Shown here one piece after another: positions 1 to 64,000 of a stretch of 64,000 bases of DNA. Below the pieces are notes generated by a model. That model was given only the letters and a program-made list of their open reading frames with translations. It made no database searches and had not been told where the DNA came from. The DNA is taken from contig CABYZT010000001.1 of assembly GCA_902523515.1 (NCBI GenBank), positions 62,001 to 126,000 of the forward strand, in the 5' to 3' direction. The stretch comes from an uncultured Pelagibacteraceae bacterium (lineage in GTDB: Bacteria > Pseudomonadota > Alphaproteobacteria > Pelagibacterales > Pelagibacteraceae). Every line of letters starts with the position of its first letter. The first letter of the stretch is position 1. The translations under genes were made by a program, and so were the position numbers.

Positions 1-99
1 AAAATTGCTGCAAATGAACATGGTCAATTAGGAGATACAACTACTCTAGCAGATCCAAGTGTTGTTGATAGTTTAGTTGAAAATAGAAAAAATATTTAA
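1..99 (+). CDS. acs: Acetyl-CoA synthetase, C-terminal fragment (gene starts before the window)
   Basis: Open frame from base 1 translates [32 protein letters not shown], which resembles the acetyl-CoA synthetase C-terminus. Confidence 0.75.
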
Positions 100-740
100 A
101 ACTGAATTAAATCTTTAAACTCTTGTTTAACAACATCCCATTTTAAAATCATCGAATTTAAAACGATCTTTCGATCTAAGGTTTTTAATTCTTCTGCTAT
201 AGGCGCCCATTTATACAAAGAAAGTGCACTAGGATTAAAAGGTAAGTCTTGATAATAAACATCCCAATTTATTTTCTCTAATCGTTCATCAAAACTTTTC
301 CTAGCTTCATCAATAATATCTAGCGGCATCTTATTAGAAATTTCGTCGTCTAAAATTTTATTGAAAATTTCGTTTGCTTTATGAATATCCTGATAATTAA
401 AATTAACTTTTAAATATGAAAAAGTAAAAAAAGTTAAATCTTGTAATGCAACCGAATAAATATTCCATTTAGCAAGATTTACTGATGACATAAATTCATC
501 ATTATCAAAATGAAGAACGTATCTTGTTCCCATTCTAGTTTTTAGATAATTATATAAAGTAACTTGAGTAACCCAGGCAGATTTTGTTTGAATAAACTGC
601 TCTAAGTCATCCAAAGTTTTTATTTTTTTCTTTGGAATAAACGCCTTAAACATGGCGAATAAATATGTTTTGAAATCCTCAAGTTTTATGTCTCTCCAAG
701 TTAATTTGTATTTTCCCATGTTAATTTGTAAGTGCGCCAA
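96..740 (-). CDS. Conserved hypothetical protein
   Basis: 214-aa ORF with a strong coding look, convergent with the upstream acs end; no family recognised. Confidence 0.6.
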
Positions 741-854
741 TTATATCTTAAAAAAGCAAGTAAATAAGTACCTTATATGGTGAATTTTAGGTCTTTTCAA
801 AACCTTCATAATGGTTATGGTTTCAACCAGTTATAACTAAATAGAGAGGTATAA

Positions 855-1115
855 ATGTCAAATCAACAAAAACACTGGGAAAAAACCAGAGGATTGTTAT
901 TTATAACACTAGCAATCTGGTTTGTTTTCTCAATTGGCATCTTTCTCTTTGGAGCTGAAATGAACGAGGTCACAGGACCTTTCGGTTATCCGTGGACATA
1001 CTGGTTTACATGTCAGGGATCTCTTGGTGCATTTGTAATCCTAATTTTCTGGTTTGCGAATAGACAAGAAAAAATCGATGAAGAGTTCGGCTTTAGCGAA
1101 AGAGAGGACGAATAA
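855..1115 (+). CDS. DUF4212 family protein (small subunit of Na+/solute symporter)
   Basis: 86 aa, two TM segments; directly upstream of and overlapping a sodium:solute symporter, the typical DUF4212 context. Confidence 0.85.
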   Translation: MSNQQKHWEKTRGLLFITLAIWFVFSIGIFLFGAEMNEVTGPFGYPWTYWFTCQGSLGAFVILIFWFANRQEKIDEEFGFSEREDE

Positions 1116-2926
1116 TGAAAGGTAATTTCATAGATAATTTGCCTAAGATTTACGGAATCTATACAGGAGGATTTGTAGGTTTCATAATCATTATGGCAAT
1201 TGCTGAACAGATGGGTATGACAGCTAAAACGATAGGTATCGCTTTCGTTGCATTTACTGTATTCATCTATGCATTAATCGGTTATCTATCAAGAACAGCC
1301 CAAGCAGATGCATATTATGTAGCTGGAAGGCAAGTACCAACAGTCTTCAACGGAATGGCGACTGCAGCAGACTGGATGTCTGGTGCATCATTCGTTGCAA
1401 TGGCAGGTGGTATTTACTTTAAAGGTTACGGCTATATGGCACTACTTGTAGGTTGGACTGGTGGATACGTGCTTGTTGCATCTTTATTAGCACCATACTT
1501 AAGAAAATTTGGCTGTTATACAGTTCCAGATTTTATAGGTACTAGATACGGTGGTAATTTAGCTAGATTTAGCGCAGTGGTAGTTTTAACTGTTGCTTCA
1601 TTTACTTATGTGACTGCACAAATTAACGCTACAGGTACTATTGCATCTGTTGCACTTGATATCCCATTCCAATACGCAGTTTATGTTGGACTAATAAGTA
1701 TCTTATTATGTTCAATGTTAGGTGGTATGAGAGGGGTGACTTGGACACAGGTTGCACAATATATCGTACTAATTATAGCATACCTACTTCCAGTATTCTG
1801 GATCAGTAACAAAATGGGTGCGGGTTTCTTCCCTCACTTTATGTTAGCTGATGAGGTAGCTAGAATTGGTGAATTAGAACAACAGTTCGGTTTTGTTAAA
1901 AACGCAGCTGCTGATCTAAAAACAGTACCTAAAGGCTTAGCAGGAATAACTAAAGCTCACTCTGCAGTGAACGCTACACCTTGGGCATTTATTTCATTAG
2001 CATTAGCGATGATGATGGGAACAGCTTCATTACCGCACGTGATGATGAGATACTTTACTACTCCAAGTGTAAAAGCAGCTAGAAAATCAGTAGGTTGGTC
2101 ATTATTCTTTATCTTCCTACTTTATTCTTCAGCTCCAATGTTAGCTACATTATCTAAGTTATCATTGATCGACCCGAATTTACCAACAGGTATTATCGGT
2201 AAGACATTTGCAGAAGTGGAAGCGATAGATTGGTACCAAAACTGGAACCAAGCAAACCTAATGTTTATCAGCGACTTTAACGGAAATGGAACTCTTGAAT
2301 TAAATGAGTTCTTCATGGGTGGTAAAGCCGTTGTATTAGCAACACCAGAGATAGCTGGATTACCTTACGTAATTTCAGGTCTAGTTGCTGCAGGAGGTAT
2401 GGCAGCTGCCATGTCTACTGCTGATGGTTTGATTCTTGCGATTGCAAACGCTATATCACATGATGTTTACTATAAGATCATTGATCCAAAAGCGGAAACT
2501 GCAAAACGACTACTTGTTGCAAGGGTATTACTTGTAATAATTGGTTTTGCTGGAGCAACTATTGCAGCAATGGAGATTCAAGGAATCTTAGGTTCGGTTA
2601 TCTGGGCTTTTGATTTTGCGATGTCTGGATTGTTCTTCCCACTTGTACTTGGTGTATGGTGGAAGAGAGCTAATAGACAAGGTGCGATTGCTGGTATGCT
2701 AGGTGGTCTAGTCGCCGGTGCATGGTACTTAGTTTGGGTACGAACTGGTGGAAGTGGATTCCTAGGAATTACACAGTTAACATTTGGTATCTTCGGATCA
2801 GCTGTTAGTTTAGTTTTAATGGTAGTAGTTAGTTTAATGACTGCAGAACCAGATAAAGCTACTCAAAAAATGGTTGATGATGTACGTGTACCAAGTGGTA
2901 AATCAATTCTTGGTAAATCACACTAA
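1115..2926 (+). CDS. Sodium:solute symporter (VC_2705-like large symporter subfamily)
   Basis: 603 aa with SSF motifs (AYYVAGRQVPTVFNGMATAADWMSGASF; YVISGLVAAGGMAAAMSTADGLILAIANAISHDVY). Confidence 0.9.
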   Translation: MKGNFIDNLPKIYGIYTGGFVGFIIIMAIAEQMGMTAKTIGIAFVAFTVFIYALIGYLSRTAQADAYYVAGRQVPTVFNGMATAADWMSGASFVAMAGGIYFKGYGYMALLVGWTGGYVLVASLLAPYLRKFGCYTVPDFIGTRYGGNLARFSAVVVLTVASFTYVTAQINATGTIASVALDIPFQYAVYVGLISILLCSMLGGMRGVTWTQVAQYIVLIIAYLLPVFWISNKMGAGFFPHFMLADEVARIGELEQQFGFVKNAAADLKTVPKGLAGITKAHSAVNATPWAFISLALAMMMGTASLPHVMMRYFTTPSVKAARKSVGWSLFFIFLLYSSAPMLATLSKLSLIDPNLPTGIIGKTFAEVEAIDWYQNWNQANLMFISDFNGNGTLELNEFFMGGKAVVLATPEIAGLPYVISGLVAAGGMAAAMSTADGLILAIANAISHDVYYKIIDPKAETAKRLLVARVLLVIIGFAGATIAAMEIQGILGSVIWAFDFAMSGLFFPLVLGVWWKRANRQGAIAGMLGGLVAGAWYLVWVRTGGSGFLGITQLTFGIFGSAVSLVLMVVVSLMTAEPDKATQKMVDDVRVPSGKSILGKSH

Positions 2927-2940
2927 ATAAATCTTTTAAA

Positions 2941-2968
2941 GGGGCGATTAATTTCGCCCCTTTTATTT
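2941..2968 (+). terminator. Rho-independent terminator after symporter
   Basis: GGGGCGA-TTAATT-TCGCCCC hairpin followed by TTTTATTT. Confidence 0.85.
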
Positions 2969-2995
2969 CACTACTTTTTCCAATATAAATTTTGA

Positions 2996-3346
2996 ATGTC
3001 TGCAAATTTTCATCCTTTAATATATTTTATTGATTATTTACTTGGAATTATCATGTGGACTCTAATTGGAAGAGTGGCGATGAATATTTTTCAAAGAGAA
3101 GACTCACAATTCTTTTTCATGAGAGTATTTGTGAAATACACCAATCCTCTAATAAAATTATTTAAACCAATAACACCCTCATTTATCATTGGGCCATTGG
3201 TGCCATTGTATGTTGCTTGGTTTTTCTACATGATTAGATTTTATTTAATGCCTTGGATCTTAGGCTATTCAGTCATGGGAATGTTGTCATTTCCGTTGGA
3301 GAGTGAAATTTCTAGACAAATTTATCAATTTTTTAATTCATTTTAA
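2996..3346 (+). CDS. YggT-like small membrane protein
   Basis: 116 aa, hydrophobic, with RVAMNIFQRED...PLIKLFKPITP resembling YggT proteins; GTG/TTG alternative starts possible. Confidence 0.55.
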   Translation: MSANFHPLIYFIDYLLGIIMWTLIGRVAMNIFQREDSQFFFMRVFVKYTNPLIKLFKPITPSFIIGPLVPLYVAWFFYMIRFYLMPWILGYSVMGMLSFPLESEISRQIYQFFNSF

Positions 3347-3380
3347 TTTTTAAAATTGATACTAGTTAATCTAGTAATCA

Positions 3381-4040
3381 ATGAAAAATATACAAATCTC
3401 ACCATCAATACTGTCAGCTGATTTTAGTCAGTTAGGGTCAGAAATAAAAAGACTTGAAGCTGGTGGGGCTGATATGATTCATGTAGATGTAATGGATGGT
3501 CATTTTGTTCCTAATTTAACAATAGGACCACCAGTAATTAAAGCTCTTAGAAAGCATTGTTCATTAAAATTTGACGTACATTTGATGATATCACCAGTGC
3601 ATAAATATATAGATGCTTATGCTGATGCAGGAGCAGATATTATTACTATTCATCCTGAGGCAACTGATAATTTAGAAAATTCAATTAAAAGAATAAAAGA
3701 AAAAAATAAAAAAGTTGGTGTCTCACTTAATCCCGAAACTAAAATTGATTTAATAATAGATTTATTAGATCAAATAGATTTAGTTTTAATTATGAGTGTA
3801 AATCCTGGATTTGGGGGGCAAAAATTTATGCCAGAAGTTTTAAATAAAATTAAAGAATTAAAAAAAATAAGAGAGCAAAAAAATTTAGATTTTGACATAG
3901 AAATTGATGGTGGAATCAATTTTGATAACTGCAAAAGTGCAATTGATGCTGGTGCTAACATTCTTGTTTCTGGTACTACAGTATTTAAAAGTAATGATGG
4001 AGACATAAAGAAAAATATTAATTTATTAAAATTAAAATAA
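3381..4040 (+). CDS. rpe: Ribulose-phosphate 3-epimerase
   Basis: SPSILSADFSQLG, HVDVMDGHFVPNLTIGP, MSVNPGFGGQKF, IDGGIN motifs. Confidence 0.97.
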   Translation: MKNIQISPSILSADFSQLGSEIKRLEAGGADMIHVDVMDGHFVPNLTIGPPVIKALRKHCSLKFDVHLMISPVHKYIDAYADAGADIITIHPEATDNLENSIKRIKEKNKKVGVSLNPETKIDLIIDLLDQIDLVLIMSVNPGFGGQKFMPEVLNKIKELKKIREQKNLDFDIEIDGGINFDNCKSAIDAGANILVSGTTVFKSNDGDIKKNINLLKLK

Positions 4041-4044
4041 GTTA

Positions 4045-5670
4045 ATGATTAATACAAATTCCTTAGGCATTTTAGGTCAATTTTATTTAAATATAAGAGA
4101 TAGCTTTAAATCAATTTATCAAAATTCAAATTTTTACGAAAAAAAGATATCAAAAACTTTTGGAAATAGTTTTGAATATAAACCAAGTCCTCATTTGCTT
4201 TCGTCTATAATAAAATTCCAGAATAAAAAATACAAAATTGAAGACTTTGCTATTGAATCAATTTGGCAAAATAATTTAAGTCCAAAGGATTATGAAAAAT
4301 TAAATAATTTTTTTTGGTTTTTTAGCTTAGATTTAAAATCTTCAAAAAAAACTACACAAACAGTTATAAAAAATTGGATTTCAAATAATAGTAAATATCA
4401 GAAAAAAAGCTGGGAATTTGATTTAACAGCAAAAAGAATTATTTCATGGTTATCAAATCATCAACTCACTTATGAAGATAGTGATCAAGAATACAGATCT
4501 GCTTTTGATCACATGATCCAAAAACAAACTAATCATTTGTTAAATGAAATCAAAAACTCAAAAGAAGTAGAAAATAAAATGATAGGGTGTGCTGCAATAA
4601 TTTTAACTGGATTAGCTTACAAAAATGAAAAACAATATCTTTTAAATGGATTGAATTTATTAAAAAATATCATTAAATCCTCAATTGACAATCAAGGCTT
4701 TCCAAAATCAAGAAATATCCGACAACTAATATTTTATTTAAAATATTTTATTATTATTAGAGAGTGGTTTAAAGAATCTCAGAGTTTAATTCCTGAATAT
4801 ATTGAAGAAACCATTTATTATTTGGGCTCAAGTTACGCTTTCATATGGCAAAATATTAAACAAGATATTTTTTTTAATGGTAATTATTCCTCTGAAAATA
4901 AAGAATTTGATCAATACTTAAAAAGGTTTGGTTACACTTTTAAAAATCAAATTAATGAACTAGGGGGTTATGCAATTCTTAAAAATAAAAAAATAATTCT
5001 CGCTGCTGATTTAGGTTCTAGTCCTAATAAAACCTTTTCCAATGACTATCAAGCAGGTGCTTTATCATTTGAAATATTTTCAAATGATAAAAAATTAATT
5101 TCAAATGCTGGTTATTACTCAGATAAAAATAATAAATTTAATAAATTATCAAGAAGCACATCTCTTCATTGTGCTTTAACAATTGAGGATTATTCTTCTT
5201 GTAATTTTGTTAAGCATCAACAAAATTTAATTACTGATAAAGGACTAAAAATATCAAAAAAAAATGTAGTTTTTGAAAATAATTATTGGAAAATATCAGG
5301 TACACATGATGGATATTTAATTAAATTTGGAACCATTTATGAGAGAGAAATTGAGTTCTACCCAGAACAAATGAAATTTATTGGCTATGATAAGTTATTT
5401 AGAAAAAATTCAAATAAAGAAATTAAATTTGATATTAGATTTCATCTAGATCCAAACTCAAAAGTGATGAAAACACAAGATAACAAATCTATACTAATTG
5501 AATTAGATGATGAAGGTTGGAAATTTAGTTGTGATAACTTTGAAATTGATATTGATAATGGTTTATATTTCGGTAATAAAAATTCATATAAAGAAAACCA
5601 AAATATTTTTATCTCAGGTATAAATAATGAAAAAGAACAGATAATAAAGTGGGAGATCAATAAATTATAA
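4045..5670 (+). CDS. Heparinase II/III family protein
   Basis: 541 aa; LTAKRIISWLSNHQ, LGGYAIL, LHCALTIED pattern of heparinase II/III-like proteins common in alphaproteobacteria next to purH. Confidence 0.8.
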   Translation: MINTNSLGILGQFYLNIRDSFKSIYQNSNFYEKKISKTFGNSFEYKPSPHLLSSIIKFQNKKYKIEDFAIESIWQNNLSPKDYEKLNNFFWFFSLDLKSSKKTTQTVIKNWISNNSKYQKKSWEFDLTAKRIISWLSNHQLTYEDSDQEYRSAFDHMIQKQTNHLLNEIKNSKEVENKMIGCAAIILTGLAYKNEKQYLLNGLNLLKNIIKSSIDNQGFPKSRNIRQLIFYLKYFIIIREWFKESQSLIPEYIEETIYYLGSSYAFIWQNIKQDIFFNGNYSSENKEFDQYLKRFGYTFKNQINELGGYAILKNKKIILAADLGSSPNKTFSNDYQAGALSFEIFSNDKKLISNAGYYSDKNNKFNKLSRSTSLHCALTIEDYSSCNFVKHQQNLITDKGLKISKKNVVFENNYWKISGTHDGYLIKFGTIYEREIEFYPEQMKFIGYDKLFRKNSNKEIKFDIRFHLDPNSKVMKTQDNKSILIELDDEGWKFSCDNFEIDIDNGLYFGNKNSYKENQNIFISGINNEKEQIIKWEINKL

Positions 5671-7208
5671 TGAAGAAAAAAATAAAAACAGCTCTTATTT
5701 CTGTATCTGATAAAAAAAACTTAAAACCGTTATTAAATATTTTAAAAAAAAATAAAATAAAAATAATTAGCTCTGGTGGTACATATAAAGAAATTAAAAG
5801 ATTAAAATTTAAATGTTTAGAGGTGTCTAATTTTACTAATTCACCTGAGATTTTGGAGGGCAGAGTAAAAACTCTTCATCCAAAAATCCATGCAGGAATT
5901 TTAAATAAAAGAGAAAAAAAATCTCACTTAAAAGATCTAAAAAAAAATGGTTTTGAGAATATAGATTTAGTTGTTGTCAATTTTTATCCATTTGAGAACA
6001 CTCTTAAAAAAACAAAAAACCATAAAAAAATTATAGAAAATATTGATGTAGGTGGTCCCACAATGGTTAGGTCTGCAGCTAAAAACTATAATGATGTGAC
6101 TGTAATAACCTCTTCAGATCAGTATGAGGAATTAATTGAAGAATTAAAAAAGTTCAAAGGATCCACTTCCTTAAGTTTTAGGGAAAAATTATCAAGGATA
6201 GCTTTCACAGAAACAGCATATTATGACTCTGTTATTTCAGACTATTTTAATAAAAAAACAAATACTATTTTCCCAGATAAAAAAATTTTTCATGGAAATC
6301 TTACTGAACAACTTAGATATGGAGAAAATCCTCACCAACAAAGTGCAATCTATTCAAGCGGTTCAAATACAAATTTAAAACAAATTCATGGAAAACAACT
6401 AAGTTACAATAATTATAATGATATATTTAGTGCTCTAACAATATCAAGATCTTTACCAAAGGGTAAAGGAACGGTCATAGTTAAACATGCAAATCCATGT
6501 GGAGTTTCAACAAAAAATAACCATTTAGAGAGTTACAAATCTGCTCTTTCTTGTGATCCCATAAGTGCTTTTGGTGGAATAGTTTCTTGTAACTTTAAAA
6601 TTACTAAAAATTTAGCCATAGAACTAAATAAATTATTTTTAGAAGTGATTATCGCAAATGGATTTGAAAGCAGTGCAATCAAAATTTTAAAAGCAAAAAA
6701 AAAATTAAGATTAATCGACGGAACAAATTATACATCAGAAGAACTTCTTAAATTTATATCATTCAACCAAAATATAATGATACAATCTGAGGACTTAAAT
6801 TTATTTTCAACCAAAAATTTTAAAATCGTCTCAAAACGAAAACCAACAACCCAACAACTTAAAGATCTTATTTTTGCTTTCAATGTTTGCAGATATGTTA
6901 AATCAAATGCAATAGTATTAGCATCTAATGAAACTACTGTTGGAATCGGTTCTGGTCAACCAAGTAGATTGGACAGTTGTCAAATAGCAATTAACAAAAT
7001 GAAAAAATTTAATCTTCAGAATCATAATTTAGTTGCAGCCTCAGATGCATTCTTTCCTTTTGTAGATGGTATTGAAAAATTAGTCCAATCCGGTGTCAGA
7101 GCAGTAGTTCAGCCCTCAGGCTCAATTAGAGATAAAGAAATAATTAACTTTGCAAATGAAACAGACACCGTGCTTCTTTTTTCAAAGACAAGACACTTTA
7201 GACATTAG
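5670..7208 (+). CDS. purH: Bifunctional AICAR formyltransferase/IMP cyclohydrolase
   Basis: ISSGGTYKEIK, EGRVKTLHPKIHAGIL, LRYGENPHQQSA, VKHANPCGVS, AASDAFFPFVDGIE motifs. Confidence 0.98.
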   Translation: MKKKIKTALISVSDKKNLKPLLNILKKNKIKIISSGGTYKEIKRLKFKCLEVSNFTNSPEILEGRVKTLHPKIHAGILNKREKKSHLKDLKKNGFENIDLVVVNFYPFENTLKKTKNHKKIIENIDVGGPTMVRSAAKNYNDVTVITSSDQYEELIEELKKFKGSTSLSFREKLSRIAFTETAYYDSVISDYFNKKTNTIFPDKKIFHGNLTEQLRYGENPHQQSAIYSSGSNTNLKQIHGKQLSYNNYNDIFSALTISRSLPKGKGTVIVKHANPCGVSTKNNHLESYKSALSCDPISAFGGIVSCNFKITKNLAIELNKLFLEVIIANGFESSAIKILKAKKKLRLIDGTNYTSEELLKFISFNQNIMIQSEDLNLFSTKNFKIVSKRKPTTQQLKDLIFAFNVCRYVKSNAIVLASNETTVGIGSGQPSRLDSCQIAINKMKKFNLQNHNLVAASDAFFPFVDGIEKLVQSGVRAVVQPSGSIRDKEIINFANETDTVLLFSKTRHFRH

Positions 7209-7542
7209 ATATTTGATCTATTTTTGCGGCTAGAATAAAATCACTCTCTGCTAGACCTTTAATTGCATGTGTAAATATTTTAATTCTCGCATAACCCCAT
7301 CCAAACCATAAATCAGGGTGGTGACCCTCTAATTCAGCTATTTCTCCAACTTTATTTACAAATTCCTGACTTTGCAAAAAATTATCAAATTTAAAACTTT
7401 TAATTAAATGAAAGCCGTCAATTTTATCTTCTAAGACTTCCCAGCCATCGACTTTTTTTAGATATTTATGTATTTCTTCAGCAGTAAATGGAGGGATATT
7501 ACCTTCACAAGGAACACATTTTTTATTAGCTAAATCACTCAT
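7198..7542 (-). CDS. phhB: 4a-hydroxytetrahydrobiopterin dehydratase (pterin-4a-carbinolamine dehydratase)
   Basis: Protein MSDLANKKCVPCEG...ELEGHHPDLWFGWGYARIKIFTHAIKGL; start corrected to ATG at 7542 because the longer ORF runs into the tRNA. Confidence 0.9.
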   Translation of the reverse strand: MSDLANKKCVPCEGNIPPFTAEEIHKYLKKVDGWEVLEDKIDGFHLIKSFKFDNFLQSQEFVNKVGEIAELEGHHPDLWFGWGYARIKIFTHAIKGLAESDFILAAKIDQISNV

Positions 7543-7551
7543 AATATTTTT

Positions 7552-7626
7552 TGGAGCGGGCAAAGGGGGTCGAACCCTCGACCTTCTCGTTGGCAACGAG
7601 ACGCTCTACCACTGAGCTATGCCCGC
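7552..7626 (-). tRNA. tRNA-Gly(GCC), CCA encoded
   Basis: Reverse complement GCGGGCATAGCTCAGTGGTAGAGCGTCTCGTTGCCAACGAGAAGGTCGAGGGTTCGACCCCCTTTGCCCGCTCCA; full cloverleaf, anticodon loop TTGCCAA. Confidence 0.97.
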
Positions 7627-7683
7627 TTATGAAAATATTATAGTTAGTGAGTTTTAGAAATGCAAGCAATAAGAAAATTGATT

Positions 7684-8535
7684 TTAATCTAAATATTTTA
7701 ATTCTTTAAGAATAATCTTAAAAATCGAATTTAATTTTTTATGGTATTCCTTATTAAAAATTTTTTTCCAGTCGTTATTAGGACCTAAATGAAAAAAAGG
7801 AATTTTATTTGTATCATTTTTCGATAAAACAGACTCAACAAATCCCTTCTTTTTCTCGATATTTTTCATTTTTTCAAAAGTTGTAGAATTGACTGAATTT
7901 TGAGCTCTCTTTTTATCAAACTGTTTATTAGTCCCAATAGTTTTTTCAATAAATGTTATTATTTCCTTAAATGTTTCATAAGTGTTTTTATACAAATCCT
8001 CATATTTGACTAATTTAATTGAAAATTGTTTTTGTTTTGTCCAAGATTGATAATTTTTTTCCCAAGAACTTATAAATTGGAAATCACTGTAATCATTCTT
8101 TGTATGAAAATTGTAAATATATTTTTTCTCATTAAGCATAAATTTTAATGCTTCTTCTTGATCAAGTTCATAATGATTCTGTATTGACGTAATAACATTT
8201 CTAGGATCGCGTATTATATATATTGCTCCTAAAGTATTTTCTTTGTTGGTAAATCTATTATCATTTATTGAGCCAAGCACGTTATGAGTTTTGAAAAATT
8301 TTATATTTTTGTCTTCATTAATTATTTCCTGAGCCCGAATCCAAAAATTTGAGGTATCAATAATTTTTCTGGGATTATAATCAAAATCTTTAAAATAATT
8401 TTTCTCTGGAAATTGACCAATTTTTTTAAGTAATTTTTGATTAAAAAAACCATCTTCAGAAAAATAATAGGATGATAATAAAGCTCTAACCCATGTATTT
8501 CCACTTTTAGGGTATGATGCTATCCAAAATATCAT
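7684..8535 (-). CDS. Sulfotransferase domain protein
   Basis: N-terminal FWIASYPKSGNTW (5'-phosphosulfate loop), KTHNVLG, RDPRNVITS (3'-phosphate binding) motifs. Confidence 0.88.
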   Translation of the reverse strand: MIFWIASYPKSGNTWVRALLSSYYFSEDGFFNQKLLKKIGQFPEKNYFKDFDYNPRKIIDTSNFWIRAQEIINEDKNIKFFKTHNVLGSINDNRFTNKENTLGAIYIIRDPRNVITSIQNHYELDQEEALKFMLNEKKYIYNFHTKNDYSDFQFISSWEKNYQSWTKQKQFSIKLVKYEDLYKNTYETFKEIITFIEKTIGTNKQFDKKRAQNSVNSTTFEKMKNIEKKKGFVESVLSKNDTNKIPFFHLGPNNDWKKIFNKEYHKKLNSIFKIILKELKYLD

Positions 8536-8553
8536 TTTAAAATATCAAAATAA

Positions 8554-10173
8554 TTAAAATTTATAATCAAAATACTTAACCCATTGGTCTAAATATACTT
8601 TCAAACATTTCAATTTTTCCTCATAATTTTTCCATCTATTTATTGAATTAATATACAAAGGCGAAGTTACCTGATTGTAACTAGGAGTAGAGATATCAAT
8701 TCTTTTTTTTGCAGTAAGATGAAAATTTTTAATGTCATCAGACCAGGGAATGTTAATAAATTTAAATATATTTTTTGTTGTTTTTTCAAAATCCAAAACA
8801 ATATTCTCATATTTTATTATATGAAAATTTAATTCGAAATTTTTTCTGTATATTACCCACAATCTCATCACCAAGTCATATAAGTATCCTGAGGTTTCTA
8901 TATTCAAAAAATTTTTCATAGCTGGATTTAATGTAAAATGTTGCATGAAGCAGCTTAAAACAGAGTCATAAGGATGCCTTAAAGCAAAAATAAATTTTGC
9001 TTTAGGAAAAAACCTTACGATTTCACCAACATGAACGATATTTAATGGCAGTTTATCTATTACAATGTTTGCTTTTTTATTGTCTAAAAATTTACTTCTT
9101 TCACTAAAATAAAATTTTTGCATTTCTTTAACATAATTTTCATCCAAGTTTTCAAGGTGATTAAAATTATTTTTTGTTTTTTGTTCTAATTTTATTAGAA
9201 AATTTTTTATTATGGGCTTTTCCTCTAATACTTCTACAGATTTATTTGTTCTAAGAATAGTATCTAAAAGTGTAGTTCCTGATCTAGGAAAACCAATCAA
9301 AAAGATTGGATCAGATATTTTATTATTTTCTAAATTTAGTTTCCATTTTTTAACATTAAAATTCTCAAAAAAATCTATTCTTTGTTTTACATACTTAATA
9401 TAATTTTTTTCATTAATACCATGTCCGTAATACTCGTTAACTGAGTTATTATTAATAGAAAAATAATAAAATGCTTTATTATATTTTTTTAATTGATCAT
9501 AACATTTTGCTAAAACTCCATATCTATGGATATTTTTCTTATACTCCTTTTTATCAAAATTTATATTTTCTAGAAATTTTATTGAATTTTGGTAATTTTT
9601 TTTTTTATATTCATGAATTCCAGAATATAAATTTGTAATATTATTGTCCTTAAAAAAGTTTAGTGCTTTTTTTAAAAGCTCACTATATTTTTCTATTTGA
9701 TTTGATCTGTCATACAAATCAAATAAATTGTTATATGAGGGAAAAAAATTTGGATCTAAATCTATTGATTTTATTAAGTTATATTCTGCTTTTTCAATAA
9801 TATTATTTTTCTTATATAATGTTCCTAGATTAAAGAATGCTAAAGAATTTTTTGAATCAACGTCAATAGCTTTTTTGTATGTTTTAAGTGCTAAATCAAT
9901 ATCTTGATTGTTTTCGTAGGCTACTCCTAAATTATTATAAAGAGAAACAACATTTGGATTTATTTTTTTTGCTTTATTGAAATAAGAAATCGCAGTGTCA
10001 AAATTGCTCAGTTGAGAATTTATAATTGCCAGATTGTAATTTACCTCAAATATATTAGGGTTAATTGAATTAATTTTTTCTAATAATATTTTGCCTTTAT
10101 TATAATTTTTTTTTTTTAGATGATCGTAAGCATTTAAAAGTAGAGATTTTAAATTGATTATTGTATTATCCAT
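8554..10173 (-). CDS. TPR repeat-containing sulfotransferase
   Basis: N-terminal TPR repeats (NNLGVAYENNQDIDLALKTYKKAI; FFNLGTLYKKNNIIEKAEY), then FLIGFPRSGTTLLDTIL and FALRHPYDSVLSCFMQHF. Confidence 0.88.
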   Translation of the reverse strand: MDNTIINLKSLLLNAYDHLKKKNYNKGKILLEKINSINPNIFEVNYNLAIINSQLSNFDTAISYFNKAKKINPNVVSLYNNLGVAYENNQDIDLALKTYKKAIDVDSKNSLAFFNLGTLYKKNNIIEKAEYNLIKSIDLDPNFFPSYNNLFDLYDRSNQIEKYSELLKKALNFFKDNNITNLYSGIHEYKKKNYQNSIKFLENINFDKKEYKKNIHRYGVLAKCYDQLKKYNKAFYYFSINNNSVNEYYGHGINEKNYIKYVKQRIDFFENFNVKKWKLNLENNKISDPIFLIGFPRSGTTLLDTILRTNKSVEVLEEKPIIKNFLIKLEQKTKNNFNHLENLDENYVKEMQKFYFSERSKFLDNKKANIVIDKLPLNIVHVGEIVRFFPKAKFIFALRHPYDSVLSCFMQHFTLNPAMKNFLNIETSGYLYDLVMRLWVIYRKNFELNFHIIKYENIVLDFEKTTKNIFKFINIPWSDDIKNFHLTAKKRIDISTPSYNQVTSPLYINSINRWKNYEEKLKCLKVYLDQWVKYFDYKF

Positions 10174-10208
10174 TTATAAATTATTTTATACAATCAAATT
10201 TAAAATTC

Positions 10209-10853
10209 ATGAAAATAATTGATTTACCAAAAAAAATTCCTGTCTTTCCATTAAGTAATTTTATCATTTTTCCTAAAACAACTGTTCCTCTTAACATTTT
10301 TGAACCTAGATATATTGATATGATCAACGATTGCATGAAGTCAAATAAATTTTTGGGCATGATACAACCAAAAAAAACATTTAATGAAAATGATAAACCT
10401 GATTTGCATGAGGTTGGATGTCTAGGCAAAATAACTACTTTCAAAGAAACTGAAGATGGGCGCTATTTAATTGAATTAAAAGGATTAATAAGATTTAAAA
10501 TGGTTACAGAATTAGAAACATATAAAAAATACAGAGTTTTAGAAACTGATTTTAATTCATATTCAGAGGATCTTAATGAGGATAGACTAGACCTTAAATT
10601 TTCTGATCTTGAATTAATCTTCAAAGATTTAAAATCATTATTTGAAAAAAAAGGATTTATAATAAATTGGAAAGGTTTAGAAAAACAAAGTCTTGGTGAA
10701 ACAATTAATGCACTATCTATGGCATCACCTTTTTCATTAGAAGAAAAACAAATACTGCTCGAAGCTAAAACTTTAGAAGACAGGAAAAAAAAAATATCAG
10801 AAATATTGAAGACTTATTCTCACGATATTTATGAAAATACAACTCTTCAGTAA
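10209..10853 (+). CDS. LON peptidase substrate-binding domain protein
   Basis: MKIIDLPKKIPVFPLSNFIIFPKTTVPLNIFEPRYIDMINDCM; start placed at 10209 rather than 10161. Confidence 0.88.
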   Translation: MKIIDLPKKIPVFPLSNFIIFPKTTVPLNIFEPRYIDMINDCMKSNKFLGMIQPKKTFNENDKPDLHEVGCLGKITTFKETEDGRYLIELKGLIRFKMVTELETYKKYRVLETDFNSYSEDLNEDRLDLKFSDLELIFKDLKSLFEKKGFIINWKGLEKQSLGETINALSMASPFSLEEKQILLEAKTLEDRKKKISEILKTYSHDIYENTTLQ

Positions 10854-10854
10854 A

Positions 10855-11931
10855 TCAAATAAAAATTCCTTTATCAGCAATTTTTGTAAATATACTATTT
10901 ATAGGTTTATAATTACCGATAATTTGAACTGATTTACTTAAAAGGTTATTTTGAATTTTTCTTTCAAAATTAAAATATTCATAAACAAAATCAATACTGT
11001 TTGAAAATATAAAATTCATATGTTTAGATTTTTTTTCGAATTCTTTATTTACAGATGAATCAATTGGTAAGCCTGAAGATAATTTATTTTTGATTATTTT
11101 CATAAAAATCATCGTATCTCTAATTGTCATATTAAATCCTTGCCCAGCTAAGGGATGAATTTTATGAATTAAATCACCAAAGGCTAAAACATTTTCTTTA
11201 TAATAAGATCTTAAATTAAAAGATTTTAATTCAGCCAATTCAACTTTTTCGAATTTATTAATTTTATAAACTAAGTTATGAAATTTTATTAATTCATAAA
11301 TATTTTCGTTCTTTTTTAGTTGAGAATTATGAATTGAAAAAACTATAGAAGTTTGAGAATTAGAAATAGGCAAGAATGCGATAGGCCCTTTTTTAGTAAA
11401 AATTTGGACAGCAATATTATTTTTTAATTTTTCATGAGAAATTACAGTAGTATAAGCAATACTGTTATAGCTTTTGATTATTTTTTTTGAAAAAAATTTC
11501 TTCATAATTGGATTATTAAAATCAGTGTTAATAACTAAATCATAATTTTTGCTTAAATTTTTTTTTTTATTAAAAACTTTTGCCTTATAAAATTTATTTT
11601 TATTTAAATTATTTTGTAAAAGATCTTGAAGTTTACTATTCTTTATAATCGAAAAGAGGTATTTCTTTTGATCTTCAAAATTTAATAATTTTTCATTTTT
11701 TAAATTGTCAGTATAAATTTCTATTTTGTTTAATTTCCAAATAAATTTTTCTATATTGAGCATATTGGCATTAAAATATTCGATATTGCTTTTCGAAATT
11801 CCTATTGTTCTAGTCAGATTGCTTTTGGCTTTTTTTTTACTAAAAAAAACATCAACGGCAATTTTCTCTTTAACTAAGGCACTGGCCAAGGTTAAGGCGG
11901 ATAAACTATTACCTATTATACAAAGCTTCAT
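10855..11931 (-). CDS. UbiH/UbiF/COQ6-family FAD-dependent hydroxylase (divergent)
   Basis: MKLCIIGNSLSALTLASALVKE (FAD Rossmann) and AFGDLIHKIHPLAGQGFNMTIRD (UbiH signature); start placed at 11931. Confidence 0.75.
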   Translation of the reverse strand: MKLCIIGNSLSALTLASALVKEKIAVDVFFSKKKAKSNLTRTIGISKSNIEYFNANMLNIEKFIWKLNKIEIYTDNLKNEKLLNFEDQKKYLFSIIKNSKLQDLLQNNLNKNKFYKAKVFNKKKNLSKNYDLVINTDFNNPIMKKFFSKKIIKSYNSIAYTTVISHEKLKNNIAVQIFTKKGPIAFLPISNSQTSIVFSIHNSQLKKNENIYELIKFHNLVYKINKFEKVELAELKSFNLRSYYKENVLAFGDLIHKIHPLAGQGFNMTIRDTMIFMKIIKNKLSSGLPIDSSVNKEFEKKSKHMNFIFSNSIDFVYEYFNFERKIQNNLLSKSVQIIGNYKPINSIFTKIADKGIFI

Positions 11932-11993
11932 ATTATTTTTAATTTTAACAACAAAAATTAGATGATACAAAGTGGTAAAATTGATTCATAAAT

Positions 11994-14078
11994 ATGGATA
12001 TAAAAAAAACAGCTAATTTGTTTGCTAATTTCACTATTAAAAGGATAGCAGAAATTTTTGGGATAACTATTTTTGGTGCTGGCGTTTTGTTATTATTAGC
12101 ACTATTAACCTATTCACCAGAGGACCCCAATTTCATTTTTCCAGAAAATACAAAAATTGAAAATATTTTGGGTTTTCATGGAAGTTTTATTTCTGATGTA
12201 TTTTTTCAATCAATAGGCCTAGTTTCGTATTTTTTCTCATTTACTTTAATTGTAAGTGGAATCAACATTATAAAAAGCAAAGAATTTTTTTTAATTTTTG
12301 AAAATATATTCTTCGCGATAATTTATTCTATACTAGGTACTTTATTTTTTGCGTATTTTTATTCAGAAGCTTTTACTCTGTACATAAATGGCAACGGGGG
12401 CTTTATAGGTAATTATTTAAATCAAACATTTTTAAATTCAGTAATTTCAATTAACGAAGTAATATTTTACTATTTATTAATTTTTTTAAGTATTTTTTTA
12501 TTTTTAATAAGTATTAATTTTCATCCAATAAAATTTTATAAATTAATTAAAAATTTAAACCGAATTTTTACAAAAAAAGAAGGGAAAAATTATACTGATA
12601 AAAGTGAAGTAATCAGTGAATATATCCCTCAAGAAGAAATAAAAAATCTTATTCAAGAGGATTTACCTTTTATAAAGGCTGAGAGTAAAAGTAAAAATAC
12701 AAATAAATTTAAATTACCATACTTAGATTTATTGAAAACGCCTTCTAAAAAAGAAAGAGAAAATCTTGAAAAAAGCGAAACACAAGATACTGAATTTTTA
12801 GAAAAAATTCTCTTAGATTTTGGTGTTAATGGCAATATCAAGAAAGTAAGCCATGGACCAGTAGTAACTTTAAATGAATTTGAACCAGCAGCTGGTGTTA
12901 AAGTTTCAAAAATAATTAATTTATCTGATGACATTGCAAGAAATACCAGTTCAGAGTCTGCAAGAATAGCTACAATACCAGGAAGCAATACTGTTGGCAT
13001 TGAACTACCAAACAATGTTAGAGAAAATGTTTATCTAAGTGAAATTTTAAACAACCCTAATTTCAAAAAAAGAGACATAAAATTGCCGATCGCATTAGGA
13101 AAAAGTATTTCAGGTGAACCTATAGTCGGAGACTTATCATCAATGCCCCATCTACTTATTGCAGGTACAACAGGGTCAGGAAAATCAGTATGTATCAATA
13201 CTATAATTTTGTCTCTTCTCTATCGACATACACCTGAAAAATGTAAATTTATTTTAATAGATCCAAAAATGCTCGAACTTTCAACATATGAAGGAATTCC
13301 ACATTTATTGTGTCCTGTAATAACAGAAGCTAAAAAAGCTGCGTCTGTTCTTGGTTGGGTGGTTAAGGAAATGGAGAGCAGATATAGACTTATGACTAAA
13401 GAAGGAGTCAGAAACATCGATAGCTATAATACAAAGCACAAACTACCAATGCCCTATATAGTTGTTGTTGTTGATGAAATGTCAGATTTAATGCTGGTAG
13501 CAGGCAAAGAAATTGAGAACTATATCCAAAAATTATCACAAATGGCAAGAGCAGCAGGGATTCATATTATTATGGCCACTCAAAGACCTAGTGTTGATGT
13601 AATCACTGGAACAATTAAAGCAAATTTTCCAACAAGGATATCATTCCAAGTTACTTCAAAAATAGATAGTAGAACAATTTTAGGTGAACAAGGAGCAGAG
13701 CAGTTACTAGGAAAAGGTGATATGCTATACATGTCCTCAGCTAATCGTATAGTAAGAATTCATGCTCCTTTCGTATCAGATGGTGAAATTGAACAAATAA
13801 ACAATTTTTTAAGATCACAGGCTGAACCTGATTATGTTGATGAAATTTTAAATTTTGCAGATGAAAAGGAGATGGGTGATAACCAAAATCTAGGTGATAA
13901 AGACGAACTCTATCAACAAGCTTTAGAAATTATAAGATCAGAGGGAAAAGCTTCCACTTCCTTTTTACAAAGGAAACTGCAAATTGGTTACAACAGAGCT
14001 GCGAGAATTATTGATATGATGGAGTCTGATGGAATTGTAAGTAAAGCTAATCATGTTGGTAAAAGAGACGTTCTCTGA
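11994..14078 (+). CDS. ftsK: DNA translocase FtsK
   Basis: N-terminal TM segments, LIAGTTGSGKSVCINTIILSLL (Walker A), VVVVDEMSDLM, C-terminal gamma domain STSFLQRKLQIGYNRAARIIDMME. Confidence 0.97.
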   Translation: MDIKKTANLFANFTIKRIAEIFGITIFGAGVLLLLALLTYSPEDPNFIFPENTKIENILGFHGSFISDVFFQSIGLVSYFFSFTLIVSGINIIKSKEFFLIFENIFFAIIYSILGTLFFAYFYSEAFTLYINGNGGFIGNYLNQTFLNSVISINEVIFYYLLIFLSIFLFLISINFHPIKFYKLIKNLNRIFTKKEGKNYTDKSEVISEYIPQEEIKNLIQEDLPFIKAESKSKNTNKFKLPYLDLLKTPSKKERENLEKSETQDTEFLEKILLDFGVNGNIKKVSHGPVVTLNEFEPAAGVKVSKIINLSDDIARNTSSESARIATIPGSNTVGIELPNNVRENVYLSEILNNPNFKKRDIKLPIALGKSISGEPIVGDLSSMPHLLIAGTTGSGKSVCINTIILSLLYRHTPEKCKFILIDPKMLELSTYEGIPHLLCPVITEAKKAASVLGWVVKEMESRYRLMTKEGVRNIDSYNTKHKLPMPYIVVVVDEMSDLMLVAGKEIENYIQKLSQMARAAGIHIIMATQRPSVDVITGTIKANFPTRISFQVTSKIDSRTILGEQGAEQLLGKGDMLYMSSANRIVRIHAPFVSDGEIEQINNFLRSQAEPDYVDEILNFADEKEMGDNQNLGDKDELYQQALEIIRSEGKASTSFLQRKLQIGYNRAARIIDMMESDGIVSKANHVGKRDVL

Positions 14079-14626
14079 TGTTAAGGTTTTTCTTAGTAAT
14101 AATTTTCTTTTTTTTAACATTTAATTCTAATGCTGATGTTAAAAAAAAAATTATTCAAAATCTTGAAAATACTAAAAATTTAGATTTTAAATTTGAACAA
14201 AATGTTAATGGCAAAATAGAGAATGGTAATTGCACGATAGAATATCCAAGAAAAATATTTTGTGAATATGCAAGAAGTAACAATAAAATTTTAGTTTCGA
14301 ATGGAAAATCTTTAGTTATTAAAACTATTTCGAGCTATTATCGGTATCCTTTAGAAAAAACCCCCCTGAAGGTTATTTTAGATAAAAGTATTCTAATCAA
14401 GAAAATTAAATCCTTAAAAGAAAGAACAATCGATAATAATCTAATTAATTTTACAATTTTAGAAAATGATAACGAAATAAATATATTTTTTGACAAACAA
14501 AGTTATGATTTAATTGGTTGGCAAAACACAGACATGTATCAAAATTTTAATATTACCTTCCTTTCATCCATTAGAAAAAACAGGGTACTGTCTAAGAACT
14601 TGTTTAATATACCTGCTCGAAATTAA
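14078..14626 (+). CDS. lolA: Outer-membrane lipoprotein carrier LolA-like
   Basis: Signal peptide, LDFKFEQNVNGKIENGNCTIEYPRKIFCEYA; downstream of and overlapping ftsK as in other proteobacteria. Confidence 0.8.
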   Translation: MLRFFLVIIFFFLTFNSNADVKKKIIQNLENTKNLDFKFEQNVNGKIENGNCTIEYPRKIFCEYARSNNKILVSNGKSLVIKTISSYYRYPLEKTPLKVILDKSILIKKIKSLKERTIDNNLINFTILENDNEINIFFDKQSYDLIGWQNTDMYQNFNITFLSSIRKNRVLSKNLFNIPARN

Positions 14627-15126
14627 ATATTTAATATTTCAGTTTTAAATATTTTCATACCTCTTGAAATATAATTGTTTAAAGCATTTTTATGATCTAA
14701 AGAACAAGTATGTACCCAAACTCTTTTGGTATCGTTTATAAAGGATTTTTTAATGGCTTCTGATAATAAAAAGGATCCTAATTTTTTGTTTTGATATTCT
14801 TCTAAAATACCAAAATATGCAATTTCTGTTTCATTATTTTCTGGATGAAAAATTAATTCAAAAAATCCTGCTAAATCATCCTTATGTTTTAAAACATATG
14901 AATTAACATTTTTAGAGGAAACGTAATTAATCCATTTTTCTTCTGACCAAGTAAGTCTGTCTACCCATTTATGATTTTTACCTATATTTTTATAAAAAAA
15001 TTTATTTAATTGAAAATTAATCGGATCAATTAAACTCAAAGAATAATCTTCTAATGGTTTATTTCCCTCTTTAAGATCTTTGAGTGAATTAATTTCAAGA
15101 TAATTTCTTTTAACTTCCTCAGTCAC
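14623..15126 (-). CDS. GNAT family N-acetyltransferase
   Basis: AYFGILEEYQNKKLGSFLLSEAIKKSF...VWVHTCSLDHKNALNNYISRGMKIF. Confidence 0.85.
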   Translation of the reverse strand: MTEEVKRNYLEINSLKDLKEGNKPLEDYSLSLIDPINFQLNKFFYKNIGKNHKWVDRLTWSEEKWINYVSSKNVNSYVLKHKDDLAGFFELIFHPENNETEIAYFGILEEYQNKKLGSFLLSEAIKKSFINDTKRVWVHTCSLDHKNALNNYISRGMKIFKTEILNI

Positions 15127-15488
15127 TCAACCATTTTTCCTACTCGTTCACCTCCAAAAAGATGAAAGTGTAAATGGGGAACTTCTTGTCCACCATAATC
15201 ACTGATATTTACTAAAGCTCTATATCCCTGTCCTACATCTGTTGAAATACCAAGCTTTTTAGCAACTATATTAATGCCTTTTAATAATCCAACCATCTCT
15301 TCTGAAGAAGCATTCAGACTAAAATCATCTAAATCAATATATTTACCTTTAGGAATAACTAAAGCATGAATTTTTTTTTGTGGATTGATATCGTGAAATG
15401 ACAAAACAAAATCATCCTCGTAAATCTTATTACAAGGAATTTCTCCACGTAAAATTTTTGCAAAAATATTATTTTGGTCGTAACTCAT
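15123..15488 (-). CDS. HIT family (histidine triad) protein
   Basis: FAKILRGEIPCNKIYEDD...GQEVPHLHFHLFGG. Confidence 0.93.
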   Translation of the reverse strand: MSYDQNNIFAKILRGEIPCNKIYEDDFVLSFHDINPQKKIHALVIPKGKYIDLDDFSLNASSEEMVGLLKGINIVAKKLGISTDVGQGYRALVNISDYGGQEVPHLHFHLFGGERVGKMVE

Positions 15489-15757
15489 TTTTTTCTTTTT
15501 TCTAACTCCGACATTACTTCTTCAATTTTTACATTATTAGCCTCTAAATACATTAGCAAATGGTAAAATACATCTGCAGCTTCGTGAATTTTATTGGAAT
15601 TTTCCTCTACTGCTTCTATCAATTCATTAACTTCTTCTAAAACTTTTGCCTTGCTTAACGATTTATCTGCAAGCAACTTGTTAGTGTATGAACCTTCAAC
15701 AGGTGAAAATTTTCTCTCTCTTGCAAGTTTTATTAAGTTTTCTAATGTATTAAGCAT
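15485..15757 (-). CDS. hisE: Phosphoribosyl-ATP pyrophosphatase
   Basis: GSYTNKLLADKSLSKAKVLEEVNELIEAVEE...EAADVFYHLLMYLE; in the his operon. Confidence 0.92.
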   Translation of the reverse strand: MLNTLENLIKLARERKFSPVEGSYTNKLLADKSLSKAKVLEEVNELIEAVEENSNKIHEAADVFYHLLMYLEANNVKIEEVMSELEKRKK

Positions 15758-15758
15758 A

Positions 15759-16514
15759 TTAAATTCTAACAGGAATTCCTTTTGAATCCAAATAATCCTT
15801 AGCTTCTTTTATGGAATACTTGCCATAGTGAAATATTGATGCTGCCAAAACTGCACTTGCATTTCCTAATTTAATTCCATCTACTAAATGATCTAAATTT
15901 CCAACTCCACCAGATGCAATTACTGGAATATTTACTTTTGAAGATATCTTAGACATTAAATCAATATCATAACCAACTTGAGTACCATCTCTATCCATAG
16001 AAGTAACTAGAAGCTCGCCTGCTCCACTATCTTCCATTTTTTTTGCAAATAATAGTGCGTCAATACCAGTATTATTTCTTCCGCCATGGGTGAAAATTCC
16101 CCATTTATCTCCATTTTTTTTAGCGTCTATCGCTACCACAATACATTGTGACCCAAATTTTTTAGAACTTTCTACTACTACTTCTGGATTTTGTACTGCA
16201 GCAGTATTGATTGATACTTTATCTGCACCACAATTTAGTAGTTTATTGATATCCTCAACACTTCTAACGCCACCTCCAACAGTCAGAGGAACAAAGCATT
16301 TCTTTGAGGTTTTTTCTACAACATCATAAATTGTATCTCTATTTTCATTTGAAGCTGTAATATCTAAAAAACAAATTTCATCCGCTCCACCATCAGAATA
16401 AATTTTTGCCTGTTCAACAGGATCACCAGCGTCTTTTAAATCAACAAAATTAATACCTTTAACTACACGTCCATTTTTAACATCCAAACAAGGTATTATT
16501 CTATTCTTAAGCAT
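15759..16514 (-). CDS. hisF: Imidazole glycerol phosphate synthase subunit HisF
   Basis: [31 protein letters not shown]...[10 protein letters not shown]. Confidence 0.98.
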
Positions 16515-17232
16515 CTAATTCCTTAACTAATTCATTTAACTTAATATCACCATCATAGATAGCTTTTCCAACTATAATGCCTTCAATATTTTTATTGTTT
16601 AATTCTTTCGCTTTTTTAATGTCATCAATTGACGAAACTCCACCAGATATAATTACAGGACAATTAGAAGTATTAGCAACTTTTAATGTCTCTTCAAAAT
16701 TAGGACTTTGCTTCGTTCCATCTCTATTAATATCAGTATAAATCAATCTACTTGCACCATAATCATTTACTTCTTTCAAGTAATCCAAAGTTGATTGATT
16801 TGAATTTTCTTTCCAGCCTGAGACTAATAAATATCCATGTTTAGCATCCAAACCTAAAGCAATTTTATTTGGAAATTTTTCACAAGCTCCTTTTAAAAAA
16901 TTTTTATCTTTTATGGCGGCACTTCCTAAAATAACTTTTTCAACACCAGCATCAGTATATTTCTGAATACTTTCAAAATTTCTGATACCTCCGCCAATTT
17001 CGATTTTAAGATCAAATTTTTTTACTATTTCTTGAATAATATCTAAATTATCTGTTTCTCCTGTTAAAGCTCCATCTAAATCAACTATATGTAAGTTTTT
17101 AAAACCATGATCTTTGTATTTCCCAGCTTGTTCAACTGGAGTTATTTCATATTCAGTTTTGTTATCAAAGTCTCCTTTGACTAATCTCACACACTTTTTA
17201 TCTTTAATATCTATCGCTGGAAAAATCTTCAT
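16507..17232 (-). CDS. hisA: Phosphoribosylformimino-5-aminoimidazole carboxamide ribotide isomerase
   Basis: [22 protein letters not shown]...[12 protein letters not shown]...IGGGIRN. Confidence 0.97.
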
Positions 17233-17235
17233 TTA

Positions 17236-18090
17236 TCAAAATTTAAAATACTCGTTGTTATAAAATATTTCATCTTGCCCAATTCTATCAAAGTAAGTAA
17301 AATTTTTAGCTTCAAAAAAATTTTTAAAATTTTGTTCTTTTGGTATATTGTTCTCTACGGAAATAACTTTGATGTTGTTAATTTTAAAGTCTATTGATTT
17401 TAATAAATTCATTTCTCCTCCCTCAATATCTATAGATAGATAATCTATATCTATATTTTTGGGTATTATTTCTTCAAAAGTAATGGTTTTGAGATTTATG
17501 GATTTAGTTTTGCTTAATTGATTTTTTGAAATAATGTTAATATTTCTCTTAAATGAATTATCATTAATCCCACTCATCTGAGTAAGACCCTCTGTTACTT
17601 CAATAAATTCAACGTCTTTTACCTCGTCACTAATTGCATTATTTAGAACTTTACACTTCCTATTTTTTTTTAATTTTTCAAATTGAATTTTTGAGGGCTC
17701 AATAGCAATTCCATCCCAATTTAGAAATCTTTCAAAATGATAACAATTACTTCCATTAATTCCATCGTAAGCGCCTATCTCAACAAAAAATCCATTTTTT
17801 TTTCTATCAAAAAATTTTTTTTTAATAATTTTGTCTTGTCCTGCTTGTGATGTGTATTTTTCATTCCAAAAAAAAGATCTTTCACAATCCCAAATTTTTT
17901 GTCTTATCATACCCCTATAAGCATGTTCGTTTGTGCTAGCATAAATATTTGGTACATGTTCTAATAATTCTGAATAAATTTTATGAGCATGAATTTTACC
18001 CTCAAGATTATCATTAAAAAGTTGATCTCCTTTTTTCATTAAATCATTCAAATTTTTTCCAACAAAGAAACTTAAGTCTATGTTTTTCAT
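17236..18090 (-). CDS. FkbM family methyltransferase inserted in the his operon
   Basis: GFFVEIGAYDGINGSNCYHFERFLNWDGIAIEPSKIQFEKLKKNR...IDYLSIDIEGGEMNLLKSIDF. Confidence 0.88.
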   Translation of the reverse strand: MKNIDLSFFVGKNLNDLMKKGDQLFNDNLEGKIHAHKIYSELLEHVPNIYASTNEHAYRGMIRQKIWDCERSFFWNEKYTSQAGQDKIIKKKFFDRKKNGFFVEIGAYDGINGSNCYHFERFLNWDGIAIEPSKIQFEKLKKNRKCKVLNNAISDEVKDVEFIEVTEGLTQMSGINDNSFKRNINIISKNQLSKTKSINLKTITFEEIIPKNIDIDYLSIDIEGGEMNLLKSIDFKINNIKVISVENNIPKEQNFKNFFEAKNFTYFDRIGQDEIFYNNEYFKF

Positions 18091-18091
18091 T

Positions 18092-18718
18092 CTATAGTTT
18101 CAAAAAATTATCTATCATTTTTAATCCTGACTTATCACTTTTTTCAGGATGAAATTGTGTTCCGTAAATATTTTCTTTTTCAACAGAACAAGCAATAATC
18201 GATGAATATTCTGTTGTTGCAGAAATTACAGATTTATCTTCAGGTATAAATTCATAACTATGTACAAAATACATGTGAGAGTTATTTTCTATACCTTTAA
18301 AAATTTTACTTTCTTTTACAATATTAATTTGGTTCCAGCCAATATGAGGAAGTTTAAACTTTCCATGCTGATTATTGATTTTTGATACTTTGCCTGAAAC
18401 CCACCCAAGACCTTTAGTTTCAGTTTCTTCGTAACCAATGTTTGCAAACATTTGCAATCCAACACAAATTCCAAGAAGAGGTTTTTTATTATTAATTGCA
18501 AACTCATTTAAAGTGTCTACTAAACCACTTATTTTATTAAGTGCATCAACACAACTTTTAAACGAACCTTGACCCGGTAAAACAACTTTATCAGATGATT
18601 TAATCTGATTTAAATCTGAAGTTACTTCGATATTTACTTTACCTTTGGCAACTTCCTTAAAGGAGTTAATTACTGAGCTTATATTGCCCGAATTATAATC
18701 AACAATTGTGACGTTCAT
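18092..18718 (-). CDS. hisH: Imidazole glycerol phosphate synthase subunit HisH
   Basis: VDYNSGNISSV, VLPGQGSFKSC, LGICVGLQMFA, GTQFHPEKSDKSGL. Confidence 0.97.
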   Translation of the reverse strand: MNVTIVDYNSGNISSVINSFKEVAKGKVNIEVTSDLNQIKSSDKVVLPGQGSFKSCVDALNKISGLVDTLNEFAINNKKPLLGICVGLQMFANIGYEETETKGLGWVSGKVSKINNQHGKFKLPHIGWNQINIVKESKIFKGIENNSHMYFVHSYEFIPEDKSVISATTEYSSIIACSVEKENIYGTQFHPEKSDKSGLKMIDNFLKL

Positions 18719-18723
18719 TAAAC

Positions 18724-19314
18724 TTATAATGAGCCTTTAGTGGATGGTACGCTCTTCTTATTTCTTGGATCCATCTCTAATGCAGCTCTTAATGATCTTG
18801 CTAATGCTTTATAACAAGACTCAATTATGTGATGACTATTATCACCATAAATATTTTCAACATGCATCGTAATACCAGCTGATTGTGAAAATGCTTGAAA
18901 CCATTCTTTAAACAACTCTGTGTCCATCTCGCCTAGTTTCTCAACTTTCAATTTTACTTTCCAAATTAAATAGGGTCTGTTCGAAACATCTATTGCAATC
19001 CTAGTTAATGTTTCGTCCATTGGAATAACAGTATGAGCATATCTTTTTATTCCTACAAATTTTTTTGCAGCTTTTTTTAAAGCCTCTCCAATTGCAATAC
19101 CGGTGTCTTCTGTTGTATGGTGAAGATCGATATGAGTATCTCCTTTTGCTTTAACTTTTAAGTCAATTAAAGAATGCTTTGATAATTGTTCAAGCATGTG
19201 ATCCAAGAAACCAATACCAGTGTCAATTTGGTATATACCTTTGCCATCAATATTTACTTCAACATTAATGCTGGTTTCTTTTGTTTTTCGAGATACTTTT
19301 CCTTTTCTAGCCAT
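18724..19314 (-). CDS. hisB: Imidazoleglycerol-phosphate dehydratase
   Basis: [58 protein letters not shown]. Confidence 0.97.
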
Positions 19315-19368
19315 ATAATTTTAATGGTATACATACATAATCCAACTATATCAATATCAGTCTCAAGA

Positions 19369-19397
19369 CTTGAAGTATCAAAAATAGTTACCATTTA
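19369..19397 (+). promoter_or_regulatory. Candidate RpoH-type heat-shock promoter for hslVU
   Basis: CTTGAA(19369) with CCATTTA(19391), 18 nt between CTTG and CCATTTA, immediately upstream of hslV. Confidence 0.5.
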
Positions 19398-19403
19398 TTA
19401 ATT

Positions 19404-19919
19404 ATGACAACAATTGTACTAGTAAGAAAAAACAATGAAGTAGTAGTTGCTGGTGATGGACAAGTAAGTATGGGAAATACTGTTGTTAAAAGCACAGCTT
19501 CAAAAGTTAGAAAAATTGAAAAAAGAGATGTAGTTGCTGGATTTGCAGGTTCAACTGCGGATGCATTAACTTTATTTGAAAGGTTAGAAGGAAAACTAGA
19601 AAAACACGCAGGTAACTTGTCAAGGGCTGCTGTTGAATTGGCTAAAGATTGGAGAACAGACAAATATTTAAGAAGGTTAGAAGCATTGATGGCGGTAGGA
19701 GATAAAAATAATAGTTATATAATTTCTGGAACTGGGGATGTCTTAGAGCCCGAGGGTGACGTAATTGGAATTGGTTCAGGAGGAAATTATGCTCTTGCTG
19801 CTGGAAAAGTTTTAATAGAAAGCAATATGTCTGCTGAAGAAGTTGCAAAAAAAGCAATCAAAGTTGCTGCGGATATATGTGTTTTCACAAATGATAATGT
19901 AAAGATTGAAAAAATATAA
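19404..19919 (+). CDS. hslV: ATP-dependent protease peptidase subunit HslV
   Basis: [29 protein letters not shown]...[11 protein letters not shown]. Confidence 0.97.
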
Positions 19920-21289
19920 TGGACTCAAACGTAACACAACTACATAGAAAAGAGAAAAATCAAAAAGAAGAAACTTCTTTAGTAAGCTCTTTGTCTCCAA
20001 GAGAAATTGTTTCTGAATTAGATAGATTTGTTGTTGGGCAAAATAAAGCAAAAAGAGCCGTTGCGGTTGCTTTAAGAAATAGATGGAGAAGACAAGCCCT
20101 TAAAGGTGAAATGAAGAATGAAGTTTTACCTAAAAATATTTTAATGATTGGACCAACTGGGGTAGGTAAAACCGAAATTTCAAGAAGACTATCAAAACTT
20201 GCAGAAGCCCCATTTGTTAAAGTAGAAGCTACGAGATTTACAGAAGTTGGTTACGTAGGAAGAGATGTAGAACAAATCGTAAGAGATTTAATCGAGATTG
20301 CAATCTCGATGGAAAAAATAAAAAAAAGAAAAGAAGTTTTTGCACAAGCTCAAAAAGCAGCAGAGGAAAAAGTTTTAGATGCTTTGGTTGGTAAAAAAGC
20401 AAGTTTGGCTACAAGAGAAAGTTTTAGAAAAAGATTAAGAAATGGCGATTTAGATGACAATGAAATTGAAATAGCAGTTAGCGATACTGGCTCAAGTGGT
20501 GCTTCTTTTGAAATACCTGGAATGCCTGGTGCAAATGTTGGCATGATCAATATTGGAGAAATGATTGGCAAATCAATGGGTAATAAAGAGAAAAAGAAGA
20601 AAATGACGGTTAAAGAATCTCATGAGATTTTAATTAATGATGAATCTGACAAATTAATTGAACAAGACAAAATTATTAAAGCAGCAAAACTATCAACCGA
20701 AAATAATGGAATTGTGTTCTTAGATGAAATTGACAAAATTTCTGCAAGAACAGATAGAGTTGGAGGAGATGTATCAAGAGAAGGTGTTCAGAGAGATTTG
20801 TTGCCTTTAATTGAAGGGACAACTGTTAATACTAAACATGGTCCGATTAAAACAGATCATATTTTATTTATTGCATCAGGCGCTTTCCAGCTTGCAAAAC
20901 CATCTGATTTACTTCCTGAATTACAGGGCAGGTTACCAATTAGAGTAGAATTAGAAGCTTTAACAAGTGAAGATTTTAAAAGAATCTTAAGAGAACCTGA
21001 TTTCAGTTTAATAAAACAATATGTGGCCCTTTTAAAGACTGAGAATGTTGATCTTGAATTTTCAGATGATGGCATAGATGCAATTGCCACGATAGCTTCA
21101 GAAGTCAATACGACTGTAGAAAATATTGGTGCCAGAAGGTTACATACCATTATTGAAAAGATTTTAGATGAAATCAGCTTTACTGCAACAGATCGAGCGG
21201 GTGAAAAAATTACGATTGATAAAAGTTATATAGATAAAAATTTAGAAAACTTGATTAAAGATACAGATCTTTCAAAATTTATCCTATAA
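19919..21289 (+). CDS. hslU: HslU ATPase subunit
   Basis: [77 protein letters not shown]. Confidence 0.98.
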
Positions 21290-21300
21290 ATCAAATTCTT

Positions 21301-22146
21301 TTACAAATAACCAAGCTCCTCCATTTCTGTTTTTAAATTTTTTTCTAAGTTTTCCCTCAAATTACGTGGTACATTTTTTTTTCCATCATTTTTTTTTCCA
21401 TATTTAAAAAATTTTACATCACCCTTTTTTTTATTATAAGACTCAGAAAAGTAGTTTGATTTTTCTAAGGCCTGAAGATTATTAAATGAAGTCGTATTAA
21501 GCGTATTTTCAAGTTTTTTATGATCTATTTTAAAATTAGAATTTGTTAGTCTATAAATAAATTTTAAAATTGAGATAAATGCAGTTTTTGGATCTTCAAC
21601 TAAATCTTCATATTTTACCAGTAAATATTTATTTACCTTCTTAAATTCTTTCCATGAATTATAATTTGATGCCCAGGATCCTGCGTGGATAATGGTTTTA
21701 TTCTCCAGCTCAGCATTGCCTCCTAATTGTCTGACTTCTAAAATTCTATTTGTTGCTTCTTCTAATGAAATATCTGCATGATTTGCATAGGAATTAATAA
21801 TTTTTCTTGGGTCTCTAACTATATATATGGCTCCCAAAGTATTTTGTAAATTGGTAAATGAATATCCATTTATGTCATGTAATGCACTATGAGTTTTCAA
21901 AAACCTTATAGAGGCACCGTCTCTCTTATTGATTTCCTCTTGTGCCTTTATATAATTTTTAACGATTTCAATTTCTGTATCAGTGTTTATTCCAAGATTT
22001 TTAAAAACATTTTTATCTGGAAACTGTTTAATATTCTCAAGTAAATTAAAATTAAAATTTCCATCTTTTGTAAAAAAATACGCAGACAGCATTGTTCTCG
22101 CTAGTGTGTTTCCACTTTTTGGGTATGATGCTAACCAAATAATCAT
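21301..22146 (-). CDS. Sulfotransferase domain protein
   Basis: MIIWLASYPKSGNTLARTML, FLKTHSALHD, YIVRDPRKIINS. Confidence 0.88.
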   Translation of the reverse strand: MIIWLASYPKSGNTLARTMLSAYFFTKDGNFNFNLLENIKQFPDKNVFKNLGINTDTEIEIVKNYIKAQEEINKRDGASIRFLKTHSALHDINGYSFTNLQNTLGAIYIVRDPRKIINSYANHADISLEEATNRILEVRQLGGNAELENKTIIHAGSWASNYNSWKEFKKVNKYLLVKYEDLVEDPKTAFISILKFIYRLTNSNFKIDHKKLENTLNTTSFNNLQALEKSNYFSESYNKKKGDVKFFKYGKKNDGKKNVPRNLRENLEKNLKTEMEELGYL

Positions 22147-22988
22147 TGCAAGTAATTTAATTCAATCATTTCTTTTCTAAATGCTTTTTCAATTTTTTCC
22201 CTTATCTTTTGATCTAACAATGTTTTCCAATCATTTTTGGGACCTAGATTGAAAAAAGGGATTTTTTTTCCTGTTTTTTTATCCTTCTTTGCCTCAAAAA
22301 AACCCTCCTTTTTTTCAAGTCGTTGAAGTTTCTCAAAACTAGTTGTGTCTAAAACATTTTTAAATTTAGACTTGTCCAAAATAAAGTCATTATTATTCAG
22401 CTTATATATAAATTTAAGACTTTCCAAAAAATACTTTTCTCTATCTGCTATTAAATCCTCATACTTAATTAATAAATATCTTTCTTGATGTTTAAACGAT
22501 TTCCAACTTTGAAAATTTCCATCCCAAGTGCCCATGTGCACTATTGGTTCTTGTGTCTTTTCATCGCCCCCAAAATGCTTAACATTAATTAGGGTGTTTG
22601 CAGCATTTTCAATCGAAACATTTGCAAACCTTGCCCACGATGTCACTACATTTCTTGGATCTCTCACTAAGTAAATTACACCTAAAGAGTTGTTCAAATC
22701 AGTAAAGGCATGATTTTCTATATTAAATAGATAGCTGTGAGTTTTGAGAAATTGAACAGAATTCTTTTTATTAAAACTTTCCTGAACATTTATATAATTT
22801 TTAACAACCTCTTTTTGATTATTAACATCAATACCTAGGTTTTTGAACAAATTGGTACTTGGGAATTGCATTATATTTCTAATTAAAGAAAAATTATAAA
22901 TACCATCTTTGGAAAAAAAATATGCTGCTAGCATTGACCTCAATAAAGTATTTCCACTTTTTGGGTATGAGGCAAGCCAAATAAACAT
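22143..22988 (-). CDS. Sulfotransferase domain protein (tandem paralogue, 4-bp overlap with the previous gene)
   Basis: MFIWLASYPKSGNTLLRSML, FLKTHSYLF, YLVRDPRNVVTS, PFFNLGPKNDWK. Confidence 0.88.
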   Translation of the reverse strand: MFIWLASYPKSGNTLLRSMLAAYFFSKDGIYNFSLIRNIMQFPSTNLFKNLGIDVNNQKEVVKNYINVQESFNKKNSVQFLKTHSYLFNIENHAFTDLNNSLGVIYLVRDPRNVVTSWARFANVSIENAANTLINVKHFGGDEKTQEPIVHMGTWDGNFQSWKSFKHQERYLLIKYEDLIADREKYFLESLKFIYKLNNNDFILDKSKFKNVLDTTSFEKLQRLEKKEGFFEAKKDKKTGKKIPFFNLGPKNDWKTLLDQKIREKIEKAFRKEMIELNYLQ

Positions 22989-23012
22989 TTTAAATGATTA
23001 ACGATTTATTTT

Positions 23013-23423
23013 TTAAAATTTTTTTAAATATATATAAAAAGCGCCACTACCACCATCTTTAATATCTGCATCCTTTATCTCTATAATTTTTTTCATTAAA
23101 TCTTTATTGTTTTGAATATAATTAGGAACTGAGTTTTTTAATATTCCTAAATCTTTTGAGATAAATGGATCATTTTCATTATTAGAATGAATTCCTTTAC
23201 CTGTTATAACTATTAATTTATCAACACCCTCATCAAAGCTTTTCAAAATAAATTTTTTAATAATTGTGTTTGCTTCATCAAGGGTGTAACCATGTAAATC
23301 AATTGATCTTGTTCCTAATCTGTTGTTAATTTTTATCTTTTTATCTTTATCGTATAACTTTTCTTTACTATTTATAAATTGAAGCCAATCTTTCTTGTCT
23401 TTTTTTGAAATATTGTTACTCAA
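23013..23423 (-). CDS. Smr domain protein
   Basis: SIDLHGYTLDEANTIIKKFI...KLIVITGKGIHS...GAFYIYLKK. Confidence 0.9.
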   Translation of the reverse strand: MSNNISKKDKKDWLQFINSKEKLYDKDKKIKINNRLGTRSIDLHGYTLDEANTIIKKFILKSFDEGVDKLIVITGKGIHSNNENDPFISKDLGILKNSVPNYIQNNKDLMKKIIEIKDADIKDGGSGAFYIYLKKF

Positions 23424-24029
23424 TTAATTTAAAGTGTTAACAAGAAGCCAATTAGGATTTGGTGAAGTTGTATCTCTTGAAAATACCCAGGTATCATATA
23501 TTCTTTTAATTTTTTCTGGATCACCAGAAATAATATTTTTATCTTTGTCTTTTATACATGTTATTACTTCTGCAATAAAGTTTACTGTCACATTTAATAT
23601 ATTGCCATTTTTTTTATGTTCTTTTATTTCAGCTGAATTAATGCCAATAAAAGTAATTTCTGCAAAATAGCCTTTTTCTTTTCTTTGATTAAGTGCTTGA
23701 GTAAATTGATCAAATATTTGCTTATCTAACAATGGTTTACTAGTTGTAATTTTATTATCATTATCACTAAAGTCAGTAATTATCGTTTCGTATGCAATTC
23801 TAGCACCTTTCAAAAATTCTTTTTGAGCATCTTGATCGAAAGTATTAACAACTTTCTTTTTTAAATTATCAACTTTAACATTTTTTAAAATTTCCTTAAA
23901 TTGTGGGTTAGGTTTTCCCTCAAATCCAGTTCTTTTCCCCAAAATGCCTCTCAATCTCAAAAAAATAAAACCCGCTATCATCGCCAACAGTATTATGTCT
24001 ATATATTCAAAACTGTAATTCATATCCAA
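23424..24029 (-). CDS. Tim44/TimA-like domain protein
   Basis: N-terminal TM, FLRLRGILGKRTGFEG, C-terminal ...DTWVFSRDTTSPNPNWLLVNT typical of Tim44-like proteins. Confidence 0.88.
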   Translation of the reverse strand: MDMNYSFEYIDIILLAMIAGFIFLRLRGILGKRTGFEGKPNPQFKEILKNVKVDNLKKKVVNTFDQDAQKEFLKGARIAYETIITDFSDNDNKITTSKPLLDKQIFDQFTQALNQRKEKGYFAEITFIGINSAEIKEHKKNGNILNVTVNFIAEVITCIKDKDKNIISGDPEKIKRIYDTWVFSRDTTSPNPNWLLVNTLN

Positions 24030-24083
24030 TGAACTTAATTACTATGTTGATTAATTTCAACCAGCAATTTAGATTAAGGACAA

Positions 24084-24509
24084 ATGAACTCAATATTTTT
24101 AATACTTATTTTAGTCCCCATTATTGAAATTTATTTATTAATAAAAATAGGATCTCAAATCGGAGCTATTTCAACTATTTTTCTAATTATAACAACAGCG
24201 GTGGTTGGAGTTTATTATGCAAAATATGAGGGTATCAATACCCTACGATCAGGATTTTCGCAAATAAGCAGAAAAGAAACGCCTGTCTATGAAGTAATCT
24301 CAGGTGCTGCAATAGCATTTGCTGCCCTGCTTTTAATTTTCCCAGGTTTTTTAACCGACTTGCTGGGTTTTTTATTAATTTTTCCTATAACAAGAAAATT
24401 AATGTTTAAAACTTTAAATAAAAAAATAAAAAAACAAACAAAACAAAATAATGATTTTATTGAAGGAGATTATGAGGATATAGAGGACGAAAATGATAGA
24501 AAAATATAA
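24084..24509 (+). CDS. fxsA: FxsA family membrane protein
   Basis: PIIEIYLLIKIGSQIGAISTIFLIITTAVVG...LLIFPGFLTDLLGFLLIFP. Confidence 0.92.
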   Translation: MNSIFLILILVPIIEIYLLIKIGSQIGAISTIFLIITTAVVGVYYAKYEGINTLRSGFSQISRKETPVYEVISGAAIAFAALLLIFPGFLTDLLGFLLIFPITRKLMFKTLNKKIKKQTKQNNDFIEGDYEDIEDENDRKI

Positions 24510-24915
24510 AATTTTAAGTCAATACATTAAGGATATGTCTAGTGAAACCCCCGACATTGAGACTTTTTTATTTGTGAAAGATAATATTTCTAAATATCAA
24601 CTTGAGATAGATATTACCTCCAAAGCTATAAAAAATAAATTGATTGAAATTAACACCACTTTTAAATTTTTGGATAAAAAAAATAATCAAAAAAAATCTC
24701 ACTTTGAAATTGTTTATGCAACAATAATAAGAGTTGAAGATGAAATAAAATCAAAAAAAGAGATCGAAAAAATTGTTCTTTGCGATGTTCAAAATAAAAT
24801 TTATCCAAACTTAGAAAAATCTTTTTTAAATCTTTTGCACAACTCAGGGTACAAAGGTGTAAATTTTGAAAAGAAAATTGATTTTGAAAATCTATACAAA
24901 GAAAGATTTAGTTAA
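24493..24915 (+). CDS. secB: Protein-export chaperone SecB (divergent)
   Basis: YKILSQYIKDMSSETPDIETFLF resembles the SecB N-terminus; syntenic position next to fxsA/dnaQ. Confidence 0.85.
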   Translation: MIEKYKILSQYIKDMSSETPDIETFLFVKDNISKYQLEIDITSKAIKNKLIEINTTFKFLDKKNNQKKSHFEIVYATIIRVEDEIKSKKEIEKIVLCDVQNKIYPNLEKSFLNLLHNSGYKGVNFEKKIDFENLYKERFS

Positions 24916-25573
24916 AATAATTTTTTTTTAAGTTCTCTTTTAAATAAACTTTATGTTTTTCTTTTTCTTCTTTAGAGATTTCTACTATTTTTTTATAATG
25001 AGAAATAATAGAGTTATTAAACTTGGTGCCCTCGTGATTTTCAATATTTAAATTAAAAGAGGGCTCTTTTTGATCAATCAGATTAATATAAACTTTAGCT
25101 AATAAATCGCAGTCAATTAAAGCGGTGTGGTTTTTCCTTTTTGAATTATCAACACTATACCGTTTACAAAGAGCGTCAAGATTTACGGGTGAACCAGGAA
25201 ATTTATCTCTAGCCAAAACAAGAGTATCTACCACCTCATTCTTGATTTCATCCATTTGTAATAATCTAAGTTCATTGTTTAGATGAGCCAGATCAAATTC
25301 TGCGTTATGAATAATAAGTTTCTTGCCTTCTATAAATTTTAAAAAATCTTTAACAACTTCGGAAAATTTTTTTTGTTTAGATAAAAAGTCATCACTATAA
25401 CCATGTATCTCAAAAGCTTTTTGAGAAACTTTTTTTTCTGGATTGAGATAACAATGAAATTTGTTTTTTGTTGGGATTAGGTTGTTCAACTCAATGCAGC
25501 CTATTTCAACAATTCTATGACCTTCCTGAATGGATATTCCTGTTGTTTCTGTATCTAATACAACTTCTTTCAT
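24908..25573 (-). CDS. dnaQ: DNA polymerase III epsilon subunit
   Basis: VVLDTETTGISIQEGHRIVEIGCIEL...IIHNAEFDLAHLN...HTALIDCDLLAKVYINL. Confidence 0.95.
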   Translation of the reverse strand: MKEVVLDTETTGISIQEGHRIVEIGCIELNNLIPTKNKFHCYLNPEKKVSQKAFEIHGYSDDFLSKQKKFSEVVKDFLKFIEGKKLIIHNAEFDLAHLNNELRLLQMDEIKNEVVDTLVLARDKFPGSPVNLDALCKRYSVDNSKRKNHTALIDCDLLAKVYINLIDQKEPSFNLNIENHEGTKFNNSIISHYKKIVEISKEEKEKHKVYLKENLKKNYFN

Positions 25574-26143
25574 TTATAAAATTTCATTTAATATTTTCTT
25601 TATACTGTTTTTTACAGTTTTTTTCTTATAATTATTATTAATTATAAAATTTGATCTTCTTTTTTTATAAGCTGAAGGTAATTGAATTTTTTTAAACCTA
25701 TTTATAAGTTTACTGTTAAAATTTGGTCTTTTTCTAAGTCTTTTTTCTATTTCTATTTTTTTTGATTCTACAAAAATCAATATATCATTTTTATTATTAA
25801 TTTTGTTTTCTAACAACAAAGGAATATCTAGTATTACAATTTTTTTATTTCTATTTTTTTTTAAGAATAATTTTAGTGCTTTTCTGATTTCCAGATGAAC
25901 TACTGTAATTATCTTTTTTAAATTTACATTATTAATTAATATTGCTTTTGTAATTTCTTTTTTATTTATTGGAAAAGAAAATATTTGATGTGGTAATTTT
26001 TTATTTAATTTTTTAAATATTTTTTTATCTTTTTTATAAAGTTTTGATACCTCTTGATCTGCATTAAATACGGGATAACCAAAATTATTAGCAACATAAC
26101 TTTTTCCCGAACCTATTTCTCCTAAGATTCCTATTCTAATCAT
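25574..26143 (-). CDS. coaE: Dephospho-CoA kinase
   Basis: IGILGEIGSGKSYVANNFG...VFNADQEVSKLY...VILDIPLLLE. Confidence 0.93.
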   Translation of the reverse strand: MIRIGILGEIGSGKSYVANNFGYPVFNADQEVSKLYKKDKKIFKKLNKKLPHQIFSFPINKKEITKAILINNVNLKKIITVVHLEIRKALKLFLKKNRNKKIVILDIPLLLENKINNKNDILIFVESKKIEIEKRLRKRPNFNSKLINRFKKIQLPSAYKKRRSNFIINNNYKKKTVKNSIKKILNEIL

Positions 26144-26930
26144 TTCTTAAAATTTCTAGTGTCTTGTCGTTTGTTGATGGCTCTATTTTGTGCCATAATT
26201 TGAATGCTTCGAAAGCCTGATAAACAAACATTAATTTACCATTTTCTGTTTTATTGCCAAGTTTTTTTCCTTCTTTTAAAAAATTTGTCTCCACAGGATT
26301 ATAAATTACATCATAAAACAATTTATTGTTTCCATATTTTGAAAAATCTAAATTAATAGACTCTTTATTTAACCCTAAACTAGTAGCATTTATAATTACA
26401 TCAAAATCAATTATATTGCCCCAATCTAATATTTCTAAATTATTAAATAATAATTTTAATTCCTCAGCTTTTTTTTTAGTTCTATTGCTGATAATTATTT
26501 GCGATACATTCATTTTATTCAAGGCAAAAATTATTGAAGGAACTACTCCACCAGCACCTAAAATAAAAATTCTTTTGTCTTTCATGTTGAAATTTAAATT
26601 TTTAATTGCTTTATCAAAACCAAAAATATCTGTATTGTGGCCTACCAAATTATCATTACTTAAAATTATTGTATTTACTGACTGGGTTTGTTCTGCCTCT
26701 GGACTTAATTTATCTAAATAAGGTATTACTGCTTTTTTGAAAGGAACAGTAATATTAATACCGTTTGTTTTTTTTTCTTTTACTTCAGAAATTATATTTT
26801 CGAGATCCTTCTCCTCAATTCTTCTTTTATCATAAATGGCATCAATGTTGTTTTCTTTAAGCCAATAATTATGAAGCTTAGGTGATAAAGAATGGTTGAT
26901 AGGATTACCAATTACAAAATATTTTTTCAT
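26136..26930 (-). CDS. aroE: Shikimate dehydrogenase
   Basis: FVIGNPINHSLSPKLHNYW, GINITVPFK, GHNTDIFGF, ILGAGGVVPSI. Confidence 0.96.
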   Translation of the reverse strand: MKKYFVIGNPINHSLSPKLHNYWLKENNIDAIYDKRRIEEKDLENIISEVKEKKTNGINITVPFKKAVIPYLDKLSPEAEQTQSVNTIILSNDNLVGHNTDIFGFDKAIKNLNFNMKDKRIFILGAGGVVPSIIFALNKMNVSQIIISNRTKKKAEELKLLFNNLEILDWGNIIDFDVIINATSLGLNKESINLDFSKYGNNKLFYDVIYNPVETNFLKEGKKLGNKTENGKLMFVYQAFEAFKLWHKIEPSTNDKTLEILRND

Positions 26931-27514
26931 TACAATAAGCTTAAGTATTCCTTAATTTTTTTAACAGGTAGACCCATAATTGTATTTTCGTCACCTTCTA
27001 TGCTTGCAAACAAACTTCGACCCTCTCCTTCTATTTGGTATACATTGTATGCGTAAAGAGTTTCATCAGATATCTTGGATAAATAATTTTTTAATTCGTC
27101 GTCAGTAAAATTTTTCATAGTTAATTTTGCTTTATCAGTATAATTCCAAATCATAGATCCATTTTTTGATATACAAACAGAACTAATCAAAAAATGTGAT
27201 TTACCGTTAAGTTTTCTTAATATTTCCATTGCCTCTTTTCTGCTTTCTGGTTTAGATATTAGTTCGCCGTTTAGATCTATTACACTATCTGCTCCTAAAA
27301 CTATTTCATCTGATTTCTTTGAGCTGACTTTGTTTGCTTTTAATTCTGCCAAATTTTTTGAAATTATTTCTGAACTTGCCTGTTCTTTTAATAAACTTTC
27401 TTTAACAGGCTCTTCATCTACGTTTGAAGGCTCTACAACGCATTTAATATTATTTTTGTCTAAAATTTCTTTTCTAACCGCACTTTTTGAAGCGAGAATA
27501 ATTTTATTTAACAT
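26930..27514 (-). CDS. maf: Maf family nucleotide pyrophosphatase
   Basis: IILASKSAVRKEIL...VLGADSVIDLNGELISKP...GRSLFASIEGDENTIMGLP. Confidence 0.95.
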   Translation of the reverse strand: MLNKIILASKSAVRKEILDKNNIKCVVEPSNVDEEPVKESLLKEQASSEIISKNLAELKANKVSSKKSDEIVLGADSVIDLNGELISKPESRKEAMEILRKLNGKSHFLISSVCISKNGSMIWNYTDKAKLTMKNFTDDELKNYLSKISDETLYAYNVYQIEGEGRSLFASIEGDENTIMGLPVKKIKEYLSLL

Positions 27515-28331
27515 TGTTTAAATATATTTCGTGAATTTTAATTATGGAAGCCGCTGTTTCTTCGACTGATTTTCTCGTTACGTCTATAAGGGGCCATTTA
27601 TATTTTTGAAATGTTTTTTTTGCCTCTAAAACCTCTTTTTTAATATTTTCTAAATCTGTATATTCAATATTTTCTGTTTCTTTTAAAGAATTCATTCTAT
27701 TTTTTCTCAAATCAGCCAATCTTTCTGGCTCTGTACTTAGTCCTACAACGCATGTCATTTGTGGATTTTTTTTAAGAAACTCTGGCAAAGAATTTTCATT
27801 TACTAACGGAATGTTTGACGTTTTAAAACCTTTGTTAGCCAAGTAAATAGATGTTGGTGTTTTGCTTGTTCTACTTACCCCTACAAGAATAATATCTGAT
27901 TTGTCTACTTCGTTTATTAAGTTTCCATCGTCATGATTCATTGTAAATTGAATTGCTTCAATTCTTTCATAATACTCTTCATTCAGTATATGTTGACCGC
28001 TTGGTTCGTGTGTTGCTTTTTGATTTAATATTTTTGAAAAATTTAGAATTAAATTTCCTAAAACACCAAAACATGGAATATTTTTATTTTCGCTCACATT
28101 CGCAAGATATTTAGCTAAGCTGTTATCTACGATTGTATATAGAATTATAGAATTTTCATTTTTTTTTGCATCCTCTAAAATCTTTAGAATTTGATTTTCA
28201 GTCCTTGTAAAAGAATAAGAATGAACCTTATATTCAATATTTAAAAATTGAGCTTTCAGAGCTAAGAATATCCTATCTAAAGTTTCTCCTGTTGAATCAG
28301 AAATCAAATATATTTGGTATGTATTGCCCAT
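27504..28331 (-). CDS. ppsR: Pyruvate, water dikinase regulatory protein (DUF299)
   Basis: YLISDSTGETLDRI...ILVGVSRTSKTPTSIYLANKG...IDVTRKSVEETAASI. Confidence 0.95.
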   Translation of the reverse strand: MGNTYQIYLISDSTGETLDRIFLALKAQFLNIEYKVHSYSFTRTENQILKILEDAKKNENSIILYTIVDNSLAKYLANVSENKNIPCFGVLGNLILNFSKILNQKATHEPSGQHILNEEYYERIEAIQFTMNHDDGNLINEVDKSDIILVGVSRTSKTPTSIYLANKGFKTSNIPLVNENSLPEFLKKNPQMTCVVGLSTEPERLADLRKNRMNSLKETENIEYTDLENIKKEVLEAKKTFQKYKWPLIDVTRKSVEETAASIIKIHEIYLNNVK

Positions 28332-28597
28332 GAATAAACTGTTAATAAATTTGTATTATTATAGTTAAATTAAACAATTGAAAATTTTTTAAAATTACCT
28401 TGTAAAAACTATTATTTACTAACATTAATAATAAATAGGGTAAAACAATCCACAAAAATTAATATGTTAAAAAAGCTTCATTTTAAACAATTTTAACTAC
28501 ATAAGATGTTGGTAAACTGTGAATATAATGTTTATAAAAAGTAATCACCTTTATTCACAAGATATATTACAACTACAATAATTAATAATACTTATTT
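28332..28597. other. Candidate chromosomal replication origin (oriC)
   Basis: 266-bp very AT-rich gap between ppsR and hemE with perfect DnaA box TTATTCACA (28551-28559), 8/9 box ATATTCACA on - strand (28518-28526) and 7/9 CAATCCACA (28446-28454); matches the oriC position next to hemE in Caulobacter/Rickettsia. Confidence 0.7.
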
Positions 28598-29602
28598 ATG
28601 AAACCTTTAAACAAAATAATAACTAACAAAGATACCTCCTTTAATCCCATATGGATTATGAGACAAGCAGGGAGATATTTACCAGAATTTAGAGAAATTA
28701 GAAAACAAAATCCTAATTTTATCAATCTGTGTTTAAATGATGGTTTGTCTTCAGAAATAACTTTGCAACCTTTAAAAAGATTTGATCTAGATGCTGCAAT
28801 AATATTTTCAGATATTTTAATGCTTCCTTACGGATTAGGTCAAAAAGTGGAATTTAAAAAAAATCTTGGACCAAAATTAGGAGAATTGAATTTAAACGAA
28901 GTTGCAAAAATTGATGAGATTGATTTTGTAGAGAAAATTCATCGCGTGTATAAGGCGATAAAAAAAGTTAACTCAGACGAAGTTTTAAACAATAAAAATA
29001 CTATCGGATTTGTTGGTGCCCCATGGACACTATTAGTTTATATGATTAATCAACAGTCTCCTAAAAAAAATTTAAAAAAAAATTTTTTTTCAGACGAGTT
29101 TTTGATAAACAGGACTTTATTAATTATAGAAAAATTTCTAAAAGTTCATATAAAAAATCAAATTGACAATGGTGCAAATATTATCCAAATTTTTGATAGT
29201 TGGGCGGGATTATTAGACGAAAAAGATTTACCTAATTATGTCTATACTCCAACTTTAAATTTAGTAAATTATGTAAAGTCTTTAAATGTGCCAGTGATAT
29301 GCTTTCCTAGAGAAGTAAAAAATTATAAAGAATTTTGCGAAATTGTTAAACCTGATGCTGTTAGCATTGACTATAATGTTGATCCAAAAAAAATACTTAA
29401 AGATATAAAAATACCTATTCAAGGTGGTTTAGACCCTAAAATTTTATTGACAGACAATGAAACTTTGAAAAAGGAAGCCTCTAAATATTTAGAAATTTTT
29501 AGATATCATCCATATATATTTAATCTTGGGCACGGTATACTGCCTGAGACTAATCCAGAAATGGTAGAAAACTTAATCAAAATTGTAAAAAATTTTAAAT
29601 GA
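28598..29602 (+). CDS. hemE: Uroporphyrinogen decarboxylase
   Basis: PIWIMRQAGRYLPEFRE, FSDILMLPYGLGQKVEF, GFVGAPWTLLVYM, FNLGHGILPETNPEMVENL. Confidence 0.98.
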   Translation: MKPLNKIITNKDTSFNPIWIMRQAGRYLPEFREIRKQNPNFINLCLNDGLSSEITLQPLKRFDLDAAIIFSDILMLPYGLGQKVEFKKNLGPKLGELNLNEVAKIDEIDFVEKIHRVYKAIKKVNSDEVLNNKNTIGFVGAPWTLLVYMINQQSPKKNLKKNFFSDEFLINRTLLIIEKFLKVHIKNQIDNGANIIQIFDSWAGLLDEKDLPNYVYTPTLNLVNYVKSLNVPVICFPREVKNYKEFCEIVKPDAVSIDYNVDPKKILKDIKIPIQGGLDPKILLTDNETLKKEASKYLEIFRYHPYIFNLGHGILPETNPEMVENLIKIVKNFK

Positions 29603-30594
29603 TTGAAAAAAACCACCCTCCCATAAAGTTTGGAAAAACTGGCATTCTAATAATTAATTTAGGAACTCCAGACTCTACAAGTTGGATTGATATAAGAAAA
29701 TATTTAAGAGAGTTTCTTTCTGATAGAAGAGTTATCGAAGTAAATCCTGTGATTTGGCAAGTAATTTTAAATGTTTTTATTTTAAATTTTAGGCCTTCGA
29801 AAACAGCTAAAGCTTATAAGGAAATATGGATGAAAGACGAAAATATGTCTCCACTTCTCTATTATACAAAAAAGCAAAGTGAGAAAATTTCAAAATCAAT
29901 TTCTAAAGAAAATATCATTATAGATTTTGCAATGAGATATGGAAACCCCAGTATTAAAAGCAAGATTCATAAATTACATGAAATGGGCTGTGAAAATTTA
30001 GTCATACTTCCTCTTTATCCACAGTATGCTGCTGCCACAACAGCAACAGTCTGTGATGAAGTTTATAGAACTTTAATGAAAATGAGATGGCAACCCTCTT
30101 TAAAAATAATACCACATTATGAATCTGATCATCTTTATATTGATGCACTCGTTAATTCTATTAACAAAAAACTTAATGAAATGAATTGGAAGCCAGATCT
30201 AATCATAGCCTCTTATCATGGTATACCAAAAGAATATTTTGATAAAGGTGATCCCTATCATTGTTATTGCCATAAAACGACAAGACTTATTTCGGAAAAA
30301 TTTAATTCAATAAAAATTAAAACTACATTTCAGTCAAGATTTGGTCCCCAAGAATGGCTTCAACCATATACTGATAAGACCTTAGAAAATCTACCTAAAG
30401 AAGGTGTTAAAAACGTTCTTACAATCTGTCCAGGGTTCGCATCCGATTGTGTAGAGACTTTAGAAGAAATACAAATTCAAGGTAAAGAAAGTTTTTTAAA
30501 TTCAGGAGGAGAAAATTTTGATATGGTTCCTTGCTTAAATGATAATGATGATCATATCCTTTTATTAAAATCCTTAATTGAAAGAAATATTTGA
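29599..30594 (+). CDS. hemH: Ferrochelatase
   Basis: GILIINLGTPDSTSWIDIRKYLREFLSDRRVIE, SYHGIPKEYFDKGDPYHCYCHKT, SRFGPQEWLQPYTD. Confidence 0.98.
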   Translation: MIEKNHPPIKFGKTGILIINLGTPDSTSWIDIRKYLREFLSDRRVIEVNPVIWQVILNVFILNFRPSKTAKAYKEIWMKDENMSPLLYYTKKQSEKISKSISKENIIIDFAMRYGNPSIKSKIHKLHEMGCENLVILPLYPQYAAATTATVCDEVYRTLMKMRWQPSLKIIPHYESDHLYIDALVNSINKKLNEMNWKPDLIIASYHGIPKEYFDKGDPYHCYCHKTTRLISEKFNSIKIKTTFQSRFGPQEWLQPYTDKTLENLPKEGVKNVLTICPGFASDCVETLEEIQIQGKESFLNSGGENFDMVPCLNDNDDHILLLKSLIERNI

Positions 30595-30597
30595 TAT

Positions 30598-31032
30598 ATG
30601 AATTCGTATTTATTATTTAAATCTTTGCATTTAATTGCAGTTATTTCTTGGATGGCCGGTCTTTTGTATCTTCCTAGAATTTTTGTTTACCACGTTGAAA
30701 ATAAAGATAAAAAAGAAGCAACAGATATCTTTGAGGTTATGGAAAGAAGGTTATTTTACTACATTATGCGTCCTGCAATGATTTTTACATGGGTTTTTGG
30801 ATTAGTATTAATCTATCTCAATGGAATAGATATTTTTTCTCAATTATGGTTTCAGATAAAAATTGTCCTAATAATTTTATTGTCAGCTTACAACGATTAT
30901 TTAGGGAAATGCCTCGTTGCTTTAAAAAATTCTACAAACACAAGATCTGCAAAATTCTTTAGAATTATTAACGAAATACCAACAGTTATCTTAATTATCG
31001 TAGTATTTTTAGCTATTTTCAAGCCAATCTAG
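30598..31032 (+). CDS. hemJ: HemJ-type protoporphyrinogen oxidase (CopD-like)
   Basis: LFKSLHLIAVISWMAGLLYLPRIFVYHVE...RLFYYIMRPAMIFTW; 3' of hemH. Confidence 0.92.
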   Translation: MNSYLLFKSLHLIAVISWMAGLLYLPRIFVYHVENKDKKEATDIFEVMERRLFYYIMRPAMIFTWVFGLVLIYLNGIDIFSQLWFQIKIVLIILLSAYNDYLGKCLVALKNSTNTRSAKFFRIINEIPTVILIIVVFLAIFKPI

Positions 31033-31071
31033 GGTTGAAATAACAACAGTAGTATATATATTAAGGGTATC

Positions 31072-31087
31072 TGATAAGTCCTTATCA
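31072..31087. repeat. Perfect inverted repeat in the rho leader
   Basis: TGATAAG-TC-CTTATCA, 12 nt upstream of the rho ATG. Confidence 0.8.
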
Positions 31088-31098
31088 AAAAATTAATC

Positions 31099-32364
31099 AT
31101 GAATATTCAAGAACTAAAACTAAAATCATCTGAACAGCTAATTACTCAAGCAGAAGAGCTTGGTATAGAAAATGCTAGCACACTAAGAAAGCAGGAAATT
31201 CTTTTTGCTATTCTTAAAAAAGTTGCTGAAAAAGAGGAAATTACTGGTGTAGGCGTACTGCAGTTGTTGCAAGATGGTTTTGGTTTTCTAAGGGCCATGG
31301 AGTCAAACTATCTTCCCGGACCAGACGACATATACGTAAGTCCAAGTCAAATTAGAAAATTTGGATTAAGAACTGGGGATACTGTCGAGGGACCAGTCAG
31401 AGCCCCTAAAGAGGGAGAAAGATACTTTGCGCTGCTACAAGTAAGTAAAATAAATTTTGAAGAACCAGAAAAGGCAAGACATAAAATTGCCTTTGATAAC
31501 CTAACACCACTTTATCCAGATAAGCAATTAGTTATGGAGGTCGAAACAACAAAGGTTGAAAAAAAATCTGATTTAACACCAAGACTAATTGACCTTGTAA
31601 GTCCAATTGGAAAAGGCCAAAGATCTATAATTATTTCTCCACCGAAAGCAGGAAAAACAATGATCTTGCAAAGCATTGCGAACTCAATAGCAAAAAATTA
31701 TCCAGAATGTTATCTAATTGTCCTATTAATTGATGAACGGCCTGAAGAAGTAACAGACATGCAAAGGACTGTTAAAGGAGAGGTGATTAGCTCTACATTC
31801 GACGAGCCGGCTCAGAGACACGTTGCTGTTGCCGAAATGGTAATCGAAAAAGCAAAAAGATTAACGGAACACAAAAAAGACGTTGTTATTCTGCTTGATT
31901 CAATAACAAGATTAGGAAGAGCTTATAACGCTGTAATACCAAGTTCTGGAAAAGTTTTAACAGGAGGAGTAGATGCAAACGCACTTCAGAGACCAAAAAG
32001 ATTTTTTGGTGCAGCAAGAAATATTGAAGAAGGTGGATCATTAACTATTATTTCTACCGCTTTAATTGATACTGGTAGCAGAATGGATGAGGTGATATTT
32101 GAGGAATTCAAAGGGACTGGAAATAGCGAAACAGTACTGGACAGAAAAATTGCAGATAAAAGAATCTATCCTGCAATTGATATAACCAAATCAGGCACGA
32201 GAAGAGAAGAGCTTTTGTTTGATAAGAATGATTTACAAAAAATGAATGTGCTTAGAAGAATCATTGCACCTATGGGCACTATGGACGCTATTGAGTTTAT
32301 TAATTCAAAATTGAAAGATACTAAAAATAATGCAGAATTCTTTAATTCAATGAACAAACCATAA
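31099..32364 (+). CDS. rho: Transcription termination factor Rho
   Basis: [69 protein letters not shown]. Confidence 0.99.
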
Positions 32365-32369
32365 TAATT

Positions 32370-33206
32370 TTAAAGATAATTTAATTCTTTCATTTCTTTT
32401 TCAAAGCTCTTCTCAATTTTCATTCGAACTTCAGAGTTCAAAATATTTTCCCATTTATTTTTGGGGCCTAAATTAAAAAATTTAATAAAATTCCCCCCTT
32501 TATCTTTTGGTGCCTCTTTAAAGCCTTCAGTTAATTCTTTTTTTTGTAAATTTTCAAATGAACAATTTTTTATAGCTTTATTTATTTTTATTTTGTTAAA
32601 TTTTTGTGGGGTTTTTTTTTCTAAAAACTTAATTACTTTTAAAAATTCTGTATCAGGATTATGAAGAAGATTCTCGTACTTTATCAAAAGATAATCTGCA
32701 TTAATTTTTTTCCATGAATTGAAGTGATTTTTCCAGGATGAAATGATATGTGGCAGGTCTATTTGTTCTCTCTTTTCATGTAATGTTCCAATCACACATT
32801 TGTCATCCAGAATTAAGTTTGTTGCCTCTTCATAATTTTTTAAACGATAATGGTTTTTGAGTGACGTAACAACATTTCTTGGGTCTCTGACGATGTATAT
32901 ACATCCAAGAGTATTTTCCTCATCTGTAAATGAATAATGTCCGTTTTTCCAAAATGCGTTATGTGTTTTAAAAATTTTTATTTTATTGTTTAAATTAATT
33001 TTTCTTTGAGCATTAATGCAGTTTTTAACAAACTCATCTATATCATCTATGTTATCTGTCAGATCTTCAAAATCTTTGCGTAAAGGGAATTGAGTAATTT
33101 TTGTGTCATTGATTTTGACCTCATTATCATCTGATAATAAGTAACTTAAGAAAATTCGAACCCAAGTATTCCCACTCTTTGGGTAAGAGGCTAGCCAAAT
33201 AATCAT
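32370..33206 (-). CDS. Sulfotransferase domain protein
   Basis: MIIWLASYPKSGNTWVRIFLSYL, IFKTHNAFW, YIVRDPRNVVTS, FFNLGPKNKWE. Confidence 0.88.
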   Translation of the reverse strand: MIIWLASYPKSGNTWVRIFLSYLLSDDNEVKINDTKITQFPLRKDFEDLTDNIDDIDEFVKNCINAQRKINLNNKIKIFKTHNAFWKNGHYSFTDEENTLGCIYIVRDPRNVVTSLKNHYRLKNYEEATNLILDDKCVIGTLHEKREQIDLPHIISSWKNHFNSWKKINADYLLIKYENLLHNPDTEFLKVIKFLEKKTPQKFNKIKINKAIKNCSFENLQKKELTEGFKEAPKDKGGNFIKFFNLGPKNKWENILNSEVRMKIEKSFEKEMKELNYL

Positions 33207-33311
33207 TATATAATTTTACACTTATTTAAGTTAATTAAAGCTATAATATTATTATTTAATAAAAGATTAAAAAAACATATTAATTCTTGTTATAGTCGAT
33301 ATATTTCTTTT

Positions 33312-34643
33312 ATGACTATATATGCGCTATCAAGTGGTCCGGGTATTTCAGGTATCGCTGTGATAAGAATTTCAGGAGAAGAAACTGGCAAAATAATAAA
33401 AACTTTAACCGCAAAGGACCTGCCAGAGCCGAGAGTAGCAACATTAAGAAAAATCAACAAAATCAACACTTCTGAACTGATTGATGAGGGACTAATTCTT
33501 TGGTTTCCTGGGCCTGAGAGCTACACAGGCGAGGATATGGCTGAAATTCAAGTCCATGGCAGCAAAGCTGTTGTGGATGCTCTGCACACTGCCCTTTCAG
33601 GCATACAAAATTGTAGATTAGCGGAGCCAGGTGAATTTACAAAATTAGCATTTCAAAATGGAAAAATAAATTTACTTAAAGCAGAAAGCATTTCTGATTT
33701 GATTTCTTCAGAAACAGAAATTCAGAGGCAACAAGCAATCAAAATCATGAATGGAAAATCATCTGATCAATTTAATTTTCTCAGAGAAAAACTTTTAAAA
33801 ATTTTATCACATGTTGAGGCGAAAATTGATTTTCCCGAGGAAGATCTGCCTGATAATATTTTAGATGAAATCAAAAATAGTTCAGATGAAGTAATAACTA
33901 AAATTAAAAAAATATTAAACGATCAAAAAGTTGGAGAAAGGATTAGAGAAGGTTTTAAAATTGCTATTCTAGGACCAACTAATGCCGGCAAATCTAGCTT
34001 GATCAATCATTTATCTAATCGCGATGTTGCAATTGTTTCTGAAATTGCAGGCACAACAAGAGATGTGATTGAAACCCATCTAAATATAGATGGTTATCCA
34101 GTTATAATCTCTGATACAGCCGGAATAAGAGATTCTAAAGATGAGATAGAAAAAAAAGGTATTAAATTATCTCTAAATAGAGCAGAAGAGGCAGATTTAA
34201 AACTTGTTGTGATTGACGCAAAAAGCCCTGATTTTACTGAAGTTTTGAAGGATTTGTTATATAAAAATGCAATTTTAGTTATAAATAAGTCTGATCTTTT
34301 AGAAAAAGATATTGATCCAGAAATTAAAAAAACAAATCATGTTTTAATTTCAATAAAAGAAAATAAAAATATTGATGAATTAATTTCAAAAATAAAAAAT
34401 AATTTAAAAAATAAATTTATTACAAGTGATGATATTTTAATTACAAGAGAGAGACACAGACAACATCTGCAACAGTGTTTGGATCATCTAAATAACTTTA
34501 ATCAAAAAAAAGAAATCGAAGATTTTGATAAAGCTGCAGAAGATTTAAGATTATCTACTAGACATTTAGGTATGATAGTTGGAAAAGTTGATGTAGAGGA
34601 GATATTAGGTAGTATTTTCAACGATTTTTGTATCGGCAAGTAA
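33312..34643 (+). CDS. mnmE: tRNA modification GTPase MnmE
   Basis: TIYALSSGPGISGIAVIRISG, LGPTNAGKSSLINHLS, VSEIAGTTRDVIE, C-terminal LGSIFNDFCIGK. Confidence 0.98.
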   Translation: MTIYALSSGPGISGIAVIRISGEETGKIIKTLTAKDLPEPRVATLRKINKINTSELIDEGLILWFPGPESYTGEDMAEIQVHGSKAVVDALHTALSGIQNCRLAEPGEFTKLAFQNGKINLLKAESISDLISSETEIQRQQAIKIMNGKSSDQFNFLREKLLKILSHVEAKIDFPEEDLPDNILDEIKNSSDEVITKIKKILNDQKVGERIREGFKIAILGPTNAGKSSLINHLSNRDVAIVSEIAGTTRDVIETHLNIDGYPVIISDTAGIRDSKDEIEKKGIKLSLNRAEEADLKLVVIDAKSPDFTEVLKDLLYKNAILVINKSDLLEKDIDPEIKKTNHVLISIKENKNIDELISKIKNNLKNKFITSDDILITRERHRQHLQQCLDHLNNFNQKKEIEDFDKAAEDLRLSTRHLGMIVGKVDVEEILGSIFNDFCIGK

Positions 34644-34674
34644 TACCCTTTTTTGCTAGTTTTTTGCACTCTTT

Positions 34675-34734
34675 TTATCAAAAAACGTTGATAAATAAAG
34701 CTTATTTACAAAAAATTAAGCCTATCTTGTAAAT
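34675..34734. repeat. Three overlapping inverted repeats in the mnmE-mnmG intergenic region
   Basis: TTATCAA/TTGATAA (34675-34694), TAAATAA/TTATTTA (34692-34708), ATTTACAA/TTGTAAAT (34704-34734). Confidence 0.75.
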
Positions 34735-34760
34735 TATATAATCACATATAGATTTGGATT

Positions 34761-36632
34761 ATGAAAAATGATTTATCTTTTGATGTAGTTGTAATTGGAG
34801 GAGGCCATGCTGGATGTGAAGCTGCAGCAGCTTCTGCTCGTCTTGGAGTGAATACTGCCCTATTTACTCATAAAATAGAAACTATCGGTGAGATGTCTTG
34901 TAACCCAGCAATAGGAGGTTTGGGTAAAGGTCATTTGGTTAGAGAAATAGATGCTCTTGATGGTGTCATGGGAGATGTAGCAGACAAATCAGGCATACAA
35001 TTTAGATTGTTAAATAGAAGTAGAGGGCCAGCAGTTAGAGGACCACGAACTCAATCAGACAGATCACTTTATCGTAAATATATGCAAGAATTATTGCTAA
35101 ACTATTGTAATTTAAGCGTTTTTTCTGATCCAGTTATAAAGTTTATTTTTAATAAAAATTCAATAAGTGGATTTGAAACTAAAGAAGGAAAGAAAGTTCT
35201 ATCGAATAAGATAATACTTACAACAGGGACTTTTTTGAATGGTTTGATACATATAGGCGATGAAAAAACTCCAGCAGGTAGATACGACGAAAAACCTTCC
35301 ACAGGGTTGAGTGAGCAATTAGCAAAATATAATTTTAAAATTGGAAGATTAAAAACCGGTACACCACCAAGGTTAGATTCAAGGACAATTAATTTTGAAA
35401 ACTTAGAAGAACAATTCGCGGATGACGATCCTTATTTTTTTTCATTCTTAACCAAAAAAAATTTAAATAAACAGGTGTCGTGTAGAATGACATATACAAA
35501 TGAGAAGGTTCATAAAATTATAGAAAAGAATTTATCAAAGAGTGCTATATACTCAGGTGGTATAAAAGGAGTAGGCCCAAGATATTGTCCATCAATAGAA
35601 GACAAAATAGTAAAATTTGTAGATAAAGTTCGTCATCAGATATTTTTAGAACCTGAGGGTCTAAATGATCACACAATTTACCCAAATGGTATCTCAACAT
35701 CACTTCCAGCTGAAGTTCAGCAAGAAATATGCAATAATATCAGCGGTTTAGAGAATGTTACTATATTAAGACCAGGATATGCAATAGAATATGACTATGT
35801 AGATCCACGAGAACTATTCTTAACCCTTGAAACTAAGAAGATAAGCAACCTTTATTTAGCCGGTCAGATTAACGGGACAACCGGATATGAGGAAGCTGCT
35901 GCACAAGGCCTTATGGCAGGAATAAATGCTGCTTTGTCTGTTAAAAAATTAGAACCATTCATACTTGATCGATCTGACGCCTACATTGGAGTAATGATTG
36001 ATGATTTGGTGACTAAAGGGGTAGCTGAGCCATACAGAATGTTCACATCAAGAGCTGAATATAGATTGAGCTTGAGATCAGATAATGCCGATCAAAGATT
36101 AACCGCAAAGGGAATAGACATTGGTTTAATTGGTGATCAAAGAAAAGCTGCATATCTAAGTAAATTTGAGCAAATCAGTCAGATTAATGTAAAAATGGGT
36201 GAATCCAAGATTTCACCATCTAAAGCTGAAAAATTTGGAATAAAAATAGCAAAAGACGGAATATTGAGATCATCTAGCGAAGTTTTAACTCAAAAAGGGG
36301 TAAATATGAGTAAAATTAGGGAAATATGGTCCGATATACCTTTTTTTAGCAAAGAAATTGATGAACAAGTAGAAATCAACGCTCATTACAGCGGATATTT
36401 AAAGAGACAAAAAGCTGATATTTTAGCATTTAAGAGGGATGAAAACCTAGTTATTCCAGATAAAATCAATTATGACGGGCTATCAGGTTTATCAAATGAG
36501 GTAAAAGCAAAATTTAAAGAAATAAAGCCTAAAACAATGGGTCAAGCCCTTAGAATTGACGGAATAACCCCTGCTGCTGTATATATTTTGTTGTCACATG
36601 TCAAAAGAAAGTCTATTAAGCATATAGCTTAA
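34761..36632 (+). CDS. mnmG: tRNA uridine-5-carboxymethylaminomethyl modification enzyme MnmG
   Basis: [79 protein letters not shown]. Confidence 0.99.
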
Positions 36633-37276
36633 TGGATCAGGAAATTTTAAATTCTTATTCTAGAATCAATCACTTAAATGTTTCACGTGAAACATTTTTG
36701 GACTTTGAAAACTATATATCGATGATTCTTGAAAAAAATAAAAAAATCAACATAATTAGCCAAAATACAGCATCAAAAAAGGCAATAATTGAACGCCATA
36801 TTATAGATTCTGCACAAATTATTGATTTTGTTGATTTAAATAGCAATACAACCACAGATATAGGTTCAGGAGGGGGTATGCCAGGTATAATCGTGGCAAT
36901 TATACTAAAAAATATGAAAAATAATATGAATGTGCACCTTTATGAAAAAAGTTATCATAAAAGCCATTTTTTAAAAGAGGTTTCAGAAAAATTGAATTTA
37001 AATACAAAAGTTTTTCAAAAAAATATTTTTGAAATAAAAAATTTAGAAACAGGAACCATTATGTCAAGAGCATTTAAGCCAATGCCAGTAGTTTTAGATT
37101 TAGTATATGAAAATTTTTCAAAATATAAAAATTTAATTTTTTTTATGGGGAAGAGTGGAAAAAAAATTTTTGAAAATTCTAAAAAAAATTGGGAGTTGGA
37201 GTATATAGAAAAGAAAAGTTTAACAAGTGAAGACTCATTTTTAATAAATATTAAAAAAATAAAAAAAAAAAATTAA
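36632..37276 (+). CDS. rsmG: 16S rRNA (guanine-N7)-methyltransferase RsmG
   Basis: NVSRETFLDFENYI...KKINIISQNT...IERHIIDSAQI...DIGSGGGMPGIIVAI. Confidence 0.95.
   Translation: MDQEILNSYSRINHLNVSRETFLDFENYISMILEKNKKINIISQNTASKKAIIERHIIDSAQIIDFVDLNSNTTTDIGSGGGMPGIIVAIILKNMKNNMNVHLYEKSYHKSHFLKEVSEKLNLNTKVFQKNIFEIKNLETGTIMSRAFKPMPVVLDLVYENFSKYKNLIFFMGKSGKKIFENSKKNWELEYIEKKSLTSEDSFLINIKKIKKKN
36679..36694. promoter_or_regulatory. parS: parS centromere site (ParB binding)
   Basis: Exact 16-bp palindrome TGTTTCACGTGAAACA, inside the 5' end of rsmG. Confidence 0.96.
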
Positions 37277-37297
37277 AAGAATAATAAAAAATATTAA

Positions 37298-38092
37298 ATG
37301 CAAATTATATCTGTGATAAATCAAAAGGGTGGGGTTGGAAAAACTACTACGGTAATAAATCTTGCAGCAGGTTTATCTCAAATAGATAAAAAAATTTTAG
37401 TAATTGACCTAGATCCACAAGGTAACGCTACCACAGGCCTAGGATTATCTAATATGGATAACTCAAGTGAAACAATTTATGGAGTTTTGAATGGAACTAG
37501 AGAAATCAGTAAGGTCATTAAAAAAACACAGTTCGAAAATTTAGACATCATAACATCTAATGTAGATTTATCGGGCTTAGAAGTAGAGACAGCTGATGAC
37601 AGTAATAGAGCTTTTATACTTAAGACAAAATTAACCGCATATTTAAACGATTCTAGAAGATTATATGATTATGTTTTGATAGATTGCCCACCTTCTTTAA
37701 GCCTGTTGACAGTAATGGCACTAGTAAGTTCAAATTCATTATTGGTACCACTTCAGACCGAATTTTTTGCTTTAGAGGGTTTAACGCAGCTAATAAAAAC
37801 GATCGAAAGGATAAAAGTAAGTTTAAATCCCGATTTGAAAATCAGAGGTATACTTTTAACTATGTATGACAAAAGAAATAAGCTTTCATCTCAAGTTGAG
37901 AAAGAAGCCAGGGATTATTTTAGTGAAAAAGTTTATTCAACTGTCATACCAAGGAATGTTAGACTATCAGAGGCACCCTCTCATGGTATGCCAGTATTGA
38001 TGTATGATAAGACATGTCCTGGCAGCAAATCTTACTTTAGTTTTACCGACGAATTTATGAATCAGGAATCATCAATTGGGAGTGCTGCTTAA
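37298..38092 (+). CDS. parA: Chromosome partitioning ATPase ParA
   Basis: VINQKGGVGKTTTVINLAAGL, IDLDPQGNATTGLG, IDCPPSLSLLT. Confidence 0.98.
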   Translation: MQIISVINQKGGVGKTTTVINLAAGLSQIDKKILVIDLDPQGNATTGLGLSNMDNSSETIYGVLNGTREISKVIKKTQFENLDIITSNVDLSGLEVETADDSNRAFILKTKLTAYLNDSRRLYDYVLIDCPPSLSLLTVMALVSSNSLLVPLQTEFFALEGLTQLIKTIERIKVSLNPDLKIRGILLTMYDKRNKLSSQVEKEARDYFSEKVYSTVIPRNVRLSEAPSHGMPVLMYDKTCPGSKSYFSFTDEFMNQESSIGSAA

Positions 38093-38934
38093 TGGATAAG
38101 ATTAAAAAAGGATTAGGAAGAGGACTTTCATCGTTGATTGGAGAGACTAAAATTGAACCACAAAAAAATCATATATCAATTAGTGATCTTGTCCCAAATA
38201 AGTATCAACCAAGAAAGATATTTGATGAAGCTAGTTTAGAAGATCTAACCAATTCGATTAAAGAAAGAGGAATGATACAGCCTATAATTGTTAGAAATAT
38301 AAATAATGATAGAACAAAGTTTGAAATTATTGCAGGTGAGAGAAGATGGCTAGCAGCACAAAGAGCTGGTCTTCACAATGTCCCTGTTGTCATAACGGAA
38401 GCAGATGATTTAAAATCTCTGGAATTTGCTATTGTAGAAAATGTTCAAAGACACGACTTAAATCCTCTTGAAGAAGCTCAAGGATATAAAAGATTGATAG
38501 ATGAATTTGCTTATGACCAAGAAAAAGTCTCAAAGTTCATTGGAAAGAGTAGGAGCCACATAACCAATTCCTTACGTCTCCTTACCTTACCAGATGATGT
38601 GATTAAATTAATTGAAACTCAAAAGTTAACCGCAGGTCATGCAAAAGTTTTAGTAGGTCTTGAAAATGCAAGTTTCGTAGCATCAAAAATCATTGAAAAA
38701 AAACTTTCAGTTAGACAAGCAGAAAATTTTGTTAAAATATTTAAAAATAAAAAACAAAAATCTCAAATCTCTAAAGACACAAATATCACTGCTCTTGAAT
38801 TATCTATTTCAAACAAAATAGGTTTAAATGTCGACATACAAAATAATAAAAGAAATAAGGGTAAAATTTCTTTTGAGTATAAAGATTTAAATCAATTAAA
38901 TAAGATAATTGAAATAATTAAACTTCATTATTAG
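38092..38934 (+). CDS. parB: Chromosome partitioning protein ParB
   Basis: GLGRGLSSLIGE, KYQPRKIFDE, IAGERRWLAAQRAGL, VENVQRHDLNPLEEAQGY. Confidence 0.98.
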   Translation: MDKIKKGLGRGLSSLIGETKIEPQKNHISISDLVPNKYQPRKIFDEASLEDLTNSIKERGMIQPIIVRNINNDRTKFEIIAGERRWLAAQRAGLHNVPVVITEADDLKSLEFAIVENVQRHDLNPLEEAQGYKRLIDEFAYDQEKVSKFIGKSRSHITNSLRLLTLPDDVIKLIETQKLTAGHAKVLVGLENASFVASKIIEKKLSVRQAENFVKIFKNKKQKSQISKDTNITALELSISNKIGLNVDIQNNKRNKGKISFEYKDLNQLNKIIEIIKLHY

Positions 38935-39913
38935 AAGTAATTGAAGATTGTTCAATTATAAAATCAGTCAAAATATTTACAGGATTGTATAAGTTTTTTT
39001 TAATTAAAAGTTCAATTTCATTCAATTTAAAAATTAGTTTTTTTATATTTTCAGGATTTCTTTTTAAAATTTGTTGTTTTGTTATTTCTTTGTCCTTCCA
39101 AAATATTGGTGGTTTCGCTTTCGTAAGTGTCAAATTTATATCATTATTGCTACTGAAATTTTCACTAAGACCAAATAATTTTTTTAATTTATATAAAAAT
39201 GTCCTAATTATTAGAGTGCAATCATCGTTTGTGTAATTGTTATCATTTAAAATTTGAATAGTTTTTTTTTGATTTTTGGCTAGACAATTATTTACTAAAT
39301 TCTCAATGCTATAGTTTTCGCTTAGATTTATTAATTTTAATATGTTTTCATTGCTAATTTTTTTAACACTTTTACTAAAACTTTCTATTTTTCTTAATTC
39401 ATTATTCAAGTGATTTCTACTTTCATTAGATCTACTTACTATCAAATTAATATTTTCTTTTGAAATTAAGATCTTTTTATCTTTGAAAAAATTATATGCT
39501 AGGTTTGAAAGCGTTTCCTCATTATCAGGATAAACAGCCACGCATATGTATTTTTTGTCTTTTTCAAATAATGATCTTAATTTAGATTTTTTATCTAAAT
39601 TTTCTGAATTTAAAATTAATATAATATCTTCAATTTTTTTTGCTTTTAATTCTTCTATAAGTTTATAGATCTTTTCAGTGCTTCTTTTAATAACAATTAT
39701 TTTTTGTGTTTCAAAAAGCGATTTGTTTAAAATATTTTCAATAAAATTGTTTGAATTATCAATTATTTCTTTTTCTTCATAATTATAAATTTCTTTCTTA
39801 TCTTTAAGTAACTTGTGAATTATCTCAGATTTAAGCCCATCATTCTTACCATAAAATAAATAAAAATTATTATTTAATTTAAGGTTAAAAGCTTCCTTTG
39901 ATTTAACTATCAT
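38918..39913 (-). CDS. holA: DNA polymerase III delta subunit
   Basis: FYLFYGKNDGLKSEII...DIILILNSENLDKKSKLRSLFEKDK; syntenic with lptE/leuS. Confidence 0.9.
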   Translation of the reverse strand: MIVKSKEAFNLKLNNNFYLFYGKNDGLKSEIIHKLLKDKKEIYNYEEKEIIDNSNNFIENILNKSLFETQKIIVIKRSTEKIYKLIEELKAKKIEDIILILNSENLDKKSKLRSLFEKDKKYICVAVYPDNEETLSNLAYNFFKDKKILISKENINLIVSRSNESRNHLNNELRKIESFSKSVKKISNENILKLINLSENYSIENLVNNCLAKNQKKTIQILNDNNYTNDDCTLIIRTFLYKLKKLFGLSENFSSNNDINLTLTKAKPPIFWKDKEITKQQILKRNPENIKKLIFKLNEIELLIKKNLYNPVNILTDFIIEQSSITSNNEV

Positions 39914-40371
39914 TTAATTAAATATAATCTGTTTATAAACCTATTTACAATTAATTTAGATATATCTTTTTTAATCCGAGTTTCGAAGCTTTTTTGTCCA
40001 AATGCATCGCTGGACTTGTTGACATTAACGCTTTCTTCTAAAACTATTTTTTTATTTTCATTTTTAATTATAAAATCAAATTCGGATACTATAGTAAGTT
40101 GATATGCTGTAGTATTTCCCTCTTTATCATTAGAAATTCCTAATTTATAAAATTGAGATTGAATATTAATTTCGATTTTTTCTTTTATGCTAGAGTCATA
40201 ATATTTTTCTAAACTTGAAATGATATTTTGATTTATCTCCTCATTCCCATTTTGCTGAATTATTTCATAATTAAATTTTATTTGCCTAAGACTATTGTCT
40301 TTGTAGACAGATGTATATCCACATCCATAAAGAGTTAATATGAATAGAAAAAGTAAAATTTTTGCTTTCAT
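39910..40371 (-). CDS. lptE: LptE family lipoprotein (LPS assembly)
   Basis: LFLFILTLYGCGYTSVY lipobox; LptE position between holA and leuS. Confidence 0.8.
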   Translation of the reverse strand: MKAKILLFLFILTLYGCGYTSVYKDNSLRQIKFNYEIIQQNGNEEINQNIISSLEKYYDSSIKEKIEINIQSQFYKLGISNDKEGNTTAYQLTIVSEFDFIIKNENKKIVLEESVNVNKSSDAFGQKSFETRIKKDISKLIVNRFINRLYLIK

Positions 40372-42906
40372 TTAGATTATAATATTGAATAATTTGTCCT
40401 TAATATAAATTTTTCTCTTAATATTTTTGTTTTCTAAATATTTTTTCAATCCATCATGATTACATATAATTTCAAACAATTTCTCTTCGGAATTGTTTGG
40501 CATTAATGATAATAAACCTCTCTTTTTTCCATTAATTTGTACAACTAAATTTATTTTTTCATTTTTAAGAAAAGATACATCATATTCTGGCCATTTAATA
40601 TCATCGACATCCATTAACTTTAAACATTCATTAGAAAAGTGAGGCACAATAGGTATTATTGCTATTAAAATTTTTTTATAATTTAAAATCAGCGTCTCTT
40701 TTTTGAATTTTTTTTCTATTTTTTTTGATAGAAAACCGTAAATTTCATGAAGATTAGCTATAATTTTATTATAGCTAAAATTTTCTAGATTATCTGTGAT
40801 TTTTTTTAAAAATAAATTTGTTTCTTTCTCTAGTTCTTGATCACTATCTTCATCATGATTTTTTTTTATCTCTTCCAATACTTTTGTATTTAGGTTCCAC
40901 AATTTTTGTACAAACTTATATGAAGAGGCAATGCCTTCCTCTGACCACTGAACGTCTTTTTCTGGTGGACTATCTGATAATATAAAAAGCCTTGCAGCAT
41001 CTGCACCATAGTTCTCAATTATGTTCTCTGGATCAATGGTATTTTTTTTTGATTTTGACATAGACTCTGATGGCCCAACTTTTATTATTTTAGAACGATC
41101 ACCTTTTAAATATTTTTTACCTTCAAAAGTTTCTATTTCATCTGGACTTACCCAATTATCATCGCTATCTTTATACGTTTCGTGACAAACCATACCTTGT
41201 GTAAAAAGTCCTTTGAATGGTTCTTGAATATTTAATTCCGCGTTGTCATGAGATAAAGCCCTCATAAAAAATCTTGAATAAAGTAAATGCAATATAGCGT
41301 GTTCAACTCCACCGATGTATTGATCTACTGGCATCCAATAGTTAATTTCATCTTTATTAAATCCATAAATAGAGTTTTTTGGAGAGCAAAATCTTAAATA
41401 GTACCAGGAAGAGCAAACAAATGTGTCCAATGTGTCAGTTTCTCTCTCGAATTTTTTTCCTTTAATATCCAAATACTTCCAATTTTTTTGAGAGTCTAAT
41501 GGATTTCCTTTTACTTTTAAGTCAATTTTCTCAGGCAGTTTAACTGGTAACATTTCCTCAGGCACTGGATGTACTTCTCCTTGTTCATCGTATAAAACAG
41601 GAATAGGACAACCCCAATATCTTTGTCTAGATACACCCCAATCTTTTAATCTAAAATTAATCTTCTTCTTGCCTAATTTTTTCTTTTCTAAAAGTTTAAT
41701 AGTTTCCGCCACTGAATTTTCAGGTGCAATTAATCCATTTAAAAATTTTGAATTAATAATAATACCTGGACCAGAAAACGCCTCTTTATTTACAACAAAG
41801 TCGTCATTTTCACCCTGTGGTTTTACAACTGTTTTAATTTCAAGATCATATTTCTTTGCAAAATCAAAATCTCTTTGATCATGTGCAGGACATCCAAACA
41901 CTGCTCCAAAGCCATAATCCATTAAAACAAAATTTGCAAAATAGACTGGAACTTTTTGTGCTGGATTTAAAGGATTTATTGCAATTAAATTTGTTTTAAA
42001 ACCAATTTTATCTCCGACGGCTATTGCTTCTTCAGTAGTCCCTGTCTTTGAGCATTCTTCCTTAAATTTAATAAAATTTTTATCATTTTTAAAAAATTTT
42101 GAAACATCATGGTCTACAGATAAAGCAAGAAATGAGAAGCCAAAAAGGGTATCAGGTCTTGTTGTGTAACATTTTATTTCATCAACTGGTAAATCACCTT
42201 CTATTTTAAAATCAATTTCGCATCCAAAGGATTTACCAATCCAGTTTTTTTGCATGGTCTTTACTTTATCTGGCCATTCATTTAAATCATCAAGTCCGTC
42301 TAAAAGTTCTTGTGAAAATTTAGAAATATTAAAGAACCACTGGCTTAATTTTTTTCTTTCAACAGTTGCGCCTGAGCGCCAACCTTTACCGTCTATAACT
42401 TGCTCATTTGCTAAAACAGTTTCATCTATCGGATCCCAATTTACATAGTTTTCTTTTCGGTAAACCAACTTTTTTTTTAAAAGCTCTAAAAAAAATAATT
42501 GTTGATGTTTATAATATTCTTCTGAACAGGTTGAGATTTCTCTTTCCCAGTCAATTGATAAACCAAGTTTTTTTAATTGGGATTTCATTTTTTCTATATT
42601 TGACTCTGTCCAGATTTTTGGATCAAGATTATTTTGTTTAGCAGCATTTTCTGCTGGCATACCAAAAGAATCCCAACCCATTGGATGCATAACGTTGTAT
42701 CCACTTAGTGATTTGTACCTAGCCAAGACATCACCTATCGTATAATTACGAACATGTCCCATATGAATTTTTCCAGATGGATATGGAAACATTTCAAGAC
42801 AATAAAATTTTTTTTTTGACTTATCTACTTTTGTAGAGAACGTTTTTTCTTCATCCCAAATTCTTTGCCATTTTTGCTCTATTGATTTAAAATTATATCT
42901 ATCCAC
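40372..42906 (-). CDS. leuS: Leucyl-tRNA synthetase
   Basis: [61 protein letters not shown]. Confidence 0.99.
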
Positions 42907-42966
42907 AACAATCTAAATTAATATATTAAAATTATCTTTGGTTAACTCTTTTCCATCAAGCTTAAC

Positions 42967-43509
42967 TTATTTTTCTTTATTTTGCTTTTGATAAATTGCA
43001 GCTTTTTTTAGAATTTCTTTTTTTAGTTCAGCAACCAAAATCCCATCTGTTTCAATAGTTTTACAATTTAAAAGATTTTTTTGACAAGTTCGATTAAACA
43101 CCTTAACATCAAGCGCATCAGCTCTTAATTCGTTGGTCAAAAATCTAATTGAAATTTTAATGCTTTCATCAAGATTGTCACTTTCTGAATACCAGTCTGT
43201 GATAATTATTCCACCACTATAATTTACTGATGAAAGAGGCATAAAATCAATTACATCTAAAGCAGCCCTCCATAGTTCATTAGAGCTTGCAAAATCAAAA
43301 ACTCCTCCTCTAGTTGTTCCCAATGTTTTATTTAAGGTAAAACCCTTTCCTTCTTCCAAGTTTTTTTTAACTCTTTCTTTTGGATCAGCAGGAAATTTTC
43401 TTGCATCTGCACCTGGAAACTTTCCATTGCAGGCAGCCATAAACAGACAGATAGTGATTAAAAAGCAAATTTTTTTTATAATATTTAGCGATCTAGAATT
43501 GGTGTACAT
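42967..43509 (-). CDS. DUF3576 family lipoprotein
   Basis: Lipoprotein-like signal (FMAACNGKFPGADARKFPADPKERVKKN...LWRAALDVIDFMPLSSVNYSGGIIITDWY). Confidence 0.85.
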   Translation of the reverse strand: MYTNSRSLNIIKKICFLITICLFMAACNGKFPGADARKFPADPKERVKKNLEEGKGFTLNKTLGTTRGGVFDFASSNELWRAALDVIDFMPLSSVNYSGGIIITDWYSESDNLDESIKISIRFLTNELRADALDVKVFNRTCQKNLLNCKTIETDGILVAELKKEILKKAAIYQKQNKEK

Positions 43510-43558
43510 TTTTGATCGTTATATATTAAAAAAATAAAGTTTTACAAAAATTATAAAA

Positions 43559-43624
43559 ATTTTTGGTAAAATATGTTGCATAAATGTAACACTATGCTTT
43601 TTTTTATAAAAAAAGACCAAAAAT
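43559..43624 (+). ncRNA. Candidate structured RNA element in the porin 5' leader (nested inverted repeats)
   Basis: Perfect outer 9-bp IR ATTTTTGGT/ACCAAAAAT enclosing hairpins TGTTGCA-TAAA-TGTAACA (43574-43591) and CTTTTTTT..AAAAAAAG (43597-43615). Confidence 0.35.
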
Positions 43625-43704
43625 AACAAGTTCTAGGGCCTCAAAGTGATATTTAAGCAATGTTTATTATTAATAATTAACAAATATTAAAAGGAGTAAT
43701 TAAT

Positions 43705-44646
43705 ATGAACATTAAAAAAATAGGTCTAACTGCTTTAGCAGCTTCACTTGTTTCTGTATCAGCGCATGCTGGTGAGATGTCAGTGGCTGGAGGAGCATCT
43801 ATAGGTCTTAAAAATACTTCTAAGACTTCTTCTGGTAAGTCTTGGACTATGGGCAATCAGTTAACTTTTTCTGGTTCTGGTGAATTAGATAATGGTATGA
43901 ACGTATCTTTATCTTTTGTAATCGACCAAGGTGACGATGCTTCAACTACAACAAACACAAGAGATCCGTTTGACAGTCACTCAGTGACTATAAGTTCAGA
44001 CACTCTAGGTACTTTAGTATTCTCTGGTGAGGGTGGATCTTCTGCTCAATCAGCAATCGATACTACAGCAGCTGGTGACGCTTGGAACAACGGTTCTTCT
44101 ATCACAGTTAAAGCTTCAGAAGCTGGTGACAACAGTATGTTGTACACATTACCATCACTTATGGATGATCTAACAATTAAAGGATCATACTCTCCAGGTG
44201 GAACAGGTGGAGCATCTGCTACAGCGTGGTCAGTTGGTTACACTGGTGTTGAAGGTTTAAGTGTTGACTATGCACAAGGTGAAACTGAGACTGTATCTGC
44301 ACCAGCAGACGCAACTACTTTCAAAGCATCTTATGCTTATAGCTCATTCACTTTAAGTTACTCAGATAACGAGTACGATACTGATGCTACTACAGGTGGA
44401 CAAGATATCGAATCTTGGAACCTAGCGTACACAGTATCTGATGACTTATCAATCGCTTACGGTACTGAGACTCACGATGCTGAAGGTTCAGCAGTTGATG
44501 AAGAAGTAGAATACTTCAATGTTTCTTACACTACAGGTGGAGTAACATTATCTGCTTCTCAATACAACTATGAAGGTGACGGTAACGTTGCTGGAACAGC
44601 AGGTGAATTAGAAAGATGGGCTTTATCAGCTACATTTGCATTCTAA
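43705..44646 (+). CDS. Gram-negative porin
   Basis: Signal peptide MNIKKIGLTALAASLVSVSAHAGEMSVAGGASIG, beta-rich repeats, terminal aromatic (WALSATFAF); AAGGAG Shine-Dalgarno at 43691. Confidence 0.9.
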   Translation: MNIKKIGLTALAASLVSVSAHAGEMSVAGGASIGLKNTSKTSSGKSWTMGNQLTFSGSGELDNGMNVSLSFVIDQGDDASTTTNTRDPFDSHSVTISSDTLGTLVFSGEGGSSAQSAIDTTAAGDAWNNGSSITVKASEAGDNSMLYTLPSLMDDLTIKGSYSPGGTGGASATAWSVGYTGVEGLSVDYAQGETETVSAPADATTFKASYAYSSFTLSYSDNEYDTDATTGGQDIESWNLAYTVSDDLSIAYGTETHDAEGSAVDEEVEYFNVSYTTGGVTLSASQYNYEGDGNVAGTAGELERWALSATFAF

Positions 44647-44672
44647 TTTAGTTTAGATTGAAATTATAAAAG

Positions 44673-44699
44673 GGCCCCTTTTAAGGGGCCTTTTTTTTA
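44673..44699 (+). terminator. Rho-independent terminator after porin
   Basis: GGCCCCTT-TT-AAGGGGCC followed by TTTTTTTT. Confidence 0.93.
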
Positions 44700-45227
44700 T
44701 TCAAAATAAGATATTCCAGCAAATTCTAAATTATCTAGCAGGCTAAGCTTTTTAATATTCTTTTGTGAAATTCCACCTAGAACCACTACTTTTTTCATTG
44801 TTAATTTAGAAAGTAATTTAAACTTATTAATTCCTAAATAGTTTTTATTTCTTTTGAATAAGGAAGATAAAATAATTTTTTCTACTTTTTGAATTTCTTT
44901 ATTCCTAATTTCTTTAAGGTTATGTGCCGATCCAATGATTTTAAATTTTTTTTTAAATGAAAAAGATAAATGATAAAAATCCTTATTAAATGAAGGTATA
45001 TAAGCTCCATCTAAACCCAAATTAATTGCCAACTTAATGTTGTTAGATAAATAAAATTTAATTTTTTTTTTCTTACAATAATTCTTAATTTTTAAAATAA
45101 GTAATTTATCTATTTTTTTTTCAGAGTAATCTCTGTAAATAATAATCGTATTCTTATCTTGTTTATCGATATTATTTGTATCAAATTTATTTATAAAGTA
45201 ATATTTATTGCTTTTATAATAATGCAT
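44697..45227 (-). CDS. ThiE/TenI-like protein (thiamine phosphate synthase family, divergent)
   Basis: LNNIK..LGLDGAYIPS, FKIIGSAHNLKEI, VVVLGGISQKNI resemble a reduced ThiE barrel; start at 45227 or 45239. Confidence 0.65.
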   Translation of the reverse strand: MHYYKSNKYYFINKFDTNNIDKQDKNTIIIYRDYSEKKIDKLLILKIKNYCKKKKIKFYLSNNIKLAINLGLDGAYIPSFNKDFYHLSFSFKKKFKIIGSAHNLKEIRNKEIQKVEKIILSSLFKRNKNYLGINKFKLLSKLTMKKVVVLGGISQKNIKKLSLLDNLEFAGISYFE

Positions 45228-45881
45228 AAAACTATTCAAAATCTATTAAATATAGAAAACAAAATTCAAGCTAATCTTGATAACTTAAATATTATTAACC
45301 AAACGAAAATTATAGCAGTATCAAAAACTTTTAAAATGGATAAAATTTTACCTTTGATTAATCATGGTCATGTTGATTATGGTGAAAATAAAGTTCAAGA
45401 AGCTCTAGAAAAATGGACTGAGGTTAAAGCAAATAATTCAAACATTAAATTACATTTAATTGGTAAATTACAAACTAATAAAGTCAAATTTGCTGTGAAA
45501 CTATTTGATTATATACATTCAGTTGATTCAGTAAAACTTGCGCAAAAAATTTCTGATGAATCTTTAAAAATAAATAAAAAAATTAAAATTTTTATTCAAG
45601 TCAATATTGGACAAGAAGCTCAAAAATCAGGAATTGCTCAGGAAGATTTAGATAATTTAGTTTCTTTTTGTAAAAACATTAATCTAGAATTGGTTGGGCT
45701 AATGTGTATTCCTCCATTAAATTTAGATCCTTTGATTTATTTTAAACAGATGTCTAAATTAAATAAAAACTATGGATTTGTTGAATTAAGCATGGGTATG
45801 TCATCAGATTATTTGATAGCTGCAGAAAATTCGGCTACATATCTGAGAATAGGATCTAGTATTTTTGGTGAGAGATCTTAA
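45222..45881 (+). CDS. yggS: YggS family PLP homeostasis protein
   Basis: IIAVSKTFKMDKI, HVDYGENKVQEALEKW, LHLIGKLQTNKVKFA, LSMGMSSDYLIAAENSATYLRIGSSIFG; start placed at ATG 45222. Confidence 0.95.
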   Translation: MHKTIQNLLNIENKIQANLDNLNIINQTKIIAVSKTFKMDKILPLINHGHVDYGENKVQEALEKWTEVKANNSNIKLHLIGKLQTNKVKFAVKLFDYIHSVDSVKLAQKISDESLKINKKIKIFIQVNIGQEAQKSGIAQEDLDNLVSFCKNINLELVGLMCIPPLNLDPLIYFKQMSKLNKNYGFVELSMGMSSDYLIAAENSATYLRIGSSIFGERS

Positions 45882-46372
45882 AAAATTTTAATTTTTGAAT
45901 TTTTTTTTACAATTTTAGTCAAAATTAAAAAATCTTTTTTTTTAAGTGCAATACATCCAGCAGTAGGTCTGTAATTATTAGTTAGATGTATAAATATACA
46001 ACTGCCCAATCCTGGAATTGGTTTTCTATAGTTATACTTAATTGGTATAAAAAGATCATATTTATTATCTTTTCTCATTAATATTTCATGTTTAATTTTA
46101 TTATTAATTTTTATACGTTTGTTATATTTTGTTGGAAAATTAACATCGTCACACCATCCCATATTATTTTTAATTTCAACACATTTAAGAAACGTTTCTG
46201 GTTTATTAATTCTATCTCTTCTATAATAAAGGTTTTCTATCCTAAATATGCCTTTAGGTGTTTTTTTATCTCCTTCTTTTTTATTCTTAGTTGAACCTTT
46301 TTTGCCAATACAGCACTTAAATTTAAATTCATCTATTTGAAGAGTGTGTTTATTTTTTACAAAAATTGTCAT
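45878..46372 (-). CDS. L,D-transpeptidase (YkuD) family protein
   Basis: CCIGKKGSTKNKKEGDKKTPKGIFRIENLYYR...IFIHLTNNYRPTAGCIALKKKDF catalytic Cys motif. Confidence 0.85.
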   Translation of the reverse strand: MTIFVKNKHTLQIDEFKFKCCIGKKGSTKNKKEGDKKTPKGIFRIENLYYRRDRINKPETFLKCVEIKNNMGWCDDVNFPTKYNKRIKINNKIKHEILMRKDNKYDLFIPIKYNYRKPIPGLGSCIFIHLTNNYRPTAGCIALKKKDFLILTKIVKKNSKIKIF

Positions 46373-46384
46373 ATTCTCTATTTA

Positions 46385-46948
46385 GTGACTACACAGAATT
46401 TAATTATTTATAAGTTTAATGTTTTATATCATATTCTTGAAGAACTTGGTTTAGATTTAAATATCAAAGTCACTTTTGTGGATACTGAAAATTCTCTAAA
46501 TGAAACTTTAAAAAATTTAAATAATTACTTAATTATTTCAAATAAAAAACACTTAGATATTAACAATCAATTTATTTTAGACAATACACCAATCAATATT
46601 TTTAAATTAGTTGAAAAGATAAATATTGAATTTTTAAAAACACAATTTAGCAATCAGTCTGAAGTTAAAGTAAAGAATTATATTATTGATCTAAATTCAA
46701 GGGAAATGTTAATAAATAATATTAAACTTAAATTGACTGAAAAGGAAATAAATACAATTACTTATTTATCTAAATCCAATAAACCGGTTGGTATTGATGA
46801 ATTACAAGAAAAGGTTTGGAGTTATCAATCTGATATAGAAACTCATACTGTAGAGACTCATATTTATCGATTAAGAAAAAAAATTTTAAACAAGTTTGAT
46901 GATAATAAATTTATAATCAGTAAAAAAAATGGCTATCAAATTAAATAA
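46385..46948 (+). CDS. Winged-helix (OmpR/PhoB C-terminal type) transcriptional regulator
   Basis: LKLTEKEINTITYLSKSNKPVGIDELQEKVWSYQSDIETHTVETHIYRLRKKI; GTG start at 46385 likely (longer ATG ORF from 46337 overlaps the divergent transpeptidase). Confidence 0.75.
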   Translation: MTTQNLIIYKFNVLYHILEELGLDLNIKVTFVDTENSLNETLKNLNNYLIISNKKHLDINNQFILDNTPINIFKLVEKINIEFLKTQFSNQSEVKVKNYIIDLNSREMLINNIKLKLTEKEINTITYLSKSNKPVGIDELQEKVWSYQSDIETHTVETHIYRLRKKILNKFDDNKFIISKKNGYQIK

Positions 46949-47048
46949 AAAAAACCCAATGGCTAAAGATTTATTTACAAAAAAATATAAACCTAAAATA
47001 GTTAAACCAAAAAAAGGTAAGGGAAGTTTTAAAAGAAAAAAAGTTTAA
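46929..47048 (+). CDS. arfA: ArfA-like alternative ribosome-rescue factor (39 aa; not in the supplied ORF track)
   Basis: MAIKLNKKNPMAKDLFTKKYKPKIVKPKKGKGSFKRKKV; K-rich KKGKGSFKRK motif and preceding DLF..., cf. E. coli ArfA [21 protein letters not shown]. Confidence 0.7.
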   Translation: MAIKLNKKNPMAKDLFTKKYKPKIVKPKKGKGSFKRKKV

Positions 47049-47050
47049 GC

Positions 47051-47980
47051 CTAAAGTCTTGCTCCAATTTGTTGGATTACTTTTGATGACATTTCAGTAC
47101 CTTTTTCAAGACATTCTTTAATAGACAATTTATTGATGTAACCATGTAAAAATCCAGCAGCAAATAGATCCCCTGCACCTGTAAGGTCAACAATTTTAAG
47201 ATTTTTTTTTATATCAGTTTCAATAACTTCCTCACCGTTAACTGCAACTGCGCCATTCTCTCCTCTAGTCACTATCATTAATTTATTAAGTTGTTTTGAA
47301 AAGTTTATTACATCATCAAAATTTTTTGCATCGATTAGTGAAATAATTTCTTGCTCGTTGGCAAAAGTTATATCAAGCTTGTTTTTAACTAAGTTTAAAA
47401 AATGAGGTTTGTGTCTATCTACACAAAAAAGATCTGATAGTGACATAGCAACTTTGTTTGCATAATTTATAGCTTTATCAAATGCTTTTTTTGGATCTCC
47501 CTCATCCCATAAATAACCCTCTAAAAATATCATTTCACTTTTTTTAATTGCATTGGAACTAACATCATTTTCGTCAATTTTTCCTGCAGTTCCTAAGAAA
47601 GTACACATTGTTCTTTCTGAGTCTGGAGTTACTAATATTAGACATGTTCCAGTCGGCAATTCTTCTTTCTTCTTAGAATAAAAGTACTCTACATTTTCTT
47701 TTTTCAATCCCTCTTCATAATTGGCACCAAATTCGTCATCAGAAACTTTACCTATGAAACCAACTTGATTACCAAGTTGGGATATACCAACAATAGAATT
47801 CGCAACAGATCCTCCAGAGACTGTTTTTTCAATTTTGAGATTTTTTAGTAAATTTTTGAATTCATTTTCATCAAAAAACAATTTCATTGTACTCTTTGTA
47901 AGATTATTTTTGATAATAAAACTATCGTCAACTTTGCAAATAACATCTACAATTGCGTTTCCTATTCCTAAAATTTTCAT
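47051..47980 (-). CDS. PfkB-family carbohydrate kinase (adenosine kinase-like)
   Basis: ILGIGNAIVDVICKVDD, VSGGSVANSIVGISQLG, VDLTGAGDLFAAGFLHGY. Confidence 0.92.
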   Translation of the reverse strand: MKILGIGNAIVDVICKVDDSFIIKNNLTKSTMKLFFDENEFKNLLKNLKIEKTVSGGSVANSIVGISQLGNQVGFIGKVSDDEFGANYEEGLKKENVEYFYSKKKEELPTGTCLILVTPDSERTMCTFLGTAGKIDENDVSSNAIKKSEMIFLEGYLWDEGDPKKAFDKAINYANKVAMSLSDLFCVDRHKPHFLNLVKNKLDITFANEQEIISLIDAKNFDDVINFSKQLNKLMIVTRGENGAVAVNGEEVIETDIKKNLKIVDLTGAGDLFAAGFLHGYINKLSIKECLEKGTEMSSKVIQQIGARL

Positions 47981-47981
47981 A

Positions 47982-48635
47982 TTAAGCTTTTTTGGTAATA
48001 ACAGGTTTTTTTCTATTTGGGTAGCAAGTAGTGCATATTTTGCAACTTAAACCATAACAATCTCTAGCTTTACAATATTCTCTACCATAAAAAATTATTT
48101 GCAAATGAAGCTTTGACCAAGTTTTTTTAGGAAATATTCTTTTTAAATCTTTTTCAGTTTGAATTACATTTTTCCCATTCGTTAAACCCCATCGTTGTGC
48201 AAGTCTATGAATATGAGTATCAACCGCAAAAGCTGGATATCCAAAGCCTTGAGACATTACTACGCTTGCTGTTTTGTGTCCTACACCAGGTAATTTTTCA
48301 AGTTCCTCAAAGGTTTTAGGTACTTTGCCCTTATGTTTTTCTAAAACTTGTTTCGACATTAAATAAATACTTTTGGCTTTAATTCTAAAAATACCAATTT
48401 TCTTTATTAATTTTTCAATTTTTTTTCTTCCTAATCTCACAAAGTGTTCTGGTTTATAGTATTTATGATAGATATCTTTTGTTACATTATTTACATTTAC
48501 ATCAGTACATTGTGCTGAAAGCAGTACTGAAATTAATAGTGTGAAAGTATTTTTGCTTTTAAGTGGAACAGGTGCTTTGGGATAAATTTTATTTAGGGTT
48601 TTAATAATTATTTTTGCTTTTTGTTTTTCATTCAT
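47982..48635 (-). CDS. nth: Endonuclease III
   Basis: LLISVLLSAQCTDVNVNNVT, LPGVGHKTASVVMSQGF, VDTHIHRLAQRWGL, C-x6-C-x2-C-x5-C Fe-S cluster. Confidence 0.97.
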   Translation of the reverse strand: MNEKQKAKIIIKTLNKIYPKAPVPLKSKNTFTLLISVLLSAQCTDVNVNNVTKDIYHKYYKPEHFVRLGRKKIEKLIKKIGIFRIKAKSIYLMSKQVLEKHKGKVPKTFEELEKLPGVGHKTASVVMSQGFGYPAFAVDTHIHRLAQRWGLTNGKNVIQTEKDLKRIFPKKTWSKLHLQIIFYGREYCKARDCYGLSCKICTTCYPNRKKPVITKKA

Positions 48636-49411
48636 TATGAAAAGTTAAGTAAATCTCTCATAGAATATAAACCTAGTTTTTTTTTCATTAACCATTTGGA
48701 GGCAGTCAAAGCTCCATCTGAGTAAAGTGCTCTATCAAAAGCCTCATGGTTTAATGTAATTATTTCTTTTCCACTTGAGAATTTAACTTCGTGTTCACCA
48801 ATAATTTCACCTTTTCTAATTGAGTTAAAATTAATTTTTTTCCCAAAAGGAAAAGATTTTTTATTCAAAAATTTTTTACCAATTAAACTATATAGATTTT
48901 TATTTTTTCCATCAGCTATTCCTTTACCAAGCATTAACGCGGTACCGGACGGATAATCTTTTTTATGTTTGTGGTGTACTTCAAATATCTTACTTAAGTA
49001 TTCATCATTAAGTGATTTTGATGCAATCTCAGTTAAATACATTAATAAATTTACACCCAAGCTCATGTTACCTGCTTTTAGAATAGGTATTTTTTTTGAA
49101 TATTTCTTAATTTGATTTTCTTGGTTTCTAGTAAAACCTGTAGTACCAATTACTACTTTTTTCTTTAGTTTTGATGCTATTTTGAGAATTTCAAGAGTAC
49201 AATTTGGTACAGTAAAATCAATAATAACATCAGTTTTTTTAAAAGCTTTTTCGGAATTTAATTCAGGTTTAACTCCATTAAATTTTTTATTTATTAATCT
49301 ATTTTCTGTAAGTGTAACTAATTTAAAGTTTTTATTTTTCTTTGAAGACTTGATTAATTGCTGACCCATCCTGCCCATGCAACCTGAAATAGCTAAATTA
49401 ATTTTTTTCAT
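48635..49411 (-). CDS. dapB: 4-hydroxy-tetrahydrodipicolinate reductase
   Basis: LAISGCMGRMGQQL, VIGTTGFTRNQ, EVHHKHKKDYPSGTAL, GEIIGEHEVKF. Confidence 0.97.
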   Translation of the reverse strand: MKKINLAISGCMGRMGQQLIKSSKKNKNFKLVTLTENRLINKKFNGVKPELNSEKAFKKTDVIIDFTVPNCTLEILKIASKLKKKVVIGTTGFTRNQENQIKKYSKKIPILKAGNMSLGVNLLMYLTEIASKSLNDEYLSKIFEVHHKHKKDYPSGTALMLGKGIADGKNKNLYSLIGKKFLNKKSFPFGKKINFNSIRKGEIIGEHEVKFSSGKEIITLNHEAFDRALYSDGALTASKWLMKKKLGLYSMRDLLNFS

Positions 49412-49447
49412 TTAGCTAATATTAACCTTTTTTAGAAGATTAGTCTT

Positions 49448-50578
49448 TTAGTTTTTCCAGAAATCTTTTGCCTTTTGAAAAAATTTTTTAATACTTGGAT
49501 TTGACTTATCGTTTTCAATTTCTCTAAATTGCTCTAATAATTCTTTTTGTTTTTTATTTAAATATACAGGTACCTCTGTTTTAACTTGAACATATAAGTC
49601 TCCAAAGTCCCCTCTTCTCATAAATGGCATTCCTTTACCCTTTAATCTGAATTGTTTTCCATTTTGAGTACCATCAGGAATTTTTATTTTTGCTTTACCC
49701 CCGTCAATGGTGGGTATTTCAATGGTTGTTCCTAAAGCAGCGTCTGCAAGAGAAAGTGGAAATTCAAAAAATAAATTTTCGTCTGATCTTTTAAATAAGT
49801 TATGTGAATTAACATTAATAAACAAATAAAGATCTCCTGTTGCTCCACCTCTAGTTCCGGCTTCACCTTTTCCTGCAAGCCTTATCCTTGTTCCATCATC
49901 TACACCTTTTGGAATCGTTACAGATATTCTTTTAGATGCTTGGTTTTTACCTTGGCCGTTGCAATCATTACAAGGATTAGTGATTTCCTCACCATTTCCA
50001 TTACATTGAGGACATGTTTGTTGAACAGTAAAGAAGCCCTGGTTTGATCTTATCCTACCATTACCTCCACAATACGAACATCTATCTGGAGAATAGCCAG
50101 GTTTTGATCCATTACCTTTGCAAGTTCCACATTGTTCTGATGTAGAGAATTTAATGTCTTGTTTTTTTCCGTGGTAAGCTTCTTCCAAAGAAATAGTTAA
50201 ATCATATCTTAGATCCGATCCTCTATTATTTGATTTTCTACTTCTTGATCTACTGCTTCCCCCAAAATCTCCAAAAAAATCTTCAAATATGTCTGAGAAA
50301 TCTGCGCCACTGAAACCTCCAAAACCTCCACCTGGTCTTCCACCACCGTTTTCAAATGCAGCATGACCAAAATTATCATAATTCTGTTTTTTTTCTTTAT
50401 CTGAAAGTATGCCGTAAGCCTCACTTGCCTCTTTGAATTTTTCTTCTGCTTTGGAATCTCCTGGATTTTTATCAGGATGATATTTAACAGCTAACTTTCT
50501 GTATGCAGATTTTAACTCTTCAGGATTTGCGCTTTTATTAACGCCTAGGACATCGTAATAGTCTCTTTTAGCCATCAA
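49448..50578 (-). CDS. dnaJ: Chaperone DnaJ
   Basis: J-domain [36 protein letters not shown] and CxxCxGxG zinc repeats. Confidence 0.99.
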
Positions 50579-50604
50579 ATTACCCCAGACAATTAAATGT
50601 CAGT

Positions 50605-52530
50605 TTAAGCGCTTTTTTCTTTATTTTCGTCTTTTACTTCTTCGAAATCAGCATCAACAACATTTTCGTCTTTTTTACCCGCATCATCTCCACCATCATC
50701 TTTTCCTGATTCAGGTTTCGAACTTTGTTGTGATTTATAGATTGCCTCTCCAAGTTTCATAGAAGCTTGGACTAGAGTTTCAGTTTTCTTTTTAATATCT
50801 CCAATATCTTCACCTTTTAAAGCTTCTTTTACAGCTGCTGATGCATCTTCAATTGCTTTTTTCTCTGCATCAGAAATCTTTGATCCATGCTCTTTTAAAT
50901 TCTTTTCAGTAGAGTGAATTAAAGTATCAGCTTGATTTCTTACATCAACAGACTCTCTTTTCTTTTTATCAGCCTCTTTATTAGCTTCTGCATCTTTAAC
51001 CATTTTTTCAATTTCTTCATCACTTAGTCCACCAGATGCTTGAATTTGAATTTTTTGTTCCTTACCAGTTCCCTTGTCCTTTGCAGAAACATTTACGATA
51101 CCGTTTGCATCAATATCAAATGTAACCTCAATTTGAGGCACTCCTCTTGGTGCTGGTGCAATACCCACTAATTCAAAATTACCTAAAGCTTTATTGTCAG
51201 CTGCCATTTCTCTCTCGCCCTGTAAAACTCTAATAGATACAGCTGGCTGATTATCTTCAGCAGTTGAAAATACCTGACTTTTTTTAGTTGGTATTGTTGT
51301 GTTTTTATCAATCAGTTTTGTAGATACACCCCCAAGTGTTTCGATACCAAGTGATAGTGGAGTCACATCTAACAGAAGTACGTCTTTAACGTCACCTTGT
51401 AATACACCAGCCTGAATAGCTGCACCCATTGCAACTACTTCATCAGGGTTTACACTTTTGTTAGGATCTTTTCCAAAAAAGTTTTTAACTTCCTCTAATA
51501 CTTTCGGCATTCTAGTCATACCACCTACCATAACTACTTCATCAATTTCACTAGCGGTAATTCCCGCATCTTTTAATGCAGTTTTACATGGAGGCATTGT
51601 TCTAGCAATTAAGTCTTCAACCAAAGCTTCAAGTTTTGCTCTAGTCATTTTTAAATTAATATGTTTTGGACCTGTTTTATCTGCAGTAATAAAAGGTAAG
51701 TTTATATCTGTTTGTTCTGCAGAGGATAATTCTATTTTTGCTTTTTCAGCAGCTTCTTTCAATCTTTGTAAAGCAAGTTTATCTGATTTAAGATCAATTC
51801 CATTATCCTTCTTAAATTCAGAAATTAAGTAATCAACAACTGCATTATCAAAATCTTCACCACCTAAAAAAGTATCACCATTAGTTGACTTAACTTCAAA
51901 TACACCGTCACCCAATTCTAATATAGAAACATCAAATGTCCCTCCACCTAAATCATATACGGCAATTTTTTTATTTTGTTTTTTATCTAAACCATATGCA
52001 AGTGAAGCAGCTGTTGGTTCATTAATAATTCTTAAAACTTCTAATCCTGCAATTTTTCCTGCGTCTTTTGTTGCCTGTCTTTGTGCATCATTAAAGTATG
52101 CTGGAACAGTAATTACAGCTTTTGTTACAGCCTGACCTAAATATTTTTCTGCCGTTTCTTTCATTTTTTGTAAAATGAATGCTGATATTTGAGAAGGTGA
52201 ATATTTTTCACCTTTAGCTTCAATCCAAGCATCACCTTTTTCAGAATTAATTATTTTAAAAGGTGCAGCTTCTACATCTTTTTTTACCGTTGGGTCGTCA
52301 AAATTTCTTCCAATTAGTCTTTTTACTGCAAAAATAGTATTTTCTGGATTTGTAACAGCTTGTCTTTTTGCTGGTTGTCCAATTAATTTTTCATTTTCAT
52401 CTGTAAATGCAACAACTGATGGAGTAGTTCTTGCTCCTTCAGCATTTTCTAAAACCTTAGCTTGTGTTCCTTCCATTATGGCAACACATGAATTTGTTGT
52501 TCCTAAGTCTATTCCAATAATTTTACTCAT
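50605..52530 (-). CDS. dnaK: Chaperone DnaK
   Basis: [46 protein letters not shown]. Confidence 0.99.
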
Positions 52531-52553
52531 AATATTAATGTCTCTCTTTCGTC

Positions 52554-52581
52554 ATATAGGGTTTAAATGTGAAACTACAAG
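52554..52581 (-). promoter_or_regulatory. Candidate RpoH-type heat-shock promoter for dnaK
   Basis: On - strand CTTG-N17-CCTATAT, upstream of the dnaK start codon. Confidence 0.55.
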
Positions 52582-52593
52582 TTGATCTCATAA

Positions 52594-53247
52594 TTATTTA
52601 TTTTCTGGATTTTCCTGATTTTCCTCAGTTTTTTCCTCTTTAATTGTAACTTTTTTTGACACTCCTACTAATGAGGGTCTAAGTAATCTGTCTTTTATAG
52701 TAAAGCCTTTTTGAATTTCCTGAATTATTGTTCCAGGTTCTTTTGTATCGTCCTCAATTTCCATCATTGCTTGATGAAAGTTTGGATCTAGTTTTTTGTT
52801 AAGGCTATCAATTGGTTTAATGTTATTTTTTTCAAATATTGAGATTAAATCTTTTTTAATAATATTTAAATGCTCTAGCGTTTTCTTTAATGCTTCAGTT
52901 TCTTTTAATTTATCGTCGCTTTCAAGAACATGTTTGGATCGATCTAAGTTATCAATCAAATTTAATGCTTCTTTTGCAAAACTATAACCACCATATTCAA
53001 AAGCATCTTCTTTTTCTTTTTCAAATCTTCTTCTTTGATTTTCCATTTCAGCAAAAGTTCTTGCCACTTTATCTTCCAGTTCAGCAATTTTTTCTTCTGG
53101 AGTCGGCTCTTTAACTTCTTCTTTAACTTCTTCCTCTATTTCTTGTTTATTTTCTACAGCTAGATTTTCCTCAGGTTTCTCATTTGCTGTTTCAGTATCT
53201 TCGTTTTGATCTGCAGAAGTATTATTTTGGATTTCCTCTTTTTCCAT
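52594..53247 (-). CDS. grpE: Nucleotide exchange factor GrpE
   Basis: FAEMENQRRRFEKEKEDAFEYGGYSFAKEALNLIDNLDRS...PNFHQAMMEIEDD...LLRPSLVGVSK. Confidence 0.96.
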   Translation of the reverse strand: MEKEEIQNNTSADQNEDTETANEKPEENLAVENKQEIEEEVKEEVKEPTPEEKIAELEDKVARTFAEMENQRRRFEKEKEDAFEYGGYSFAKEALNLIDNLDRSKHVLESDDKLKETEALKKTLEHLNIIKKDLISIFEKNNIKPIDSLNKKLDPNFHQAMMEIEDDTKEPGTIIQEIQKGFTIKDRLLRPSLVGVSKKVTIKEEKTEENQENPENK

Positions 53248-53254
53248 ACTCTCT

Positions 53255-53283
53255 TATATGGTAAGCATTTTTTTAATTTCTAG
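53255..53283 (-). promoter_or_regulatory. Candidate RpoH-like promoter for grpE
   Basis: On - strand CTAG-N18-CCATATA, same geometry as the hslV element, one mismatch in -35. Confidence 0.35.
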
Positions 53284-53886
53284 ATGTATAAACAAAAAAT
53301 TAATAAATTATTAATAGGTACTAATAACAGGGGTAAATTACGTGAAATCAAGAGTTTATTGCCTAAAAAAATTAAAATTTATTCTACATCTACTTTTAAC
53401 CTTAGAAGCCCAGTTGAAAATGGTAAGTCTTTTAAAGAAAACTCACTGATCAAATCTAAATATTTTTCAAAAAAGACAGGATTGTTGTGTTTAGCTGACG
53501 ACTCTGGTTTGGAAATAGATTTTTTAAATAAAAGTCCTGGAATTTATTCTGCAAGGTGGGGAGGAAAGTATGGGGACTTTAGTAAAGCCATAAAAAGAGT
53601 CTATAGAGAATTAAATAAAAAAGACAAAAATTGGAAAAACAAAAAAATAAAAGCAAGATTTATTTGTGCACTTTCTATTTCATGCTTAAATAAAAAAATT
53701 GCTTGTGTCGTAGGTAAAGTTGAAGGTCATATTTCACATGAAGCAAAAGGAAAAAATGGGTTTGGTTATGATCCAATTTTTATTCCTCTAAGAAAAAGAA
53801 AAACTTTTGGAGAAATGAAGCCATCTCAAAAGTATAAAATGGATCATAGGTATCAAGCTTTTAAAAAAATTAGAAAATTTCTATAA
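53284..53886 (+). CDS. rdgB: Non-canonical purine NTP pyrophosphatase (RdgB/HAM1)
   Basis: LLIGTNNRGKLREIKSLLP, LADDSGLEIDFLNKSPGIYSARWGG, GKNGFGYDPIFIP. Confidence 0.97.
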   Translation: MYKQKINKLLIGTNNRGKLREIKSLLPKKIKIYSTSTFNLRSPVENGKSFKENSLIKSKYFSKKTGLLCLADDSGLEIDFLNKSPGIYSARWGGKYGDFSKAIKRVYRELNKKDKNWKNKKIKARFICALSISCLNKKIACVVGKVEGHISHEAKGKNGFGYDPIFIPLRKRKTFGEMKPSQKYKMDHRYQAFKKIRKFL

Positions 53887-55024
53887 GTTTTTGATCTTCA
53901 ATTTTATAAAAATTAAGTCTGTGATTAATTTTATTATTTTTAATATCAAAAATTCCTATTTTTCCTTTGAATGAATTTTTTTTCTTAAAAATTTTATTTA
54001 AGTTTTCTATTTTTGAATTCATTGATAAATAATAAACTAAGCCAACAAGGTCATAACTTAATAAAGACAAATGAGTTGGATCTTCGTTAAATGCGTTATA
54101 GTACTTTATTTTGTAGCTATCAAAATTTTCTTTATTTATTGATGGATAATATAAAGGTTGGATATCGGTTTCATTTAACAAACTTTCATCAAACCATTGA
54201 TTTAAAGTTATAAAATATTTATTTTTTGGAAGTACGTCAGTATATAAAAGTGATGTAGATACACTTTTTAGACTTTCATCAAAATCTGCAATTACAATAG
54301 CGTCAAAATTTAAACCACCCAAAGTGTATCTTTTTTCAAGTCTTTTTATTTTTTTTTCTTTATTTGGATCATTTGAATTTTTTATCCTTTTTATTTCATC
54401 TTCTAAATTTTGCTTTCTTATTCTGTAGTTTGTAATTTCTTCTATTTGTTTTGTTAGTTTTGTGGGCTCTATATTATATTCATAATCTTTATAAATATTA
54501 ATTTTTGAATTTTTCATTCCTCTTTTAACTTCAAATTCATAATCCTGGATTGGTGTTAAAAAAATAGTTCTTTGTATTTGATTAGTTTCTAAAAATTTTT
54601 TTATTGTATTAAATTGTGATGTAGAATTAATTCCAGCAGAGATTACATTTTTTGGAAGATCTAAAGTTTTATTTGTTAATGATAAAAAAGTTAAATCCTC
54701 CATTTCATCTAAATAAGTTAAACTTTCATAGAACACAGGGCCTATAACAATTTTTATCCCCATTTCACTTAATTCAAATGCTGATTTTAAAGTTTGGTTA
54801 GCTTTAGTTGCCGTGTCTTTTGGATAGATTTCTATCAGATCATTATCAATATCTTTGACTGCTAATCCAACTGCTTTAATTATCGACTCTCCAATCTCCT
54901 TATTTTCTCCTGTCGTAGGCACCAATAATCCTATTTTGATTTTTTCTTGAGCATTAACATTTGGAAAAAACAGAAAGTAAAAACTTAAAATAATAAAATA
55001 AATAATTTTAATTAATTTGATCAT
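53870..55024 (-). CDS. Penicillin-binding protein activator (LpoA-like)/periplasmic-binding fold protein
   Basis: Signal peptide, IKIGLLVPTTGENKEIGESIIKAVGLAVKDI...IVIGPVFYESL; adjacent to rsmI as in other proteobacteria. Confidence 0.8.
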   Translation of the reverse strand: MIKLIKIIYFIILSFYFLFFPNVNAQEKIKIGLLVPTTGENKEIGESIIKAVGLAVKDIDNDLIEIYPKDTATKANQTLKSAFELSEMGIKIVIGPVFYESLTYLDEMEDLTFLSLTNKTLDLPKNVISAGINSTSQFNTIKKFLETNQIQRTIFLTPIQDYEFEVKRGMKNSKINIYKDYEYNIEPTKLTKQIEEITNYRIRKQNLEDEIKRIKNSNDPNKEKKIKRLEKRYTLGGLNFDAIVIADFDESLKSVSTSLLYTDVLPKNKYFITLNQWFDESLLNETDIQPLYYPSINKENFDSYKIKYYNAFNEDPTHLSLLSYDLVGLVYYLSMNSKIENLNKIFKKKNSFKGKIGIFDIKNNKINHRLNFYKIEDQKLIEIF

Positions 55025-55058
55025 TTTGATGCTAATATAATATTTTTTAAGCTAAATT

Positions 55059-55922
55059 ATGATCATAAAACCACAATTTAAATTAAAAGAATACGAAAAT
55101 GGTCTTTATTTAGTATCAACTCCTTTAGGAAATCTAAAAGATATAACTTTAAGAGCAATTGAAATTTTGCATCAGTCTCATTATATTTTATGTGAGGATA
55201 CTCGTGTTTCAAAAAACCTTTTAGATAAATATCAAATAAAGTCAAAATTAATTTCAAATCATAAATTTAATGAAAAAAAAAATGTAGTAAAAATTATTGA
55301 ATATCTAAAATCTGGAAAAATAATTTCTTTGATATCAGATGCTGGCACGCCCAGTATTTCTGATCCTGGTTCAATTTTAGTTAATGAGTGTATTAATAAC
55401 GAGATTAAAATATTTCCCATTCCTGGACCTTCGGCTGTTGCCGCTGCTGTTTCAATTAGTGGTTTTTCAGATAAATTTTTGTTTTGCGGTTTTTTCCCAG
55501 ATAAAAAACAGCAATTATCTTATGAATTAAAAAAATTCTCAGAATTTGAAAATTCGTTAGTTTTTTTTATTTCTCCAAAAAAAATTAATAAAATTATACC
55601 TGAAATAAAAAAGAATTTTGCAGGACGAAAGATAGTTTTTTGTAGAGAAATAACAAAAATATACGAAGAATTTATTAGAAAAAATGTTGATGAATTAGAA
55701 TTATTTGAAAAAGAACCGAAAGGCGAGTTAACTGTTGTTGTTTCTGAAAAAAAAATACACAAAAATCTATCTCAAAAATTAAGTGAATCAGATATGAATA
55801 TGATTAAAAAAATGATTAATAAATTGTCTACGAAAGAAATTACGGAAATTTTAAGTCAAAGTACTAACGTATCTAAAAAAGAAATATACAATTATTGTTT
55901 AGAACTAAAAAATGAAAAATAA
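55059..55922 (+). CDS. rsmI: 16S rRNA (cytidine-2'-O)-methyltransferase RsmI
   Basis: GLYLVSTPLGNLKDITLRAIEIL, CEDTRVSKNLL, LISDAGTPSISDPG, IPGPSAVAAAVSISG. Confidence 0.97.
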   Translation: MIIKPQFKLKEYENGLYLVSTPLGNLKDITLRAIEILHQSHYILCEDTRVSKNLLDKYQIKSKLISNHKFNEKKNVVKIIEYLKSGKIISLISDAGTPSISDPGSILVNECINNEIKIFPIPGPSAVAAAVSISGFSDKFLFCGFFPDKKQQLSYELKKFSEFENSLVFFISPKKINKIIPEIKKNFAGRKIVFCREITKIYEEFIRKNVDELELFEKEPKGELTVVVSEKKIHKNLSQKLSESDMNMIKKMINKLSTKEITEILSQSTNVSKKEIYNYCLELKNEK

Positions 55923-56505
55923 AATATTAATTTTTGTTTTAATAGGTTTTATTTTAACTGGATGTGTTGGGGTTGGTTCTAAAGGTCTTTTTGGAACTGG
56001 TGTTTCTGTTGCATTAGATCCTAGAACAGTGGGCACTCAAATAGATGATTCTATAATGCAAAAAACTATTAGTGCTAAAATATTAGCTAAAGATAAAAAA
56101 TATCTTATTTCAGTTAAAACAAAAGTTTTAGATGGTCGAATTTTTATAACTGGAAAAGTAGATAGCCCAGAAGAAAAATTATTAATAACGAAACTAGCCT
56201 GGGAAACGAAAGGTGCTAGATCTGTAAGAAATGATATCAAAATTAAAGAAGAATTTAATTTTAAACAGTCCGCAAAAGATGTTTTAATTACTTCTCAACT
56301 TAGAACGGCTATAATTGTTAATAAAAATATTAAGGCAACTAACTATCAAATAGATACCTATAAAAAGAAAATCTATATTTATGGAATTGCCTTAACTTCA
56401 GAAGAAAAGGATTTAGTTATAAGTGAGGCAAAAGAAATACTTGATGTCGAAGATGTAATTGCCAGTATAATTCTTGTTGAAGATTTAAGAATTCAGAGAG
56501 AATAA
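55912..56505 (+). CDS. BON domain lipoprotein
   Basis: Lipobox LTGCVG; two BON-like repeats (KVLDGRIFITGKVDSPEEKLLI...; YKKKIYIYGIALTSEEKDLVI). Confidence 0.87.
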   Translation: MKNKILIFVLIGFILTGCVGVGSKGLFGTGVSVALDPRTVGTQIDDSIMQKTISAKILAKDKKYLISVKTKVLDGRIFITGKVDSPEEKLLITKLAWETKGARSVRNDIKIKEEFNFKQSAKDVLITSQLRTAIIVNKNIKATNYQIDTYKKKIYIYGIALTSEEKDLVISEAKEILDVEDVIASIILVEDLRIQRE

Positions 56506-58791
56506 TTATTTTTTGTAATCAATCACTTGGGAAGAATAAGCAGCAATCGACGCTAAATTAAGTATTTCAGAAGTTGATGATCTTAAAGGTGCAATTTCTA
56601 TCGGAAGCCCAAGTCCAATTAATAATGGTCCAATCACTTTTGTTTCACCTATAGTTTTCATCAATTTGTAAGAAATTGCTGCACTATGTTGTCCAGGCAT
56701 TATTAAAATATTTGCTTTACCAACTATCTTTGCAAAAGGATAAAGTTCTTCATACTCTGGATTAAGAGCAACATCAGGCTGCATATCTCCATCAAATTCA
56801 AAGTCTACTTTTCTTTCTTTTAATATTTCAACCGCGTTTCGAATATGTTTTGTTCTACTAGTAAGAGGTTGTCCAAATGTAGAGTGGGATACAAAAGCAA
56901 CTTTAGGATCAAATCCAAAAAGTCTAACCACTCTTGCTGTAGATATCGCCATTTCAGCCATTTGTTCAGAAGTTGGATATTCATGGACACTTGTATCACC
57001 AACAAAAATAGTTCTCCCTTTATGAACGATCATGTTTAAACCAAACATAATCTCACCTTTTCTTACATCAACAACTTGCTTAATTTTTTCAAATGAAGCA
57101 CCAAATCGTCTTGTATTGCCTGTTACAGCACCATCAGCATCACCGCAGGCAACCATACTAGTAGCCCAGACAACCCTATCATTTCTAATCATTCTGTCAC
57201 AATCTCGTTCTAATAATCCTTGTTCTCTTTGCAATTTTTCAAATAAATGTTTTACGTATCTTTTTCTTTTTTCTTCATCTTTTGAATTAACAATTTCAAT
57301 ATCAAAATTTTCACTGTAACCAATATTTTTAATCTGTTCTTTAATTTTACTTTCTTTACCAACCAAGATTGGAATACCTAATTTTGAATTTTTGAATGCT
57401 ATAGCTGCTTTTAAAGTATTTTCATCTTCACCATCTGCAAAAACTATTCTTTTCTGATTTTTCTTAATAAATGAATTAATACCCTGCATGATGGTAACGG
57501 TTGGGTCTAGTCTTTGTTTTAGTTGATCTTTATAAACTTCAAAATCATCTATATTTTTTCTAGCTGCTCCACTATCTATGGCTGCTTTTGCTACGGCCGC
57601 TGGTATTACACTAATTAATCTTGGATCAAATGTAGATGGAATAATATAATCTTTTCCGTAATGAGGTCTTTCTCCACCCATAGCTGCAACAACTTCATCA
57701 GGAACATCTTCTCTTGCAAGCTTAGCTATTGCATTAGCTGCAGCAACCTTCATTTCTTCATTTATCGTTTTAGATCTCACATCTAAAGCTCCTCTAAAGA
57801 TATAAGGAAATCCAATTAAATTATTTACTTGATTAGGGTAGTCTGATCTCCCTGTTGCAACAATTGCATCATTTCTAACCTCACTAATTTCCTCTGGGGT
57901 AATTTCTGGATCAGGATTAGCACAAGCAAATATAATTGGATTTTTTGCCATAGATTTAACCATTTCTTTTTTTAGAACACCTTTTGCAGACAATCCTAAA
58001 AAAACATCTGCACCTTTAACAGCATCCTTTAAAGTTCTATGTTTGGTTTTAACTGCATATCTGGATTTCCATTGATCAATTCCCTCAGTTCTTCCTTCGT
58101 AAATAACGCCCTTTCTATCTAGCATTATTATATTTTCAGATTTTACTCCTGAATTTTTAAATAACTCAGTACAAGCTTGTGCCGAAGCTCCTGCACCATT
58201 TACTACAACTTTAATTTTTTTAATTGATTTACCACAAATATCTAAAGCATTAATTAATGCTGCGGTTGTTATAATTGCTGTTCCATGTTGATCATCATGA
58301 AAAACAGGAATATCCAAAATTTCTTTTAATTTTTGTTCTATTATAAAACAATCTGGGGCTGCTATGTCTTCTAAATTTATTCCACCAAAACTAGGTGCAA
58401 AATTTTTAATTGAATTTATGATTTCGTCTGAATCTGTACAATCAATCTCTAAATCTATTGAATCGATATCCGCAAATCTTTTAAATAATACGGCTTTTCC
58501 TTCCATCACAGGCTTTGATGCAAGAGCACCTAAATTTCCCATCCCTAATATTGCCGAACCATTACTTATTACAGCAACAAGGTTTCCTTTACTCGTGTAA
58601 TCATAAGCTGCTTCTGGATTTTCACTTATCTTTTTTACAGGCGCAGCAACTCCTGGAGAATAAGCTAAAGCGAGATCACGCTTAGTTGTCATATTTTTTG
58701 AAGAAATAATCTCAATCTTGCCAGGTTTTTTGTCTTTATGAAAATCTAAAGCTTCTTTATCTGTATAATGATCAATTTTTGTTTTTTTCAT
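56506..58791 (-). CDS. maeB: NADP-dependent malic enzyme with C-terminal phosphotransacetylase-like domain
   Basis: RDLALAYSPGVAAPVKKI, FHDDQHGTAIITTAALINAL, C-terminal PTA-like domain (VGKANILIMPGQHSAAISYKLMKTIG); start placed at 58791. Confidence 0.95.
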   Translation of the reverse strand: MKKTKIDHYTDKEALDFHKDKKPGKIEIISSKNMTTKRDLALAYSPGVAAPVKKISENPEAAYDYTSKGNLVAVISNGSAILGMGNLGALASKPVMEGKAVLFKRFADIDSIDLEIDCTDSDEIINSIKNFAPSFGGINLEDIAAPDCFIIEQKLKEILDIPVFHDDQHGTAIITTAALINALDICGKSIKKIKVVVNGAGASAQACTELFKNSGVKSENIIMLDRKGVIYEGRTEGIDQWKSRYAVKTKHRTLKDAVKGADVFLGLSAKGVLKKEMVKSMAKNPIIFACANPDPEITPEEISEVRNDAIVATGRSDYPNQVNNLIGFPYIFRGALDVRSKTINEEMKVAAANAIAKLAREDVPDEVVAAMGGERPHYGKDYIIPSTFDPRLISVIPAAVAKAAIDSGAARKNIDDFEVYKDQLKQRLDPTVTIMQGINSFIKKNQKRIVFADGEDENTLKAAIAFKNSKLGIPILVGKESKIKEQIKNIGYSENFDIEIVNSKDEEKRKRYVKHLFEKLQREQGLLERDCDRMIRNDRVVWATSMVACGDADGAVTGNTRRFGASFEKIKQVVDVRKGEIMFGLNMIVHKGRTIFVGDTSVHEYPTSEQMAEMAISTARVVRLFGFDPKVAFVSHSTFGQPLTSRTKHIRNAVEILKERKVDFEFDGDMQPDVALNPEYEELYPFAKIVGKANILIMPGQHSAAISYKLMKTIGETKVIGPLLIGLGLPIEIAPLRSSTSEILNLASIAAYSSQVIDYKK

Positions 58792-58843
58792 TTCTGATAA
58801 CAATAAGTGTACAATTGGGGTAAAATTAAGACTAATATGATTT

Positions 58844-60373
58844 ATGAACTTACTTAAGTCAACAGGCACATTTGGTTTTTATACTATCATTAGCAGATTG
58901 CTGGGTTATTTAAGAGATATTTTAATAGCAATTTTTCTAGGAACAGGGATGTTGGCTGATGCCTTTTTTGTAGCATTTAGAATTCCAAATACTTTTAGAA
59001 GATTGTTTGCTGAAGGCACTTTTAATGCAGCATTCGTTCCAAGTTATTCATCAGAAATTACTAAGGGAAAAAAACAATCAAACAAATTTGCTAACGATAT
59101 TTTTAATCTCCTTTTTTTAGGGTTGTTGTTTTTAACAATAATAATTGAAATTTTCATGCCAGCATTTGTTTCTATTATTGCACCAGGATTTGTGGGTGAT
59201 TTAGAAAAAATGGAGTTAGCAATTAATTTAACAAGAATTACTTTTCCTTTTTTATTTTTTATTTGTTTAGCCTCATTTTTTTCTGCAATCTTAAATTCAC
59301 ACAATAAATTTGCAGCTGCTGCTGCAGCGCCAATAATATTAAATATTATTTTAATTTTAGTATTGTTTTTTTCTAAATCTTTAGGTGATCAATTAGTTTA
59401 TTATTTGTCCTATGGTGTTTCTTTAGCTGGTTTTTTACAATTAATATTTTTATATAAATACGTATCAAAATATTACTCGCTTGAATTTAATTACAAATTA
59501 AAAGTAAGTAATAAAGTTAAGTTTTTTTTTAAAAAACTTTTACCAAGTATTTTTTCCTCTGGAGTTACCCAAATTAATATTTTGGTTGGTACAATAATTG
59601 CATCATTTCAAGCAAGTGCAGTTTCTTATTTATATTATGCAGACAGAATTTATCAAATTAACCTAGCTATAGCTGGTATTGCTATTGGTGTTGTAATACT
59701 TCCGCAGCTTTCAAAACATATTCAATCTAGAAAAAAAAATAAGGTTTTGCTTATACAAAATAAAGCTCTTGAATTAAGTTTATTCTTAAGTCTTCCAGCA
59801 ACTATCGCTTTAATCATTGGATCAGAGCAAATTATTTCAGCTTTATTTGGCTATGGGTCATTCAATGAAAATTCGGTGAGTAATTCAAGCTTGGCTTTAT
59901 ATTATTTTGCTTTAGGTCTGCCTGCTTTTGCATTGATAAAAGTTTTTTCAAGTTTTTTCTTTGCAAACCATGATACCAAAACGCCATTTTATATTTCCTT
60001 GATCTCAGTATTGGTTAATATTTTTATCAGTTTGAATTATTTTAGTGAAATTGGTTTTATAATAATTCCAATAGCTACATCTATTTCATCTTGGTTTAAT
60101 TCTATATTGTTATTTTTATTTTTAAAAAATCGACAATTATTTTATTTTAATCAAATATTTTTTATTAAATTTATTAAAATAATTTTTGCATCAATTATGA
60201 TGGGTTTATTTTTTAATTTTATATTAAATTTTTTCCAAAACGAGTTAGCATTTAATCAATCAATTAAATCTTTTTATTTAGTTTTATCTGTTATATTAGG
60301 ATTATTGTTTTATTTAATTGTGTGTTATTTCATCAAAGCTTTTCAAATGAATGATATTAAATTAAAGTATTAA
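58844..60373 (+). CDS. murJ: Lipid II flippase MurJ
   Basis: [62 protein letters not shown]. Confidence 0.97.
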
Positions 60374-60377
60374 TTTT

Positions 60378-61379
60378 ATGGGTAAAAAAATATTCTCTGG
60401 TGTTCAGCCTACAGGTAATCTTCATCTTGGAAATTATTTAGGTGCCATAAAAAACTTTGTAGAATTAAATAACGATAAAGATAATAAATGTATTTTTTGT
60501 GTAGTTGATCTACATGCCATTACAGTAAGGCAAGATCCCAAAGAATTAAAAAATAATATCAGAGAAACTGTTGCAACTTTTATAGCAAGCGGAATAGACT
60601 CAAAAAAAAGTATAATATTTAATCAATCTAGTGTGGCTGCTCATGCAGAAGGAGCATGGATATTAAGCTGCGTTGCTAGAATGGGTTGGTTAAATAGAAT
60701 GACTCAATTTAAGGAGAAAGCTGGTAAAGATAAAGAGAAAGCCAGTATAGGACTTTACTCTTATCCAGTTTTAATGGCAGCTGATATTCTTTTATATGAT
60801 GCTACACATGTTCCAGTAGGTGATGATCAAAAGCAACATTTGGAGTTATGTAGAGATATAGCTCAAAAATTTAATAACGATTTTGAAGTAGAAAATTTTC
60901 TTCAAGTTCCTGAACCTTTAATTCAAAAAGAATTTTCTAGAATAATGAGTTTAAAAGATGGTTCCAAAAAAATGAGTAAATCAGAATTGTCAGATTTAAG
61001 TAGAATAAATTTAACAGATGACAAGGATCAAATAATAAACAAAATCAAAAAAGCGAAAACGGATCCTTTGCCTATGCCAATAGATATAAAGGAGCTTGAT
61101 GAAAGGTTAGAAGCGAAAAATCTTTTAGGAATATATTCAAGTTTAACTAATTCTACATTAGAAAACTCAGTAAAAAATTTTGCAGGTAAAAATTTTTCAG
61201 AATTTAAAGAACAATTAGCTGAAGAAATTGTGAATAAAATTGAACCTATTTCTAATGAGATAAAAAAACTTTTAGGAGATAAAAGTTATTTAGATAAGAT
61301 TCTTCTAGATGGAGTTGAAAAAGCTAATTTAATTGCATCCAAAAAGATTGAAAGAATTAAAGAAATAGTAGGTTTTTGA
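60378..61379 (+). CDS. trpS: Tryptophanyl-tRNA synthetase
   Basis: [59 protein letters not shown]. Confidence 0.98.
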
Positions 61380-61431
61380 TAAAAATTTATTATCAAGTTT
61401 TAATTTTTAAAATATTCACTATATATAATTC

Positions 61432-61974
61432 ATGTTCGTGCAAACAGAAGCAACACCAAATCCAAATTCTTTGAAATTTCTTCCTGGGAAGAAAGTTTCA
61501 AACAGTGGTCCTTATGAAATTACAAATAAAGAGGATATGAAAAACGAATTGGTGAGAAATATTTTGTCAATAAATGGTGTTGTGGGTATTTTTTTAGGTC
61601 AAGATTTTATTTCAGTAAATAAGAACGAAAACATTAAGTGGGACGAAATAAAACATATCGTAATTTCTCTAATAAATGATTTTTATGCAGATGGTAAAGA
61701 GTTTGTGATTGATGAAAATATAAAAGAAGAGGATTTGGATTTAAGTGAAATTGAATCAAAAATTGTAAAAATTTTAGAAGAAAAAATAAGACCTGCTGTT
61801 GCTAGGGATGGCGGTGATATAAAATTTAAAGAGTTTAAGGATGGAATTGTTAAGGTTCAATTACAAGGGAGTTGTTCAGGCTGTCCCAGCTCAACAATGA
61901 CTTTAAAACAAGGTGTTCAAAATCTTTTATGTCATTATTTACCAGAAGTTAAAGGGGTTGTTGCTATACAATAA
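61432..61974 (+). CDS. NifU/NFU family Fe-S scaffold protein
   Basis: MFVQTEATPNPNSLKFLPG...RPAVARDGGDIKF...LQGSCSGCPSSTMTLKQGVQN. Confidence 0.95.
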   Translation: MFVQTEATPNPNSLKFLPGKKVSNSGPYEITNKEDMKNELVRNILSINGVVGIFLGQDFISVNKNENIKWDEIKHIVISLINDFYADGKEFVIDENIKEEDLDLSEIESKIVKILEEKIRPAVARDGGDIKFKEFKDGIVKVQLQGSCSGCPSSTMTLKQGVQNLLCHYLPEVKGVVAIQ

Positions 61975-61977
61975 TTA

Positions 61978-63045
61978 ATGATGAGAAAATTTAAAAAATC
62001 AGGTTTTTTAAAAAATAAAAGCTTTAATATAGTCTCTAGATTTTTCTTAAGTTCTTTTATTGTGATTTCATTCTTTTATGTGGCACCTATAATTATTAAT
62101 TTTAGTAATGAAAATCTTAATAATAAAGAATTTACAAATAATTCAAAAAATATTTTAAATAGAACTCTAAACAAAGACGAAGTAATTGAAGAAGATACGA
62201 CAGCAGATGCTAATGAGAGAGATTTATTATATGATATTTTAGAAGAGAATAATTCCGAAATTAATCTGGTCAGATATACAACATCCGAGATTGATTCACT
62301 ATTTAAAGAGGTAAATTATAATTTAAAAGATGTAAGAGACACAAAATTAGTAAAACCAATAGATATTGGTCTTCTTCCCAATGAAATTAAAAACATAGCT
62401 AACACCAAAAAAAGAAAAGATATGTTTATAAAAATTGTTCTCCCGTTAATAGTTAAAGAAAACAATAAAATTAGAGTTGATAGAAAAAGGTTATTCACAA
62501 TTTTAAATAAAAATAGCAACACTGATATTGAAAAAAAGTGGTTAGAAAAAAAATATAAACAATATGGTGTAAGAAAAAATGATTTATCTACTCTAAAAGT
62601 AAGAATGGATGAAATACCAGTTTCATTAGCAATAGCTCAAGCTGCTAAAGAAACCGGTTGGGGAACTTCTAGGTTTGCATTAAAGGGTAATGCTTTATTT
62701 GGTCAATGGACATGGTCCGGCGAGGGATTAAAACCAAAAAATGCCGATCAGGGAAAAGATCATAAAGTTATGAAGTTTCATAGCCTGCAGCTTTCTGTAA
62801 GAGCATATTTAAGAAATTTAAATACACACTCTACATACAAAAATTTAAGAAAAGCAAGAACACAACTTAGAAATCAAAATAAACCTTTAGATAGTTTAAT
62901 TTTATCTAAGCATTTAGATAAATATGCAGAAACAGGAAACCAATATATAGAGGTTTTACAAAAAATTATTGAACAGAATAACTTAAAAGATTTTGATGAA
63001 GCTAGATTGCTACCTTCAAGCAAAGATTTAGAAAGTTTGATTTAA
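61978..63045 (+). CDS. Glucosaminidase domain protein (Bax-like)
   Basis: N-terminal TM; IPVSLAIAQAAKETGWGTSRFALKGNALFGQWTW...VRAYLRNLNTHSTYKNLR. Confidence 0.88.
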   Translation: MMRKFKKSGFLKNKSFNIVSRFFLSSFIVISFFYVAPIIINFSNENLNNKEFTNNSKNILNRTLNKDEVIEEDTTADANERDLLYDILEENNSEINLVRYTTSEIDSLFKEVNYNLKDVRDTKLVKPIDIGLLPNEIKNIANTKKRKDMFIKIVLPLIVKENNKIRVDRKRLFTILNKNSNTDIEKKWLEKKYKQYGVRKNDLSTLKVRMDEIPVSLAIAQAAKETGWGTSRFALKGNALFGQWTWSGEGLKPKNADQGKDHKVMKFHSLQLSVRAYLRNLNTHSTYKNLRKARTQLRNQNKPLDSLILSKHLDKYAETGNQYIEVLQKIIEQNNLKDFDEARLLPSSKDLESLI

Positions 63046-64000
63046 TTTTCTTTTATAGGGAATTGCACACCAAACCATCTCCATTTTCCATTATCATTGA
63101 GAGAACAATTAATTCTACCTCTTCTTGGTTTGAATGGTTCTCTAAATTTAATTGTTAGAGTGTTATTAGCAAAGCTTGTATTTGATTTTTCCCAAACATT
63201 TCCCTCGTTAGAATAACAACTAATATTAGTTAAATTTTTTTGCTCCTTGAAAAATTCAACTTTAAAATTTGGAGGGTTAGTGTTTACGAATAATTGTTTT
63301 TCTTCAGGAAGTATTCTTTTATATTCAAGTGGAAAATAATTTACTATTGATTTAAATCTTTTTAACTCGCCGTATTTTTCATTAATTGGAAATCTAGGTA
63401 ATTCAAATTTGTCTTTATTTAAATCAATTACGCCAGAATGCTGACCAAAAGCATATTTAAAATTTTTAGATATATAGTCTTTCATAAATTTAGAGTACTC
63501 ACCAAAGGGATATGAGAATAGGTTGGGGATATAACCAAGTTCTTTTAGAAAAATTTTATTAGCTGTTTCAATATCTAAAATAAACTCTTCATTGCTTACA
63601 TCTATGAGATATTCATGAGTATGAGAATGATGTCCTATATTTGCAAATTCATTACCTTCAACCTCTTTAATTTGCTCCCAAGTCATATAACCTCTTTTTC
63701 CCACTGGTTCAGTTGAAACAAATAAAATAAACGGAATTTTATTTTCTTTTAGATAAGGCCATGCTTCAGTATAAAAAGATTCAAAAGCATCATCGATAGT
63801 TATAAGAATTTCTTTTTTTTGTTTTGGTTTTTTAAACTGTTCATCAAAATTATTTGGATTATGAAAACTAAAATCTGAGTTCTTAATAATATTTATATGT
63901 TCCTCAAATATATCCATTTTAATATTGGTAGAAGGGTACTTATTCTCATTAAAACGATGATACATAATTGATAGAATTCCTTCATCATTGGAATAGTATT
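63042..64000 (-). CDS. Polysaccharide deacetylase family protein (5' end beyond the window)
   Basis: ILITIDDAFESFYTEAWPYLKENKIPFILFVST...GHHSHTHEYL; frame stays open past the annotated Met to the window edge (YYSNDEGILSIMYHRFNENKYPS). Confidence 0.88.
   Translation of the reverse strand, partial: YYSNDEGILSIMYHRFNENKYPSTNIKMDIFEEHINIIKNSDFSFHNPNNFDEQFKKPKQKKEILITIDDAFESFYTEAWPYLKENKIPFILFVSTEPVGKRGYMTWEQIKEVEGNEFANIGHHSHTHEYLIDVSNEEFILDIETANKIFLKELGYIPNLFSYPFGEYSKFMKDYISKNFKYAFGQHSGVIDLNKDKFELPRFPINEKYGELKRFKSIVNYFPLEYKRILPEEKQLFVNTNPPNFKVEFFKEQKNLTNISCYSNEGNVWEKSNTSFANNTLTIKFREPFKPRRGRINCSLNDNGKWRWFGVQFPIKEN

Follow-up and report, generated by a model that had tools for sequence, protein, structure and literature searches.

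A candidate hemE-type chromosomal origin with a DnaA-trio-like array in SAR11 bacteria

The gap between ppsR and hemE

The window analyzed here is a stretch of 64,000 nucleotides, positions 62001-126000 of contig C1 from a SAR11 MAG (G000; 1.2 Mb, 23 contigs, 89.6% complete) whose nearest named relatives belong to the Pelagibacteraceae. Within the window, two divergent genes enclose an AT-rich gap:

28332-28597, no strand: candidate oriC, the entire ppsR–hemE intergenic gap, with a box cluster and a conserved arrangement
27504-28331, minus strand: ppsR (COG1806/DUF299), the left flank (PF03618, E 1.6e-88)
28598-29602, plus strand: hemE, the right flank (PF01208, E 2.3e-84)

An original prediction, made from the sequence of the window, had proposed a replication origin here. 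Its coordinates for the gap are exact, and its names for the two flanking genes are borne out by their Pfam matches. It had also described the gap as one of the largest in the window and as extremely AT-rich. At 266 bp, the gap ranks second in size among the non-ORF spacers of the window, and its GC content of 17.3%, against 28.5% across the window, is the second lowest among spacers of at least 100 bp. The genes to the right of the gap run on the plus strand and most of those immediately to the left on the minus strand—again as described, with exceptions. The window contains duplex DNA less stable than that of the gap, and an Rfam search found no RNA family inside or near it. The largest spacer of the window is that at 44647-45158 (512 bp), which holds three DnaA-like sites with one mismatch.

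DnaA boxes in the gap

The gap contains the following sites resembling the DnaA box:

28551-28559, plus strand: DnaA box TTATTCACA, exact, beside a trio-like array; 90 of 110 gaps of the genus carry the exact box close to their hemE edge
28542-28550, plus strand: TAATCACCT, perhaps a weak tandem box, directly adjacent to the strong box (weak-box criterion from PMC8287927)
28340-28348, minus strand: DnaA-like box TTATTAACA, one mismatch, at the ppsR edge within a 13-nt repeat (28335-28347); the plus strand reads TGTTAATAA
28518-28526, minus strand: DnaA-like box ATATTCACA, one mismatch, within a 13-nt repeat (28513-28525); the plus strand reads TGTGAATAT
28529-28537, minus strand: DnaA-like box TTATAAACA, one mismatch; the plus strand reads TGTTTATAA
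28446-28454: 7/9 box CAATCCACA, kept only in the nearest relatives

Four sites in the gap lie within one mismatch of TTATNCACA, while dinucleotide shuffling leads to an expectation of 0.93 (p=0.007). Among the 58 spacers of at least 100 bp on contig C1, this one has the most boxes, and the density of such boxes elsewhere among these spacers is 0.39 per 266 bp. Moreover, 59 SAR11 gaps contain a mean of 4.19 boxes against 0.85 expected, and 58 of the 59 exceed their own null, although these gaps are not independent because the genomes are related. Perfect boxes behave differently: TTATNCACA occurs four times in the window against 3.6 expected, and 41 times across the MAG, where the reversed pattern occurs 40 times, with no excess over chance in either case. 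Counts of perfect boxes alone were therefore rejected as evidence for an origin. The possible weak tandem box has four mismatches to TTATCCACA, and reads TTATCATCA in two relatives (L018 and L112).

The perfect box at 28551 is thus present as predicted, though by itself it amounts to no more than chance, and the 8/9 box on the opposite strand at 28518-28526 and the 7/9 box at 28446 were likewise found in their places. Of the four sites within one mismatch, two had been overlooked, those at 28340-28348 and 28529-28537. The idea of a minimal origin holds insofar as perfect boxes are few; it calls for qualification in view of the several conserved weak boxes and of the trio-like array, which had also been missed. 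We also observed a 13-nt direct repeat, TAAACTGT[T/G]AATA, at 28335-28347 and 28513-28525; its two copies each include a DnaA-like box, and both boxes face the same way.

Conservation across SAR11

Wherever both genes were present, in 109 of 109 loci, they flank a gap of ~260-310 bp; other genera of the family, represented by 20 loci, show the same arrangement with a gap of ~270-340 bp. The ends of the gap are kept while its middle is freely variable: a reverse-oriented box lies at the ppsR edge, and a box followed by the array lies at the hemE edge. By a loose pattern, the box-like site at the ppsR edge was found in 91 of 110 gaps of the genus and in 18 of 20 from other genera. In these other genera, the box at the hemE edge is TTATTAACA-like. 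The original prediction had named conservation of the boxes in orthologous gaps as a check on its claim, and both the gap and the boxes prove to be conserved in SAR11. A separate block, AAGCTTCA near 28474-28481, is kept in 86 of 110 gaps of the genus and in none of the 20 from other genera. In the closed genome G040 (L246, L249), the hemE gene beside ppsR is split into two frames, possibly by a frameshift or a sequencing error.

The module of box and array is kept across SAR11 genera, including one that no longer has hemE at this place. In this genus (g9; L243, L244, L245), ppsR is followed by a rho-like gene—so named from the similarity of its translated protein to the window's rho, judged by eye—and the sole hemE-like match (31-32%) lies far away. 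The spacer retains the left-edge box and a middle box, and in L243 and L245 a trio run also comes after a box-like site. The conserved element is therefore independent of hemE, as it persists in a spacer without this gene. This genus may have a rearranged haem pathway, or rearranged genes for it.

A DnaA-trio-like array beside the strong box

The strong box is followed, toward hemE, by two further elements, of which the array had not been seen before:

28560-28563, plus strand: four-base spacer AGAT, from box to array
28564-28575, minus strand: DnaA-trio-like array, ATA-TTA-CAA-CTA on the plus strand, with the trios read 3′ to 5′ on the minus strand

The array has an A (mostly as TA) at every third base and is the best-conserved part of the gap. 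Across 115 gaps, many of them from close relatives, A occupies positions +7, +10, +13, and +16 after the box in 99-100% of cases. In 40 diverse gaps, A is found at +19 in 93%, and T at +6, +9, and +15 in 88%, 85%, and 80%, respectively; these four columns played no role in choosing the anchor, of the 46 gaps in the diverse set, 6 escaped automatic anchoring, and a few, such as L184, L185, and L192, took a neighbouring box as their anchor.

How does this arrangement compare with known unwinding elements? In the BUS of Bacillus subtilis and others, a DnaA box, a spacer, and DnaA-trios together melt the origin DNA (PMC8287927, PMC6669920), and the trios are 3-nt repeats on the opposite strand (PMC8287927). 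The SAR11 gap likewise has a box and a short spacer, and its 3-nt repeats lie on the side and strand that a BUS would predict; the possible weak tandem box is a further likeness. A BUS calls for a box with at most two mismatches at 0-16 nt from the trios, and here TTATTCACA has one mismatch to TTATCCACA and a 4-nt spacer. This spacer is shorter than the published peak of 10-13 nt. In addition, the SAR11 trios are mostly 3′-TAT-5′ and 3′-GAT-5′, and the third is off consensus (CAA) in this genome and in the window's own clade. Because of this third trio, the published strict rule of three trios in a row fails in this genome: a run of at least three consecutive 3′-NAN-5′ trios is absent in the window, and is present in L016 (from G063, a close closed relative with four trios in a row), L017, L111, L179, L187, and many other relatives. 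On these comparisons, the box and array resemble the DnaA-trio/BUS module, and they are probably the unwinding module of the origin. A loose genome-wide pattern of box plus array was discarded as unspecific, because it matched about as often as its reversed control and failed to hit several true gaps.

Alternatively, the gap could be an origin in which the period-3 array is just a conserved AT-rich stretch, such as a part of the hemE leader or promoter, and not a working DnaA-trio element. TA steps are indeed common at 28% GC, the third trio is broken in the window's clade, the loose pattern finds as many matches elsewhere as its reversed control, and a promoter-like match at 28554-28582, itself at chance level, overlaps the array. 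A mere AT-rich stretch would not readily account for the nearly invariant A at +7, +10, +13, and +16, nor for the fit of the columns outside the anchoring in the diverse gaps, and a hemE leader would not be expected to persist where hemE is gone. We consider this alternative unlikely, although it retains some weight.

Strand asymmetry and the partition site

We sampled 20 stretches of 20 kb from each of four closed relatives (G063, G077, G005, G026). Since raw GC skew is dominated by gene orientation, we replaced it with the third-position GC skew split by coding strand, comparing presumed leading- and lagging-strand genes; TA3 skew was dropped, as its sign was opposite in two genomes. The original prediction had suggested GC skew as a check. 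In G063, G077, and G005, the switch in skew is greatest if hemE is taken as the origin, while G026 has its maximum at -4% of the genome; the switch at hemE over the four genomes has a permutation p of 2e-4. The pooled peak lies -2% of the genome from hemE (bootstrap 5-95% range, -5% to 0%), at a resolution that is only a few percent of the genome, or tens of kb, with sampled stretches. The leading-strand coding fraction also peaks at hemE (0.639). On the window's own contig, the best skew break falls at 80-110 kb, with the gap at 90 kb, and the break amounts to 0.068 at the gap versus 0.048 at dnaA (158 kb).

A partition locus lies to the right of the gap:

36679-36694, no strand: parS TGTTTCACGTGAAACA, the sole site with fewer than three mismatches in the MAG
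37298-38934, plus strand: parA and parB, with AAA_31/ParA-type ATPase and ParB domains

This parS, the only exact one in the MAG, is 8 kb from the gap. Among the closed relatives with a mapped hemE, those of the genus have parS 7-10 kb from hemE; in G005, it lies on the opposite side, at 17 kb. As in other ParABS systems, parA, parB, and a canonical parS are found close to the putative origin; the difference is that nearly every closed SAR11 genome examined has a single near-perfect parS (G043 has two, adjacent).

These data bear on two further alternatives. As the skew places the origin to tens of kb only, and as ppsR and hemE diverge with promoter-like matches between them, albeit at chance level, the gap might be only a divergent promoter region with DnaA boxes serving transcription, while the origin lies elsewhere within the skew interval. 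This seems very improbable, considering that the gap exceeds every other spacer on the contig in its number of boxes, that the element survives in g9 with hemE gone and rho after ppsR, and that the gene neighbours match those of the Caulobacter origin (PMC1914354). An origin adjoining dnaA, as in many bacteria, is hardly credible and was rejected for its poorer fit to the skew break on the own contig; dnaA shares the contig with the gap, at a distance of 67 kb, and does have a 314-bp AT-rich spacer upstream, but this spacer is outside those with the most boxes, and parS adjoins the gap, not dnaA.

Apparent absence of CtrA control

The Caulobacter origin is blocked by the regulator CtrA. The SAR11 gap contains neither CtrA nor IHF consensus sites, and over the 59 SAR11 gaps both occur near chance level. 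These sites are not universal, as they are absent in some Ehrlichia and Wolbachia (PMC1914354). With the NCBIfam CtrA model, none of 58 SAR11 genomes gave a match above the cut-off of 350 bits (the best reached 148), whereas one control genome did; the model is named for the Rhodobacter-type CtrA, and a divergent CtrA may still occur in SAR11. The ctrA orthologue has also been reported absent from Pelagibacter (PMC2877005). From these two lines of evidence, SAR11 appears to lack CtrA, and we read the gap as a putative hemE-type origin without the CtrA branch. GANTC motifs are absent from the gap and nearly absent from the 59 SAR11 gaps, which is weak evidence, because GANTC is rare genome-wide in the sampled SAR11 genomes (0.49 of expectation; 0.72 in spacers). 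SAR11 has been reported to possess CcrM (PMC3973325).

Discussion

The origin of Caulobacter is proven and that of Rickettsia is predicted, and both share the gene neighbours of the gap (PMC1914354); the original prediction had taken an origin beside hemE as established for both. The likeness of the SAR11 gap to Caulobacter crescentus Cori and other alphaproteobacterial hemE/COG1806 origins extends to the flanking genes, the AT-rich gap, and the several DnaA boxes (PMC1914354). In contrast to Cori, the SAR11 gap is shorter and without CtrA or IHF consensus sites. Of the features that mark hemE-type origins, the location between hemE and COG1806, the AT content above that of the genome, the box cluster above chance, and the switch of strand asymmetry at the site, in the relatives and on the own contig, are all found here; the CtrA and IHF sites of the Caulobacter type are not. 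The sequence comparisons support well the view that the gap is a well-resolved alphaproteobacterial hemE-type oriC, at the place expected for such origins.

We conclude that the ppsR–hemE gap is very probably the chromosomal origin of SAR11, with a probability of roughly 93%. The oriC reading of the original prediction is supported by the skew switch, by the conserved gap and boxes, and by the single parS 7-17 kb away. The boxes, conserved array, skew switch, and parS were computed directly, and from them we infer that DnaA binding, unwinding, helicase loading, and the start of the forks take place at the gap.

How might replication start at this site? First, DnaA would bind to the strong box at 28551-28559, aided by the weaker boxes at 28340, 28518, and 28529. 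Then, a DnaA filament would pass from the strong box onto the minus strand across the array at 28564-28575, and would open the AT-rich duplex beside the hemE start. Helicases would load at the opened duplex, and from there two forks would move apart and produce the pair of replichores that the skew shows. Finally, ParB on parS, 8 kb away, would segregate the new origins.

We tentatively propose, at somewhat below even odds, a stripped-down, CtrA-free version of the hemE-type origin. In such an origin, one strong box would feed the trio array over a 4-nt spacer, conserved low-affinity boxes of the TTATTAACA type would assist, and the level of DnaA alone would set initiation.

In the literature, we found no detailed description of a SAR11 oriC, although an entry may exist in prediction databases, for instance DoriC. 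The SAR11 terminus has been fitted from coverage, in a study whose consulted passages name no oriC (PMC9589681). Beyond the oriC call, the present analysis adds a conserved module of box and array, a set of weak boxes, and a control by CtrA that is apparently absent.

Few cells in the sea are as common as SAR11 bacteria. Metagenomic growth estimates rely on a known origin and terminus, and a 266-bp origin with a probable unwinding module would provide an anchor for them. Moreover, the gap may serve as a small test object for the start of replication in alphaproteobacteria without CtrA.
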